In this document: in pieces, positions 1 through 64,000 of the stretch
Numbering within the stretch: position 1 is the first letter of the stretch
Layout: every line of letters starts with the position of its first letter
Assembly: GCA_947630135.1 (NCBI GenBank)
Contig: CANRGH010000008.1
Span: forward strand, 1 to 64,000
Length of the DNA stretch: 64,000 bases
Source of the DNA: an uncultured Monoglobus sp.
GTDB taxonomy: Bacteria > Bacillota > Clostridia > Monoglobales > Monoglobaceae
Direction of reading: 5' to 3'
Program-made: the position numbers and the translations under genes
The notes under the pieces: generated by a model
The model's database searches: none
What the model saw: the letters and a program-made list of their open reading frames with translations, nothing else
Told to the model about the DNA's origin: nothing

Positions 1-54
1 GTAAGTATGGCAACATATTAAGCTGACCGATACTAATAGGTCGAGGGCTTGACC
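1..54 (+). rRNA. 23S ribosomal RNA, 3' end (partial)
   Basis: Conserved 23S 3' terminal sequence 'agctgaccgatactaataggtcgagggcttgacc'. Confidence 0.93.
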
Positions 55-308
55 TCAACGTAGAGATTAGTGATTAGAGAATAGCGAATAGGGCTGTAAC
101 GGTCACTGATGTCTGCGAAAAATATGTATGTGAGTAGTTGACTTACTCAAACTCTATTCAATTAGAAAACACGGTTTGCGCGAAAAACGCAGACAGGGAT
201 CCCAAAAAGCGCCAGCGAAGCGCACTTTTTGGGAAAGAGGAACGACCCCGAAACGGGCGAGACTTTTCTGCTAGCAGAAAAGCGAGCAAGTGTAGGGAGT
301 TGCGACGA

Positions 309-424
<116 letters not shown>

Positions 425-431
425 ATAATTC

Positions 432-468
432 AAAACCTCAACCTTTCGGTTGGGGTTTTAATTTTTTT
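432..468 (+). terminator. Intrinsic terminator after 5S rRNA
   Basis: AAACCTCAACC-tttc-GGTTGGGGTTTT followed by T-rich tract. Confidence 0.85.
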
Positions 469-491
469 CAATTGTGTTTTTCAATTAGAAT

Positions 492-707
492 TTAATTTAA
501 TACGCTGCCAATAATGCGCTTACCATTAAGAGGCGTTAAGACAAATGTTGTTGTGTCATGATTGTTTGTAAACGCAACGGAATCAATATTAAATTTTCTT
601 CCATATTCGTCAATAAGAATATCCCCGGTTTTTTTGTCGGTATTAAACTTATCAACTGTTACGGTAAATAAATTGCAGATTGTCTCGTTTTCAATAACTT
701 TCATCAT
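492..707 (-). CDS. Hypothetical protein, 71 aa
   Basis: ORF with RBS-like gagg upstream; no recognised family. Confidence 0.5.
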   Translation of the reverse strand: MMKVIENETICNLFTVTVDKFNTDKKTGDILIDEYGRKFNIDSVAFTNNHDTTTFVLTPLNGKRIIGSVLN

Positions 708-814
708 AACTATACCTCGTGAGTATATTTCTTAATTTTATTATAGTGCCATTCCCCGAATTGTCAACTGTTTTATCGCATGACTTCTCCATGCGTTGTA
801 AAAATTATTAATTA

Positions 815-955
815 TTGTTTAATTTAAAACTTTGTGATATAATATTATGTGGTGATAGTATGCGAACGGAAAATATTACCGCGGAGTTTGCGGATATGGA
901 CAAATTTATTGAGCTTAATACCGAGGCGTTTCCAAAAATGATTTTCCCGAAATAA
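815..955 (+). pseudogene. 5' fragment of GNAT acetyltransferase gene (duplicate of 2338..2461, including upstream region)
   Basis: MRTENITAEFADMDKFIELNTEAFPK... nearly identical to the N-terminus of the 2383..2922 CDS; homology breaks after 'gcgtttcc'. Confidence 0.85.
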
Positions 956-1057
956 TAAATATTCAGCCGGATGGAAACAAAGCGAAGGCTTATCAGGTAA
1001 GGCAGATAAGAAATATTGTTTATAAGTATCATTTAGGAGGTGCTGATGATGCCCAAA
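953..1057 (+). pseudogene. C-terminal remnant of HicA-like toxin
   Basis: Open frame INIQPDGNKAKAYQVRQIRNIVYKYHLGG resembles HicA C-terminal 'VNIQNDxGKAKPYQVRQV'; lies directly upstream of hicB-like gene; no N-terminus. Confidence 0.6.
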
Positions 1058-1258
1058 TATGAGGTTATTATTTATTGGAGCGAACAGGATAACGCTTTTA
1101 TAGCGGAAGTTCCGGAGCTTCCGGGCTGTATGGCGGACGGGAAAACATATCAGGATGTTATAAAAAATACGGAAGTTGTAATTGATGAATGGATCGAGAC
1201 GGCCAAGGAGCTCGGCAGAGAGATCCCTCAGCCCAAGGGACGTCTTATGTACGCGTAA
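1049..1258 (+). CDS. HicB-family antitoxin-like protein
   Basis: MPKYEVIIYWSEQDNAFIAEVPELPGCMADGKTYQDVIKN... typical HicB partial-RNaseH fold motif; start could be 1046 or 1049. Confidence 0.85.
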   Translation: MPKYEVIIYWSEQDNAFIAEVPELPGCMADGKTYQDVIKNTEVVIDEWIETAKELGREIPQPKGRLMYA

Positions 1259-1406
1259 CGGATAGTATTTTAAAGCCAAACAATAAAATTTGGACTACGC
1301 ATACCTCAACCAAATGGTAGGGGTTTTAATTTTTGATAAAATTTGTGCGGGAAAAGACGCGCATTATGTTTTTGTTTCTGCTATAATCATAATCGGAGGT
1401 GAGCAG

Positions 1407-2252
1407 ATGGATATTTTAAAACAGCTCAACGCGGTCATATGTTATGTCGAGAAAAATCTGGATGGGGAGATCAGTCCGGACATGATTTCCCGCGCGGCAT
1501 GCACGAATTATGACAGCTTTTGCAGGTTCTTCAGCTATATAACCGGAATGACGCTTTCGGAATATATTCGCAAAAGGCGGCTGACAAAGGCCGCTTACGA
1601 TCTGCGGCAAGGCGGCGAAAAAATAATCGATATCGCCGTAAAATACGGTTATTCCAGAGCCGACGCGTTTGCAAGAGCTTTTGTGAGGCAGCATGGGATC
1701 CCGCCGGCGGCGGCAAAAGATATATCGGCTCCTCTTAAAATATATCCGCCTGTTTCATTTCACATTATATTTAAAGGAGCAAAAGAGATGAATATGCGTA
1801 TTGTTGAAACAAAAGAAATTGAAGTGTATGGCATTTCCCGCGAGTTTGGCGGAGGAGCCGCGGAGAGATTTGAGCAGGAACATACTATGTGGAGTAATCA
1901 ATTTGATGATGTACCTTCGCAGCTTTGCGATGACCCGGTAGGCGTGTGGTATGGTATTTGGGACCACCGGCATTATATGATCGCGCGCGACAGTTCGGAC
2001 GTGACAGCGCCGTCACCTGAAAGGTATGTTATTCCGGCGGGTAAATACGCGGCTTTTACGACCAAAAAAGGCGGATTTGCGGGTAACGAGCTGCCCGCGC
2101 TGCGCGACTTGATCTTTAATTCATGGCTGCCCGACTCCGGATATGTTCAAAACGATGATATGGAGATCGAAGTATATCATTTGTTTGGTATCGACAAAGT
2201 TAGAAAAAAAGAAAGGTACTACGAAATTTGGGTACCGATAAAGGAAAAGTAA
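1407..2252 (+). CDS. AraC family regulator with C-terminal GyrI-like effector-binding domain
   Basis: Two HTH AraC motifs (ISRAACTNYDSFCRFFSYITGMTLSEYIRKRRLTKAAYDL) then effector-binding domain; RBS ggaggt before ATG 1407. Confidence 0.85.
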   Translation: MDILKQLNAVICYVEKNLDGEISPDMISRAACTNYDSFCRFFSYITGMTLSEYIRKRRLTKAAYDLRQGGEKIIDIAVKYGYSRADAFARAFVRQHGIPPAAAKDISAPLKIYPPVSFHIIFKGAKEMNMRIVETKEIEVYGISREFGGGAAERFEQEHTMWSNQFDDVPSQLCDDPVGVWYGIWDHRHYMIARDSSDVTAPSPERYVIPAGKYAAFTTKKGGFAGNELPALRDLIFNSWLPDSGYVQNDDMEIEVYHLFGIDKVRKKERYYEIWVPIKEK

Positions 2253-2269
2253 TATAATATTGTTGTTAA

Positions 2270-2293
2270 GGGCGGCATGTGGGTATGCCGCCC
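2270..2293 (+). repeat. GGGCGG..CCGCCC hairpin intergenic repeat
   Basis: GGGCGGCATGTGGGTATGCCGCCC. Confidence 0.6.
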
Positions 2294-2382
2294 TACAATG
2301 TGAGGCGGAAGCCAAACGGGCGGATTATATCTGTACCTTGTTTAATTTAAAACTTTGTGTTATAATTATATATGGTGATAGT

Positions 2383-2922
2383 ATGCGAACAGAAAATATA
2401 ACCGCGGACTTCGCGGATATGGACAAATTTATTGAGCTGAATACCGAGGCGTTTCCGAAGCAGGAGAGAGTGCCCGTTAAAAATTTTTTAAAAATGGCGA
2501 AGGAGGGGCTTATTGACCTTATCGCTGTGTATGACGGGGAGGCTTTTGTCGGATTCTGCGCGGTCATGTCGGATGCGCCGACGGCGTATTTGTGTTATTT
2601 CGCAGTGGAAAAGAGCCTGCGCTGCCGTGGATACGGAGGAAAAATTCTTGAGCTGCTGCGCGAAAAATACGCGGGCTGTCAAGTGGTGCTTGATCTTGAG
2701 CTTGTCGACGATAGCGCGCCCAACAATGAGCAGCGGATAACCCGCCGCGATTTCTATTTGCGCAACGGTTTTTATCCCACCGGATACGGCATGGCTTATT
2801 TCGGAATGGAATTTGAGCTGCTGTGCGGCGGCCCAAATTTTGATATGAAAGATTTTATGCGCATTATCGACAAACTTAAAGCCAAAAACTTCCGACCCCG
2901 CGTGTTTGAGGTGGATATATAA
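2383..2922 (+). CDS. GNAT family N-acetyltransferase
   Basis: GNAT core FAVEKSLRCRGYGGKILELLREKY; ATG 2383. Confidence 0.85.
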   Translation: MRTENITADFADMDKFIELNTEAFPKQERVPVKNFLKMAKEGLIDLIAVYDGEAFVGFCAVMSDAPTAYLCYFAVEKSLRCRGYGGKILELLREKYAGCQVVLDLELVDDSAPNNEQRITRRDFYLRNGFYPTGYGMAYFGMEFELLCGGPNFDMKDFMRIIDKLKAKNFRPRVFEVDI

Positions 2923-2949
2923 TAACGCGAAAAGTTTAGTAGAGCAAGA

Positions 2950-3315
2950 TCACTTTTTCTTTTTACTCCCCGCGAGGTCGTGGCTCATGGCGAGGTGGGT
3001 GTATATCATCTCATCGGCCGCGCCGTCGAGAAGTATGGTTATCCAGTGTTCCTTGTTCATATGATAGGCGGGGAACACGCCGTCGCTCATTCTCGCTGAG
3101 CCTATCATAAGCGGGTCGCACTTCACATCTATTATGTCAGCCTCGTCATTTGAGTCAAGGCCGAGCTTGTCTTTTGTTATATTCATTATCACTGCGAACC
3201 ATTTGTTGTTGTCCGCGCGACGCAAAACCGCGTAAGCGGGATATCTTTTCCATAAATATTCGGGCTTTGCGCCGAATTTTTCGGCTGCGTATTTAAAGAT
3301 CGCGTCTCTGTTCAT
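2950..3315 (-). CDS. MmcQ/YjbR family protein
   Basis: MNRDAIFKYAAEKFGAKPEYLWKRYPAYAVLRRADNNKWFAVIMNI... and HMNKEHWITILLDG motif. Confidence 0.8.
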   Translation of the reverse strand: MNRDAIFKYAAEKFGAKPEYLWKRYPAYAVLRRADNNKWFAVIMNITKDKLGLDSNDEADIIDVKCDPLMIGSARMSDGVFPAYHMNKEHWITILLDGAADEMIYTHLAMSHDLAGSKKKK

Positions 3316-3471
3316 AATCAACACCTCAAAGCAATTATACCATATCAAAACGGCTGTTTCAAGAAGCGACAAAAAATTTATCAATGACCGTTTGAATAAA
3401 AAAACGCGGCGGTATTTAAACGGATACAAAAATACATATGATTTTGCCGCTTGTTTTGTGAAAAATTTTTG

Positions 3472-3500
3472 TTGACAATTTTTTTATATGGTGTTATACT
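3472..3500 (+). promoter_or_regulatory. sigma-A-type promoter of glutamate synthase operon
   Basis: TTGACA (3472-3477), 17 bp spacer, TATACT (3495-3500). Confidence 0.8.
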
Positions 3501-3516
3501 ATATAAACCGAACAAA

Positions 3517-3558
3517 GGCGTTCGTCTGCTCTGCGGAGCGGCGAACGCCAATTTTTTT
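3517..3558 (+). terminator. Hairpin plus T7 tract in the leader (attenuator candidate)
   Basis: GGCGTTCG...CGAACGCC stem with inner GCTC/GAGC, followed by ATTTTTTT. Confidence 0.7.
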
Positions 3559-3617
3559 GCTCGGAATACGAGCTGTCCGGGGTCTGCCCGGTCGCTGTGT
3601 CGGAAGGAGAAAGAGCT

Positions 3618-4739
3618 ATGCTATTAAGAGAAGGCGAAAACGGCAACAGAATTCCCGCGGGATGCGCCATATCCGGCATTTTCTCAAAAAGCGGAACGAG
3701 AATTAACGGCAAACAGATAATCGACTCGATATCTGTTATGCACGACCGCTCAAACGGTTTGGGCGGCGGTTTTGCAGGATACGGAATTTATCCCGAATAC
3801 AAAAATCAGTATGCCTTCCACGTTTTCTACGAAACAAACGAGGCGAAGGAGATCTGCGAGAGGTACCTTGACCGTCATTTTGACGTTATCAACCTTTCAA
3901 AGATCCCGATAACGCGAATTCCCGAGATCAAGGATGAGCCCTTGATCTGGAGATATTTTGTCGATCCTCTGCGCACCCGTCTCGCCGCGTCGCAGCTTGA
4001 CGAGAAGGAATATGTTGTGCGCTGCGTCAACAGGATCAACACCAAGCTTGACGGCTGCTATGTGTTCTCATGCGGAAAGAACATGGGCGTTTTCAAGGCC
4101 GTGGGCTTCCCCGAGGACGTTGGCAAATTTTACAGATTAAACGAGTATGACGGATATTGTTGGACGGCGCACGGACGCTACCCGACAAACACCCCCGGCT
4201 GGTGGGGCGGCGCGCACCCGTTCGCGATGCTTGACTATTCAATCGTGCACAACGGCGAGATCTCGTCATATGACGCCAACCGCCGCTTTATTGAGATGTA
4301 CGGATACAAGTGCAACCTTTTGACCGATACCGAGGTCATAACATACATAACCGATTATCTGCTCCGCAAGAAAAAGCTGACGCTTGAGGAAATGGCCGCG
4401 GTTGTCGCGGCGCCGTTCTGGTCAACGATCGACCACATGGAGGAGCCCGAGCGCAGCCGCTACAAGTTCCTGCGCAACACGTTCAGCAGTCTGCTTATCA
4501 CCGGCCCGTTTTCGATCCTGCTGGGCTTCACCGGCGGCATGATGGCCTTGAACGACAGACTCAAGCTGCGCAGCATGGTCGTCGGAGAGAAGGACGACAT
4601 GGTTTACATCGCCAGTGAGGAATGTGCCATGCGCGTGATCGAGCCAAATCTTGACAACATCTGGTCGCCGCGCGGCGGCGAGCCGGTCATCGTGCGCCTT
4701 TACGACGAGGCGATGGAAGAAATCGGAGGTGACGAATAA
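3618..4739 (+). CDS. Glutamate synthase glutaminase (class II amidotransferase) subunit
   Basis: CAISGIFSKSG..., HGRYPTNTPGWWGGAHPFAMLDYSIVHNGEISSY. Confidence 0.85.
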   Translation: MLLREGENGNRIPAGCAISGIFSKSGTRINGKQIIDSISVMHDRSNGLGGGFAGYGIYPEYKNQYAFHVFYETNEAKEICERYLDRHFDVINLSKIPITRIPEIKDEPLIWRYFVDPLRTRLAASQLDEKEYVVRCVNRINTKLDGCYVFSCGKNMGVFKAVGFPEDVGKFYRLNEYDGYCWTAHGRYPTNTPGWWGGAHPFAMLDYSIVHNGEISSYDANRRFIEMYGYKCNLLTDTEVITYITDYLLRKKKLTLEEMAAVVAAPFWSTIDHMEEPERSRYKFLRNTFSSLLITGPFSILLGFTGGMMALNDRLKLRSMVVGEKDDMVYIASEECAMRVIEPNLDNIWSPRGGEPVIVRLYDEAMEEIGGDE

Positions 4740-6244
4740 TGATACGCGACTATTTATACCCCGAATATGAGGCGGTGCGCAATCCCGATCTGTGCATAGG
4801 CTGCCGCGCCTGCGAGCGCCAGTGCTCAAACGAGGTCCACCGCTATGACGCCGATCTCGGCAAAATGGTGAGCGACAGCACAAGCTGCGTCGACTGCCAG
4901 AGATGCGTCTGTCTCTGCCCGACGCACGCTCTTAAAATAGTCAAGAGCGACCACACGTTCAAGATCAACGCCAACTGGACGAGCGAGGTCATAAGCGACG
5001 TTATCCGTCAGGCGGGCACCGGAGCGGTGCTGCTCTCGGCGATGGGAAATCCGAAGGAATATCCGGTATACTGGGACAAAATGCTGATCAACGCGTCTCA
5101 GGTGACTAACCCCTCGATCGACCCCCTGCGCGAGCCTATGGAGACAAAAACCTACCTCGGCAAAAAGTCGTCCGAAATAATAAGGGACAGGAACGGCAAC
5201 ATTGTTCCCGAGACGTCGCCTCAGCTTGAGCTTGAAACGCCGATAATGTTCTCGGCCATGTCCTACGGCTCGATAAGCTACAATGCCCACAAGAGTCTCG
5301 CCACGGCTGCCGAGGAGCTGGGAATTTTATACAACACCGGCGAGGGCGGCCTGCATGAGGACTTTTATCAGTACGGCCCGAACACGATCGTTCAGGTCGC
5401 GTCAGGACGTTTCGGCGTGCATGAGGATTATTTGAACGCGGGCGCCGCGATCGAGATCAAAATGGGTCAGGGCGCCAAGCCCGGAATAGGCGGACACCTG
5501 CCCGGCGAAAAAATCGTTGACGACATTTCAAAAACCAGAATGATCCCCGAGGGCACCGACGCCATATCCCCGGCGCCCCACCATGACATATATTCGATCG
5601 AGGACCTGCGTCAGTTGGTGTTCTCGCTGAAAGAGGCCAGCGACTACAAAAAGCCGGTCATCGTCAAGATCGCGGCCGTGCACAACGTGGCGGCGATCGC
5701 CAGCGGCATCGCCCGAAGCGGCGCGGACATAATCGCGATCGACGGCTATCGCGGCGGAACAGGAGCGGCTCCGAAGCGTATCCGCGACAATGTCGGAATT
5801 CCGATCGAGCTGGCGCTTGCCAGCGTTGACCAGCGCCTGCGCGACGAGGGCATCCGCGACGCGGTGTCGGTCGTTGTCGGCGGAAGCATAAGAAGCAGCG
5901 CCGACGTGGTAAAGGCGATAGCCTTGGGCGCCGACGCGGTGTATATTGCGACCTCGGCTCTTATCGCCTTGGGCTGCCACCTTTGCAGAAGCTGTCAGGC
6001 GGGCAAGTGCAACTGGGGCATAGCGACCCAGGTGCCCGAGCTTGTTAAGCGTCTGAATCCCGCGGACGGCAAAGAGCGGCTCGTGAACCTTGTTCACGCG
6101 TGGACGCATGAGATCAAAGAAATGATGGGCGGCATGGGCATCAACTCTATCGAGGCCCTGCGCGGCAACCGGCTTATGCTGAGAGGAATAGGACTCACCG
6201 ACAAAGAGCTTCAGATCCTCGGCATCAAGCACGCGGGCGAATAA
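4739..6244 (+). CDS. Glutamate synthase FMN-binding subunit with N-terminal 4Fe-4S domain
   Basis: CIGCRACERQC; PGIGGHLPGEK, DGYRGGTGAAPKRIRDNVGIPIELAL, GADAVYIATSALIALGCHLCRSCQAGKCNWGIATQ. Confidence 0.93.
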   Translation: MIRDYLYPEYEAVRNPDLCIGCRACERQCSNEVHRYDADLGKMVSDSTSCVDCQRCVCLCPTHALKIVKSDHTFKINANWTSEVISDVIRQAGTGAVLLSAMGNPKEYPVYWDKMLINASQVTNPSIDPLREPMETKTYLGKKSSEIIRDRNGNIVPETSPQLELETPIMFSAMSYGSISYNAHKSLATAAEELGILYNTGEGGLHEDFYQYGPNTIVQVASGRFGVHEDYLNAGAAIEIKMGQGAKPGIGGHLPGEKIVDDISKTRMIPEGTDAISPAPHHDIYSIEDLRQLVFSLKEASDYKKPVIVKIAAVHNVAAIASGIARSGADIIAIDGYRGGTGAAPKRIRDNVGIPIELALASVDQRLRDEGIRDAVSVVVGGSIRSSADVVKAIALGADAVYIATSALIALGCHLCRSCQAGKCNWGIATQVPELVKRLNPADGKERLVNLVHAWTHEIKEMMGGMGINSIEALRGNRLMLRGIGLTDKELQILGIKHAGE

Positions 6245-6259
6245 GGAGGGCTGAGCGAT

Positions 6260-6697
6260 ATGAAAAGAATTTACGTTAATGAGGAATGGTGCCTCGGCTG
6301 CCATTTGTGCGAATATCAATGCGCCTTTGCCAATTCGGGCATAAGCGACATGGTAAAGGCCTTAAAAGGCAAAACAATTCACCCGAGAATTCAGGTCGAG
6401 GGCAACAACAGCGTGAGCTTCGCGGTCAACTGCCGCCACTGCAGCGACGCCCGCTGCGTGAAGGGCTGCATATCGGGCGCGCTGTCGCGCGATAAGGACG
6501 GAGTTGTGGTGATTGACACCGACAAATGCGTGGGCTGCTTCACCTGCATACTGTCCTGCCCTTACGGCGCGATAATGCCGTCAAGCGACCACTCGGTCGT
6601 TCAAAAGTGCCAGCTTTGCATGGATAACCAGGCGGGAGAGCCCGCCTGCGTGAAGGGCTGCCCCAACAGAGCGATAGTGTATGAGGAAAGGATTTAG
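6260..6697 (+). CDS. 4Fe-4S dicluster electron-transfer subunit
   Basis: CLGCHLCEYQC, CVKGCISGAL, CVGCFTCILSCPYGAI, CQLCMD. Confidence 0.9.
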   Translation: MKRIYVNEEWCLGCHLCEYQCAFANSGISDMVKALKGKTIHPRIQVEGNNSVSFAVNCRHCSDARCVKGCISGALSRDKDGVVVIDTDKCVGCFTCILSCPYGAIMPSSDHSVVQKCQLCMDNQAGEPACVKGCPNRAIVYEERI

Positions 6698-6709
6698 GGT
6701 GATATTATT

Positions 6710-7948
6710 ATGAAATATGATTACTTGATAATCGGTAACTCGATCGCCGCTGTCGGCTGCATAGAGGGCATACGCGAAAATGACGGCGAGGGCAGCATCT
6801 GCGTCGTTACCGATGAGAATTACAGAGTTTACGGACGGCCGCTTATCTCATACTATCTGTGGAACAAGACCACCGAGAAAAAGATGCTGGGCTACAGGCC
6901 GGATAACTTTTATAAAAAGAATGACGTTGAGCTTATTCTCGGCGTCCGCGCCGAGAAGATCGACCCGGACAAAAAAACCGTAAGCCTCGCCGACGGACGG
7001 GAAATAGGCTACGGAAAGCTGCTGGTCGCCACGGGCTCGTCGCCGTTCGTGCCGCCCATGAAGGGGCTTGACAGCGTGGAGAAGCGGTTCAGCTTTATGA
7101 CGCTTGACGACGCGAAGGCTCTGGCGGAGGCGATAGACAAGGACAGCCGCGTGCTGATCGTGGGCGCGGGTCTTATCGGCCTCAAGTGCGCCGAGGGAAT
7201 AAGCGACAGAGTCGGCAGCCTTACAGTGGTAGATCTGGCCGACAGGATACTGCCGAGCATTCTTGACGCGAAGGGCTCGGCGATAGTTAAAAAGCATATC
7301 GAGGGCCACGGAGTCAAATTTTATTTAAACGACAGCGTGGCGGAGTTTAAGGACGGAACGGCGACGCTCTCAAGCGGCAAAAAGATAAAGTGTGACGCGG
7401 TTGTGATCGCGGTCGGCGTGAGGCCGAACGTCTCGCTTGTTTCCGACGCGGGCGGCAAGGTCAACCGCGGGATCGCCACCGACCTAAAGTGCGCGACAAC
7501 GCTTCCCGACGTGTACGCCGCGGGCGACTGCGCCGAGAGCCTGAACAGCGTGACCGGCCAAAACCAGGTGCTCGCGCTGCTGCCGAACGCCTATATGATG
7601 GGCCACGCGGCGGGCGTCAACATGAGCGGCGGTGAGGAGCTTTACGACGACGCGATACCGATGAACGCGATCGGCTTCTGGGGCCTGCACATAATAACCG
7701 CGGGCGACTACGAGGGCGAGGCTTACGTCAAGCGCAGCGGAACGAAATACAAAAAGCTCGTCACGTCGGGCGATACCCTAAGAGGCTTCATACTGATCGA
7801 CGAGATCGAGAGAGCGGGAATTTACACCCGTCTTGTGCGTGAGAAAACCCCGCTCAGCGAGATAGATTTTGAGGCGATAAAGGAGCGGCCGCAGGAAATG
7901 GCGTTTTCAAGAGCGGTCAGGAAGGATGACTTAGGAGGTGTCAAGTAA
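6710..7948 (+). CDS. FAD/NAD(P)-dependent oxidoreductase
   Basis: GNSIAAVGCIEGI, VLIVGAGLIGLKCAEG, VYAAGDCAES. Confidence 0.9.
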   Translation: MKYDYLIIGNSIAAVGCIEGIRENDGEGSICVVTDENYRVYGRPLISYYLWNKTTEKKMLGYRPDNFYKKNDVELILGVRAEKIDPDKKTVSLADGREIGYGKLLVATGSSPFVPPMKGLDSVEKRFSFMTLDDAKALAEAIDKDSRVLIVGAGLIGLKCAEGISDRVGSLTVVDLADRILPSILDAKGSAIVKKHIEGHGVKFYLNDSVAEFKDGTATLSSGKKIKCDAVVIAVGVRPNVSLVSDAGGKVNRGIATDLKCATTLPDVYAAGDCAESLNSVTGQNQVLALLPNAYMMGHAAGVNMSGGEELYDDAIPMNAIGFWGLHIITAGDYEGEAYVKRSGTKYKKLVTSGDTLRGFILIDEIERAGIYTRLVREKTPLSEIDFEAIKERPQEMAFSRAVRKDDLGGVK

Positions 7949-8673
7949 TGAAGATCAACGCGGGTCTCACTTATTACGACGAGATCAACAAAAAAATCCG
8001 CGCCACCCGCGACAAAAAAGTTGAGGTTGACAACTGCCTGGGTCAGCGCTATATCGGCTGCGGTATCTCCGGCAAGGAGCTTATCGTGAACGGAACGCCC
8101 GGCAACGCTTTGGGAGCGTATCTGAACGGCGGCACCGTGACGGTCTACGGAAACGCGCAGGACGCCACCGGCGACACGATGAACGACGGCGTGATCTCGA
8201 TCCACGGTTCCTCGGGCGACGCCACGGGCTACGCGATGCGCGGCGGAAAGATTTTTGTTGAGGGCGACGCGGGCTACCGCGCGGGAATTCACATGAAGGC
8301 CTATAAGGAAAAGGTGCCGGTGCTGGTGATTGGCGGAAAGGCCGGAAGCTTTCTCGGCGAGTACCAGGCGGGCGGCTATATAATCGTTCTCGGCCTCGGC
8401 CACGACGACAGGAAAACGGTCGTGGAGCGGTTCTGCGCGACCGGAATGCACGGCGGCAAGATATACCTCCGCTGCGAGGAGCTGCCGTTTGATCTTCCGC
8501 CGCAGGTCAACGCCCGCAAGGCCGACAGAGACGACCTTGCCGAGATCGAGGAATATATCGACGAGTATATTGAGATGTTCGGCGGCGACAAGACGATAAT
8601 CATGAAGAAGAATTTCTTCGTGCTTACCCCCGACAGCAAAAATCAGTATAAGCAGATATACACTGCCTGCTAA
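7948..8673 (+). CDS. Glutamate synthase GXGXG domain subunit
   Basis: Repeated GxxxGxxxxGG pattern (LGAYLNGGTVTVYGNAQDATGDTMNDGVISIHGSSGDATGYAMRGGKIFVEGDAGYRAGIHMK). Confidence 0.92.
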   Translation: MKINAGLTYYDEINKKIRATRDKKVEVDNCLGQRYIGCGISGKELIVNGTPGNALGAYLNGGTVTVYGNAQDATGDTMNDGVISIHGSSGDATGYAMRGGKIFVEGDAGYRAGIHMKAYKEKVPVLVIGGKAGSFLGEYQAGGYIIVLGLGHDDRKTVVERFCATGMHGGKIYLRCEELPFDLPPQVNARKADRDDLAEIEEYIDEYIEMFGGDKTIIMKKNFFVLTPDSKNQYKQIYTAC

Positions 8674-8715
8674 CGTAGGGATTAGCGATTAGGAAATAGA
8701 AAATACGCGCGGCTG

Positions 8716-8750
8716 AAGAGCGCATCGGCGGAACGGTGCGCTCTTTTTTA
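8716..8750 (+). terminator. Terminator after glutamate synthase operon
   Basis: AAGAGCGCA...TGCGCTCTTTTTT. Confidence 0.85.
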
Positions 8751-8766
8751 GTCCGCGCGGCTTAAA

Positions 8767-8821
8767 TTCCACAAAAATTCCACAAAGGCAACATATTCGC
8801 CACACAATCGCCGCTTATAAT
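8767..8821 (+). promoter_or_regulatory. Activator-type promoter: 11-bp direct repeats upstream of weak -35 and TATAAT
   Basis: TTCCACAAAAA (8767) and TTCCACAAAGG (8778) exactly 11 bp apart; TATAAT 8816-8821 with no good -35. Confidence 0.5.
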
Positions 8822-8868
8822 GGAACCGTGATCAGGAGATCACAAAAAACAGAAAGGAGCTGTTAAAT

Positions 8869-9384
8869 ATGAACGGCAAAGTTAAAAAAATATGCGCGGT
8901 TTTATCGGCGGCAGCGATTGTTGCGGCTATGGGCACGGCGTTTGCGGCGGAGGATGAAACGGCGGATTACGGTTTCAGAAAGGGAAAGGCGAACCATTAC
9001 GGCACAGGCGGCGAACAGACGTTTACGTATTCGCAGCAAACCGACGCGGAAAACGAGTCGGCGGACACGGCCGAATTCAGCTACAGACAGGGCAAGACCC
9101 ACAGAGGCGGCGCGGACAAAAGCCATATTGACAGCGAGGCGTTCGTTGAGGCGGGCATAATCGACCAAGCGGCCGCTGACGCCATATCCGAATACGCGGC
9201 GAAAAAGCATGAGGAGATAAGCGCCATGTATGAAAACACGGACAATATGAGCCCCGAGGAGCGTCATGCGGCGTTTGAGGAAAGAAAAGCTGCCCGCGCG
9301 GACGGACTTGACGAGCTCGTCGGCGCCGGGGTCATAACGGCGGAGCAGGCAGAAGCGATCAAAAATTACACTTCCGCGGAATAA
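8869..9384 (+). CDS. Secreted hypothetical protein with internal repeats
   Basis: Signal peptide MNGKVKKICAVLSAAAIVAAMGTAFA; repeats YGFRKGKANHYG / FSYRQGKTHRGG; RBS aaaggag. Confidence 0.7.
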   Translation: MNGKVKKICAVLSAAAIVAAMGTAFAAEDETADYGFRKGKANHYGTGGEQTFTYSQQTDAENESADTAEFSYRQGKTHRGGADKSHIDSEAFVEAGIIDQAAADAISEYAAKKHEEISAMYENTDNMSPEERHAAFEERKAARADGLDELVGAGVITAEQAEAIKNYTSAE

Positions 9385-9437
9385 ATTTACCGAATATCGG
9401 AGGCGCGGCGGAAAACGCGCCTCCTTTTCGATTTTGA

Positions 9438-9466
9438 TTGAAAAAATTATCGGATCGTGATATAAT
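9438..9466 (+). promoter_or_regulatory. Promoter of the response-regulator/kinase pair
   Basis: TTGAAA-17 bp-TATAAT. Confidence 0.7.
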
Positions 9467-9483
9467 ATTTTTCGGAAGGAGCG

Positions 9484-10160
9484 GTGAATGTGGCAAGAAT
9501 GCTTATAGTTGACGATGAGCCCGATATACGCGCGCTTGTGCGCCGATACGCCGAGCGCGAGGGCTATGAAACGGCGAGGCGGAAAACGGCATAGAGGCTG
9601 TTTCGATCTGCCGCGATGCGGATTTTGACGTTATAATCATGGACGCGATGCTGTCCGAGCTTGACGGCTTTTCGGCGTGTAAGGAAATACGCGCCATAAA
9701 GGATATCCCGGTCATAATGCTCTCCGCGCGCGGCGAGGAATATGACAAGCTGTTCGGCTTTGAGACCGGAGCGGACGATTATGTGGTAAAGCCGTTTTCC
9801 CCGCGCGAGCTGATGGCGCGCGTTAAGGTCGTGACGGGGCGGCACGGCGGCGCGGCGGAGAAAAATATAATAACGGCGGGAAAGATCACGATCGACACGC
9901 TCGGAAGGATTGTCTGCATAGACGGCGCGGAAACGGAGCTTACGGCGAAGGAATACGATCTGCTTTTATATCTCGTGAAAAACGAGGGCGCCGTCCTGAC
10001 GCGCGAGCGGATCTTAGACGCTGTCTGGGGTTATGAGTATTACCCGGCCGACAGGACGGTCGATTGGCAGATAAAGCAGCTCCGCGCGCATTTGGGAGAA
10101 TGCAGGGATTATATTGTCACGGTCAGAGGGGTGGGATATAAATTTGAAGCTCGACACTAA
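9484..10160 (+). pseudogene. OmpR/PhoB family response regulator, frameshifted
   Basis: VNVARMLIVDDEPDIRALVRRYAEREGYET| in frame from 9484, then continues only after +1 base into NGIEAVSICRDADFDVIIMDAMLSELDGFSA...; conserved receiver and winged-helix. Confidence 0.85.
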
Positions 10161-11586
10161 ATCAATAGGTTTTAAGCTGTGGATATATTTCACGCTGTTC
10201 GCGGCGGTCATACTCGCTGCTTTGTGGCTGATGCAAACGGTGTTTTTGCAGAGTTTGTATACCTCCATGCAGAAGCATCAGATAAACAAAATCGCGGATG
10301 AGATATGCAGCGCGGAAAACACCGCGGCCGCTATTGACGAGCTCGCGGCTGACAATTCCGTGCTGATACTGCTCACAGACAGCAGCGGAAACATTATATA
10401 CAGCGCCGACGAGTATAGTCCGTCATACAGAACGGAAGCGCGCGGCCACGGCGGCGGGCAAAATCCGTACCGTGTCGGCGAGGAGCAGAACTGGCAGGAA
10501 GAGGCGTACCGCCGCCTGCCCGAGCACTATGATGATTTTCTCGAAAAGTTAGGCGCGGAAGACGGCGTGTGTTATGCGATCGACCGCGGCGACGGCGGCT
10601 CGCTTGTTTGCGGTCGGCGGCTTTCGGACGGAAATATTTTGTATATCAACACGGCCCTCGGCGCGGTGGGGCAGGCCGTTTCAATACTGCGGCTGCAGCT
10701 TTGCGCCGTCACGTTTCTCGCGCTTCTTCTCGGACTTTTTATCGCTGTGTGGATAGCGAGGCGGTTTTCAAAGCCCGTTTCCGAGCTTTCCGAGCAGTCG
10801 CTCAAAATGGCAAGCGGCGACTTCGGCCTGAAATTCAACAAAGGCTTTTGCTCCGAGACCGACAGGCTCGCCTCGTCTCTCGAATATGCTGCCGCGAAAA
10901 TCGCCGAAACCGATAAGCTGCGCCGCGAGCTGCTCGCGAATGTGTCGCACGATCTGCGTACGCCGCTCACCATGATCAAGGGTTACGCGGAGCTTATACG
11001 CGACCTTGACGGCAGCGCGGACGCGGGCAAAGATGCGGAAATTATTATCCGCGAATCGGACAGACTTTCGCTTCTCGTAAACGACATTCTCGATTATTCA
11101 AAGCTCCAGTCGGGCGCGGCGGCGTTTGAATTTGAGAGCGTCGATCTGAGCGCCGTTGCGGAAAGAACGGCGGAGCAATTTTCGGCGGTGTGCAAATCGG
11201 ACGGCATTGAGATAATCACCGCGATCGAGCCTGAAAAATATGTCCGCGCGGACGCGCGCAGGATCGAGCAGGTGTTTTATAATCTTATCTCAAACGCGGC
11301 CGCGCATGTCGGCGGGGATAAGCGCGTTTATGTTTCGGTCGCGGAAAAGGACGGAGCCGTCCGCGCGGAGATCCGCGACAACGGCTCAGGAATAAGCGCC
11401 GACGAGCTTGAGCATATATGGGACAGATACTTCACATCAAAAAAGCGCGGCTCGAACGGACTTGGGCTGTCGATAGTAAAGGAGATACTGACCGCTCACG
11501 ACGCGCGCTTCGGCGCGCAGAGCGAAACGGGCAAGGGCAGCGTGTTCTGGTTTGAATTGCCGAAAGCGCGGCAGGATTTGCCGTGA
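10144..11586 (+). CDS. Sensor histidine kinase (HAMP-HisKA-HATPase)
   Basis: NVSHDLRTPLTMIKGYAELIRD, NLISNAAAHV, EIRDNGSGISADELEHIWDRYF; TTG start likely. Confidence 0.9.
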   Translation: MKLDTKSIGFKLWIYFTLFAAVILAALWLMQTVFLQSLYTSMQKHQINKIADEICSAENTAAAIDELAADNSVLILLTDSSGNIIYSADEYSPSYRTEARGHGGGQNPYRVGEEQNWQEEAYRRLPEHYDDFLEKLGAEDGVCYAIDRGDGGSLVCGRRLSDGNILYINTALGAVGQAVSILRLQLCAVTFLALLLGLFIAVWIARRFSKPVSELSEQSLKMASGDFGLKFNKGFCSETDRLASSLEYAAAKIAETDKLRRELLANVSHDLRTPLTMIKGYAELIRDLDGSADAGKDAEIIIRESDRLSLLVNDILDYSKLQSGAAAFEFESVDLSAVAERTAEQFSAVCKSDGIEIITAIEPEKYVRADARRIEQVFYNLISNAAAHVGGDKRVYVSVAEKDGAVRAEIRDNGSGISADELEHIWDRYFTSKKRGSNGLGLSIVKEILTAHDARFGAQSETGKGSVFWFELPKARQDLP

Positions 11587-11628
11587 CCGTTATTGTGAAT
11601 TGACCGCAAATAAATATGTTAAAAATAT

Positions 11629-11667
11629 AACGTTCCCCTTGACAAGAGGGGAACGTTAATATAAAAT
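11629..11667 (+). promoter_or_regulatory. Promoter with dyad spanning the -35, upstream of aconitase
   Basis: AACGTTCCCC-TTGACAAGA-GGGGAACGTT; TTGACA 11639-11644, 17 bp, TAAAAT 11662-11667. Confidence 0.6.
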
Positions 11668-11710
11668 ATTTAAGAGAGATTTTAAACAACAAAGAACAGG
11701 AGATGATGTA

Positions 11711-13642
11711 ATGGGCTTGACACTTACAGAAAAGATTTTGCGGAGCCACATTGTCGAGGGCGAGCCTGTCAAGGGCAGCGAGATCGGCATCCGCATCGAC
11801 CAGACTTTGACTCAAGACGCCACGGGAACAATGGCATACCTTGAGTTTGAGGCTATGGGCGTGCCCAGAGTCAAGACAGAAAAATCGGTGGCCTATATTG
11901 ACCACAACACGCTGCAGAGCGGCTTTGAAAACGCGGACGATCACAGATTTATCGGCAGCGTGTGCAAAAAACACGGAATTTATTTCTCCCGTCCCGGCAA
12001 CGGAATTTGCCATCAGGTTCATCTGGAGCGCTTCGGCATTCCGGGCAAGACCCTGATCGGTTCCGACAGCCACACTCCCACGGGCGGCGGCATAGGCATG
12101 ATCGCCATAGGCGCCGGCGGAATGGACGTGGCGGTCTCGATGGGCGGCGGAACTTATTATATTACATATCCGAAGATAGTCAAGGTGGAGCTTTCGGGCA
12201 GATTGAGCCCGTGGGTTGCCGCCAAGGACGTTATTCTGGAAGTGCTGCGCGTTATGTCGGTAAAGGGCGGCGTCGGCAAGGTCATTGAGTATTGCGGCGA
12301 GGGCGTTAAGACCCTTTCGGTCCCCGAGCGCGCGACGATAACCAATATGGGCGCCGAGCTTGGCGCGACGACCTCGATCTTCCCCTCCGACGACACCACA
12401 AGAGAGTTTTTAAAGGCCCAGGGCAGAGAGCAGGATTACACTGAGCTCAAAGCCGACGACGACGCGGAATACGACGAGATAATAAAGATTGATTTGAGTG
12501 AGCTTGAGCCTATGGCGGCCTGCCCTCATTCGCCCGACAACGTTAAGAAGATATCGGAGCTCGCGGGCATGAAGATCGATCAGGTCTGCATAGGCTCGTG
12601 CACAAACTCGTCGCTGCTTGATATGCTCAAGGTGGCGTATATACTGGACGGCAAGACGGTCGATCCCGGCGTTTCGCTGGCGATCGCGCCCGGCTCCAAG
12701 CAGGTTCTCAACATGATCGCCGAAAACGGAGCCCTCGGCAAGATGATCGACGCGGGCGCGCGAATTTTGGAGAGCGCATGCGGCCCCTGCATAGGCATGG
12801 GCCAGTCCCCCAACTCGGGCGGAATTTCGCTGAGGACGTTCAACAGAAATTTTGAGGGCAGAAGCGGAACCAAGGACGGACAAATCTATCTCGTGTCTCC
12901 CGAGGTCGCGGCGGTTTCGGCTCTGGCCGGAGTTATGACCGACCCGAGAACCTTGGGCGACATGCCTAAGTTCACCCTGCCCGAGGTGTTCACGATCAAC
13001 GACAATATGGTCGTTCCCCCGATCGAGGCCGAGAGAATGGATGAGGTCGAAGTTCTCCGCGGCCCCAACATCAAGCCGTTCCCGGTTTCCGAGCCGCTGC
13101 TCGACACGATCGACGCGAAGTGCGGCCTCAAGGTGGGCGACAATATCACGACCGACCACATTATGCCCGCGGGAGCCAAGATACTGCCTCTGCGCTCAAA
13201 CATTCCGAAGATCTCGGAATACTGCTTCGCGGTGTGCGACGAGGAGTTCCCCAAGAGGGCGCTTGAGCTTAAACGCAGCATAGTAGTGGGCGGCAGCAAC
13301 TACGGTCAGGGCTCGTCAAGAGAACACGCGGCGCTCGCCCCGCTCTATCTGGGAGTCAAGGCCGTGCTTGTCAAGTCGTTCGCGAGAATTCATATGGCGA
13401 ATTTGATCAACGCGGGAATTATCCCTATGACGTTCGCGAACGAGGCGGATTACGACAGGATCGACCAGATGGACGATCTGCTTATCGAGAATGTGCGCGC
13501 ACAGATCGAGAGCAGCGACAGGCTTAAGATCAAGGACGTTACCAAGGACTTTGAGTTCGAGGCGAAGATAGACCTGTCGGAGCGCCAGCGGAAAATGCTG
13601 CTCGCAGGTGGACTTTTGAATTACACAAAAAATAATGCATAA
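11711..13642 (+). CDS. Aconitate hydratase
   Basis: GSDSHTPTGGGIGMIAIGAGGMDVA, CIGSCTNSS, ACGPCIGMGQSP, NYGQGSSREHAALAP. Confidence 0.95.
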   Translation: MGLTLTEKILRSHIVEGEPVKGSEIGIRIDQTLTQDATGTMAYLEFEAMGVPRVKTEKSVAYIDHNTLQSGFENADDHRFIGSVCKKHGIYFSRPGNGICHQVHLERFGIPGKTLIGSDSHTPTGGGIGMIAIGAGGMDVAVSMGGGTYYITYPKIVKVELSGRLSPWVAAKDVILEVLRVMSVKGGVGKVIEYCGEGVKTLSVPERATITNMGAELGATTSIFPSDDTTREFLKAQGREQDYTELKADDDAEYDEIIKIDLSELEPMAACPHSPDNVKKISELAGMKIDQVCIGSCTNSSLLDMLKVAYILDGKTVDPGVSLAIAPGSKQVLNMIAENGALGKMIDAGARILESACGPCIGMGQSPNSGGISLRTFNRNFEGRSGTKDGQIYLVSPEVAAVSALAGVMTDPRTLGDMPKFTLPEVFTINDNMVVPPIEAERMDEVEVLRGPNIKPFPVSEPLLDTIDAKCGLKVGDNITTDHIMPAGAKILPLRSNIPKISEYCFAVCDEEFPKRALELKRSIVVGGSNYGQGSSREHAALAPLYLGVKAVLVKSFARIHMANLINAGIIPMTFANEADYDRIDQMDDLLIENVRAQIESSDRLKIKDVTKDFEFEAKIDLSERQRKMLLAGGLLNYTKNNA

Positions 13643-13651
13643 TACCGTTCC

Positions 13652-13780
13652 CGTCAGCCTCGCCCTCCTTCAGGAGGGAGAGGTGGCGCCGAAGGCGACG
13701 GAGAGGGAGGCGAACGAACGTAGGGATATAACTCCCTCTCAGTCTGCTTCGCAGACAGCTCTCCCCCTTAAAAGGAGGCG
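13652..13780. repeat. Dispersed palindromic repeat, copy 1
   Basis: cgtcagcctcgcc...ctccctctcagtctgcttcgcagacagctctcccccttaaaaggaggcg. Confidence 0.8.
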
Positions 13781-13796
13781 GACGACCCCGGCCGCC

Positions 13797-13931
13797 CGTC
13801 AGCCTCGCCCCTTGGGGAGAGGTGGATTTTCGCCGAAGGCGAAAAGACGGAGAGGGGTTTCCGATGCGACTCGGAACACAAACCCCTCTCAGTCTGCTTC
13901 GCAGACAACTCTCCCCCTTAAAAGGAGGCGA
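13797..13931. repeat. Dispersed palindromic repeat, copy 2 (tandem)
   Basis: cgtcagcctcgcccc...cccctctcagtctgcttcgcagacaactctcccccttaaaaggaggcg. Confidence 0.8.
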
Positions 13932-13953
13932 GCCGGCCCCGGCCGCAAATATG

Positions 13954-13972
13954 GGCGGATATTATCCGCCCG
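13954..13972. repeat. GGGCGGATATTATCCGCCC hairpin repeat
   Basis: Identical 19-mer at 57663..57681. Confidence 0.75.
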
Positions 13973-14007
13973 TGAAAAAATCAATAATAACTCAAGGAGG
14001 AAAAAAC

Positions 14008-15168
14008 ATGCCATATACAGCGCAGATAGAGGATGCTAAGAAAAAATTTGAGGCCGTTCTTGAGGAACAGCTTAAAAGAGTTGAAAAAATGAAGGCCGAA
14101 AAGGAGTTTATCGACTATGACAAACTCGATCAGATAATTATCGGAGTGGTAGGCGGAGACGGAATAGGCCCCGCTATCACCGAGCAGGCCGAGAGAATAT
14201 TGAAGTTCCTGCTCAAGGACGAGGTTGACGCGGGCAAGGTCGCGTTCAAGGAGATCACCGGCTGCACGATCGAGCACAGAGCCGAGGTGGGCAAAGCCCT
14301 GCCCGACGATGTTCTTGACGAGCTCAAGCAGTGCCATGTTATCTTAAAGGGCCCCACGACCACTCCCCGTCAGGGCGATCCGTGGCCCAATATCGAGAGC
14401 GCCAACGTTGCCATGCGCAAGGAGCTTGACCTGTTCGCGAATGTCAGACCCGTCAAGGTTCCTGCCGAGGGCATCGACTGGACGTTCTACCGCGAGAACA
14501 CAGAGGGCGGCTACGCGGTCGGCTCAAAGGGCGTGAACGTGACCGACGATCTGGCGATCGACTTTGTAGTTCAGACCCACGAGGGTACCGAGAGAATAGC
14601 GAGAGCCGCTTTTGAATATGCTAAAAAGGCGGGCAAGACCCGCGTGACATGCGTCACTAAGGCCAATGTTATAAAGACCACCGACGGAAACTTCCTGAGC
14701 GTCTGCAAAGAGGTTGCCAAGGACTATCCGGGCATCGAGCTTGACGACTGGTATATCGACATCATGACCGCGAAGCTGGTTGACCCCAAGAGAAGGACGC
14801 AGTTCCAGGTTCTGGTCCTGCCTAACCTCTACGGCGACATCCTGACTGACGAGGCCGCGGAGTTCCAGGGCGGCGTAGGCACGGCGGGCAGCGCCAATAT
14901 CGGAAAGCGCTACGCCATGTTCGAGGCCATTCACGGCAGCGCGCCCAGAATGGTCCGGGAGGGCAGAGACAAATACGCCGATCCGTGCAGCATCATCAGA
15001 GCGGCGGTCATGCTGCTTGAGCACATTGGATACGCCGACAAGGCCAAGGCTCTTGAAAAGGCGCTCGACGAGTGCATGTACACCGAGAAGAAGCTTGTCA
15101 TAACGGGCCGCGACACGGGCGCCACCTCGGCGGAGTTCGCGGATTACGTTATGTCAAAGCTGAAATAA
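14008..15168 (+). CDS. NAD(P)-dependent isocitrate dehydrogenase
   Basis: IIGVVGGDGIGPAITEQ, FYRENTEGGYAVGSKG, NLYGDILTDEAAEFQGGVGTAGSANIG; RBS aaggagg before ATG 14008. Confidence 0.9.
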   Translation: MPYTAQIEDAKKKFEAVLEEQLKRVEKMKAEKEFIDYDKLDQIIIGVVGGDGIGPAITEQAERILKFLLKDEVDAGKVAFKEITGCTIEHRAEVGKALPDDVLDELKQCHVILKGPTTTPRQGDPWPNIESANVAMRKELDLFANVRPVKVPAEGIDWTFYRENTEGGYAVGSKGVNVTDDLAIDFVVQTHEGTERIARAAFEYAKKAGKTRVTCVTKANVIKTTDGNFLSVCKEVAKDYPGIELDDWYIDIMTAKLVDPKRRTQFQVLVLPNLYGDILTDEAAEFQGGVGTAGSANIGKRYAMFEAIHGSAPRMVREGRDKYADPCSIIRAAVMLLEHIGYADKAKALEKALDECMYTEKKLVITGRDTGATSAEFADYVMSKLK

Positions 15169-15261
15169 GCGCAGATCAGACCCGCCCGCGGTTGGTAATT
15201 GTCGCGGGCGGCGCGTGATTATTTACAAACGACAAAACAGAAAAAGCACAGGAGAAAAGCA

Positions 15262-15903
15262 ATGGAAAAGAAAGTATCGGGCTCGGTGATAAACCGTCTG
15301 CCCAGATATTACAGGCATTTGACCGACCTTTATGACAGCGGGATCGAGCGTATTTCGTCAAAGGAGCTTAGCCGCCGCATGGACGTGACCGCTTCGCAGA
15401 TCAGGCAGGACCTTAACTGCTTCGGCGGCTTCGGCCAGCAGGGCTACGGCTATAATGTGGAGTTCCTCAAAACCGAGATCGCCAACATTCTCGGCCTTAA
15501 CCGGGGCTACACGGCTGTTATGGTCGGTGCGGGAAACATGGGCAGGACCTTTGCCACAAACACCAAGTTCGAGAGCAGAGGCTTTAAGCTCATAGGAATT
15601 TTTGACTCCGACCCGGCGGTTGTGGGAACCGATATACACGGAATAAAGGTCTCGGCTTATTCCGAGATCGGGGATTTCATAAAGGAGAACAAGCCCTGCA
15701 TGGCGATCCTCACCGTGCCAAAGGAGGCCACAAAGAGCGTGGCCGAGGAGCTTATCGGCTACGGGATCAAGGCGTTTATGAACTTCTCATATTCAGAGCT
15801 CCGCCAGATGGAGGGAATAATAGTTGAGAACGTTCACCTGGGCGACAGTCTGATGCGGCTCTCGTACAAGATTTCCGAGAAAAACGAGAGCGGCGAGAGG
15901 TAA
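15262..15903 (+). CDS. rex: Redox-sensing transcriptional repressor Rex
   Basis: INRLPRYYRHLTDLYDSGIERISSKELSRRMDVTASQIRQDLNCFGGFGQQGYGYNVEFL. Confidence 0.95.
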   Translation: MEKKVSGSVINRLPRYYRHLTDLYDSGIERISSKELSRRMDVTASQIRQDLNCFGGFGQQGYGYNVEFLKTEIANILGLNRGYTAVMVGAGNMGRTFATNTKFESRGFKLIGIFDSDPAVVGTDIHGIKVSAYSEIGDFIKENKPCMAILTVPKEATKSVAEELIGYGIKAFMNFSYSELRQMEGIIVENVHLGDSLMRLSYKISEKNESGER

Positions 15904-15908
15904 GGCAT

Positions 15909-16778
15909 ATGAAGGTTTACGCCCTTGTGGGAAAGTCCGGCACGGGCAAATCGCATCACAGCATGTGGGTTGCTCGCGAGAATAATATTGATTATATCGT
16001 TGACGACGGCCTGCTTGTCTCGGACAACAAAATTATCGCGGGCAGGAGCGCCAAGCGCGAGCCCACCAAGATCGCCTCGGTGCGCACCGCGATATTCAGC
16101 GATCCCGAGCACAGCGGGGCCGTGCGCCGCGCGATAAAAAAGAACAATATCGACTCACTGCTGATCATCGGCACGAGCGACAAAATGGTAAACAGAATAG
16201 CGGACGCGCTCGACGTCGCGCCCATACAAAAGACGATATATATCGAGGAGGTGTCGACTCCCGAGGAGATCGAGATCGCCCGCGAGATGCGCACAAAGCA
16301 GGGAAAGCATGTTATCCCTGTTCCGACGTTTGAGGTCAAAAAGCAGTTTTCGGGCTATTTCACCGACCCTATGGTGCAGCTCTTCAAACGCAAAAACAAG
16401 ACCATATCCGAGGAAAAAACGGTCATGCGCCCCACCTACAGCTATTTGGGCGACTTTAAGATCTCGCCCAAGGCGATCGTGGACATCTGCACCTATGAGG
16501 CGGAGCGGTTCGTGGTCGTGTACAAGCTGCTCAGGATAAAGAGCAGCACGGGCAAGGGCAACAGGCTCACTCTCGACATTGAGCTTTCGCTGAGGTACCC
16601 CTGCAATGTGGGGGCTGAGGCGGAACGGATAGCAGAGCGGATAAAGGAGTCGATCGAGACACACACCTCGATCACGGTGAAGGCGGTCAATATTTTTGTC
16701 CGCACTCTCCATGTTTCAAGAATATACGCAAGGCAGTTGGAAAAACAAAAAAATGATTTACTTAACTCGGAATTTTAA
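15909..16778 (+). CDS. P-loop protein fused to Asp23/Gls24-like C-terminal domain
   Basis: Walker A ALVGKSGTGKS; C-term YLGDFKISPKAIVDICTYEAER...SITVKAVNIFVRTLHV resembles Asp23/Gls24. Confidence 0.7.
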   Translation: MKVYALVGKSGTGKSHHSMWVARENNIDYIVDDGLLVSDNKIIAGRSAKREPTKIASVRTAIFSDPEHSGAVRRAIKKNNIDSLLIIGTSDKMVNRIADALDVAPIQKTIYIEEVSTPEEIEIAREMRTKQGKHVIPVPTFEVKKQFSGYFTDPMVQLFKRKNKTISEEKTVMRPTYSYLGDFKISPKAIVDICTYEAERFVVVYKLLRIKSSTGKGNRLTLDIELSLRYPCNVGAEAERIAERIKESIETHTSITVKAVNIFVRTLHVSRIYARQLEKQKNDLLNSEF

Positions 16779-17559
16779 TGATGTTCACACGTTTGAATGC
16801 GGCCAGTGCTTCCGCTGGAACCAAAAGGACGGCGTCTACACGGGCGTCGCGGGCGGAAGGGTCTGCCGCGTAAAGGACGGGGTCGTGAGCTGCCCCGACA
16901 GCGACAACGACTTCTGGGAGAAATACTTCGCGTCGGGCGACGATTATGACGCGATAAAGAGCGAGCTTTCAAGGCGCGACCCTGAGCTTATAAAATGCAT
17001 TGAGTACGGCGGAGGAATAAGAATACTGCGTCAGGAGCTCTGGGAGACGATAGTATCGTTTATCATCTCGGCAAACAACAACATACCGAGGATAAAAAAG
17101 ATAATCGAAACTCTGTGTGCGGCCTTCGGCGAGGAGATAGAGGACGGATATTACTCGTTCCCCGCGCCCGAGAGGATCGCCGCGCTCGAACTTGAAGATC
17201 TCGCCTGCCTGCGCGCGGGATACCGCGACAAATACATAATCGACGCGGCCCAAAAGGTCTCGTCGGGCGAGGTGGATATAGCCGCTCTGCCCGAAATGAC
17301 CACTGAGGACGCCAAATGCGAGCTTATGAAGATCAAGGGCGTGGGCGGCAAGGTGGCCGACTGCATACTGCTGTTTTCATGCGGCAGATATGAGACATTC
17401 CCTAAGGATGTGTGGATAAAGCGAGTCGTCACTGAGCTTTACGGCGTGCCCGAAAAGGAGATCGACGGCTTTATCGCCGAAAAGTACGGCGATCTGGCGG
17501 GCTTTGCTCAGCAGTACCTCTATTTCTGGGCGAGGGACAACAAAATCGGAACAAAATAA
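16753..17559 (+). CDS. 8-oxoguanine DNA glycosylase
   Basis: ECGQCFRWNQ, FIISANNNIPRIKKIIETL, MKIKGVGGKVADCILLFSCGRYETFPKDVWIKRVV (HhH-GPD). Confidence 0.9.
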   Translation: MIYLTRNFNDVHTFECGQCFRWNQKDGVYTGVAGGRVCRVKDGVVSCPDSDNDFWEKYFASGDDYDAIKSELSRRDPELIKCIEYGGGIRILRQELWETIVSFIISANNNIPRIKKIIETLCAAFGEEIEDGYYSFPAPERIAALELEDLACLRAGYRDKYIIDAAQKVSSGEVDIAALPEMTTEDAKCELMKIKGVGGKVADCILLFSCGRYETFPKDVWIKRVVTELYGVPEKEIDGFIAEKYGDLAGFAQQYLYFWARDNKIGTK

Positions 17560-17594
17560 ATTGTTTTATATAAATTTTAAGGAGGAATGAAAAA

Positions 17595-18458
17595 ATGTTA
17601 GTTTCAGCGACAGACATGTTAAACAAGGCGGTTGCCGGCAAATACGCGGTGGGTCAGTTTAACATCAACAACCTTGAGTGGACCAGGTCTATTCTGGCCA
17701 CGGCGGAGGAGTGCAAGTCACCGGTTATTTTAGGAGTGTCCGAGGGCGCCGGAAAGTACATGACCGGCTTTAAGACGGTGGCCGCTATGGTAAAGGCCAT
17801 GATCGAGGAAATGGGGATCACCGTTCCCGTTGCCCTGCATCTTGACCACGGCACATACGAGGGCTGCTACAAGTGCATAAAGGCGGGATTTTCGTCGATC
17901 ATGTTCGACGGCTCGCACTTCCCGATCGACGAGAACGTAGCCAAGACCAAAGAGCTCGTGACTGTCGCCCACGCTATGGGCATGTCGATCGAGGCCGAGG
18001 TCGGCTCGATCGGCGGCGAGGAGGACGGAGTTGTCGGAGCGGGCGAGATTGCCGACCCCAACGAGTGCAAGAGAATTGCGGACCTCGGGGTTGACTTTTT
18101 GGCCGCGGGCATCGGCAACATTCACGGCAAATATCCCGAAAACTGGAAGGGCCTTGACTTTGACGCTCTGGCCAAGACAAAAGAGCTGATTGGCGATCTG
18201 CCTCTGGTTCTTCACGGCGGCACGGGAATTCCCGAGGATATGATAAAGACGGCTATCTCTCTCGGCGTTGCCAAGATAAACGTTAACACCGAGTGCCAGC
18301 TCTATTTCCAGGAGGCCACCAGAAAATATATCGAGGCCGGCGAGGACTTAAAGGGCAAGGGCTATGACCCGAGAAAGCTTCTGGCTCCCGGCGCCGAGGC
18401 CATTAAGGTTGTGGTAAAAGAGAAGATGGAGCTGTTCGGCTCGATCGGAAAGGCATAA
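17595..18458 (+). CDS. fba: Class II fructose-bisphosphate aldolase
   Basis: GQFNINNLEW, VALHLDHGTYEGCYKCIKAGFSSIMFDGSH, LVLHGGTGIPEDMIKTAISLGVAKINVNTE. Confidence 0.93.
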   Translation: MLVSATDMLNKAVAGKYAVGQFNINNLEWTRSILATAEECKSPVILGVSEGAGKYMTGFKTVAAMVKAMIEEMGITVPVALHLDHGTYEGCYKCIKAGFSSIMFDGSHFPIDENVAKTKELVTVAHAMGMSIEAEVGSIGGEEDGVVGAGEIADPNECKRIADLGVDFLAAGIGNIHGKYPENWKGLDFDALAKTKELIGDLPLVLHGGTGIPEDMIKTAISLGVAKINVNTECQLYFQEATRKYIEAGEDLKGKGYDPRKLLAPGAEAIKVVVKEKMELFGSIGKA

Positions 18459-18640
18459 TTTATTATACCTGTACCGAAAAATGGAAATTAATTAAAATTG
18501 GATTAAATTATATGGTTGACAAATCAAAAAAAATCTGTTATTATATAACTGTGTAAATAATTTTATTGCACTTTTAATCACGCAAAAAAAATTAATTTCC
18601 TATTATGACACACATAGGTGTTGATTTTTTTAAAACAAAA

Positions 18641-18673
18641 AACAACCGCTGACCAAAGAGCGGTTGTTTTTTT
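18641..18673 (+). terminator. Intrinsic terminator
   Basis: AACAACCGCTgaccaaagAGCGGTTGTTTTTTT. Confidence 0.8.
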
Positions 18674-18683
18674 GCGGATTTTC

Positions 18684-18712
18684 TTGACATCAGGCCGATT
18701 ATACAGTATAAT
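18684..18712 (+). promoter_or_regulatory. sigma-A-type promoter of PP2C/FHA operon
   Basis: TTGACA-17 bp-TATAAT. Confidence 0.85.
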
Positions 18713-18741
18713 ATTTCTATATGCGCAAGGGAGATTAAATC

Positions 18742-19452
18742 ATGGATATTTCGTCTGCCCGTAATTCGGGAGGAACCTCTCTCAATCGGGATTACATAGG
18801 AATGCTTGAGGACGGCGGCGTGGGCTGCTTCGCTGTGTGCGACGGCTCGCCGGGCTCGCCCGAGGCTGTCGACACCGCCGAGACGGTGATAGACTCGTTT
18901 ATGGACGATTTCAAGGCGACATCCGGTGTGACCCGCGAGACGGTGGCCGAGTATTTCAGAAACGCCGACGAAAAGCTCTGGAGCATTTCCCGCGGCCCGG
19001 ACGCCGAGGGCGAACACAGAGCGTCCGCCGCGTTGGTGCTGACCGACGGAAGCGTTGTGATAAGCGGTCATCTGGGCAACTGCCGCATGTACTATTTAAG
19101 CGAGAACTTTCTCCAGTATATCACGCCCGATCATTCTCTGGCGTATAAGGCCCATTCCGAGGGCAAATTCCGCTTCCCAGGAATTCGCAAGAGCAGGGAC
19201 AGGCGCAAGCTCACGGCGTATATGGGCGCGGACCCGATGTGCGCCGCCGACGTTATCGAGCCTATAGCGGTGCGCAAGGGCGACGCGGTGCTTATCTGCA
19301 CCGACGGCTTTTGGGAAAAAGTGACCGAGCGTCAGGTCGAGAGAACGCTCAAGCGCTCAAAATCATCTTCCGAGTGGCTGCGCCGAATGCTTAAAATAGT
19401 CAAAAAGCGCGTTCCCGAGGATAACTACAGCGCTGTCACCATAATATTTTAG
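18742..19452 (+). CDS. PP2C-family serine/threonine phosphatase-like protein
   Basis: FAVCDGSPGSPE, GHLGNCRMYYL, DAVLICTDGFWEKV. Confidence 0.8.
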   Translation: MDISSARNSGGTSLNRDYIGMLEDGGVGCFAVCDGSPGSPEAVDTAETVIDSFMDDFKATSGVTRETVAEYFRNADEKLWSISRGPDAEGEHRASAALVLTDGSVVISGHLGNCRMYYLSENFLQYITPDHSLAYKAHSEGKFRFPGIRKSRDRRKLTAYMGADPMCAADVIEPIAVRKGDAVLICTDGFWEKVTERQVERTLKRSKSSSEWLRRMLKIVKKRVPEDNYSAVTIIF

Positions 19453-19466
19453 AACGGAGTGATTAT

Positions 19467-20132
19467 ATGAATATCTTATATCAAATATTGCTTGCGGCGG
19501 GAGTGATATTCGCGTTTTCAATGCTGTTTATCTGTCTCGGTCTGCTTAAAAAGCCGAAGCAAAAAAAGGAGCCCGAGTTTGACGAGGCGGATTATTACGC
19601 CGGTTCCGGCGTTCGCTCGGGACGGAGCCTTGACGCGGCGGGCGGTGCGGCTGACGACGAATATGCCGACGACGATTACGCCGAGGACGATTATGACGAC
19701 GAACACGCCGACGACGATAACGTTGAAGACGATAACGTTGAAGACGATAGTGTCGAAGATGATAATACCGAAAGCGAGCATGCCGACGGAGACGAGGCTG
19801 ATGACGGTGCGGACGAAAAGCCCGAGAGCGGAGCGGACCGCGGCGGCATAAAGGTTTCGGTCACTGTTATCGAGACCAACAAGACTCACGAGCTGACCGT
19901 GACCAAGGAAGCGCTGATTGGCAGAAATCCGGGCTGCGACGTGGTCGTGCCCAAGCCCATGGTGTCGTCCGTGCACTGTATCCTGACCAAGGATAAGGAT
20001 AAGCTGATGGTCGAAGACAACAACTCCACCAACGGCACGTTCTTAAACGGCAAGCCCTTAAAGCATGTGGTCGAGGTAAAGAACAACGACATGCTCACCT
20101 TGGGTGACCGACAGATAAGAATAAATTTATAA
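19467..20132 (+). CDS. Membrane-anchored FHA domain protein with acidic repeat linker
   Basis: N-terminal TM; FHA LIGRNPGCDVVVPKPMVSSVHCIL...VEDNNSTNGTFLNGK. Confidence 0.92.
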   Translation: MNILYQILLAAGVIFAFSMLFICLGLLKKPKQKKEPEFDEADYYAGSGVRSGRSLDAAGGAADDEYADDDYAEDDYDDEHADDDNVEDDNVEDDSVEDDNTESEHADGDEADDGADEKPESGADRGGIKVSVTVIETNKTHELTVTKEALIGRNPGCDVVVPKPMVSSVHCILTKDKDKLMVEDNNSTNGTFLNGKPLKHVVEVKNNDMLTLGDRQIRINL

Positions 20133-20178
20133 CCGACTGACAGCCGCTATGAAGCGGCTGTAAATTTTGGAGGCAATA

Positions 20179-21612
20179 ATGGCAAGATCTTTGACGAACG
20201 ATATGACTTCGGGCAGCGCGATCAAACATATTATAAGATTTACGATACCGCTGCTCATCGGCAATATTTTTCAGGTGCTGTACAACATGGTCGATACCGT
20301 GATAGTGGGCCGCACGATAAGTGTAGAGGCCCTAGCGGCGGTTGGCGCCGCGGGCGCGATAACGTTTCTGATCGTCGGATTTGCGCTGGGATTTACAAAC
20401 GGCCTTTCGATCATAGTCGCCCAGCGTTTCGGAGCGGGCGATCCAAACGGCGTCCGCCGCAGCGCGGCTATGGGAATATATTTGTCGCTTGCCGCCTCGG
20501 TGGTTCTGACGGTGATCAGCACTTTGTCGGCGCGATCGTTTCTTGAGATGATGAACACGCCGGACAATATAATCGACGACGCTTACAGCTATATAATCGT
20601 GATCTATTCCGGCATCACGTTCCAATTGTTTTATAACTACATATCCTGCGTTATACGCGCTTTGGGCGACAGCAAAACGCCGCTTTACTTCCTGCTTATC
20701 TCCTGCGTGATAAACATAATTCTTGACCTGACGTTTATTATCAACTTCAAAATGGGCGTCGCGGGGGCAGGCTTTGCGACAATAATCGCGCAGGCCCTTT
20801 CAGGGATCATGTGTCTGTTTTATGTCGCGAAAAAATTTCCGCAGCTCCGTCTTTCCAAAAAGGATTTTAAGTGGGACACAAAATTTGCTCTGCGCCACTT
20901 GAGTCTGGCGGTTCCAATGGCGTTCCAGATGTCGGTGACGGCGATAGGAGTCATGGTCGTCCAGGGAGTGCTGAACACCTTCGGTTCTACCGTGATCGCG
21001 GGATATACCGCCGCCAACAAGATTGAGCAGTTGATAAGCCAGCCGCAGATCTCGTTCGGCCTCGCAATGGCCACGTTTGTGGGACAGAATTACGGCGCGA
21101 TGAAGGAAAAACGCATCCGCGAAGGCGTGCGCAAATGCGTGGTCGTGGTGCTGCTTTTTACTCTGATCACTGTGGGTGCGGTGCTGATATTCTCAAATCA
21201 GATAGCGGGGATATTTATTGATTCGGGAACCGACCCGACGCTCAAGACCAACGTTATTTTCTACACGCGCACCTATCTCAAAATAGCCGGAGTGTTTTAT
21301 TTTTTCCTGTCGCTGCTGTTCGTGTTCCGAAACAGTCTGCAGGGAATGGGATATTCGGGCATAGTCCTGTGCGGAAGCGCGGTGGAACTTATCGCGAGGA
21401 TCATACTTTCGCTTTTGCTGGCAAAGGTGCTGACATCGCTTTACGGCGAGTTTTACGGATATTTGGGCGTATGCGCGGCAGGCCCCATAGCGTGGCTTTC
21501 GGCGTGCACGCTTTTCACGGTTTCGTATTTTGTTAAGATAAGAAAGCTGCCTGAAATTTTCAGAAAACAAAGGGAATTCAACGAGCTCGACGCCGTGGCT
21601 CATCTTCAATAG
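20179..21612 (+). CDS. MATE family efflux transporter
   Basis: IPLLIGNIFQVLYNMVDTVIVGR; 12 TM pattern. Confidence 0.93.
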   Translation: MARSLTNDMTSGSAIKHIIRFTIPLLIGNIFQVLYNMVDTVIVGRTISVEALAAVGAAGAITFLIVGFALGFTNGLSIIVAQRFGAGDPNGVRRSAAMGIYLSLAASVVLTVISTLSARSFLEMMNTPDNIIDDAYSYIIVIYSGITFQLFYNYISCVIRALGDSKTPLYFLLISCVINIILDLTFIINFKMGVAGAGFATIIAQALSGIMCLFYVAKKFPQLRLSKKDFKWDTKFALRHLSLAVPMAFQMSVTAIGVMVVQGVLNTFGSTVIAGYTAANKIEQLISQPQISFGLAMATFVGQNYGAMKEKRIREGVRKCVVVVLLFTLITVGAVLIFSNQIAGIFIDSGTDPTLKTNVIFYTRTYLKIAGVFYFFLSLLFVFRNSLQGMGYSGIVLCGSAVELIARIILSLLLAKVLTSLYGEFYGYLGVCAAGPIAWLSACTLFTVSYFVKIRKLPEIFRKQREFNELDAVAHLQ

Positions 21613-21739
21613 AGCGAATAATTTTTTAAAAACGGAGTTTTTCCACACGCAGAAACGTCCCTAGGGGCGTTTTTTTATGCATAAATTCGTGGCGCCGAGC
21701 ATATTATCAGACAGAATATTTCAGCGGGGAGGCGAAAAA

Positions 21740-22036
21740 ATGAGTGGCGGAACGGAAAACAAGGAAACGGCAGCAAAGCACAGCGTGGTTATCGAGGACA
21801 GGAGCCGCATAAAGATCAACTGCGTTGACGACGTTGAAAGCTTTAACGAGGAAAAGGCGGTGGTGTATACCTCAATGGGAGTTATGGTCATCACGGGATA
21901 CAACTTCAAGGTCAGCCGTCTTAACGTGGACGACGGCCGCCTTGAGATCGAGGGCGAGATCGACAAGCTCGAGTATACCGAGGCGCCCGACAATCGGGAC
22001 AGCGGCGGAGGCTTTTTCGGCAGACTTTTCAGATAG
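21740..22036 (+). CDS. yabP: YabP-like sporulation protein
   Basis: VVYTSMGVMVITGYNFKVSRLNVDDGRLEIEGEIDKLEY; followed by yabQ-like gene. Confidence 0.85.
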   Translation: MSGGTENKETAAKHSVVIEDRSRIKINCVDDVESFNEEKAVVYTSMGVMVITGYNFKVSRLNVDDGRLEIEGEIDKLEYTEAPDNRDSGGGFFGRLFR

Positions 22037-22085
22037 CGGGCGCGTCAGATAAAAAAATAAAAATAAAAGTACGGAGGATAAACAT

Positions 22086-22574
22086 ATGGACAGATTTGCG
22101 CAGGTAAATGAGCTTAAATATTTTTTGCTGTCGGTGCTGTGCGGCGCGCTTGCCGCTGCGGCTTATGATTTTTTGAGGGCGAGGCGGCGCGAAAAGGACG
22201 TGCGCGCCGTTTTCGTGTATATCGAGGACGTTTTGTGCCTGATAATTCTGGGGCTTCTGGCATACGCGCTGGCTTTCAGCGAAAACGCCGGAGTGGTGAG
22301 GTGGTACAGCCTGTTCGGGATCGCGCTCGGCGCGCTTATCCTGAAGCTCGTTTTGGGAGACAGGCTGATGAATTTTTTCAGAAAGCTTTACGGCGCTTTT
22401 GTGCGGGTCTTTTGCCTTATCGTCAAGATAATATCGGCGCCGCTGCGACTTTTTTCAAGACTGATAAAACGCCCGATAGGCGTGGTTGTGTGGCATTCGA
22501 GGGAAGGGTCAAAGCAGATTGCCGATATATGGAAAACATTTAAAATAAGGCTCTCAAACAGACTGCGCTCTTAG
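22086..22574 (+). CDS. yabQ: YabQ-like spore cortex protein
   Basis: Membrane protein with YabQ-like pattern; synteny yabP-yabQ-divIC-S1. Confidence 0.8.
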   Translation: MDRFAQVNELKYFLLSVLCGALAAAAYDFLRARRREKDVRAVFVYIEDVLCLIILGLLAYALAFSENAGVVRWYSLFGIALGALILKLVLGDRLMNFFRKLYGAFVRVFCLIVKIISAPLRLFSRLIKRPIGVVVWHSREGSKQIADIWKTFKIRLSNRLRS

Positions 22575-22616
22575 CAAAAAACTGTTAAATTACAGCAAAA
22601 TTTTTGTTAATTTTCA

Positions 22617-22645
22617 TTGACAAAGCTATGACGTTATTATATAAT
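22617..22645 (+). promoter_or_regulatory. Promoter of divIC-like gene
   Basis: TTGACA-17 bp-TATAAT. Confidence 0.8.
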
Positions 22646-22717
22646 ATAAGCTGTGATAATTTTGTACATATAAGTATAATTTGTATCGCGCAATTTTGTT
22701 GTGGCAGGTGTCCGAAG

Positions 22718-23098
22718 ATGAACAAACGGAGATACGGAGATGAATATTCGCGCCGCAAAAGCGGATCGGGTGTCAAGGACAGAGCGGTGAGAACGATAAA
22801 AAAGACCGGCAGGGTTAAAATAAATATCAAGAGGCTGGCTGCGTGCCTGGCTGTTTTCCTGTTTGTCGTATATTTTATCTGTGCGGTCATAAGCCAGCAG
22901 GTCAAGCTAAACCGCAAAAACGACGAGATCGCCGGGCTTAACGAGAGCATCGAGTCGGCGAACCGCGAGACCGAGAGGCTCAACAAGGAACTTGAGAACG
23001 TTAACGATCCCGAGTACTTAGAGCGCATGGCCCGCGAGAAGCTCGGCATGGTGACGCCGAACGAGCGCGTCTATATCGACTTGAGCGGCAGCAATTGA
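22718..23098 (+). CDS. FtsB/DivIC-type septum formation initiator
   Basis: Single TM then coiled coil and NDPEYLERMAREKLGMVTPNERVYIDL. Confidence 0.85.
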   Translation: MNKRRYGDEYSRRKSGSGVKDRAVRTIKKTGRVKINIKRLAACLAVFLFVVYFICAVISQQVKLNRKNDEIAGLNESIESANRETERLNKELENVNDPEYLERMAREKLGMVTPNERVYIDLSGSN

Positions 23099-23162
23099 TT
23101 TCGCAAATTATTAATTTATTATAAGCGGGGGCTTTGCGCCTCAGGAGGGAACTTTACAAAGT

Positions 23163-23618
23163 ATGCAGATTGAAGCGGGAACTGTGCTTGACGCGAAAAT
23201 TACGGGGATAACATCCTTCGGCGCGTTTGCGGAACTCAAGGGAGGAAAAACGGGGCTTATACATATTTCGGAGATTGCCGAGGAATATGTTGAGGATGTC
23301 AGCGCGCATCTGAAAAAAGGGCAAAAGGTCAAAGTCAAGGTCATATCCGTCCAGGGCGACAAGATCAGCCTTTCGATAAAGCGCGCGCTCCGCGAGGAAA
23401 AGAAACCCCGCGGCGGCAAAAACAGGTCCGAGCCAAAGCCGGCCGCGAAAAAAGCCGGCCCGCCCGAGGAGTTTGAATTTGTCGGCAGGCGCGACCGCGG
23501 CGAGCTCAGCTTTGACGATATGCTGCAAAAGTTCAAGCGCGACAGCGACGAGAAGTTTCAGGACCTGAAGCGCAGCAACGACAACAAGCGCAGCGGAGGC
23601 TACAAGAGGGCGTATTAA
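23163..23618 (+). CDS. S1 RNA-binding domain protein (YabR-like)
   Basis: GTVLDAKITGITSFGAFAELKGGKTGLIHISEIAEEYVEDV. Confidence 0.9.
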   Translation: MQIEAGTVLDAKITGITSFGAFAELKGGKTGLIHISEIAEEYVEDVSAHLKKGQKVKVKVISVQGDKISLSIKRALREEKKPRGGKNRSEPKPAAKKAGPPEEFEFVGRRDRGELSFDDMLQKFKRDSDEKFQDLKRSNDNKRSGGYKRAY

Positions 23619-23665
23619 ATTTTTGTATCGGGACATGCTATAATCAGCGGAATGAGGTTGATATT

Positions 23666-24106
23666 ATGACAAGCGCCTGTGTTTTCTGGATAATCGCGGC
23701 CGTGGTTTTCGGCGTTATCGAAGGCGCCACCGTGGCTCTTATCACGATCTGGTTCGCTCTCGGAGCGGTCGCGGCGGCTGTCGCGGCTCAGCTGGGAGCC
23801 TCGGTTCTGGCCCAGGTGGGAACCTTTGTGATCGTAGCGGCGGTGCTTTTGTGTCTGACAAGGCCGGCCGCGCGGAAGATTGCCGTCAAAGACCCGCAGA
23901 GAACCAACGCCGACAGATTTATCGGCAGGGAAGGGATAGTCATTGAGGCTGTCGACGGCATAAACGCCGCGGGCAGCGTTAAGGTTGGCGGACAGGTCTG
24001 GTCGGCTGTTTCAAGCGACGGAAGCGCGATCAAAAAAGATGAGCGGGTTGAGGTCATTGAAATTTCCGGCGTGAAGCTTGTGGTAAAACCGATCAAAGCC
24101 GATTAG
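23666..24106 (+). CDS. NfeD-like membrane protein
   Basis: TM segments plus C-terminal OB domain GREGIVIEAVDGINAAGSVKVGGQVWSAVS; next to SPFH gene. Confidence 0.85.
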   Translation: MTSACVFWIIAAVVFGVIEGATVALITIWFALGAVAAAVAAQLGASVLAQVGTFVIVAAVLLCLTRPAARKIAVKDPQRTNADRFIGREGIVIEAVDGINAAGSVKVGGQVWSAVSSDGSAIKKDERVEVIEISGVKLVVKPIKAD

Positions 24107-24131
24107 ATCATATTTTGAAAGAAGGATCGTT

Positions 24132-25076
24132 ATGGAGTTGTTTTTGATAGTTCTGATCGCTATTATCGTTGTGCTTGTCGCGGCGAATATTAAGATCGTG
24201 CCGCAGGCGAAAGCGTATGTTATCGAGCGTTTGGGCGCGTACAGCGCCACATGGGGCACGGGCCTCCATATTAAGATACCGCTCATTGAGAGGATCGCCA
24301 ACCGCGTGACCTTAAAGGAGCAGGTCGTGGACTTCCCGCCGCAGCCGGTCATCACCAAGGACAACGTGACCATGCAGATCGACACGGTGGTTTACTACCA
24401 GATCACCGACCCGAAGCTCTACACCTACGGGGTCGAGCTGCCTATGGCGGCGATAGAAAATCTGACCGCGACCACACTGAGAAACATCATCGGCGATATG
24501 GAGCTTGACGAAAGCCTGACGTCGCGCGATGTCATAAACACGAAAATGCGTTCTATTCTTGACGAGGCAACCGACCCTTGGGGAATAAAGGTTAACCGCG
24601 TCGAGCTTAAGAATATAATTCCGCCCGCGGGCATACGCGAGGCTATGGAGAAGCAGATGAAGGCGGAGCGCGAGCGCCGCGAGGCTATTCTTCGGGCCGA
24701 GGGTGAGAAAAAGTCGGCCATACTTGTCGCGGAGGGCGAGAAGGAGTCGAGAATACTTGAGGCCGAAGCCGAAAAGGCGTCTCAAATTCTCCGCGCCGAG
24801 GCTGACAAGGAGGCGGCGATCCGCATCGCGGAAGGCGAGGCGGAGGCGATACGCAACGTTCAGCAGGCGACAGCGGACGGCATCAGAATGCTCAACGAGT
24901 CGGATCCGTCAAAGCAGGTTCTGACCATAAAGAGCCTTGAGGCATTCGCGAAGGCAGCGGACGGCAGGGCGACCAAGATAATCCTGCCCTCGGAGATCCA
25001 AGGCATAGCGGGTCTCGCGGTCTCGCTCAAAGAGCTGCTGACCGACGGCGAGGCAGACAAAACAAAAAAGAACTAA
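24132..25076 (+). CDS. SPFH/band 7 (stomatin-like) protein
   Basis: IVPQAKAYVIERLGAYSATWGTGLHIKIPLIERI... Confidence 0.93.
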   Translation: MELFLIVLIAIIVVLVAANIKIVPQAKAYVIERLGAYSATWGTGLHIKIPLIERIANRVTLKEQVVDFPPQPVITKDNVTMQIDTVVYYQITDPKLYTYGVELPMAAIENLTATTLRNIIGDMELDESLTSRDVINTKMRSILDEATDPWGIKVNRVELKNIIPPAGIREAMEKQMKAERERREAILRAEGEKKSAILVAEGEKESRILEAEAEKASQILRAEADKEAAIRIAEGEAEAIRNVQQATADGIRMLNESDPSKQVLTIKSLEAFAKAADGRATKIILPSEIQGIAGLAVSLKELLTDGEADKTKKN

Positions 25077-25097
25077 AGAAACAGGAGGAAGCAATAC

Positions 25098-25835
25098 ATG
25101 TCGGGACATTCAAAATGGGCAACGATCAAAAGAAAGAAGGGCGCGATAGACGCCAAAAGAGGAAAGATATTCACCAAGATAGGCCGCGAGCTTATGGTGG
25201 CGGTTAAGGAGGGCGGCCCCGATCCGGCCACGAACTCCAAGCTGCGCGACGTTGTGGCAAAGGCGAAGGCCAACAATATGCCCAACGACACCATTCAGAG
25301 AAGCATCAAAAAGGCCGCGGGCGAAGGCAACGGCGACAATTACATGAATATGATATATGAGGGCTACGGCCCGAGCGGTATCGCGGTAATGGTCGAGACC
25401 CTGAGCGACAACAAAAACAGAACGGCCGCCGACCTTAGGCATTACTTTGACAAGAACGGCGGAAACCTGGGTCAGAACGGCTGCGTAAGCTTTATGTTTG
25501 ACCACAAGGGCCTGATCGTCATTGAAAAGGCGGACAATATCGACGAGGACGAGCTTATGATGGACGCGCTTGACGCGGGCGCCGAGGACTTCAACGTTGA
25601 GGACGAGTGCTATGAAATCCTCACGGCTCCCGAGGCTCTGGGCTCCACCCGCGAGGCGCTTGAGGAAAAGGGCTACGCCTTCGCGCAGGCAGAGGTGAAT
25701 TACATACCTCAGACAACAACCGAGCTTACAAATCCCGAGGATATCGCGAAGATGGAGAAGCTGATTGACATGCTTGAGGAAAACGACGATGTTCAGAACG
25801 TGTACCACAACTGGGATATGCCCGACGAGGATTAG
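25098..25835 (+). CDS. YebC/PmpR family protein
   Basis: [40 protein letters not shown]. Confidence 0.96.
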
Positions 25836-25907
25836 TTGAATTAAGCGACCGCGGTTTGCAGGGAGACGGCTCTTTGTTTTCTGCGGTCTTGTTTTATGGA
25901 GGATCAA

Positions 25908-27014
25908 ATGGCGAGAATTCTGCATATTGCCGACCTGCACCTCGACGCGCCTCTCACCGCGAATTTGACGCTGAAGGAGGCGGCTGTCCGCAGGAGCGAG
26001 CAGCTTGAGACGTTTTCACGAATAATGGCGGCAGCCGCGGACAGAGCAGATGTCGTGCTGATCGCGGGTGATCTGTTCGACGGCGAAAACGTCCGCCGCG
26101 AGACGCTGAGCGTGATCAGGCGCGGGTTTGGCTCACTCGGCGGAATTCCCGTGTTCATAAGCCCGGGCAATCACGATCCGTATCCGGTGTACGAAAATCT
26201 GGAGCTCGGCGAAAACGTGTGGGTTTTCCCGGCGGAGGGCGGAGTCTGCGATCTTGAGGAGCACCGCTTGAGAATTTGCGGCGCGGGATTTGCGTCACGG
26301 CATGGCGCGCCGAGGATCACCCCGTCAGAATTTGAAAAGCATGAAGATTATACAAATATCCTGCTGCTCCACGGCGACATAAGCGGCGCGCCGGGCAGCG
26401 AGAGATACAACCCATTGAGCGCAAGCGACTTCCGCGGCTTTGATTACGCGGCTCTCGGACATATCCACCGCCACGGCGGCATAAACGAGGGAGGCGGCTC
26501 GGTCTGGGCCTATCCCGGCATTCCCGAGCCCGGCGGCTTTGACGAGGGCGAGGGCGGCGGATATATTTTCGGCGACGTCACACGGGGCGCGGCAAGCCTT
26601 GAGCATGTTCCCACGGCGAAGAGGGGATACCGCGTTTATGAGCTGTCGCAGGACGAGCCCGCCGCCGATAACGAGAGTCTGATCAGCCTCGCCTCAAGCC
26701 GCGTTATGAGCGGCGGCGAGGGCGGCATTGTCAGAATAATTCTGAAGGGCAGGACAAAAAGCGGCTTCCGTCCCGATGTCGGATTGATAAAAGACAGGCT
26801 TAGTGGCCTGTGCTTCAGCGTTGACGTGAAAGACGAGACCGAGCCCGAGCTTGACCTGACCGCCGATGAGAATGACGGAGGCCTTAGGGCGGTTTACATA
26901 AGGATAATGAGAAAAAAGGCGCTGGCCTTCCCAGCGGGCAGCCGCGAGAGGAAAACGGCCGAAAGAGCCCTGCGGCTCGGAGTTGAGGCCATGGAGGGCG
27001 GAAAAGGCGCATGA
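25908..27014 (+). CDS. SbcD/YhaO-like metallophosphoesterase
   Basis: ILHIADLHLDAPL, VLIAGDLFDGENV, SPGNHDPY, ALGHIHRHG. Confidence 0.9.
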   Translation: MARILHIADLHLDAPLTANLTLKEAAVRRSEQLETFSRIMAAAADRADVVLIAGDLFDGENVRRETLSVIRRGFGSLGGIPVFISPGNHDPYPVYENLELGENVWVFPAEGGVCDLEEHRLRICGAGFASRHGAPRITPSEFEKHEDYTNILLLHGDISGAPGSERYNPLSASDFRGFDYAALGHIHRHGGINEGGGSVWAYPGIPEPGGFDEGEGGGYIFGDVTRGAASLEHVPTAKRGYRVYELSQDEPAADNESLISLASSRVMSGGEGGIVRIILKGRTKSGFRPDVGLIKDRLSGLCFSVDVKDETEPELDLTADENDGGLRAVYIRIMRKKALAFPAGSRERKTAERALRLGVEAMEGGKGA

Positions 27015-29053
27015 TCAAAATAACAAAACTGGAGCTGATAAGCTTCGGAAAATTTAAAAACACGGTGATCGCGCCCGCTGACGGGCTCAACGTGGTCCAC
27101 GGCCCGAACGAGGCGGGAAAGTCCACGATCCAGCTTTTTATAAAATCAATGCTGTACGGAGTTTCACCGTCCCGCGGCAAGGGCCCGCGGCCGAGAGAGC
27201 GGATCATTCCGTGGGGCGAGAGCCGCGCGGCCGGGAAACTGGAGCTTGTCAGAGACGGGATCGAAATCGAGATATACCGAGAGTTCGGCGCCCGCCCCGC
27301 GGACGATATAACAAAGGTAATGCGGACGGCGGACGGCGAGGAGATATTAGGCGGCCCGGGCAGCGTCGGCGAGAAGCTTTTGGGCATGAGCGAGAGTTTG
27401 TTCGAGCGCACTGTCTGGATCGCGCAGGACGGCGCTGTGATAAGCGGCGGCGACGAGATCGCGGGGCGGCTGATGAATATTTTAAAGAGCGGTTCGCAAG
27501 ATGTTTCCGCGGCGGCCGCCGAAGCGTCGCTCAAAAAACAGATCGCGGCCTTAAAAGCGAAAGACCGCAGGAGCGCGCCCGGAGAGATAGACCGGCTTGA
27601 AGCGGAAAAGGCCGCGCTGCTCGCCGAGCTCGAAAGGCAGAAAAGACTGCGGATTGAGATCGAGTCCGCCCGCCGCGAAACGGCGGAGCTTGAGGCGGAG
27701 GCGAAGGCCGCCGACAGCGAGAAAAAGCGGCTCCGCGCTCTTATGGCGTCGGAGCGCGCGAAGGAAAAGACGGAGCGGCTAAAGCGGCTTGACGCCTGTC
27801 TGGCGCGTGAGATACAGCTTGGCAACAGCCGAATGTTTCAGCTGTTTAAGCATAAATTAAAGGACGACACCGCCGAACGCCTGCATGGGCTTTCGGATGA
27901 GATAGACAGAACCGAGGCGGGCTCGTACCGTCTGAGCGATGAGAAATCGGGATATGAGCGGCAGGCCGAAAAGCTTGCCAAGCGAAAAAGACTGTTTGTG
28001 ATTGTCGGGATAGCGCTGGCGGTGATCGGGATTTGCTGCGCGGTGATAGGCGCGGTATTTAAAACGGCTGATCTGTTCTCGGCGGCCGCGCTGATAATTA
28101 TCGCGCCCGTCGGCGCTTTGGTCACGCGGCGCAAACAGAGGGAGCTGCTTGCGCTGCTCGACGAAACCGACAAAAAGATCAGCGGTACCCGCGAATATGT
28201 CGCGGGGCTTGAGGCCGAGCTCAGCGCCGCGCTTGAGGAGCTTGGCTGCGACACCCTCGGGGATTTTGACAAGAAATACGAGACGTACCGCGAAACCGAG
28301 GCTAAGATAGCCGCCGCGAGAGAGGCGTATGAAAATATGCTTGGCGGCGGAGATTATTCCGAGATAAAAAGAGAGGCCGACGAGGCGCGGAAGCATATAA
28401 TAAACGAGGAGCCGCCCGAGGGCGTGGACCTTGAAGCCGCGGCCGAGGCCGCGGAACAGAGGCGGAGCGCCGCCTTGGAAAGGCTGGCGGAGCTCAAGGC
28501 TACGGGAACCGTGGACATTGTCCCGATAAGCGATATTGAAAACGGTATAAGGCTGACCGATGAAAAAATTTCCGAGAGCCGCGCCGAGCTTGACGCACTG
28601 CGGATGGCGCTTGAAGGGCTCGCGGAGGCGGAGGCCCGCGTCCGCTCGGATTACACACCGCTTCTGAACAAGAGCGCGGGTGAGATATTGTCAGGTCTGA
28701 CAAGCGGAAAACACGGCGATATGCGCGTTGCGGCGGACTTTTCGGTTAAGCTTAAAGACGACGCGGCGGCTGATCCGAAGCGAGCGGAGCTTTTCAGCTC
28801 GGGGACATACAGCCAGATGTATCTGGCATTAAGGCTCGCCATAGCCGAGCTTATCCGCGCTCCCGAGGACACGATCGTTTTCATGGACGACGCTCTGACA
28901 AGCTTTGACGACGAGCGCGCGGAAAACGCGGTGCGCCTGCTCAAGGAGCGCTGCGGCGAGGGCAGACAGATCATTATGTTCACCTGCCACGGCAGAGAGG
29001 CGGAGACCGCCGAAAAAATCGGCGGAATTAACTTGATTGAAATTACAGATTAA
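27011..29053 (+). CDS. YhaN/SbcC-like AAA ATPase
   Basis: FGKFKNTVI...VVHGPNEAGKSTIQLFIKSMLYG; C-term LFSSGTYSQMYLALRLAIAELI...DTIVFMDDALTSFDDER. Confidence 0.9.
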   Translation: MIKITKLELISFGKFKNTVIAPADGLNVVHGPNEAGKSTIQLFIKSMLYGVSPSRGKGPRPRERIIPWGESRAAGKLELVRDGIEIEIYREFGARPADDITKVMRTADGEEILGGPGSVGEKLLGMSESLFERTVWIAQDGAVISGGDEIAGRLMNILKSGSQDVSAAAAEASLKKQIAALKAKDRRSAPGEIDRLEAEKAALLAELERQKRLRIEIESARRETAELEAEAKAADSEKKRLRALMASERAKEKTERLKRLDACLAREIQLGNSRMFQLFKHKLKDDTAERLHGLSDEIDRTEAGSYRLSDEKSGYERQAEKLAKRKRLFVIVGIALAVIGICCAVIGAVFKTADLFSAAALIIIAPVGALVTRRKQRELLALLDETDKKISGTREYVAGLEAELSAALEELGCDTLGDFDKKYETYRETEAKIAAAREAYENMLGGGDYSEIKREADEARKHIINEEPPEGVDLEAAAEAAEQRRSAALERLAELKATGTVDIVPISDIENGIRLTDEKISESRAELDALRMALEGLAEAEARVRSDYTPLLNKSAGEILSGLTSGKHGDMRVAADFSVKLKDDAAADPKRAELFSSGTYSQMYLALRLAIAELIRAPEDTIVFMDDALTSFDDERAENAVRLLKERCGEGRQIIMFTCHGREAETAEKIGGINLIEITD

Positions 29054-29073
29054 AATATTACGGAGGTAGAAAG

Positions 29074-29427
29074 ATGAGCGGAAAATTTGACAGTTCAAAG
29101 GGAAGCGTGAGAATAGCCAACAACGTTATCGCAAAGATCGCGGGCTACGCCGCCACAAACTGCTACGGAGTTGTGGGAATGGCGGTCAGAAACAGCAAGG
29201 ACGGCATTGCCCGTATGCTCAAGCGCGAGCAGATGGATAAGGGCGTTAAGGTCAGAGTAGCGGGCAAGGGAATTGAGATCTCGCTTTATATTATCGCGGA
29301 ATACGGCACAAACATCGGCACAATAGGCGAGCTTATCAGAAACAGCGTGAAATATCATGTGGAGCAGATGACCGGCATCAACGTTACCGCGGTTGACGTT
29401 AACGTTGAGGGAATTCGGGTCGAGTAG
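29074..29427 (+). CDS. Asp23/Gls24 family envelope stress response protein
   Basis: IANNVIAKIAGYAATNCYGVVGMA...VKYHVEQMTGINVTAVDVNVEGIRV. Confidence 0.92.
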   Translation: MSGKFDSSKGSVRIANNVIAKIAGYAATNCYGVVGMAVRNSKDGIARMLKREQMDKGVKVRVAGKGIEISLYIIAEYGTNIGTIGELIRNSVKYHVEQMTGINVTAVDVNVEGIRVE

Positions 29428-29447
29428 TCCCGCGTAAGGAGAGAACT

Positions 29448-31088
29448 ATGGATAATAAAAGCGTAATTAAAACAATCGGCGGCAATGATTTAAAGCTTAT
29501 GATACGTTCCGCCTCGAATAATATTCTGACCCGCGCGGGCGAGGTCAACGATATGAATGTGTTTCCGGTGCCCGACGGCGACACGGGAACAAACATGAGC
29601 CTGACCTTCAGCGCGGCTGCGGAAAGCGTTGTCGGACTTGATGACGACGCGTCCGAGGCGGACATTCTCGAGACCTTGGCTCGAACCGCGCTCAGAAACG
29701 CGCGCGGAAACTCGGGCGTTATACTGTCGCAGATTTTAAGAGGAATAAAGGTCGGCCTTGGCGGAACCGACAGTATAGACGTTTCGGCGGTAAAGCGCAT
29801 GGCGTGCTCCGCCAGAGACACCGCCTATCGGGCGGTAATGAAGCCCACCGAGGGCACGATCCTGACCGTTATCCGCGAAATGGCGGAGTTTGCCGAGCAG
29901 CGTTTCCCGGAATTTGAGGACGTGAGAGAGTTCTTAAAAGCCATATTGAGCGAGGGCGAAAAGAGCCTTGAGCGCACTCCCGATATACTCCCCGTGCTCA
30001 AACAGGCCGGGGTCGTTGACGCGGGCGGCTGCGGAGTTATAGTTCTGCTCAGCGGCGCGGTGACCGCGCTCGAAACCGGCGAGGCGGTGGCTCTTGACGA
30101 GAGCAAAAAGGCCGAAACGGCGAAGGGAACCGAGGTCGAGGATATTGACACCGCGAATATTAAATACAGCTACTGCACCGAGTTCATCATCAACAAGAGC
30201 GCGGCGCGCAGCGTGACGCAGTTTAAAGCCTCGATCAAGCCCAAGGGCGACTGCATGCTTGTTATTGATGACGACGAGGTCGTTAAGGTGCACATTCACA
30301 CCAATCATCCGGGCTTTGTGATCGAGCAGGCCTTAAAGCTCGGCGAACTTACCAACCTCAAGATCGACAATATGAAATATCAGCATAACGAGATAATCGG
30401 CGGCGCCGCGAAGCCCGAGGCGGAACCCCCGAAGAAATACGGCTTTGTGGTGGTCTGCAGCGGAAGCGGCATGAACGAGCTGTTTGAGAGCTTAAACTGT
30501 GACGTTATTGTGCAAGGCGGCCAGACAATGAACCCGAGCACACAGGAGCTGCTTGACGCGGCCGAGACGATCAACGCGGAGAACATATTCATTCTGCCAA
30601 ACAACAAGAACATAATAATGGCCGCGGAGCAGGTGGACGGACTGACGGACAAGCATGTTATCGTTATTCCCACGCGCAACATTCCGCAGGGAATAACCGC
30701 GCTCGCGTCATTTGACGAGGGAAGCTCTCCCGAGGAAAACGAGGTGATCATGGCCGAGACCGCCGAAATGGTCAAGTGCGGCCAGATAACCTACGCGGCC
30801 CGCGATTCCGAGGCCGACGGTCTTGACATTTCCGAGGGCGACATTATGGGTGTTATCGAGGGCAAGGTAAAGGTGTGCGGCTCGGACATGGGCGATGTTT
30901 TTGAAAGCACCGCCGCCGAGCTTGTTGACAATGACTGCGGAGTGATCTCGGTGTATTACGGACTTGACGCCGATAAGGACGAGGCAGAACGTCTCGCGGC
31001 GGCGCTTGAGAAAAAATATCCCGACCTTGACGTGAACCTGAACTACGGCGGCCAGAGCGTGTACTTTTATATAATCTCCGCCGAGTAA
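29448..31088 (+). CDS. DAK2/FakA-like fatty acid kinase
   Basis: NVFPVPDGDTGTNMSLT, RGNSGVILSQILRG, DAGGCGVIVLLSG. Confidence 0.92.
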   Translation: MDNKSVIKTIGGNDLKLMIRSASNNILTRAGEVNDMNVFPVPDGDTGTNMSLTFSAAAESVVGLDDDASEADILETLARTALRNARGNSGVILSQILRGIKVGLGGTDSIDVSAVKRMACSARDTAYRAVMKPTEGTILTVIREMAEFAEQRFPEFEDVREFLKAILSEGEKSLERTPDILPVLKQAGVVDAGGCGVIVLLSGAVTALETGEAVALDESKKAETAKGTEVEDIDTANIKYSYCTEFIINKSAARSVTQFKASIKPKGDCMLVIDDDEVVKVHIHTNHPGFVIEQALKLGELTNLKIDNMKYQHNEIIGGAAKPEAEPPKKYGFVVVCSGSGMNELFESLNCDVIVQGGQTMNPSTQELLDAAETINAENIFILPNNKNIIMAAEQVDGLTDKHVIVIPTRNIPQGITALASFDEGSSPEENEVIMAETAEMVKCGQITYAARDSEADGLDISEGDIMGVIEGKVKVCGSDMGDVFESTAAELVDNDCGVISVYYGLDADKDEAERLAAALEKKYPDLDVNLNYGGQSVYFYIISAE

Positions 31089-31110
31089 GGCATAAAGCGC
31101 GCAAACTGTT

Positions 31111-33174
31111 ATGAAACTGAACGACAATATTCAATACTTAAAAGGAATAGGTGAAAAACGAGCCGAGTTATTTCATAAACTCGGCATTTTCACGTTGGGC
31201 GATCTGCTCTATCACCTCCCGCGCGGCTTTGAGGACCGCACCAACACCCGAAACATCTCCGACCTGATCGACGGCGAGACCGTGTGCGTCAAGGGCCTTC
31301 TGGCCTCGGCCCCGCGCAAGTTCCGCGCCCGCCGAGGCGGTTGGGTTGTGCAGACAACGCTGTCTGACGGCACCGGAATAATGCGCCTGACGTGGTTCAA
31401 CGCGTCGTATATTGACAAAAGCCTCTCCGACCCGGAGGCGGAATACATGTTCTACGGGAAGGTCGGTTACCGCAATATGGCGGCCGAAATGATAAACCCC
31501 GTGATCGAAAAGCTCGAGGCCGAGGGCGGCGGAGCAAAAAAAATGGGTATGATCGTGCCGATCTATCCCGCCACGGCGGGTCTTAACCAGCGCGGCATCC
31601 GCGACGCGGTAAAGCGGGCGCTTGAGAACCTCACCGAGAGTATTCCGGAAATTCTGCCCGAGAGCGTGAGGGCCCGCAACGATCTTGTCGGGATCAACGA
31701 GGCGATAAGGCGCGTCCACGAGCCCGAGGATTTTGACGAGTTTTACAAGGCGCGCCGCCGTCTGGTTTTTGAGGAATTTTTAAAGCTGCAGCTTGGCGTG
31801 TCCACCGTTAAAAGCGTCAAAAAGGCGCGGAAGGCCGCGGTGATAGAGGATGTAAAGTGCATTGCCGAGTTCGCGCGCGGACTCAGCTTTGACCTGACCC
31901 GCGCCCAGAAAAAAGTGATAAACGAGATCGCCGCCGACTTAAAAAGCGGCGTGCCGATGAACCGCCTTGTGCAGGGCGACGTGGGCTCGGGAAAGACGAT
32001 CGTCGCGGCGGCGGCCATGTTCGCCGTGTCACGCGGCGGCTTTCAGTCGGCCATGATGGCGCCGACCGAGATATTGGCCGAGCAGCATTATAAAACCTTA
32101 AAGGCCTGCTTTGACCCGTGGGGAATAAAGGTCGCATTCCTCAGCGGCGGCCAGACCGCCAAGGAGCGGGAGGCGAATATCGAGCTTATCGAGAGCGGCG
32201 AGGCGGCGGTCACGGTCGGCACTCACGCGGTTATAACCGACAAGGTGAATTTCAAAAACCTCGTTTTGTCGATAACCGACGAGCAGCACCGCTTCGGCGT
32301 CGGTCAGCGCAGCAAGCTCATATCCAAAGGAATGAACGTTCACACGCTGGTAATGACCGCGACGCCTATTCCAAGGACTTTGTCGCTTGTGATTTACGGC
32401 GACCTTGACATTTCGATTATTGACGAGCTCCCGCCGGGAAGAAAGCCGGTCAAGACTCTCGCGCTGACCGAGGCGCAAAGACCGAGGCTTTATGATTTCG
32501 TGCTGCGCGAGTTGAACCGAGGCAGACAGGCGTATTTCGTGTGCGCCTTGGTTGAGGACTCTGACGCGGTCGAGGCGAAGGCCGCCTCGGAATATGTGAA
32601 AAAGCTGAGCCGCGGGGTGCTTGCGGGCAGATCGGTCGGCCTGCTCCACGGCAGAATGAAAACGAGCGAGAAAGAGGACGTGATGCGCCGCTTCGCCGCG
32701 GGCGAGATCGAGGCGCTCGTGGCGACCACGGTCATTGAAGTCGGAGTAGATGTGCCGAACGCCACGATCATGGTTATCGAGAACGCCGAGCGTTTCGGCC
32801 TATCGCAGCTTCATCAGCTTCGCGGCCGCGTGGGGCGCGGCGCCGACCAGGCATACTGCGTGATGTTCGGCAACACCAAAAGCGGCGTTGCCAAGGAGCG
32901 CATGCAGGTCATGTGCGAAACAAACGACGGCTTTAAGATCTCGGAAAAGGATCTTGAGATCCGCGGCCCGGGCGAGTTCTTCGGCACGCGCCAGCACGGC
33001 CTGCCCGAAATGAAAATAGGCAACTTTTTCACGGATATGGAGATTTTAAAAGAGACCCAAAGCGAGGCCGCCGAAATTTTAAAAAGCGACCCGTTCCTCT
33101 CCGCCCCCGAGCACAAGCTTCTTCTTGACAGCATAACAAAAACCTTCGCCAAGGCCGGCGATATATTAAATTAA
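31111..33174 (+). CDS. recG: ATP-dependent DNA helicase RecG
   Basis: RLVQGDVGSGKTIVAAAAM, DEQHRFGVGQR, MTATPIPRTLSLVIYGDLDISIIDELPPGRKPV. Confidence 0.96.
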   Translation: MKLNDNIQYLKGIGEKRAELFHKLGIFTLGDLLYHLPRGFEDRTNTRNISDLIDGETVCVKGLLASAPRKFRARRGGWVVQTTLSDGTGIMRLTWFNASYIDKSLSDPEAEYMFYGKVGYRNMAAEMINPVIEKLEAEGGGAKKMGMIVPIYPATAGLNQRGIRDAVKRALENLTESIPEILPESVRARNDLVGINEAIRRVHEPEDFDEFYKARRRLVFEEFLKLQLGVSTVKSVKKARKAAVIEDVKCIAEFARGLSFDLTRAQKKVINEIAADLKSGVPMNRLVQGDVGSGKTIVAAAAMFAVSRGGFQSAMMAPTEILAEQHYKTLKACFDPWGIKVAFLSGGQTAKEREANIELIESGEAAVTVGTHAVITDKVNFKNLVLSITDEQHRFGVGQRSKLISKGMNVHTLVMTATPIPRTLSLVIYGDLDISIIDELPPGRKPVKTLALTEAQRPRLYDFVLRELNRGRQAYFVCALVEDSDAVEAKAASEYVKKLSRGVLAGRSVGLLHGRMKTSEKEDVMRRFAAGEIEALVATTVIEVGVDVPNATIMVIENAERFGLSQLHQLRGRVGRGADQAYCVMFGNTKSGVAKERMQVMCETNDGFKISEKDLEIRGPGEFFGTRQHGLPEMKIGNFFTDMEILKETQSEAAEILKSDPFLSAPEHKLLLDSITKTFAKAGDILN

Positions 33175-33200
33175 AAAACAGCGGTCACCCGCTGTTTTTT
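33173..33200. terminator. Bidirectional terminator
   Basis: AAAAAACAGCGGtcaCCCGCTGTTTTTT. Confidence 0.85.
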
Positions 33201-33531
33201 ATTGGTTTGTGCGGCAAAGTGCAATACAGTTGTTAATAATTGCCTCAATATATATCAGTTGTTCCTGCGGTAGAGTTGCAAGGTTTTTATAAAGAGTGTC
33301 CTCGTGTTCGGCTTCTTTTCCTGTTAGTAAATAGTCGGCGCTCATATTAAGCGCTTCGCATATTTTTATTATGTTTTCGGGTCTCATGGCCTTTTTGCCG
33401 GTCTCGGCGTAAGAAATCATTTGAGGCGTTACGTCGATTTTTTCCGCAAGAGTCTCCTGTGTCAATCCGAGCTGTTTTCGTTTTGCCGCGATCCGCAGCC
33501 CCATAAACTTTAAAATATCATTTGATTTCAT
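33199..33531 (-). CDS. XRE-family transcriptional regulator
   Basis: LRIAAKRKQLGLTQETLAEKIDVTPQMISYAETGKKAMRPENIIKICEALNMSADYLLTG. Confidence 0.92.
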   Translation of the reverse strand: MKSNDILKFMGLRIAAKRKQLGLTQETLAEKIDVTPQMISYAETGKKAMRPENIIKICEALNMSADYLLTGKEAEHEDTLYKNLATLPQEQLIYIEAIINNCIALCRTNQ

Positions 33532-33641
33532 TAATTGAGCCTCCTTACATGATATATACTATAGTTTATATAATATCAAATTTGTTTATGCTAATAAATC
33601 GACTATAATATATAAAATTAAACCATAGTATAAATTTTTTG

Positions 33642-33670
33642 TTGACAAGTGAAGCTTTTTATGATAATAT
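33642..33670 (+). promoter_or_regulatory. Promoter of the AT-rich island operon
   Basis: TTGACA-17 bp-TAATAT. Confidence 0.7.
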
Positions 33671-33704
33671 GTATTTAAATTAAAAATTTACAGGAGGAAT
33701 ATCT

Positions 33705-34151
33705 ATGATTTGTAAAAAATGTGGAAATGAAATTGCCGAAAACGAAAAAATATGCAGTAAATGCGGCACTCCAACGGGTAATGTTGCAACAAACGCGGTA
33801 CAGATGAGTAATGAAGCGGCAGATAAATGCCTTGGCTCTTTTATACTTGGTTTGATTGGTGCAATTTTCGGAATAATGGGCGGCCTTTGTACGACGATGT
33901 GTGATGTTACTACAGGGGGGAACGCACCGTTTTTTTTGATATTTTGCGGCAGCATAATTGGTTTGATAGGTGCATGTATGTGTTTAAAACGAACAAAAGT
34001 CGGCTCTGTAATTGAATTGCTTGCCGGCATAATGATAATTATATGTGCTTTTTGTATATCCGGAGCAGAGTTTATGAGTATTATAGCGATGTTACTGTTC
34101 CTTGCGGGAGGAATTGTTGGCGTAGTTTACTCATATGTGCTTAAAAAATGA
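33705..34151 (+). CDS. Zinc-ribbon membrane protein
   Basis: MICKKCGNEIAENEKICSKCGTPTG followed by several TM helices. Confidence 0.75.
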   Translation: MICKKCGNEIAENEKICSKCGTPTGNVATNAVQMSNEAADKCLGSFILGLIGAIFGIMGGLCTTMCDVTTGGNAPFFLIFCGSIIGLIGACMCLKRTKVGSVIELLAGIMIIICAFCISGAEFMSIIAMLLFLAGGIVGVVYSYVLKK

Positions 34152-34909
34152 TACCATATATTTATACTCCGTTTGGACAGATCTCTACTTATGTTATCAT
34201 GGTAGCGTTCGCCTCTTTGATAATGATTTTATCAATTCATATAAGAGTGAAAAAACTTACGAATTACAATTCGGAAGAAACGTATATTTTTCCAAAAATT
34301 GTAATTTCGATGGGAACAGCTTACCTTTTTGCCGCTATTTTTGATGCTTTATTCAAAATACGGAAGAATGGAGGTATAGTTTTTTCCGGAATTACATATT
34401 ATGGCGGATTGATCGGTGCAATAATAAGCATGTACATAATGCTCAGTATTTCCAAAAATAAAACGCAGAATTCGGTGAAACAATGGTTTGATATTTTAAC
34501 GCCGTCTTTGTTGATTTTTCATTTTTTTGGACGATTGGGATGTTTTTTTGCCGGCTGTTGTTATGGTAAAAATACCGATAGTATATTGGGCATACAATTT
34601 CCCGATAATTATGTCGATGGTATTTTTCACAATGGATTAAAATGCTATCCAACTCAATTATTTGAGGCTGTGGCATTACTAATTATATTAGTAATTGTTT
34701 ATAAATCTAAAAATAAATTTGTAATATATATCTTAAGTTATACGATTTTCAGATTTTTTAACGAGTTTTTAAGAGGTGATGAAAGAGGTAGTTTGATAAC
34801 AGGTATATCGCCGGCACAACTAATTTCAATTATTTTGTTTTGCACTATAATTTGTTACAAATGTTATATAACCTATTTTAAAATGGGTAAAAATTTAGAA
34901 AAGACTTGA
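34148..34909 (+). CDS. Prolipoprotein diacylglyceryl transferase family protein (paralog-type)
   Basis: YYGGLIGAI, FFGRLGCFFAGCCYG, RFFNEFLRGDERG; multi-TM. Confidence 0.82.
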   Translation: MIPYIYTPFGQISTYVIMVAFASLIMILSIHIRVKKLTNYNSEETYIFPKIVISMGTAYLFAAIFDALFKIRKNGGIVFSGITYYGGLIGAIISMYIMLSISKNKTQNSVKQWFDILTPSLLIFHFFGRLGCFFAGCCYGKNTDSILGIQFPDNYVDGIFHNGLKCYPTQLFEAVALLIILVIVYKSKNKFVIYILSYTIFRFFNEFLRGDERGSLITGISPAQLISIILFCTIICYKCYITYFKMGKNLEKT

Positions 34910-34924
34910 TAGAGAGGTGGTATG

Positions 34925-35287
34925 ATGAAAAAATTAATAATTGTTTTAACAACAATAATGATGATTTGTGCGTTAAGCGCTTGCGGAGCACCAAAGGAAA
35001 AAGATTTTCTTGGAAGATGGGATGGAACGGAATACGTTAAAATGGGTTATTATTATAATTATAATACAACATATGTATTTTATGAAGACGGTACATACGA
35101 TATGTATAAAAACCGGGAAGGAGAAGAAGACGCAAATTATACATCGGGATATGGCACTTGGTCAATAGTTGATGACAGTCATATTAGAATTGAAGATTAC
35201 GCAGTCGGCCCGGAAGTGCTCGAATTTAAGTTTGACGGAGATAAGCTCTATCTTGATGATGAAGAATATATAAAAGGCGAAATTTAG
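34925..35287 (+). CDS. Putative lipoprotein
   Basis: MKKLIIVLTTIMMICALSAC lipobox. Confidence 0.75.
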   Translation: MKKLIIVLTTIMMICALSACGAPKEKDFLGRWDGTEYVKMGYYYNYNTTYVFYEDGTYDMYKNREGEEDANYTSGYGTWSIVDDSHIRIEDYAVGPEVLEFKFDGDKLYLDDEEYIKGEI

Positions 35288-35327
35288 CTATACAAGCCTG
35301 TAAATAAAAAGTCAATAGGAGGATAAA

Positions 35328-36182
35328 ATGAAAAAAATATTAAAGAAAATAGCAGTGTTACTTATAATATCCGTAATTTGCATAAGCATTACAAATGTAT
35401 TTGCTGATGGCATACAAGTGTTTATTGATGGCAGCTTGGTCACGCTTGCGGATGCGCAAGGGCGTATTGTGGAACCGTTTATACAAAACGGAACAACATA
35501 TGTTCCGTTAAGAGGCATATCAGAGAGATTGGGCTGTAAAGTTGAATGGGATGAGGCGAACAAAACGGTAAAAATCTATAAGGACATAAATCCCGACGGA
35601 AGCGTTTTTCGGAACAATGATAAAGATGTAAAAGTATATATTGACAATGAACTAATTGAGTTAAAAGATGCCAACGGAACAATTGTGAAACCGATAACAC
35701 TCAATGATACAAACTACATTCCGATCAGAGGTGTATCTGAGGCTCTTGGCTGCCAAGTTGAGTGGGACGGCACATTGCAAAGGGTAAGCGTATATAATAT
35801 GACTGTGTCCCCAAACGGAGCCACGCTGGATTTTGTACGGCCATATGAAGAACGCGCCGAACTTTTTTACGAATCCGAAGGAAAATATCTTGAAATTGAC
35901 AATAAAAATTATACAAACGCTATTCGTCCATGGTATGATGATGGCAAGGCACTCTTTAACATAAACGGCAAATATAACAGTGTCAGCTTTGTTGCGGGAT
36001 TTTTGGAAAACAATGAAATAACGGGAGAAATTGATTTTATTGTTGACGGAAACTTGGTCAAGACAATAACGTGTGAACCGTTCACTCCGGCCAGAGAGTA
36101 TCAGGTTGATATTAACAGAGGCTTGCAATTAAAAATTATGATTGATAATAGCGTTGGTTTAGGAAATGTAGTATTTCATTAA
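35328..36182 (+). CDS. Secreted stalk-domain (copper amine oxidase N-terminal-like) protein
   Basis: Signal peptide; repeated GTTYVPLRGISERLGCKVEWDEANKTVKIYK and DTNYIPIRGVSEALGCQVEWD. Confidence 0.85.
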   Translation: MKKILKKIAVLLIISVICISITNVFADGIQVFIDGSLVTLADAQGRIVEPFIQNGTTYVPLRGISERLGCKVEWDEANKTVKIYKDINPDGSVFRNNDKDVKVYIDNELIELKDANGTIVKPITLNDTNYIPIRGVSEALGCQVEWDGTLQRVSVYNMTVSPNGATLDFVRPYEERAELFYESEGKYLEIDNKNYTNAIRPWYDDGKALFNINGKYNSVSFVAGFLENNEITGEIDFIVDGNLVKTITCEPFTPAREYQVDINRGLQLKIMIDNSVGLGNVVFH

Positions 36183-36200
36183 ATTTAAGCAGAGGTTAAT

Positions 36201-36671
36201 ATGTTGAAAAAGGTAAGTAATTTTAAAAAAACAATAGTGTTACTGTTTTGCTGTATGATATTGTTTAGTTTTCATGTTTATGCAGACGATACAATAACAA
36301 TAAAAATGGATGGCAGGGAGATATATTGTGACCAGCCGCCAATAATTGTTAACGGCACAACAATTATTCCTTTGCGTGCTGTAAGTGAGGAAATGGGTTA
36401 TCAGGTTAAGTGGAACGAGCAGTATCAGCAAGTTACAATTATTGATAACGGTAAAGGCTGCGGTGCAGGTATGGATATGTATATAGGGGACACAAAATTA
36501 ATAACCGGCGGCGGTATAAAAACTTTGCCGGTTGCACCTGTTATAATCAATGATAGGACATATGTTCCAATCAGGGTAATAGCGGAAGTTTTGAATTGCA
36601 AGGTAGAGTGGGATGATACCTCAAAAACTGTTGAAATTTACAGCTCATACCGTCCGTCTGATTACTATTAA
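36201..36671 (+). CDS. Secreted stalk-domain (copper amine oxidase N-terminal-like) protein
   Basis: Signal peptide; GTTIIPLRAVSEEMGYQVKWN, DRTYVPIRVIAEVLNCKVEWDDTSKTVEIY. Confidence 0.85.
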   Translation: MLKKVSNFKKTIVLLFCCMILFSFHVYADDTITIKMDGREIYCDQPPIIVNGTTIIPLRAVSEEMGYQVKWNEQYQQVTIIDNGKGCGAGMDMYIGDTKLITGGGIKTLPVAPVIINDRTYVPIRVIAEVLNCKVEWDDTSKTVEIYSSYRPSDYY

Positions 36672-36686
36672 TTTTAAGGATGAATA

Positions 36687-36716
36687 AAACAGCGGCCAAA
36701 TCGGCCGCTGTTTTTT
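36687..36716 (+). terminator. Intrinsic terminator
   Basis: AAACAGCGGCCaaatcGGCCGCTGTTTTTT. Confidence 0.85.
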
Positions 36717-36893
36717 AGTTATTGACGTATTTTTTGCTTTAAGGCCTCTTGAAGGACTTGGGAAAAATTTATATTCATTTCAAGTGCCGCGGTATTCAGC
36801 CACGCCGGAATTTTTCAAAATTTTAAAATTCTATTGAAATTATTTTATAATTATGATAGAATAATTTATAATAAAATCAAAGGAGTGATTTTT

Positions 36894-37157
36894 GTGATCA
36901 TTAAGTCATCTACGGCGCTGAGGAATGACTATTCGAGTATATCGAACTTGGCAAACGAGAGCAGCGAGCCGATTTATATCACCAAAAACGGCGACGGCGA
37001 TATTGTTGTTATGGGAATTGACGCTTTTGAGAGGCGGGAGCAGGTGTATAAGTTAAAGCTAAAGCTTGCGGAGGCGGAGCTTTCGCGGCTCAGAGGCGAG
37101 CCGACCATATCTTTGGAGGAAGCAAGGGCGCGTCTTGTGGAAAAATACAATGTTTGA
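36894..37157 (+). CDS. Phd/YefM-family antitoxin
   Basis: IIKSSTALRNDYSSISNLANESSEPIYITKNGDGDIVVMGIDAFERRE; GTG start after aaaggag. Confidence 0.85.
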   Translation: MIIKSSTALRNDYSSISNLANESSEPIYITKNGDGDIVVMGIDAFERREQVYKLKLKLAEAELSRLRGEPTISLEEARARLVEKYNV

Positions 37158-37473
37158 GATAAAAATACTGAAAACCGCATGGAACGATATTGAGAGAATA
37201 GCCGATCTTCATATGGCGCTGTCCGATCCGAATTCCGCTCGGGCTGTTACTGACGGGATTTTAAACAGCATAGAAAAGTTAAAAGACTTTCCGTCAGGAT
37301 TTCCGACGGTGCCGGAAGATGAAATGTCGGAAGCCGGATACAGGATGGTTATATATAAGCGGTATTTGTCAATTTACAGAATAATTGATGATATTGTTTA
37401 CATATATCGGGTGGTGGACGGCAGAAAAAACTATCCGAAGCTGTTTCGGGGATTTTTAGAGGAGGAAAGATGA
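37150..37473 (+). CDS. RelE/ParE-family toxin
   Basis: FEIKILKTAWNDIERIADLH...VIYKRYLSIYRIIDDIVYIYRVVDGRKNYPKLF; overlaps antitoxin by 8 bp. Confidence 0.88.
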   Translation: MFEIKILKTAWNDIERIADLHMALSDPNSARAVTDGILNSIEKLKDFPSGFPTVPEDEMSEAGYRMVIYKRYLSIYRIIDDIVYIYRVVDGRKNYPKLFRGFLEEER

Positions 37474-38135
37474 GCAGAGTTGAGATTATAAAACGTTATA
37501 TTTTGTTGATTATCGGGCTGTTTCTGGCGGCCTTGGGAGTGGCGTTCACGCGGCACGGCGAACTGGGCGTCTCGCCTATCTCGTCGGTGCCGAACGTGCT
37601 AAGCTATAAGTTCACGTTTTTCACCATGGGCACATGGCTGATCATCTGGAACTGCGTTCTGATCGTGGGCCAGATAGTCATTCTTAGGCGGAACTTCAAG
37701 CCGATCGAGCTTTTGCAGGTGCCGCTCTCGTTTTTGTTCGGATATTTTACAGACTTCGGCCTGTGGTGCGTGTCGTATATTCCCGCCGAGGCTTATCCGA
37801 TGCGGCTGCTGATGGTGGTGATCGGCGTGGCGGTTTTGGGCCTCGGCATCTCGCTGGCGTTTATCGCGGGGGTTATCATGAACTCGGGCGAGGCATTCGT
37901 CAAGGCGGTTGCCGATGTGACCGGATTTGAGTTCGGAAACGTCAAGATAGGCTTTGACATATTCTGCGTGCTGAGCGCGGTCGCGCTGTCGCTCATATTT
38001 TTTGATTTCAGAATTGTCGGCGCCCGCGAGGGCACGGTGATTTCCGCCCTGTTCACAGGGGTTATGGTCAAGTTCTTTAACAAAAGACTGAAAGGCCCGC
38101 TGCAAAACACGCTTACGGGAGGAAGCTCCGAATGA
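37470..38135 (+). CDS. YczE/YitT-like membrane protein
   Basis: ALGVAFTRHGELGVSPISSVPNVLS...; 5-6 TM. Confidence 0.75.
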   Translation: MSRVEIIKRYILLIIGLFLAALGVAFTRHGELGVSPISSVPNVLSYKFTFFTMGTWLIIWNCVLIVGQIVILRRNFKPIELLQVPLSFLFGYFTDFGLWCVSYIPAEAYPMRLLMVVIGVAVLGLGISLAFIAGVIMNSGEAFVKAVADVTGFEFGNVKIGFDIFCVLSAVALSLIFFDFRIVGAREGTVISALFTGVMVKFFNKRLKGPLQNTLTGGSSE

Positions 38136-38177
38136 GCGTCACGATCTTCGCGAAAACGCTGTGCCGCATGTTTTAAA

Positions 38178-39770
38178 TCAATCCGAATGGTTGATAACCA
38201 GCACGTCGTCAAGGCGTATAACTGTGTCGCCGTTGGGAATGAGTATCTTGCCGCCCCGGTTTATCATGATTATAAGGCGATCGTCGGTGTTGGGCAGCTT
38301 GCGGATGGGCTTATCTATCCACTTGCTGCCTTCTCTTATTGTCTTTTCAGAAAGGCGTATGCCCTCAATGTCTCCGGGCGATTTGGCGCTGAGAACCACA
38401 TAATCTCCGGGCTCGACGCGGGTAGAGCCGTTTGGAACAATGCGCTCGTCGCCGCGCTCGATCAGCACAAGAATGGTTTCGGGCGGGTTGACTATGTCCT
38501 TGACCTCTCTGCCGGTCCACGGGTGCTCCTCGGTCATTTTAAAGCGGATAAACTGGACCGGGACCTCGTCTGAATAATCGCTGAAGGTTTTCATAACGTC
38601 TTCGTTCTCGTCGATCATGTTAAGCTTTTTGGCGAGAGGCGCCAAAAGACCGCCCTGAATTAAGATCGAGAACAGGACAACGCAGAAAACTATGTGAAAA
38701 ACATCATATGAGCTGTTGCTCAGCATCACCATAACCGCGAACACGATCGACGCCGCGCCGCGCAGACCCGACCACGAGACAGTAAGAATCTGATTGAGCT
38801 TGCTCTTAAACGGGGCCAGCAGTGCGAAAACGGCCGCGGGCCTTGCGATAAACGTCATAAACAGCGCTATCGCTATCGAGACGGGGAGCACCTGCGGTAT
38901 TCTCGACGGGTGCGAGACAAGGCCGAGCAGGAAGAATATGCACATCTGCATAATGCTTGTTATGCCGTCAAAGAACGGTACGAGGCTGCGCTTGTTTTTT
39001 ATGCCCGCGCTGCCGAGCACTATGCCGACAATGTAGGCCGACAGAAATCCGTTGCCGTGAACGAGCTCGGGCAGAGCGAACGAGAGGATAACCACCGCGA
39101 ACATAAACACGTTGTCAAATCCGGGCGCGCTGAACTTCGCGCGGCGGAGCACCCACAAGGATGCCAGGGCGATAGCAATTCCCGCCACGCCGCCGTAAAA
39201 AAGCTGCGCGAACACGGTGTAAAGCACGGTCCCTGCGCTGCCGCCGCCCGCCTTTACCGAAAGCAGAACGGCTGTCAGCATATAGGCGAAGGGATCGTTG
39301 CTGCCGCTTTCTATCTCAAGCAGCGACGCTGTGTTGTATTTAAGATTGAGCCGTTTTGAGCGCAGCACAGAAAACACGGATGCCGCGTCGGTTGAGCTGA
39401 TCACGGCGCCGATAAGCAGCGCGTCAATGACCGGCATATGAAGCGCGATCATGCAGAACAGACCCACAAGTCCGCAGGTCATAATAACGCCGACCGACGA
39501 CAGCAGCACAGCTCGGACCGCGATAGGTTTTGCTGCCTCAAGGTTGGTGCCGAAACCGCCGTAAAACATAATAAACGCTAAGGCGGTGCTGCATAATTCC
39601 TCGGCAAATTCATAATTGTCAAAATGGATTTTAATGAGACCGTCGCTGCTGAACAGCATTCCGAGAGCTATAAAAGCCAGCAGTGCGGGGACGCCTAACC
39701 TTCCCGAAAGTCTGTGCAGGAAGATACTGGCGAACAGAACGATTGCCGCGAGCAAAAGATATGTATACAT
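38178..39770 (-). CDS. Potassium/proton antiporter (CPA1 type) with TrkA-C domain
   Basis: Na/H exchanger fold plus RGDERIVPNGSTRVEPGDYVVLSA. Confidence 0.88.
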   Translation of the reverse strand: MYTYLLLAAIVLFASIFLHRLSGRLGVPALLAFIALGMLFSSDGLIKIHFDNYEFAEELCSTALAFIMFYGGFGTNLEAAKPIAVRAVLLSSVGVIMTCGLVGLFCMIALHMPVIDALLIGAVISSTDAASVFSVLRSKRLNLKYNTASLLEIESGSNDPFAYMLTAVLLSVKAGGGSAGTVLYTVFAQLFYGGVAGIAIALASLWVLRRAKFSAPGFDNVFMFAVVILSFALPELVHGNGFLSAYIVGIVLGSAGIKNKRSLVPFFDGITSIMQMCIFFLLGLVSHPSRIPQVLPVSIAIALFMTFIARPAAVFALLAPFKSKLNQILTVSWSGLRGAASIVFAVMVMLSNSSYDVFHIVFCVVLFSILIQGGLLAPLAKKLNMIDENEDVMKTFSDYSDEVPVQFIRFKMTEEHPWTGREVKDIVNPPETILVLIERGDERIVPNGSTRVEPGDYVVLSAKSPGDIEGIRLSEKTIREGSKWIDKPIRKLPNTDDRLIIMINRGGKILIPNGDTVIRLDDVLVINHSD

Positions 39771-39849
39771 ATATGTCTCCGTTTCTTTAATTCATTATTT
39801 ATATAATAACATATTTTTGCCTTCGGGTCAATCGCGTATTTGGTCGGAT

Positions 39850-40191
39850 TTACAAAATATATTCAAGAATACTCGGAAGAACCGCGTCTTTGGCTAACAT
39901 TCTCATTTTAATGACGCATTCCGAAAGAGTAGAAAATTTTTTATGGACATATTTTCTGTCAATAATTTTTTGTCGGCTGTCGCGCATTACGGCGCATATT
40001 CCGAATGGGACATCCTCGTCGTCACCGGCGATCAGATTGTATTCGACGGTCATTGTTTCGTTGTTTTCCGTGATGAATTCGTATCTGAATCTTAAAAAGC
40101 CTTCCGTCACACAATTTTTTGATTTGCATTTCTCGGGAAGCTCCACGTCTCGTGAAATAATGTCAAATGTCTGTCTGCAATTGTAAACCAT
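39850..40191 (-). CDS. Hypothetical protein, 113 aa
   Basis: ORF with RBS; no family recognised with confidence. Confidence 0.6.
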   Translation of the reverse strand: MVYNCRQTFDIISRDVELPEKCKSKNCVTEGFLRFRYEFITENNETMTVEYNLIAGDDEDVPFGICAVMRDSRQKIIDRKYVHKKFSTLSECVIKMRMLAKDAVLPSILEYIL

Positions 40192-40529
40192 AACCGGACA
40201 TCTCCTTTGTCAATTTTTTGTAATGGATAATTTAATATTTCATAACCGTGTTGTCAAGAAAATTTCTGTAACATAAAAAATCGGCCAAAATCCGCGAGGA
40301 TACGCGGATTTTAAACATGCCGACAAAATTTGAGTAATTTTTTTGTTACAATTCGCTTTTTCTTATAATACGTTTTAAGCCGAATTAAAAATATAATTGA
40401 TATTTGATTGTTATATCGAACAAAATTTTTTGCTATTTCAAATAATTGTAATATTATTTTAACAAAGCAATGAGCTTGAAACAAAAAACGCTTAGTATCG
40501 GTTGGCTCAAAGCCAATGTTCGCGCCGAT

Positions 40530-41897
40530 TTATTCTTTAAACGGAATGTCAAGCTTTTTGAACGTGAGCCTTAAAAATACGATGCAGAGGATGACCGAGG
40601 CGACCTCGGCGATAGGCAGCGACCACCAGATAAGCCCGAGCCTGTCGAACAGCGACAGGATATACGCCGCGGGGACAAGTATGAGAAGCTGTCTTGAGGC
40701 GGAAGTTATCAATGAGTAAAGTCCCTGGCCAAGGGCCTGGAGCACCGACAGTGTGACTATGCAAAATCCGGCCGCGATAAAGCTTATGCTGATTATTCTG
40801 AGCGCGGGAATGCCGATCGCCATCATGTCGGGCGACGCGTCAAACAGCCACAAAAGCTGTCTCGGAAGGAACTGGAATATCAGCAGGCCGAGGACCATGA
40901 CCGCCATGGCGTATGTAATGCTGAGGCGCATGGTCTTGATAATGCGCGGATATTTTTTCGCGCCGTAGTTGTATGCGATTATCGGCACCATGCCGTTGTT
41001 TAGGCCGAATATCGGCATAAATATAAAGCTGTTTAGCTTGAAGTAAACGCCGTAAACCGCCGTGGCCGTTGAGGTGAACACGATCAGTATCTTGTTCATT
41101 ATAAACGTTGTGACCGAGGATATCGCCATCATCAGTATCGACGGCGCGCCGACCTTGTATATATTGGCCAGAATGTCGAGCCGCGGCAGAATTTGTTTCA
41201 GCCTGAATTTGAGCTCCTTGTTGACCTTCGCGTTAAAGAACACGGCCAAAAGCATGGCGACGATCTGACCCATGACCGTGGCGATCGCGGCGCCTCTGAC
41301 GCCCATTTCGGGCAGACCGAACATGCCGAAAATGAAGATCGGGTCAAAAATTATATTAATGACCGCGCCGATACCCTGCGTGACCATGGTGTAAATGGTT
41401 TTTCCGGTGGCCTGAAGCAGTCTCTCGCCCATGATCTGTCCGAATACTCCGAACGAGAACAGAGTGATTATGCTGAGATATTGGTACCCGTACTCGACTA
41501 TCTGAACATCGCCCGTCTGTATCGTGAAGAATTTGCGCGACATCAGAAGCCCGAAAATCATGATCACGACCCAGTTCATGACCGCCAAAAATATGCTGAC
41601 GCTCGCGGCCTTGTTTGCCGTCTTGAAATCCTTGGCACCCAGCGATTTTGAAACGAACGAGTTGACGCCGACTCCGGTGCCGCTCGCGATCGAGATCATA
41701 AGGTTCTGAACAGGGAACGCCAGCGAGACCGCGGTCAGCGCGTTCTCGTTGATGCGGGCGACGAATATGCTGTCAACTATATTATAAAGCGCCTGGACCA
41801 GCATCGAAATAATGATCGGCAGCGACATCGTGATAAGCAGCCGATTGATCGGCATTATTCCCATTTTGTTCTCGCCGGCCGTGTTGTCTTTTGTCAT
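40530..41897 (-). CDS. MATE family efflux transporter
   Basis: MPINRLLITMSLPIIISMLVQALYNIVDSIFVARINENALTAVSLAFP. Confidence 0.93.
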   Translation of the reverse strand: MTKDNTAGENKMGIMPINRLLITMSLPIIISMLVQALYNIVDSIFVARINENALTAVSLAFPVQNLMISIASGTGVGVNSFVSKSLGAKDFKTANKAASVSIFLAVMNWVVIMIFGLLMSRKFFTIQTGDVQIVEYGYQYLSIITLFSFGVFGQIMGERLLQATGKTIYTMVTQGIGAVINIIFDPIFIFGMFGLPEMGVRGAAIATVMGQIVAMLLAVFFNAKVNKELKFRLKQILPRLDILANIYKVGAPSILMMAISSVTTFIMNKILIVFTSTATAVYGVYFKLNSFIFMPIFGLNNGMVPIIAYNYGAKKYPRIIKTMRLSITYAMAVMVLGLLIFQFLPRQLLWLFDASPDMMAIGIPALRIISISFIAAGFCIVTLSVLQALGQGLYSLITSASRQLLILVPAAYILSLFDRLGLIWWSLPIAEVASVILCIVFLRLTFKKLDIPFKE

Positions 41898-42086
41898 AAA
41901 ATCTCTCCTATCTTTATTCCTATATGTATATAACACAATATAAAATTTTTGTCAACCGTCACATACAACAAAATTTGGCGTAAATCAGACAGGTGTTTGA
42001 GAAATAAAAATCCGTAAATTTTAAAAAAGTGTTGTAATATTTTTACAATTATGATACAATAATCTTAAATGCGGAGGTGAGAGAAT

Positions 42087-42950
42087 ATGAAGTTTACGAA
42101 AATGCACGGAATAGGAAACTGCTATATATACGTCAACTGCTTTGAAGAGGAGGTCGAAAATCCCGCGGCCGTGTCCGAGTTTGTGTCCGACATTCATTTC
42201 GGCATAGGCAGCGACGGTCTTGTGCTCATAATGCCGTCCGAGATCGCGGATTTTAAAATGCGTATCTTCAACGCCGACGGCTCTGAGGCGCAAATGTGCG
42301 GCAACGCCACGCGCTGCGTGGGCAAATATGTTTATGAAAAGGGGCTTACCGACAAAACGCGGGTCACTCTTGAGACCTTGAGCGGCATCAAAACCCTTGA
42401 CCTCAGCTTGGTCGGCGGCAAAATCGTCGAGTCTGTCACGGTCGACATGGGCAAAGCCGAGCTTGACCCGAAAAAAATCCCGATAAGTATGGACGGCGAA
42501 AAAATTGTGAGCCGCCCGATCACGGTCGACGGACGTGAATACAAGATTACGGGCGTGTCAATGGGTAATCCCCACGCGGTTGTGTTTGTGGACGACGTTG
42601 ACGGGCTTGATCTTGAGAATTTAGGCCCCAAGTTTGAAAATCACGAGCTGTTCCCAGAGCGGATCAACACCGAGTTCATCAAGGTGGTCGACGATCATAC
42701 GCTCAAGATGCGCGTCTGGGAGCGCGGCAGCGGCGAGACATGGGCCTGCGGCACCGGAGCGTGCGCGGCGGTTGTGGCGGCGGCGCTGAACGGCTATTGC
42801 AGGCAGGGCGAGGAAATTTTGATAAAATTAAGAGGCGGCGACCTCAACATCACCTACATGCCCGACGGCACGGTGATAAAACGCGGTCCCGCGGAGTTTA
42901 TATGCAGCGGCGAGGTTGAGCTTCCCGCCGCGATATACGCGAAAAAATAA
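42087..42950 (+). CDS. dapF: Diaminopimelate epimerase
   Basis: FTKMHGIGNCYIYVN, FNADGSEAQMCGNATRCVGKYV, VWERGSGETWACGTGACAAVVAA. Confidence 0.95.
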   Translation: MKFTKMHGIGNCYIYVNCFEEEVENPAAVSEFVSDIHFGIGSDGLVLIMPSEIADFKMRIFNADGSEAQMCGNATRCVGKYVYEKGLTDKTRVTLETLSGIKTLDLSLVGGKIVESVTVDMGKAELDPKKIPISMDGEKIVSRPITVDGREYKITGVSMGNPHAVVFVDDVDGLDLENLGPKFENHELFPERINTEFIKVVDDHTLKMRVWERGSGETWACGTGACAAVVAAALNGYCRQGEEILIKLRGGDLNITYMPDGTVIKRGPAEFICSGEVELPAAIYAKK

Positions 42951-42965
42951 AAAGGAGTGTGTTTT

Positions 42966-44315
42966 ATGAGAATTAACGAAAATTATCTGAACGTCAAAGA
43001 GAGCTATCTGTTTTCCGAGATAGCGAGAAAGGTCAACGACTACGCCGAGAAAAATCCGGACAAGAAGATCATCCGCATGGGCATAGGCGACGTGACGCTG
43101 CCCCTGCCGCCGGTCGTTATCGACGCGCTTCACAAGGCGGTCGACGACATGGCCGCCAAGGAGACGTTTCACGGCTACGGCCCCGAGCAGGGCTATGACT
43201 TCCTGCGCGAGAAGATCGTCGCGTATTATAAGGAGAACACCATCCGCATTGATATAAACGAGGTGTTCATAAGCGACGGAGCCAAGAGCGACGTCGGCAA
43301 CATCACGGATCTGTTTGATAAGGACAATGTGGTTCTGGTTCCCGATCCGGTATATCCGGTCTATGTTGACACCAACATAATGAACGGCAGAAAGATCGAA
43401 TACATGCAGGCCAAGGCCTCGAACGGCTTTTGCCCGCTGCCCGAGCCCGGCGTTAAGGCGGACATAATATATCTGTGTTCGCCCAACAATCCCACGGGCG
43501 CGGTTTACACCAGCGAGCAGCTCAAGGCGTGGGTGGATTACGCTTTAAAGAACGACGCGATTATACTGTTTGACGCAGCGTATGAGGCGTTTATCGGCGA
43601 CGAGAAGCTGCCCCGCAGCATATATGAGATAGACGGCGCCAAGAGGTGCGCGATAGAGTTCTGCTCGCTGTCGAAGACTGCGGGCTTCACAGGAACCCGC
43701 TGCGGATATACGATAGTTCCGAAGGACCTCAAGGTCGAGGTCACAAAGCTCAAGAAGCTGCTCAAGGTCGACAGCAACGTTGTGGAGCTTAACAAGCTGT
43801 GGCTGCGCCGCCAGACAACCAAGTTCAACGGCGTGTCATACATCATTCAAAGAGGCGCCGAGGCGGTGTTCACTCCCGAGGGCCGCGCACAGATCAAGGA
43901 AAATATTGACTACTACAAGCAGAACGCCAAGATCATCGCCGAGACTCTCGACGAAGTCGGAATAAAATATTTCGGCGGCGAGAACTCGCCCTACATCTGG
44001 CTTGAGTGCCCGGGCAGCATGCGCTCTTGGGAGTTCTTCGACTATCTGCTCGAGAGCATAAACGTTGTCGGAACACCCGGCGCGGGCTTTGGCGCGAACG
44101 GAGAGGGCTATTTCCGCCTGACCGCATTCAGTGACAAGGACAGCACGATCGAGGCTATGGAGCGGTTCAAAAAGCTCTTTACCCCGGTGCCAGAACCCGA
44201 AATCCCCGAGGAACCCGAGGCCGACGAGACGGCGGAGCCCGCCGACGAGGCTCCCGAGGCGGAGCTGGTTATCGAGGAGCCCGAAGCTTCGGAGACGCCC
44301 GAGGCCGAGGAATAG
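42966..44315 (+). CDS. dapL: LL-diaminopimelate aminotransferase with acidic C-terminal extension
   Basis: IRMGIGDVTLPLPPVVIDALHKAVDDMA, YLCSPNNPTGAVY, FCSLSKTAGFTGTRCGYTIVP. Confidence 0.93.
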   Translation: MRINENYLNVKESYLFSEIARKVNDYAEKNPDKKIIRMGIGDVTLPLPPVVIDALHKAVDDMAAKETFHGYGPEQGYDFLREKIVAYYKENTIRIDINEVFISDGAKSDVGNITDLFDKDNVVLVPDPVYPVYVDTNIMNGRKIEYMQAKASNGFCPLPEPGVKADIIYLCSPNNPTGAVYTSEQLKAWVDYALKNDAIILFDAAYEAFIGDEKLPRSIYEIDGAKRCAIEFCSLSKTAGFTGTRCGYTIVPKDLKVEVTKLKKLLKVDSNVVELNKLWLRRQTTKFNGVSYIIQRGAEAVFTPEGRAQIKENIDYYKQNAKIIAETLDEVGIKYFGGENSPYIWLECPGSMRSWEFFDYLLESINVVGTPGAGFGANGEGYFRLTAFSDKDSTIEAMERFKKLFTPVPEPEIPEEPEADETAEPADEAPEAELVIEEPEASETPEAEE

Positions 44316-44342
44316 TCATTTTCGGAATAAGTCATTAATAAC

Positions 44343-44380
44343 AAAATCACTTCATACTATATAGTGTGAAGTGATTTTTT
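44343..44380 (+). terminator. Intrinsic terminator
   Basis: AAAATCACTTCATACTATATAGTGTGAAGTGATTTTTT. Confidence 0.85.
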
Positions 44381-44396
44381 ATTCAGGGGTGATATT

Positions 44397-44627
44397 ATGA
44401 AGTTCAGCGAGCTTAAGCTCAAGGAAGTAATATGCGCGGCGGACGGCGAGCGGCTTGGATATGTGTCGGATATGGAGATCGACGAGGTAAGCGGCACGGT
44501 GCGCTCGCTTTTGGTGCCCGGCGCGTATCGGTTCCTCGGCGTGCTCGGCAGAGAGGACGATATAACGGTGCCATGGAACAAAATAACCAAAATAGGCGAC
44601 GACCTGATCATCATTAACAGATATTAA
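44397..44627 (+). CDS. YlmC/YmxH family sporulation protein (PRC-barrel)
   Basis: MKFSELKLKEVICAADGERLGYVSDMEIDEVSGTVRSLLVPG. Confidence 0.9.
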   Translation: MKFSELKLKEVICAADGERLGYVSDMEIDEVSGTVRSLLVPGAYRFLGVLGREDDITVPWNKITKIGDDLIIINRY

Positions 44628-44725
44628 AATTTTTGTCGAAACTTTTGTTACGGTTCTTTTTGCATTGGCGTTGGGCTTAGGCTATAATTTTTATAGGCAG
44701 GGAGTCACAAAAGCAAAAAGAAAGG

Positions 44726-45658
44726 ATGAAAGCAATGTTGTTTGATTACTTAAAGAAGGGCGCGGACAGCGCCGCCGGCAAAAGCTTTGAGCCCGAGGTG
44801 CGCGAGATCGAGCGTGTCAGTATGGACATCGATCTGTCGGGCGTCAGCGGAACGAAAAAACGGGTGGTTCATGGAAATTCACAGTCCATTCCTATAAACT
44901 GCGTGAAGCCGAACCCAAATCAGCCGCGCCTTGAAATGGATGAGGACGCGCTGAACGAGCTTGCCGCCTCGATCGAAAATTACGGTCTTATGCAGCCTAT
45001 AACCGTGCGTCAGACCATCCCGTTTGAATATGAGCTGGTCGCGGGCCACAGGCGGCTTGAGGCCTGCCGAATGTTGGGCATGGACTATATTCCCGCCACG
45101 GTCATTCGGGCCAGCGGTACCGACAGCGCGATAATGGCCCTGGTGGAGAATATCCAGCGCGAGAACCTGAATTACATAGAGGAGGCGGAGGCGTATCAGA
45201 CGCTGCTCGGCGAGCACGGCCTGACGCAGGAGGAGCTGGCGGCGAAGCTCGGCAAGAGCCAGTCCACGATCGCGAATAAGATACGAATTCTGCGGCTCCC
45301 GGTGAATGTCCGCGCGGTGCTGTGCGAGTATGGGCTGACCGAGCGGCACGCCCGCGCGCTGCTTAAGCTCCCGGACGAGGAGCGGCAAATGGAGGCGCTT
45401 GATAAAATAACCAAAAATGAGCTGAACGTGGCGAGAACCGAGGCGCTTATCGAGCGCATGCTGCGCCGGGACAAGGAGCGGCCCAAGACCGAAAAACAGC
45501 CGGCGCGGCTTCCGAAAACGCTTAAGGATATTCGGATTTTTTCAAATACGATAAAAAAGGCGGTCGATCTGATGAACAAAAGCGGCGTGGGTGCCACCGC
45601 CAAGCGCCGCGAGGCGGAGGACTGTATAGAATACCTCATCACGATACCTAAAGAATAA
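44726..45658 (+). CDS. ParB/RepB/Spo0J family protein (Noc-like)
   Basis: IPINCVKPNPNQPRLEMDEDALNELAASIENYGLMQPITVR, YELVAGHRRLEACRMLG, QRENLNYIEEAEAYQ. Confidence 0.92.
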   Translation: MKAMLFDYLKKGADSAAGKSFEPEVREIERVSMDIDLSGVSGTKKRVVHGNSQSIPINCVKPNPNQPRLEMDEDALNELAASIENYGLMQPITVRQTIPFEYELVAGHRRLEACRMLGMDYIPATVIRASGTDSAIMALVENIQRENLNYIEEAEAYQTLLGEHGLTQEELAAKLGKSQSTIANKIRILRLPVNVRAVLCEYGLTERHARALLKLPDEERQMEALDKITKNELNVARTEALIERMLRRDKERPKTEKQPARLPKTLKDIRIFSNTIKKAVDLMNKSGVGATAKRREAEDCIEYLITIPKE

Positions 45659-45662
45659 AAAA

Positions 45663-45689
45663 CACGGGGCGCGAAATTCGCGCCCCGTG
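45663..45689. terminator. Convergent intergenic palindrome
   Basis: CACGGGGCGCGAAATTCGCGCCCCGTG between convergent genes. Confidence 0.6.
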
Positions 45690-45706
45690 GCCTGTTATGC
45701 GTTTTA

Positions 45707-48217
45707 TTACAGATCAAGAACCGCGGGTTCGGTGTACGGCTCGATAGACTCAAGCCCCCAGACGAATATTTTTATATTTGCCGCGCGTTCGCTGTATTTC
45801 ACATTTTGGTAGATCAGATCATTTCCTTTTTCGTCAAATTGCGTATCCGTGTCGATCGCGTGACCGACCAGTATATTGTCGTCATTATACATTCCGATAA
45901 ACACGGCCGCGTCGTGTATGCTTTCGTCCAGACGGGTGATCGTAAAGCTAAAGGTGCCGTTGTCGTTTTTGATCGTCTGCACATCAAACTTCGGCGTCGT
46001 GGACGGCTCGGGCGTTGACGGAGCTTCTGACTGCGCGGGTTCTGACGTGGGAGCCTCGGTTCCGACCGGCTCTGACGAGGGAGCGGTTGTTTCCGCGGGA
46101 GCGTCCGTTTCAGCAGGCTCGGGAGTTTCGGTCGCCGACGGTTCCGGAGTGGCCGCAGGAGTTTCGGTCTCCGCGGGATCATCCGTGGTTGTCGGTTCCG
46201 ATGTCGGAGCGATCGTCTCTTCCGGCTGCTTCTCGGGAGTCGGCGCGGGAGTTGACGGCGGAGGCGCTTTATCGCCGGTATAAGCTTTAAGCGCCCAGTT
46301 GCTGTACGAAGTGCCTATAACTATATTGGCTCCGTCCACGTTCATGGTCACATTGGTGGGAGTTTTGCCGATGTCGCTCCACTTGTTAATTATATACGGA
46401 TCGGAATACAGATCCATGCCCGATGGCATAAATGACACGCCATCTGTCACCTTAAAGTTTGAAGGGTTTTTCACGTTGTCCGACGCGGACGCATTGTAAG
46501 TGATTTCCTGAGCGAGAGGAACGCTAAACGATTTCGCGTTGTCCGACGTGTTGGAGACCTTGACGATAATATCAAACGTGCCGTTTAATTTGATCGGCTC
46601 CGCGAGTTTCACTACCGTGTATCCCGGTTCGGTAAAACTGATCTTCTCGCTTGCGTCGCCGGTTTCGGGGTTTATAAGCTTGACGATGTTTTTGTCGCCG
46701 CCGAAGTTTACGATCGAGACATTGCCCGGGTCGGGTCCGTCCGCGCCGTTTTTGACAATAACTTCATAATCGTCGGAGGCGTCGGCCGCATAAAAGCCTA
46801 TGGCGTTCAGATATTCATCCTCTGATCCGGCAGTATATCTGTTCGCGAAAATGGCGCAGCCGTATTTGTCCGTGCCTATCGGAAGCATCTCGCCGCCATT
46901 GTGGCTTACTTTAAAGTTGAGTCCAATATTGAACGATGACGAGCCGTTGGTGCCAATCTGTTCATAAGAATAGATGTTTTCGGGTATTTCGTCGGTAAAG
47001 TCATAGGTATATGAACTGAATCCGATCGCGGGGTCGAGGTACGAGATATATTGATATCCGTCTTCGCCCCAGTCTGCGCCCCAGCTGTTTCTGATGATCC
47101 ACGCGCCGTCTATCGGTGTGCCGTCAAGCAGCCTCGGCTTTTGATTTGACGGAAGATTTTTATCTGCCAAGTAATTATCATCCCAACCTACAATTGTTAC
47201 GCCGTGGTTTGAAGGAACGGTGAAACTGTAACTGCCGTCCGATTTGTATGCGACGCGGTTAGAAGTGTTGATCGATTCGTCAAAAACATAACCGTTGAGC
47301 AAATCAATCCAATTGAGATAATAGAAATCATATTGATTATTATAGTATGAATTTTTCTCCTGCGCGTTATCGGTCGTGTTGGAGTCATACGAAAGATATG
47401 ATGTTCCGACCGCGCCGTGGCTCATTACGGCGGCCTTAATTCTGTTGATCACATTTTCGTCAATGTTTATCTGCGGATTTTCAACTTCAAAGGTGTTACC
47501 CTCAATTTTAACGTCAAAGGTCAGTTTGGAGCTGCCCTCGTATAAATCGGTTATGTAGTTCGCCGATTTAAGCCCCATCAGGCGCTTTTGGCCGCCAAGG
47601 TCAAATATGGGCTGATAATCCGAAAAACCGCCCTTTTTATAGGAAGTGAATTCTGTGTTGTCATAATTGCCGAAAAGAACGGGGCCGGATGCCTTTTGGC
47701 GGCTGAAATAAGCCGTCGCCATTTCGCGGTTGCCGCCCGATGGCTCGCCGCCTTTGCCGAAATCATAATACCGCGTGTATTCCTTGTAATCATCATTATT
47801 TGTGCCGTACATGGCCGCGGCCAGATGCGGCTCCGACCAAAGAACAAGCGGATTTGAAAAGTTTTTGTTGTTGTTTGCGATCGCCGAGTATTCGCCCGCG
47901 GCTATCGCGGCATATGCCCAGCAGTCGCCGTTTTGGCCTTGGTCCCTTATCTCGGGCTGCTTTCCCGAAATTGTCAAATCATCCTTTTCGCTGTTGTATT
48001 TCTCGGGAAGATCCTCCGCCGCGAAAGCGAGGCCGTAGTCCTGCGCGTAGTCTATCGCATCCGGAATGATCGTGTATCCGTCAGGATTTTTAAGATAATC
48101 CGCGTACGCGTCCGTGATCTCGATCGTCGGTTCCGACACAGCCGCTGTTTCCGCAAACGCGGCCGTGTTGAGCAGCATTCCCGAAACAAGCGCGGCAATA
48201 ATAAGTTTTTTCTTCAT
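45707..48217 (-). CDS. Secreted C1-family (papain-like) cysteine peptidase with lectin-like region and T/P/E-rich linker
   Basis: Signal peptide; [17 protein letters not shown] (Cys), [13 protein letters not shown] (His), [20 protein letters not shown] (Asn). Confidence 0.9.
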
Positions 48218-48334
48218 AAAGTTTACACCCCTGCAAAAATAGATTTTAAAACATTATATCATAACTTTACTAAAAATGCAATAAAACAGTTTAAAATTTA
48301 TTAAATATCACGAAAAAATATTTATAATTCGGGG

Positions 48335-48363
48335 TTGACAAACGGGAAATATAGTGATATAAT
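48335..48363 (+). promoter_or_regulatory. sigma-A-type promoter
   Basis: TTGACA-17 bp-TATAAT upstream of metY-like gene. Confidence 0.85.
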
Positions 48364-48434
48364 CTAAAACATACTAAACAGATATGAATTATCTGAATAT
48401 AAAATTTTATGAAAAAAGACAGGAGGAAACAAAA

Positions 48435-49727
48435 ATGGCAGACAAAAAATACAGGTTTGAGACGCTTCAGCTTCATGTAGGACAAGAGCAGGCGGACGCG
48501 GTGACCGACGCGAGGGCGGTTCCGATCTACGCGAGCACGTCTTATGTTTTTCACAACTCGCAGCACGCGGCTGACCGCTTCGGTTTAAGAGACGCGGGCA
48601 ATATCTACGGCAGACTGACCAATCCCACGCAGGATGTTTTTGAGCAAAGGATAGCCGCCCTGGAGGGCGGAGTTGCGGCTCTCGGCGTCGCCTCCGGCGC
48701 GGCCGCTATAAGCTACGCGATCCAGGCCCTCGCCAAGTCGGGCGAGAACATAGTTTCGTCAAAGACGATCTACGGCGGCACATACAATCTTCTGGCGCAC
48801 ACGCTGCCGCTGACAAGCGGTGTGACCGCCGAGTTTGTCGATCCTTATGAAGACGGCGCGTTCGAGGCGGCGATCAACGACAAGACCAAGGCGATCTTCA
48901 TCGAGACTCTGGGCAACCCCAACTCGAACGCGATCGACATTGAGGCCGTGGCGAAGATCGCGCACGACCACGGGATCCCGCTTGTGATTGACAACACCTT
49001 CGCGACTCCGTATCTGGTTCGCCCGATCGAGCACGGCGCCGACATAGTCGTTCACAGCGCCACAAAGTTCATCGGCGGCCACGGCACGGCGATCGGCGGC
49101 GTTATAGTTGACGGCGGCACCTTTGACTGGAGGGCCTCGGGCAGGTACCCGTGGATCTCCGAGCCGAACCCGTCGTATCACGGCGTAAGCTTCGCGGAAG
49201 CCGCGGGCCCCGCCGCGTTCGCGACCTACATAAGAGCGATCCTGCTCCGTGACACGGGCGCGACCCAGTCGCCGTTCCACTCGTTCCTGTTCTTGCAGGG
49301 CCTTGAGACGCTGTCGCTGCGAGTGGAGCGCCACGTTTCAAACGCGCTTAAAATAGTGGAATACTTAAATAATCATCCGCAGGTCGAGGCCGTTCATCAT
49401 CCCTCCCTTGAGAGCGAGCCGAGCCACGCGGTCTACGAAAAATATTTCCCGAACGGCGGCGGCTCGATCTTCACATTCGAGATAAAGGGAACCGAGGACG
49501 ACGCGAAGAAGTTCATAGACAACCTCGCGATATTCTCGCTGCTGGCTAACGTTGCGGACGTGAAATCGCTGGTTATCCACCCGGCCTCAACCACACACTC
49601 GCAGCTTGAGCCCGACGAGCTGCTCGATCAGGGCATAAAGCCCAACACGATAAGGCTTTCGATCGGCACCGAGAACGTTCAAGATTTGATTGACGCTCTC
49701 GACGACGCCTTTAAATCAGTAAAATAA
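48435..49727 (+). CDS. O-acetylhomoserine sulfhydrylase (PLP-dependent)
   Basis: [50 protein letters not shown]. Confidence 0.93.
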
Positions 49728-49742
49728 ACAAAACGCAGCACA

Positions 49743-49771
49743 GAGGCGCGGCTTGTTCCGCGTCTCTTTTT
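49743..49771 (+). terminator. Intrinsic terminator
   Basis: AGAGGCGCGGcttgttCCGCGTCTCTTTTTT. Confidence 0.8.
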
Positions 49772-49907
49772 TGCGCGCTTTTTTTGAGGAATAGCAAATT
49801 TATTCGGCTTTTTAAAAAATTTTTGTGTATTTGCGGAAAAACCTTTTATTTTTTGCCATTTATGGTATAATAAGAAAAATTATATTTTTTCGGCGGAGGT
49901 GATTTGA

Positions 49908-50729
49908 TTGCTTGACGACAAGATCAGGATTTCCACTGTCAGGCGCGACAAAAGCCACAAAACCAGACCGCATTTCCATCGCGACAACGAGATATATTTT
50001 CTTGAGGAAGGAAAAAGCAAATTGTTTGTTGACACAAAGCTCTATAGCCTCACCGAGGGCAGTCTGGTCTTTATCAGAAGCGGAAGAATACACAAGACTT
50101 TGGCGGGAGATAATAACAGTCATGTGCGGACGGTGCTTATGTTCCCGGACAGCGTCATGCGCGAGCTTGCCGAGTGCGGCGACAGCGAGCTGAATTTTAA
50201 AAATTTTGACTCGATCATCGTTCATGTTCCGGAAATAATGCTGAGCCGCGTAAAGCAAATGTTCCGCGACATTGAAAGCGAGTTGTATTCTCCGGACTGC
50301 ATGTCCGACCTCATGATAAGGGGCATGGTGATAAACATGCTGATAAACATGCTGCGGCGTTACAGCCGCCAGTCATACGAGTACCGCTCAGAGCAGGACA
50401 TGCTCGACGACGTGATAAGAGGCGCGATCGACTATATCAGAATGAACTACAGCAGCGGCATAAGCCTTGGCGATACGGCGAGCCATGTGAATATGAGCCC
50501 GACCTATTTTTCAAAAAAATTCAAGCGCGAAACCGGAGTCGGCTTTAAGGAATATCTGTGCAAATACCGTTTGAGGAAGGCCGAGAAGCTGCTGCGCAGC
50601 GAGGACTTCGTCTCAATAACCGACGTGGCTGAAAAATGCGGCTTCGGCGACAGCAACTATTTCGCCACCGCGTTTAAATCGGAGTACGGCATGCCGCCAA
50701 ATCGGTTCAGGCATCTGTCGGACGGATGA
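49908..50729 (+). CDS. AraC family transcriptional regulator (cupin + HTH)
   Basis: HFHRDNEIYFLEEGKSKLFVD; ISLGDTASHVNMSPTYFSKKFKRETGVGFKEYLCKYRLRKAEKLL. Confidence 0.9.
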   Translation: MLDDKIRISTVRRDKSHKTRPHFHRDNEIYFLEEGKSKLFVDTKLYSLTEGSLVFIRSGRIHKTLAGDNNSHVRTVLMFPDSVMRELAECGDSELNFKNFDSIIVHVPEIMLSRVKQMFRDIESELYSPDCMSDLMIRGMVINMLINMLRRYSRQSYEYRSEQDMLDDVIRGAIDYIRMNYSSGISLGDTASHVNMSPTYFSKKFKRETGVGFKEYLCKYRLRKAEKLLRSEDFVSITDVAEKCGFGDSNYFATAFKSEYGMPPNRFRHLSDG

Positions 50730-51458
50730 TCACCCGAACGCGCTGAATATGCCGTAGAGGCTGCGCATCATTCCGTGGCCTATAACGCTTTCAAAGCTCG
50801 CGCCCGCGAGCGACGCGGCGAGATAGAACGCGAAACACATGAGAATTTCGGCGAACCCTTTAGGGCTTACGGCGATCAGGGGAATTTTAAAGCGGCGCTT
50901 TGACTTGCCTTTGCGCTTCGGAACGGCGCGGCTTTCAAGCCGAGTCTGCCGCGAGGCCGCCAAAAACCATACCGAGGCGGCAAGCGTGGCCGCGTTGCAC
51001 AAGACGACCGAAACCAGCGCGAACGCGGCGCCCTTCGCGCCGTAGCGCGCGATGAAGAACGCGGCGGAAAAGCCCATGCTGAACCCTTTAAACGCCAGCC
51101 TTGCCAAAGCGAACGGATAAAATATCGGAACAATTCCGGAGACCGCGATAATGATCCCGGTGACGATAAGGGGCGGAAGCGAGGCCTTGAAAATCTCGCC
51201 CGCGGACGCGCCTATCAGCATCGAGCCGCCGAAATAATTTTGCATATACGCGAAAACCGCGTTTTTATCGTCAAGGCTCATGCTTATGTACGCGGCGGCG
51301 CCCATTACCGCGCCGAGAGTGACCAAAACGGCGCAAAGCGCGATCGTTCCGCGGTTCTCAAACATAAACCTGCGTATCGCGCTTCCGAAACGTTTTGATG
51401 AGCGCTCCGCGGCGGGCGCTGCGGGATAAAGCGGCCCGCTTTTTACAAGATCGTTCAT
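50730..51458 (-). CDS. Stage II sporulation protein M-like membrane protein
   Basis: SpoIIM-type multi-TM pattern ...NYFGGSMLIGASAGEIFKASLPPLIVTGIIIAV. Confidence 0.65.
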   Translation of the reverse strand: MNDLVKSGPLYPAAPAAERSSKRFGSAIRRFMFENRGTIALCAVLVTLGAVMGAAAYISMSLDDKNAVFAYMQNYFGGSMLIGASAGEIFKASLPPLIVTGIIIAVSGIVPIFYPFALARLAFKGFSMGFSAAFFIARYGAKGAAFALVSVVLCNAATLAASVWFLAASRQTRLESRAVPKRKGKSKRRFKIPLIAVSPKGFAEILMCFAFYLAASLAGASFESVIGHGMMRSLYGIFSAFG

Positions 51459-51572
51459 GGATGACCTCCCGTGTTCAGAGTATGCGGCGCCTCGTCGGCG
51501 CGCATTTAAGCTTATTCAAAAGCCGCGCCGAATATGATTATTACATTAAATTAAACGAAAGAAGGAAAATAT

Positions 51573-52595
51573 ATGGACACAATCGAACTGCTTAAAAGAC
51601 TGACAAAGCCGCGCGGCGTGAGCGGAAACGAAAAGCCCGCCGCCGAGGCGGCTGCCGAGCTGCTGAGCGAGTACTGCGGCGAGACGAGCCGCGACAACAT
51701 GGGGAACCTGCTCGGGATAGTCCGCGGAACAAATCCTGATAAAAGGATAATGCTCGAGGCGCATTTGGATCAGGTGGGTTTCATCGTCACGGAAATTCTG
51801 GAGGGCGGATTTTTGAAGTTCGCGGCCGTGGGTGGCGTGGACGCCAGAATTTTGCCAGGACTCAAGGTGAAGATTTTCGGGAAGCGCGAGATATTCGGCG
51901 TTGTTGACGCGCCCGACGAGCCGCCCGAAAAGACTTCCGAAATCAAGGATATGAGGATATTCACGGGATATGAGGAGGAAGAGCTTAAAAAAATCGTCAG
52001 GATAGGCGATCACATAGCCTATGACTATGAGCTGACCGAGCTGCTTGACGGAAATCTCTGCTCGGGCGCTATGGACAACCGCGCGGGCATGGCGGTCATG
52101 CTGTCGGCCCTGAAGCGGCTTAAAGGGAAAAATCTCGCCGCCGATATATACACCATGTTTTCCACTCAGGAGGAGGTCGGCCTGCGCGGCTCCCGAACGG
52201 GAGCGTTCGCGGTAAGGCCCGATCTCGCGATCGTGGTCGACGTGACGCACGGCACCACGGTGGACTCCGAGAAGGACCCGGGCGTGTTTGACCTCGGCAG
52301 CGGAGCGGTGATACTCCGCGGCCCGAGCGTTGACTATGACAAAAGTCTCGAGCTGATCGAAGTCGCGGAAAACAACAATATCCCGTATAAGATCGAGGCT
52401 GCGGGCGGAGCGTCCGGAACCACAGCCTGGGCGATCCAGATCGCGGGCGGGGGCGTGCCGACGCTGCTTATCTCTATACCGCTGCGGTACATGCACACCA
52501 ATGTCGAGGTCCTGAAAACCGCCGACGTCGAGGCCGCGGCTGCTTTGACCGCCGCGGCAGTTGAGTATTTTTCAAAAGCATGGGAGGCGAAATGA
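51573..52595 (+). CDS. M42 family metallopeptidase (intact metal site)
   Basis: LEAHLDQVGF, GAMDNRAG, STQEEVGLRGS, VVDVTHG, PLRYMHTNVEV. Confidence 0.92.
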   Translation: MDTIELLKRLTKPRGVSGNEKPAAEAAAELLSEYCGETSRDNMGNLLGIVRGTNPDKRIMLEAHLDQVGFIVTEILEGGFLKFAAVGGVDARILPGLKVKIFGKREIFGVVDAPDEPPEKTSEIKDMRIFTGYEEEELKKIVRIGDHIAYDYELTELLDGNLCSGAMDNRAGMAVMLSALKRLKGKNLAADIYTMFSTQEEVGLRGSRTGAFAVRPDLAIVVDVTHGTTVDSEKDPGVFDLGSGAVILRGPSVDYDKSLELIEVAENNNIPYKIEAAGGASGTTAWAIQIAGGGVPTLLISIPLRYMHTNVEVLKTADVEAAAALTAAAVEYFSKAWEAK

Positions 52596-53581
52596 TGAGC
52601 GGAGTTAATTTTGAGTTTATGAAAAAGCTGTCGGAAGCGTTTGGCGTATCGGGCAGAGAGAACGAGGTCCGCGATTTGATAAAAAACGAGATCGAGCCGT
52701 ACTGCGAGTCGGTCACAACCGACGGGCTCGGCAATCTTATCGCCGAAAAAGGCGGCGAGGGCGAAAGGCTCCTGCTGACCGCGGCGATGGACGAGCCCGG
52801 CTTTATAATAACCAATATTAAAGAGGGCGGCGGCGCGTTTCTGGACTTTGCCGCGGTGGGCGCGGTGAAGCCCCACACGGTGATCTCGGAATCGGTGACT
52901 GTGGGCGACAAAAAGCTGCCCGGAATAATTTCCCTAAAGGCGGTCCACCTGACCACCAAGGAGGAGCGCGAAAAGCCGCCCGCGCTCAAGGATTTGTTTA
53001 TTGACATAGGCGCGGACTCGAAGGCGGCGGCGGAGGCCGCCGTGACCCTCGGCGATTACGCGGCGTTTAAGAGCCGCTATGTCGAGCTCGGCGACAACCG
53101 CGTGAGCGGAAAGGCGATCGCGCGGAGCGCCTGCTGCGCCGTTCTCGCGGCGCTGATAAAGGACGCGGCGGATCGGCCCTTGACCTGCGTGTTCACGGCG
53201 CAGAAGCAGACGGGCGTCCGCGGTGCGAGACTGAGCTTCGGCGAAAATTTCAAAGAGGCAGTGATAATCGACACTCTCGAGGACGAGCGGGCAAAGCTCG
53301 GAGACGGTGTTTCGGTTCCGCGAATAGTCGGCGAGACCTGCGTTGACGCGGATGTCGCCGAAAGGCTTGAGGCGGCCGCCGAGAGCGCGGGAAAGCTCTG
53401 CTGCTTCGCCAAAAAGAACAGCGTCAGCGATATTGAGGGAATAAGCGTCAGCGGCGGTGGAATACGCTGCGCCGAGCTTGATATTCCCATGCGCAACAAG
53501 AACACCGCCTCGGAGATTGCCGACAAGCGCGACATCTCGGCGGCCTATGAGACTTTGAAAAAATATATTAAAGACGCGTAA
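52592..53581 (+). CDS. M42-like protein lacking most metal ligands (putative pseudoenzyme)
   Basis: M42 architecture but AAMDEPGF, KAIARSACC, TAQKQTGVRGA, IPMRNKNTASE at the ligand positions. Confidence 0.85.
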   Translation: MMSGVNFEFMKKLSEAFGVSGRENEVRDLIKNEIEPYCESVTTDGLGNLIAEKGGEGERLLLTAAMDEPGFIITNIKEGGGAFLDFAAVGAVKPHTVISESVTVGDKKLPGIISLKAVHLTTKEEREKPPALKDLFIDIGADSKAAAEAAVTLGDYAAFKSRYVELGDNRVSGKAIARSACCAVLAALIKDAADRPLTCVFTAQKQTGVRGARLSFGENFKEAVIIDTLEDERAKLGDGVSVPRIVGETCVDADVAERLEAAAESAGKLCCFAKKNSVSDIEGISVSGGGIRCAELDIPMRNKNTASEIADKRDISAAYETLKKYIKDA

Positions 53582-53598
53582 GCGCGAAAGGAACGATC

Positions 53599-56217
53599 AT
53601 GGACAGAAAAAAATTATTGATTATAGACGGCAACAGCATTTTAAACAGGGCGTACTACGGGATAAGGCCGCTCACCGCGCCCGACGGCACGCCGACCAAC
53701 GCCGTTTACGGATTTTTAAACATTATGCTGAAATACCTCGACGAGGAAACTCCGGATTATCTGGGAGTGGCCTTTGACCTTAAGGCCCCGACCTTCCGTC
53801 ATAAGATGTATGACGAATACAAAGCCCAGCGCAAGCCGCCCGAGCCCGACTTTCTGGCGCAGATACCGATTATAAAGGAGGTGCTCGCGGCCATGGACTG
53901 CAAATGCGTGGAGCTTGAGGGCTTTGAGGCGGACGATATTATTGGCACGATCTCCCGCGTGTGCGACGAGAGCGGCATAGACTGCTCGATTTTGACGGGC
54001 GATAAGGACGATCTGCAGCTCGCGTCCGACAGCACAGTTATCAAGCTGGTCGTGACCCGTCGCGGCAGCACCGACACCACGCCCTATGACAGGGCGGCGG
54101 TCATTGAGGAATACGGCGTGACCCCGACGGAGTTCATAGACGTAAAGGCGCTGATGGGCGACCCCAGCGACAATATCCCCGGCATCAGGGGCGTGGGCTC
54201 GAAAACCGCGTTTGCGCTTGTTCAAGAGTATAAGAGCCTTGACAATATTTATGACAAGATAGACGAGATAGAGGTGAGCACTTCGGTCAGGAACAAGCTC
54301 AAGGCCGGAAAGGAGGCCGCTTATCTCAGCAAAACACTCGCGACGATCGTGCGCGACGTTCCCATTGATTTCGCGCTTGAGGATTACGCCTATAAGGCTC
54401 CCGACGGCCAAAAGCTCAAGGAGCTGTTCACGCGCCTCAACTTCAAGTCGTTTATGAAGCGTTTCAACTTCTCTCCCGCCGCCGAGAAGGAACCCGAAAA
54501 GATCAGCGCCGAGAGCAGACCGATCGCGCCCGACAAGGCGATTGAGCTTATCAAAAGCGCCGGAAGCGTGTGCTATGTTTTAAACCACGACACGGGCCGT
54601 ATGACCTTTTCCGCGGGCGGCGATGACGCGGCGTATGTGTTTGAGCCCGACAAAACGGCGCTTGAAAAAATATTCGCCGACGGTGACATAAAAAAGACGG
54701 GCTATGACTTAAAGCGCGATATACTTTACTTAAACTCAAAAGGCGTCGGATACGAGGGGCTCGGTTTTGACGCGCTTATCGCCGCGTATATCGACGACCC
54801 TGTCCGAAGCAAGTATGACATTGACCTTTTGTGCCTCGACTATCTGGGAATGACACTGAGCGGATTGGGCGCTGAAAACGAGGGCCAGATCTCGATGGAC
54901 AGCGGGTTTGATGACGAGGACAAGCTTGATGCCTGCGCTCTCGCGGCGGTTCGCGGCTTGAGTCGCGTGTTTGCCGAAAGGCTCGGGAAAAACGGTCAGG
55001 AGAGACTTTACTATGACATAGAGCTGCCGCTTATCAAGGTTCTGGCAGATATGCAGATAACGGGAATGTACGTTGACAAAAACGAGCTTTCGGCCTTCGG
55101 CGAAAAGCTGAAGTCGAGGATCGAGGTTCTGACCAAGAAGATATATGAGTACGCGGGCGAGGAGTTTAACATAAAATCCCCGTTCCAGCTGGGCGATATT
55201 TTGTTTGAAAAGCTTGCCCTGCCCCATGGTAAAAAGACAAAGCGCGGCTATTCCACCAACATAGAGGTGCTTAAAAAGCTCTCGGGCTCGCACCCGATAA
55301 TCGACGCGGTGATCGAGTACCGCTCGCTTACCAAGCTTGACTCCACCTACGTTGACGGGCTTATAGCGGTCATCAACAAAAAGACGGGCCGCATCCACTC
55401 GAGCTTTAACCAGACCGTGACAGCTACCGGACGAATAAGCAGCACCGAGCCGAATTTGCAGAACATTCCGGTGCGCACCGAGCTGGGCCGCGAGATACGG
55501 AAAATGTTCGCCGCCGAGGGCGAAAAGGTTCTGGTCGACGCCGACTATTCACAGATCGAGCTGAGAGTTCTGGCCGACATTTCGGGCGACAAAAACATGC
55601 GCGCCGCCTTCCTTGACGGAGCCGATATACACACCCGCACCGCGGCGCAGGTTTTCGGCGTGCCGATAAACGAGGTGACGACCACCATGCGTTTCAGGGC
55701 CAAGGCGGTAAACTTCGGAATAGTTTACGGCATCGGCGCGTTTTCTCTGGCGCAGGATCTGAAGGTCACGCGCAAGGAGGCCGACAAATATATCAACGAT
55801 TATTTGAATTATTATAAGGGCGTTGACGAGTACATGAAAAATATTGTCGAGAAGGCCAAGGAGGACGGCTATGTCAGCACCAAATACGGCCGTCGCCGCT
55901 ATATGCCAGAGCTTAAGGCGAGCAACGGAATAACCCGTGCCTTCGGCGAGAGAGTCGCGCGCAACGCGCCTATTCAGGGAACCGCGGCGGATATTATAAA
56001 GATCGCCATGGTTAACGTCTATCGGCGGCTCAAGGCCGAGGGGCTAAGATCCAAGCTCATTCTTCAGGTCCACGACGAGCTCATTGTCGAGGCCGAGCCC
56101 GAGGAGCGCGAAAAGGTCGAGGTTATCCTGCGCGAGGAGATGCAGAACGCCGCAAAGCTCAAGGTGCCGCTGACGGTTGACCTTAACTCGGGCAAGCGCT
56201 GGTACGATACAAAATAA
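53599..56217 (+). CDS. polA: DNA polymerase I
   Basis: 5' nuclease domain ...GDKDDLQLAS..., polymerase DADYSQIELRVLADISGD, RFRAKAVNFGIVYGIGAF, QVHDELIVE. Confidence 0.96.
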   Translation: MDRKKLLIIDGNSILNRAYYGIRPLTAPDGTPTNAVYGFLNIMLKYLDEETPDYLGVAFDLKAPTFRHKMYDEYKAQRKPPEPDFLAQIPIIKEVLAAMDCKCVELEGFEADDIIGTISRVCDESGIDCSILTGDKDDLQLASDSTVIKLVVTRRGSTDTTPYDRAAVIEEYGVTPTEFIDVKALMGDPSDNIPGIRGVGSKTAFALVQEYKSLDNIYDKIDEIEVSTSVRNKLKAGKEAAYLSKTLATIVRDVPIDFALEDYAYKAPDGQKLKELFTRLNFKSFMKRFNFSPAAEKEPEKISAESRPIAPDKAIELIKSAGSVCYVLNHDTGRMTFSAGGDDAAYVFEPDKTALEKIFADGDIKKTGYDLKRDILYLNSKGVGYEGLGFDALIAAYIDDPVRSKYDIDLLCLDYLGMTLSGLGAENEGQISMDSGFDDEDKLDACALAAVRGLSRVFAERLGKNGQERLYYDIELPLIKVLADMQITGMYVDKNELSAFGEKLKSRIEVLTKKIYEYAGEEFNIKSPFQLGDILFEKLALPHGKKTKRGYSTNIEVLKKLSGSHPIIDAVIEYRSLTKLDSTYVDGLIAVINKKTGRIHSSFNQTVTATGRISSTEPNLQNIPVRTELGREIRKMFAAEGEKVLVDADYSQIELRVLADISGDKNMRAAFLDGADIHTRTAAQVFGVPINEVTTTMRFRAKAVNFGIVYGIGAFSLAQDLKVTRKEADKYINDYLNYYKGVDEYMKNIVEKAKEDGYVSTKYGRRRYMPELKASNGITRAFGERVARNAPIQGTAADIIKIAMVNVYRRLKAEGLRSKLILQVHDELIVEAEPEEREKVEVILREEMQNAAKLKVPLTVDLNSGKRWYDTK

Positions 56218-56322
56218 CAATTTGGTTACATTATGCTAATTATTGGGTTATTTTCATAACCACGGACATATTATGTGATATAATACAATCGGGTTATTTT
56301 AGAAACAAAGGAGTGACGGTGT

Positions 56323-56922
56323 TTGATCCTTGGGCTGACCGGCGGCACGGGCGCGGGAAAGAGCGCGGCGGCGGAGATGTTCCGTGGCCTCGGCGCTTAT
56401 GTCTCGGACGCCGACAAAATATCGCGCGGTATTCTGGAAAAGGGCAAGCCCGCTTATGACGAGACCGTGCGGCGGTTCGGAAAAGGTGTTTTAAACGCCG
56501 ACGGGACCGTTAACAGAAAGGCTCTCGCGGCGATCGTTTTTAACGACAAAAAAGAGCTTGAGGCCTTAAATCAAATCACTCACAAATATATTTTTGAGGA
56601 AGCGGAGCGGGAGATAGGCGCCGCCGTGAAAAGCGGCAAATATCCCGTAATCGTGATCGACGCGCCTCTGCTGTTTTCCGACGATTTTAAGATCAGATAC
56701 GACAGGTCAGCCGCGGTTATCGCGGATGACGAGATACGGATAAAACGGATAATGAGCCGCGACGGCATGACGAGAGGCGAGGCGGAGGCGCGGATGAAGA
56801 ACCAGCTCTCAAACGCCGAGCTTATCGCCCGCGCGGATTATGTCATTGAGAACAACCGCGGCGTCCGCGAGCTTGAGCAAGAGGTCAAAAACCTTTATGA
56901 AAGGCTGATTAAACAAATATGA
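56323..56922 (+). CDS. coaE: Dephospho-CoA kinase
   Basis: ILGLTGGTGAGKSAAAEMFRGLGAYVSDADKISR; TTG start. Confidence 0.93.
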   Translation: MILGLTGGTGAGKSAAAEMFRGLGAYVSDADKISRGILEKGKPAYDETVRRFGKGVLNADGTVNRKALAAIVFNDKKELEALNQITHKYIFEEAEREIGAAVKSGKYPVIVIDAPLLFSDDFKIRYDRSAAVIADDEIRIKRIMSRDGMTRGEAEARMKNQLSNAELIARADYVIENNRGVRELEQEVKNLYERLIKQI

Positions 56923-57593
56923 GACAATCAACACGCGGCAGGCCGGTCGGCCGCAGACCGTCCGGCCGCAGACCATCCGGCCGCAAACGGAAAAAGAGCC
57001 GCGGCTGTGTGACGGCGGTATTCATAATCGCCCTTATCGCGCTTATAATATACGGCGGGTTCCGCCTTTACGGAATGATCGACGACCGTCTGGCGGCTTT
57101 GGGAAACGAGCTTATGCAGCGCCAGTACCCTGTCAAATACGAGAGCGTCGTTGAAAAATACGCCGATAAATATGATATGGACAAGTATCTTATTTACGCG
57201 GTGATAAGAACCGAGAGCAAGTTCGACCAATACGCCGTGTCGGACGCGGGTGCCTACGGGCTTATGCAAATTCAGGAGGAAACCGCCTCGGACTGCGCCA
57301 AAAAGCTTGATATGAGGCTTGACCTGCCCGACGATCTGTACCAGCCGGATATTAACATACATATCGGCACATATTATCTGTCATGGCTGCTTGAGCGTTA
57401 CGACGGCAGCATAAGCGTAGCTGTCGCGGCCTACAACGGCGGCATAGGAAACGTTGATGAGTGGCTCAAGAGCGAGGAATATTCCGACGGCAGCGGAGGA
57501 CTTGACAATATTCCGTTCTCCCAGACCGCGGGCTACGTCGAGGGAGTCAACAGTTCGTATGAAAAATATAAAGAACTGTATAGCAACAAGTAG
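56919..57593 (+). CDS. Lytic transglycosylase (SLT domain), membrane-anchored
   Basis: VIRTESKFDQYAVSDAGAYGLMQIQEETA, YNGGIGNVDEWL; N-terminal Arg-rich then TM. Confidence 0.93.
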   Translation: MRQSTRGRPVGRRPSGRRPSGRKRKKSRGCVTAVFIIALIALIIYGGFRLYGMIDDRLAALGNELMQRQYPVKYESVVEKYADKYDMDKYLIYAVIRTESKFDQYAVSDAGAYGLMQIQEETASDCAKKLDMRLDLPDDLYQPDINIHIGTYYLSWLLERYDGSISVAVAAYNGGIGNVDEWLKSEEYSDGSGGLDNIPFSQTAGYVEGVNSSYEKYKELYSNK

Positions 57594-57657
57594 CGAATAG
57601 CGAATACGCGGAATTACAAAATCCGCACACTCAATACACTAATCACTAATAACTATG
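57588..57657. repeat. Period-7 intergenic repeat in two opposing arms
   Basis: AAGTAGC GAATAGC GAATACG ... CTCAATACACTAATCACTAATAACTATG. Confidence 0.5.
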
Positions 57658-57662
57658 TTTGG

Positions 57663-57681
57663 GGGCGGATATTATCCGCCC
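57663..57681. repeat. GGGCGGATATTATCCGCCC hairpin repeat
   Basis: Identical to 13954..13972. Confidence 0.75.
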
Positions 57682-57718
57682 GAAAATAATATTCTATAAA
57701 CCGAAAGGAGCAAAAACC

Positions 57719-59131
57719 ATGTCAAAAACCCTGCTTAATAAAAACAACAATAACAAATTTTCCGAACTGACCGCGGCCGAGGCCAAGAGCATGAACGCCT
57801 ACTGCGAGGATTACAAAGCTTTTCTTGACAAGGCCAAGACCGAGCGTGAGTTCGCTCACGAGGCGGGAAAATATCTCGAGGATAACGGCTTTAAGCCGCT
57901 TGAGTCAAAGGACAAGCTGAAGCCAGGCGACCGCGTTTATACCATAAACCGCGGCAAGGGCGTGCTGGCCGCGGTGATCGGCGCGCGACCGATAACCGAG
58001 GGCGTTACGATAGTGGGCGCGCACATTGACTCGCCCCGTCTTGACTTAAAGCCCAACCCGCTGTATGAGGACGGCCACTTTGCCTTTTTTAAGACCCATT
58101 ACTACGGAGGAATAAAAAAATACCAGTGGACGACCGTTCCTCTGGCGCTCCACGGCGTGGCGACACTTGAGGACGGGACCCAGATCAAGATAAGCGTCGG
58201 CGAGAAAGACGGCGACCCGACATTTATGGTGACCGATCTTCTGATCCACTTCGCCAAGGACCAGATGCAGAAAAAGCTTATCGAGGCAATTCCCGGCGAG
58301 AGCCTTAACATAATCCTCGGCAACGCCGAATATGACGGCAAGGACGATGAGGGCGAGGAAATAAAGGAAAAGGTAAAATACAACATATTAAAGCTGCTCA
58401 GCGACAAATACGATATTTGCGAGGAGGACTTCATCAGCGCTGAGATCGAGGCGGTTCCCGCGTACAAGGCAAAGGACCTCGGTCTTGACCGCAGCATGGT
58501 CGCGGCCTACGGCCATGACGACCGCGTATGCTCATACGGCGCTTTAAGGGCGGTGGCCGATCTTAACAGACCGACCCACACCGCCGTGTGCCTGCTGGTT
58601 GATAAGGAGGAGATCGGCAGCGTGGGCAACACGGGTATGCGCTCGAGATATTTTGAAAACACGCTGGCCAAGATAATCGACAAGCGCGAGGACGGTTACA
58701 GCGATCTCAAGCTGCGCGAGACCATGTCAAACTCGGTGTGCATTTCGGCCGACGTCTGCGCGGCGTTCGATCCGGGCTGGCCCGAGGCGGCCGAGAAGCA
58801 CAATATTCCCGTTATCAACGGCGGCCTCGGCGTTATGAAATACAGCGGCTCGGGCGGAAAAAGCGGCGCCAGCGACGCGGGCGCGGAGCTTATGGCCAAG
58901 CTGAGAAAGATATTCAACGAAGGCGGCATAAAATGGCAGGCGGGAGAGCTCGGCAAGGTTGACGGCGGCGGCGGCGGCACGATCGCGGGCTTTGTCGCGA
59001 ACCTTGACATTGAGGTCGTCGACGTCGGCGTTCCTCTGCTTTCGATGCATTCGCCGTACGAAAGCGCCGGAAAGCTTGATATTTACATGGCCTATAAGGG
59101 CTACAAAGCGTTTTTTGACAGAAAGGATTAA
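57719..59131 (+). CDS. M18 family aminopeptidase
   Basis: VGAHIDSPRLDLKPNPLYEDG, AAYGHDDRVCSYGALRA, LVDKEEIGSVGNTGMRS. Confidence 0.93.
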   Translation: MSKTLLNKNNNNKFSELTAAEAKSMNAYCEDYKAFLDKAKTEREFAHEAGKYLEDNGFKPLESKDKLKPGDRVYTINRGKGVLAAVIGARPITEGVTIVGAHIDSPRLDLKPNPLYEDGHFAFFKTHYYGGIKKYQWTTVPLALHGVATLEDGTQIKISVGEKDGDPTFMVTDLLIHFAKDQMQKKLIEAIPGESLNIILGNAEYDGKDDEGEEIKEKVKYNILKLLSDKYDICEEDFISAEIEAVPAYKAKDLGLDRSMVAAYGHDDRVCSYGALRAVADLNRPTHTAVCLLVDKEEIGSVGNTGMRSRYFENTLAKIIDKREDGYSDLKLRETMSNSVCISADVCAAFDPGWPEAAEKHNIPVINGGLGVMKYSGSGGKSGASDAGAELMAKLRKIFNEGGIKWQAGELGKVDGGGGGTIAGFVANLDIEVVDVGVPLLSMHSPYESAGKLDIYMAYKGYKAFFDRKD

Positions 59132-59190
59132 AGGCGGGGCGGAAATATTCCGCCTTGCCCGAGAATATACACGAAAGGTGAGGTAAACTT

Positions 59191-61641
59191 ATGAAAAACG
59201 GAATTTTAAAAAGAACATTCGCGGCGGCGCTGTCGGCGGCGCTGCTGTTTTCGTGCGCGTCGGCTGCGGAGGCGGACAAGCCCCACGCGGCGGAGATAAA
59301 CGTGAAGATGACGGTCTCAAACCCGGTCGCGGGCATAACCGCGGGCGACGAGGCCTATGTCAGAGTGGAGCTGAGCTCGCCCGATAACGAGATCTATGCT
59401 TATGAGCTGGGTCTTGAGTACGACGGCGGCTATCTTACATATTCGGGCGCCGAAGGAGGACTCGGCGGAGGCGCGGTGAGCGCCAGGGCCGAGGAGAGCG
59501 GCAGGGTCAAGGTCGCTTTCAGCAACACAGGCGGCTCGAGCGGATCAAACACCGTCCGCGCCACGCTCAGGTTCAGGACAAGCCGAAATGGAACCGCCGC
59601 TGTCGCGGTAAAAGAGGCGGCCATTGTGACTCCCGACATGAGCTATAAGGAATACGAAGGCTTAAACGAGAGTCTAAATCTCACGATAAAATCAAAGTCG
59701 ACCGCGGGCTCGTCCGGCGGAGGAGGCGGCGGATTTTCTGGTGGCTATACCGGTGGCGGAGGCACGTTTTCGGTCAGCGGCCCCGGCAACACCGTGACCT
59801 CGGTTTCGCAGCCGATGGAATTTGTTGACCCGGCGTCAAGCGCCGAGCCGACGCTGATCTTCAACGATCTTGACGGCTTTGAGTGGGCGGTCCCCGCCAT
59901 AACCGATCTGCATGCGCGCGGCGTGGCAAACGGCTATGACGACGGCGGTTTCCACCCGGGCAGCAGCGTTACGCGCGCGGAGTTCTGCAAGTTCATCACG
60001 GCGGGCCTCGGCATCGCGCTTCCCGAAACGCCCGAGACGGCGTTCGGCGATGTGGCGGCCGATGAATGGTACGCGCCGTATATCGCGGCCGCGGCGGAGC
60101 TTAAGATAGTGAACGGCTATGACGGCGGCGAGTTCAGGCCGGACAATGACATAACCCGCGAGGAGGCCGCGGCGATGATCTGCCGCGCGGCGGACTCTCT
60201 CGGTGTTGCGCTCGCCGAGACGAGGCTTAACATAAATTTTAAGGATGAAAGCGAAATTCAGGATATATTTGTGGGCTATGTTGACAAGCTCTACACCGTG
60301 GGCATAATCAGCGGTGATGATGACGGATATTTCCGTCCGGCCGACAGCTTGAGCCGAGCCGAGACGGCGCAGATGATCGACAATCTGATCAAAGCCCTTG
60401 AGCCCGAGCCGACCGAGATGCCCGAAATCGAGCCGACCGAGAGCGGCGCGCCCGAAATTGCCGATGAGGAGGTTTCTCCGAAAGGCGCGAGAATGGTTAA
60501 AGCCGCAGATGAGCCGGAGACCGCGGACGGCGCAAAAGAGAGCGCGGAACCCGAAATGACGTCGGAACCGAGCGAGACGAGCGAGCCCGAAGCGACGGTC
60601 ACGGAAGAACCGAAGCCCACGGAAGAACCGACGGCAACGAATGAGCCGACGGCAACGGAAAATCCCGATGCAACCGAGGGACTGTCCGCCACGGAAAAAC
60701 CCGAAACAACCAAGGAGCCGTCCGCAACCGACGGGCCGTTTAAGGCGGATGTCGTTTTCGGCTGCGCCGGCACCGACGAGCTTTATTCGTTCTCCAATCT
60801 TTACGCTTACAATATTCCGGACGACGGCAGCCGAAGCGCGTTTTATGACGACTTCACGACCTTCCAGAGGCCGGCAGCGGGCGAGGCCGAGGCGGTTTAT
60901 AAAATACCGTACGCCGAAAATGTCCGCGTGACCGCGTATTTTTACGCGGGTGAGCCTTTAAAGGACTTTGCCTTTGCGTCGTCTGCGGACGGCGAGACAT
61001 GGAACGCGCGGGAGTTTTTAGCCGATTATCTTGAGGCCGAGGGCAAATGGACGCGCGCGGTTTATTCGGTCCGCGTTCCCGACAGCGAGCCGTACATAAA
61101 GATGATATTCCCCGAGACGGTCAACTGGTGGACGCCGCTCATATCCGAGGTTTCGGCCGAGGTTGGCGCGGCGCGGCCCGAGAAAATAATTATCGACGGC
61201 GCGAGCGAGCTTATTATTCCGAACTATGACAGCGCGGAATACAAATTCTCCGCTCGCCTTGCGGATCAGATCGGAGAGACGGTAGATGAGCCCGTAAAGC
61301 TTTCGATTAAGGACAGCGATATTTCCGGCCTTTCTATCTCGGACGACGGCGTTGTCGTGATAGACAGCGGATTTTCCGACGGGGCAAAATTCACGATTTT
61401 GGCCGAGGCAGGCGGATTTTCAGCCGAGCTTCCCGTCACGCTCAAGGCGGCCCTCGCGGGCGACTTAAACGGCGACGGCAAGGTGACAAGCGCTGACACC
61501 GAGATCGCGCTCAAAAACTATGACAAGCGCGACACCGACGCGTCATGGGCTGATTATCGCGACGGAGACATAAACCGAGACGGCAAAATAAGCGTCATTG
61601 ACATAGCGTATATTTCAAAAAAAGGCGGCGATCAATTTTGA
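59191..61641 (+). CDS. Secreted multidomain protein: cohesin-like, SLH repeats, T/P/E linker, C-terminal dockerin-like module
   Basis: Signal peptide; VSNPVAGITAGDEAYVRVELSSPDNEIYAYELGLEYDGGYLTYSG; WAVPAITDLHARGVANGYDDGGFHPGSSVTRAEFCKFI; GDLNGDGKVTSADTEIALKNYDKR...GDINRDGKISVIDIAYISKK. Confidence 0.85.
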   Translation: MKNGILKRTFAAALSAALLFSCASAAEADKPHAAEINVKMTVSNPVAGITAGDEAYVRVELSSPDNEIYAYELGLEYDGGYLTYSGAEGGLGGGAVSARAEESGRVKVAFSNTGGSSGSNTVRATLRFRTSRNGTAAVAVKEAAIVTPDMSYKEYEGLNESLNLTIKSKSTAGSSGGGGGGFSGGYTGGGGTFSVSGPGNTVTSVSQPMEFVDPASSAEPTLIFNDLDGFEWAVPAITDLHARGVANGYDDGGFHPGSSVTRAEFCKFITAGLGIALPETPETAFGDVAADEWYAPYIAAAAELKIVNGYDGGEFRPDNDITREEAAAMICRAADSLGVALAETRLNINFKDESEIQDIFVGYVDKLYTVGIISGDDDGYFRPADSLSRAETAQMIDNLIKALEPEPTEMPEIEPTESGAPEIADEEVSPKGARMVKAADEPETADGAKESAEPEMTSEPSETSEPEATVTEEPKPTEEPTATNEPTATENPDATEGLSATEKPETTKEPSATDGPFKADVVFGCAGTDELYSFSNLYAYNIPDDGSRSAFYDDFTTFQRPAAGEAEAVYKIPYAENVRVTAYFYAGEPLKDFAFASSADGETWNAREFLADYLEAEGKWTRAVYSVRVPDSEPYIKMIFPETVNWWTPLISEVSAEVGAARPEKIIIDGASELIIPNYDSAEYKFSARLADQIGETVDEPVKLSIKDSDISGLSISDDGVVVIDSGFSDGAKFTILAEAGGFSAELPVTLKAALAGDLNGDGKVTSADTEIALKNYDKRDTDASWADYRDGDINRDGKISVIDIAYISKKGGDQF

Positions 61642-62147
61642 GTAAACTGAATGTGGCGGGCGTCGTTCCCGAGTCTATAACCGACGGCGAGGGCATAAGG
61701 TATGTGCTTTTCGTGCAAGGCTGCCCGCATCACTGTCCGGGCTGCCACAACCCCGAGACCCACAGCTTTGAGGGCGGGACCGAGACCGATATTGAGGACA
61801 TATATCGGGAGTTTAAGAAAAATCCGCTGCTCAGCGGCATAACCTTCTCGGGCGGCGAGCCGTTCTGCCAGTCGGGCCCTTTGGCGGATTTGGGCGAAAT
61901 GGTGGTCGGCGGAGGAAAAAATGTGACGGTTTTTTCGGGCTACACGATCGAGCAGTTGCTTGAGATGGGGAAGAAAAACCCCGATATTATGCGGCTTTTA
62001 AACATTGCCGACGTGCTGATCGACGGCAGGTTCGTGCTCGCCGAAAAGAGCTTGACCTTAAGGTTCCGCGGCAGCAGGAACCAGAGAATGATCGACCTTA
62101 AAAAGACGCTTAAGGACGGCGGAAAAACAATATATACTTTTGAATAA
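61638..62147 (+). CDS. nrdG: Anaerobic ribonucleoside-triphosphate reductase activating protein
   Basis: YVLFVQGCPHHCPGCHNPETHSFEGG radical SAM CxxxxCxxC-type motif; FSGGEPFCQ. Confidence 0.92.
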   Translation: MSKLNVAGVVPESITDGEGIRYVLFVQGCPHHCPGCHNPETHSFEGGTETDIEDIYREFKKNPLLSGITFSGGEPFCQSGPLADLGEMVVGGGKNVTVFSGYTIEQLLEMGKKNPDIMRLLNIADVLIDGRFVLAEKSLTLRFRGSRNQRMIDLKKTLKDGGKTIYTFE

Positions 62148-62162
62148 CGGGAGAATGGAACT

Positions 62163-64000
62163 ATGAGAGAGTTTTTGAAAAAATTTTTATCGGCGGCATT
62201 GACCGCGGCGCTTATGGTGAGCGCAACGCTTCCCGCGCGGCTCTGCCTCGCGGCGGAGGAAAGCGCAGCCGAAAACGGAAGCAATATGGTCATATTTGAC
62301 GATCTGGCGGATTTCTCTGTTGCCGCCGCTCACAGCGAGGGGCTTGAGATCGACGTTGTGACCGAGGAAAACAAATACGCCTTTAGCGGCGACGACACCC
62401 ACCTGATCCGCGTCACCTCGGATGCGGAGTGGATCGAATATGACGTGCCGCCCGGCGGCTATCTTGTTTTCCACACGGCGTATTCGCCGAATGAGGAGAT
62501 CTCACATTTCACGTTTGAGTACACGGCCGACGGCGAAACTTACGAAAAATTCAGTCCGATAATCACGACCGACTCGGCTTCGGGCAAATGGATCCCGGTG
62601 CATTACAGCTTAAAAAAGCTGCCCGATGAGGCGAAAAAAATTAAAGTCACGTTCGGGAACGTCGGCGGAACTCCGTGGTCGCCCTGCATAGAGAACGTTG
62701 AGCTCAAAACCCGCGGGACAAACGAGATAGGCTTCGCGGACTGCGTCGGCACTAAGTATTACGGTGCCACGGCAAAGCTTAAGAATTTGGGCCTTGTCAG
62801 CGGCTACAGCGCGACGGAATTTAACCCCGAGGGCACGATAACGCGCGCGGAATTTTGCTCAATGACCGCGCGGCTGCTGAATATAAACGGCACGGTCGAT
62901 CCCGCCTCGTTTAAGCGCGTGTTCGGCGACGTTGACAGCGATTACTGGGGCGCGGGGGCCGTATACGCCCTGTATTCAATGGGCGTCGTAAACGGCGACG
63001 AGAACGGAAATTTTAATCCCGAGGATAACATCACCGTTCAGGACGCGGTGAAAATCTTGGTGTCGTCATTGGGATATACCGCCATGGCGCTCGACCGCGG
63101 CGGCTATCCCGCGGGCTTTATCGGCGAGGCGTCGAGGCTTTCGCTTCTGGACGGATTGGGAGATATAGGCTACGCCGAAATGCTCAAAAGGGGCGACGCG
63201 GCAATGCTTATGAGCAATTCGCTCAATGTGCCGATCGTGACCCAGACGGTCTACGGCGAAAGCTCACAGGTCTATGAATACGGGACCGAAACGATACTCA
63301 GCCGTTACCACGGCATAACAACGGTGCGCGGCGAGATAACCGACGTCGGCCATGCGGGAGTGTACGCCGAAAGCGTTGTTCCCGAGGGCAGATTTACGAT
63401 CGGCGGCGAGAGCTATTCCGCGGGCGGCTTTGATTTGCTGCCCTTCCTCGGCATGCGCGGCACCGCGTATCTTAAAGAGGAAAAGGGCTCGGAGCCCGAG
63501 GCGGTTTACTTTGAGGCTGACAGCTCGATCTCGGTAACGGAGCTGAGCTTTAATGATTATGACCGTTTCGAGGGCGGCGCGGTTTATTATCTTGACAACG
63601 GAGCCGAGCGCAGGATCAATCTAAGCGACGAGGCGAAGATAATATATAATTACCGCTATCTCACCCGCGCGGGACTTATCGAAAACGGCGAATTGCCGTT
63701 TAAGTGCGGGTTTATGAAAATAATTAAAAATTCCGCGGACTCGGAGTATATCATGATTCGCGATTACGAGACATATGTGCTGGGCGGTGAGGCAAAGCTG
63801 GGCGGCGCGATAACCGACAAAAGCTCGGGCGCGGTCAGCTTAGATCTTGAGAACGCGGAGCTTGTGACGCTTTATAATGACGGCGAGAGGATCGAATACG
63901 ACCCGGAGTACCACCTTAACAAAAATGAGGTGCTGAACGTGGCGAAAAGCCTTGACGGAACCGTGGCCGATCTGCGCGTTTCGATAGACACGGCGGTCGG
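62163..64000 (+). CDS. SLH domain secreted protein (runs off window end)
   Basis: Signal peptide MREFLKKFLSAALTAALMVSATLPARLCLA; SLH motifs GLVSGYSATEFNPEGTITRAEFCSMTARLL and MGVVNGDENGNFNPEDNITVQDAVKIL; open frame to end, absent from ORF list. Confidence 0.8.
   Translation, partial: MREFLKKFLSAALTAALMVSATLPARLCLAAEESAAENGSNMVIFDDLADFSVAAAHSEGLEIDVVTEENKYAFSGDDTHLIRVTSDAEWIEYDVPPGGYLVFHTAYSPNEEISHFTFEYTADGETYEKFSPIITTDSASGKWIPVHYSLKKLPDEAKKIKVTFGNVGGTPWSPCIENVELKTRGTNEIGFADCVGTKYYGATAKLKNLGLVSGYSATEFNPEGTITRAEFCSMTARLLNINGTVDPASFKRVFGDVDSDYWGAGAVYALYSMGVVNGDENGNFNPEDNITVQDAVKILVSSLGYTAMALDRGGYPAGFIGEASRLSLLDGLGDIGYAEMLKRGDAAMLMSNSLNVPIVTQTVYGESSQVYEYGTETILSRYHGITTVRGEITDVGHAGVYAESVVPEGRFTIGGESYSAGGFDLLPFLGMRGTAYLKEEKGSEPEAVYFEADSSISVTELSFNDYDRFEGGAVYYLDNGAERRINLSDEAKIIYNYRYLTRAGLIENGELPFKCGFMKIIKNSADSEYIMIRDYETYVLGGEAKLGGAITDKSSGAVSLDLENAELVTLYNDGERIEYDPEYHLNKNEVLNVAKSLDGTVADLRVSIDTAV

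Follow-up and report, generated by a model that had tools for sequence, protein, structure and literature searches.

Two genes of the M42 aminopeptidase family overlap in a genome of an uncultured Monoglobus sp., a gut bacterium, and only the first of them encodes an intact metal site. The question is why the second gene, whose product could hardly be catalytic, has been retained. We analysed this locus in a window of 64,000 nucleotides, and compared it with related loci of Clostridia.

Two overlapping M42 genes

The gene of subunit A (P0001, positions 51573..52595) and that of subunit B (P0002, 52592..53581) lie on the forward strand and share an ATGA overlap (52592..52595), in which the start codon of B falls on the stop codon of A. 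A ribosome-binding-like GGGAGG sequence (52582..52587) is situated just before the second ATG. Both open reading frames and the overlap had been reported in the first-pass annotation of this DNA, together with the suggestion of co-translation; given the overlap, the two genes are likely to be translationally coupled. Scans for promoters and terminators produced no more sites than scans of shuffled sequences, within noise. The pair constitutes the only M42 genes detected, at the search threshold used, in this 2.35-Mb, 99% complete genome; the closest relatives with a name are MAGs of uncultured Monoglobus.

Subunit A matches nearly the whole Pfam model PF05343 with 246 bits (the curated cut-off is 23.2 bits). 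Positions H68/D182/E212/E213/D235/H323 of PhTET2 correspond to H64/D168/E200/E201/D223/H308 of A, encoded within 51762..52496 on the forward strand (H64 at 51762-51764, D168 at 52074-52076, E200-E201 at 52170-52175, D223 at 52239-52241, H308 at 52494-52496). All five metal ligands and the general-base glutamate are thus present, as expected of a competent M42 aminopeptidase, and these residues are invariant among the compared Monoglobus genomes. This agrees with the initial description of the ligand motifs of the upstream gene as intact. The AlphaFold2 model of A (mean pLDDT 93.6) matches M42 structures from PDB.

In TET aminopeptidases, a mobile loop of the catalytic chamber carries a conserved histidine (His123 of PhTET2, in a PPH motif) that stabilises the substrate (PMC8993905). 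Subunit A lacks this histidine. Its loop is shortened to GVVDAPDEPPEKTSEIKD (51897..51950, forward strand); the corresponding loop of homologues is longer and contains PPH.

Subunit B scores 151 bits against PF05343, again far above the cut-off, and covers profile positions 1-289 of 292. Its AlphaFold2 model is confident (mean pLDDT 92.2) and has the M42 fold with the proteolytic and PDZ-like domains; the TM-scores to the M42 enzymes 9qr6, 4p6y and 1xfo are about 0.9, in agreement with the fold-level similarity noted earlier. At the six PhTET2 positions listed above, B has A65/A177/K205/Q206/D227/N304. Four of the five metal ligands and the general base, replaced by Lys205, are therefore lost. 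The sole remaining ligand is D227 (PhTET2 D235), and the non-ligand aspartate of the H-x-D motif (D67) is also retained. B does not have the residues of a catalytically competent M42 enzyme (ligands H-D-E-D/E-H and the base glutamate), and the losses listed in the first-pass annotation prove correct in detail when aligned to the PhTET2 positions. Alternative ligands, which would have spoken against its reading, do not form any conserved set in B: the site positions in Monoglobus are A/S/G, A/M/G, K/S/R, Q, D and N/G. The D235 ligand position is occupied by glutamate in intact B genes and by aspartate in many dead ones.

The loop of B is kept. The region LKAVHLTTKEEREK (52928..52975, forward strand; the codon of His119 is at 52946-52948) stands out within Monoglobus as the 12-residue window of highest conservation in the dead protein, and His119 is invariant across an alignment of 32 B proteins.

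Conservation of the pair and the clostridial A-B-C array

The pair is present in all 11 other Monoglobus genomes compared, with B being 47-98% identical (in one genome it is split over two contigs). The dN/dS ratio of the dead B is 0.10-0.15 between close Monoglobus genomes, and that of A is similar. Hence B is conserved under purifying selection and is not decaying. Lack of the pair in relatives, suggested at the outset as a sign of simple decay, was not observed.

Elsewhere in the Clostridia, the locus typically comprises three ancient M42 paralogs in an array A-B-C. On a tree of 129 proteins P0001 falls into A and P0002 into B (SH-aLRT of the B clade is 100); A and B are approximately 30% identical. 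A recent local duplication was rejected as the origin of the pair, since A and B are ancient paralogs of a widespread clostridial array, and the possibility that P0002 is a degenerate C gene was rejected as well, since it groups with B. Whenever both were detected in an array, B adjoined A. In the window A and B are adjacent on the same strand with A first; the next gene (53599..56217, forward strand), which from its sequence we take to be DNA polymerase I-like (polA-like), starts 17 bases past B, and thus the third gene is absent here, as it is in Monoglobus.

Within the family to which the window belongs, some genera have A and a dead B, with C missing or extremely diverged, and other genera have A, an intact B and a dead C. 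Overall, C is dead in 79 of 202 arrays. The chamber-loop histidine was found in none of the 202 C-type proteins, even in those with an intact metal site; a single motif hit was off-position. The C proteins in sister genera of this family are M42 homologues of reduced length (about 300 aa) that have a dead metal site and share a conserved GD-x-K/R-R/K pattern (L014, L015, L021, L024, L026, L027, L031, L053, L054, L167). At five loci with A and a dead B (L056, L060, L063, L064, L067) the adjacent C homologues are extremely diverged, retain hardly any metal-site residue, and were detected only by HMM.

For 219 A-B pairs, representing 39 family groups, the state of the loop and of the metal site was scored. 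The loop histidine was called by motif, and ambiguous rows were resolved by hand. It is present in all B proteins (220 of 220), including those with dead metal sites, and the metal site of A is intact, with the same site string, in all 219 usable A proteins. Where B is dead (59 arrays), A has lost the loop histidine in 54 cases and kept it in five; most of these losses involve a part of the loop or all of it, the metal site of A itself being kept. Where B is intact (160 arrays), the loop histidine of A is kept in 157 cases and lost in three. Thus there are eight exceptions to the reciprocal pattern among 219 arrays. In all 20 solitary M42 genes compared, a single chain contains both the loop histidine and the metal motifs.

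Death of C has no such link to the loop of A: in 63 arrays with a dead C and an intact B, A retains the histidine in 60 (discordant rows were checked by hand). General degeneration of the array is therefore unsupported as the cause of the loop loss in A. One genus of Clostridiaceae (g55) contains a stepwise series of states: both features intact (L170, L171), the histidine of A lost with B intact (L152, L169), and both the histidine of A and the metal site of B lost (C. homopropionicum, L048). At a further locus, L172, the A reading frame stops before the last metal-ligand histidine, possibly due to a frameshift or an assembly error.

The association holds separately in three families (Fisher p values of 1.7e-9, 1.3e-9 and 4.4e-8, uncorrected for relatedness within families). 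A correlated-evolution likelihood test was run on the tree of A constructed without the loop columns, and the correlated model was favoured (LR 67, four parameters, p ~1e-13). On the same tree B has died nine times, and eight of these origins are accompanied by loss of the loop histidine in A. If only well-supported branches are considered, five independent pairs are left, with two to three showing a change of A in the same direction and none in the opposite one, which is too few for a sign test. The three origins in the family of the window may be one event, as the dead B proteins form a single clade on the tree of B. An honest range for independent deaths of B, as judged from these trees, would be five to nine, a modest number.

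Candidate loop donation in trans

Reciprocal loss of the loop in A and of the metal site in B suggests that one active site is shared between the two subunits. Were the loop to act on the site of its own subunit, a dead subunit would be expected to lose the loop and a live one to keep it. The opposite is observed, which points to a loop-swapped A:B heterodimer. His123 of PhTET2 may lie near the site of the adjacent subunit, and its loss lowers activity; the TET loop, which might serve its own or the neighbouring site, is disordered in crystals and the distances to the histidine vary (PMC8993905). In the M18 aminopeptidase DNPEP, the loop that bears His170 is swapped in from the opposing subunit, the H170F mutant is inactive, and the authors proposed a loop swap for M42 too (PMC3472314).

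The following mechanism may be proposed. A and B would assemble into an M42 heterodimer with swapped loops, from which a tetrahedral particle would probably be built. A would contribute the two-metal site and the general-base glutamate. B would contribute the mobile loop, whose His119 would cross into the site of A and hold the substrate carbonyl, like His170 of DNPEP. Ancestrally, A and B could each have had a metal site and a loop, serving each other. When one direction of this exchange was abandoned, the metal site of B and the loop of A would have become useless together and decayed. The outcome would be one composite site per A:B heterodimer, that is, six per dodecamer, and B would have to stay as the loop donor of A.

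It is fairly probable that P0002 is a conserved pseudo-peptidase subunit acting as a loop donor in trans. The first-pass annotation had proposed a dead subunit that mixes into or regulates the complex. A conserved pseudo-subunit of a mixed M42 complex is indeed the best reading, although "mixes into or regulates" says too little: death of B co-varies with the loss of the partner's loop, which points to a more specific role, donation of the loop histidine to the site of A in an A:B heterodimer. The function of B would then be that of a dedicated trans-activator, and B would be neither inert nor purely regulatory. Formation of the heterodimer, placement of the loop in trans and dependence of A on B are what we infer from the pattern of losses, and completion of the neighbouring active site by the loop histidine of B is suggested by analogy with M18 enzymes. 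More generally, we lean, if only slightly, towards M42 enzymes of Clostridia having repeatedly become obligate heteromers of an active loop-less subunit and a metal-dead subunit kept only as a loop donor.

There are two counterpoints. Firstly, A could be active without B, since C-type proteins have no loop histidine, and one of them, TmPep1050 of T. maritima, is active alone (PMC3511314); thus the loop histidine is not strictly required in all M42 enzymes. Secondly, as metals drive dodecamer assembly in known TETs (PMC4745047), the loss of metals in B may weaken assembly or change the particle.

Among the alternatives to loop donation, the best surviving one, in our opinion unlikely, is that B is a structural subunit that only fills positions in the particle, providing stability, chamber geometry or substrate gating, or tunes activity, with its loop retained as a chamber filler and the histidine not entering the site of A. 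Heteromers of M42 proteins are known, the predicted fold of B is intact, its dN/dS is low, and C-type enzymes can be active without the histidine, all of which fit such a role. However, it leaves unexplained both the invariance of the histidine in dead B proteins and the association of its loss in A with the death of B (54 of 59 arrays against 3 of 160).

Still less probable is a common cause, in which a switch to another substrate or particle type in these lineages relaxed the loop of A and the metal site of B independently, with no direct complementation. The losses do cluster in three families, and strictly independent events are few. Yet eight of the about nine origins on the tree are concordant, death of C shows no similar link, and the loop of B is never lost. 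It is very improbable that B has left the peptidase complex to become a separate binding or regulatory protein encoded in the operon, the co-variation with A being coincidental: the new conserved set K205-Q206, D227 and N304 in the old pocket of Monoglobus proteins could bind something, but this set varies between genera while the loop is constant, and B adjoins A wherever both were detected. Simple decay of a duplicate or an assembly artefact, compatible with the loss of five key residues, is ruled out for practical purposes by an open reading frame conserved throughout Monoglobus with dN/dS of about 0.1 and by the same pattern in distant families.

Relation to known peptidases

Earlier work has described M42 enzymes, TET heteromers and loop swapping, as well as pseudo-subunits of other peptidase families. 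The pair shares the fold, the Pfam family and the PDZ-like dimerisation domain with the tetrahedral M42 enzymes (PhTET1-3, MJ0555, YsdC/YtoP, CelM, TmPep1050), and A has their complete H-D-E-E-D-H site. Most of these enzymes have the loop histidine. Unlike them, P0002 is devoid of a usable metal site and A of the histidine, and we propose a single site common to both.

Three M42 proteins of T. maritima, TM1049 (2fvg), TM1050 (TmPep1050) and 1vho, which we take to be TM1048, look like types B, C and A, respectively, of one such array. The loop histidine is present in 2fvg and 1vho and absent in TmPep1050. In contrast to the window pair, the metal site is complete in both 1vho and TmPep1050, and the motifs of 2fvg are kept in the aligned parts.

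A metal-binding subunit is paired with a metal-less partner supplying other active-site residues in heterodimeric M16B peptidases and in the mitochondrial processing peptidase. This arrangement is similar, but the fold is unrelated and there is no self-compartmentalised tetrahedron.

Two M42 paralogs are likewise mixed in one particle in the PhTET2-PhTET3 heterododecamers (PMC4220976). There, however, both subunits are active and the blocks are homodimers, whereas the prediction for the window pair is an obligate A:B heterodimer in which one partner is dead. A further precedent for M42 heteromers comes from B. subtilis, where YtoP and YsdC yield in-cell crosslinks (PMC10090944). In DNPEP the site is completed by the histidine of the opposing subunit, as proposed for A:B; that enzyme is a homodimer in which each subunit gives and receives a loop, whereas here the roles would be split between two genes (PMC3472314). 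No account of M42 pseudo-subunits, and hence none of a recurrent one retained as a loop donor with reciprocal decay of its partner, was found in the open-licence literature searched, nor was anything relevant on tandem or inactive M42 proteins. M42 is not among the families mentioned in a 2024 review of pseudo-metallopeptidases (PMC11266112).

If the proposed mechanism is true, the co-variation in the arrays is evolutionary evidence for a TET loop acting in trans, and A:B heterodimers rather than homodimers are the native building block. Arrays with the metals in one subunit and the loop in the other make the choice between the own and the neighbouring site directly testable. Division of the loop and the metals would also explain why so many bacteria have two or three adjacent M42 genes. 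In practical terms, the product of a gene annotated as "M42 family peptidase" may have no activity by itself, and active partners may look weak if expressed alone.

A candidate aminopeptidase of another family is encoded about 4 kb downstream of the M42 pair (57659-59131, forward strand). From the motifs AHIDSPRLDLKP, GHDDRVCSY and KEEIGSVG its product is presumably M18-like. M18 is the family where the loop-swapped histidine was demonstrated.
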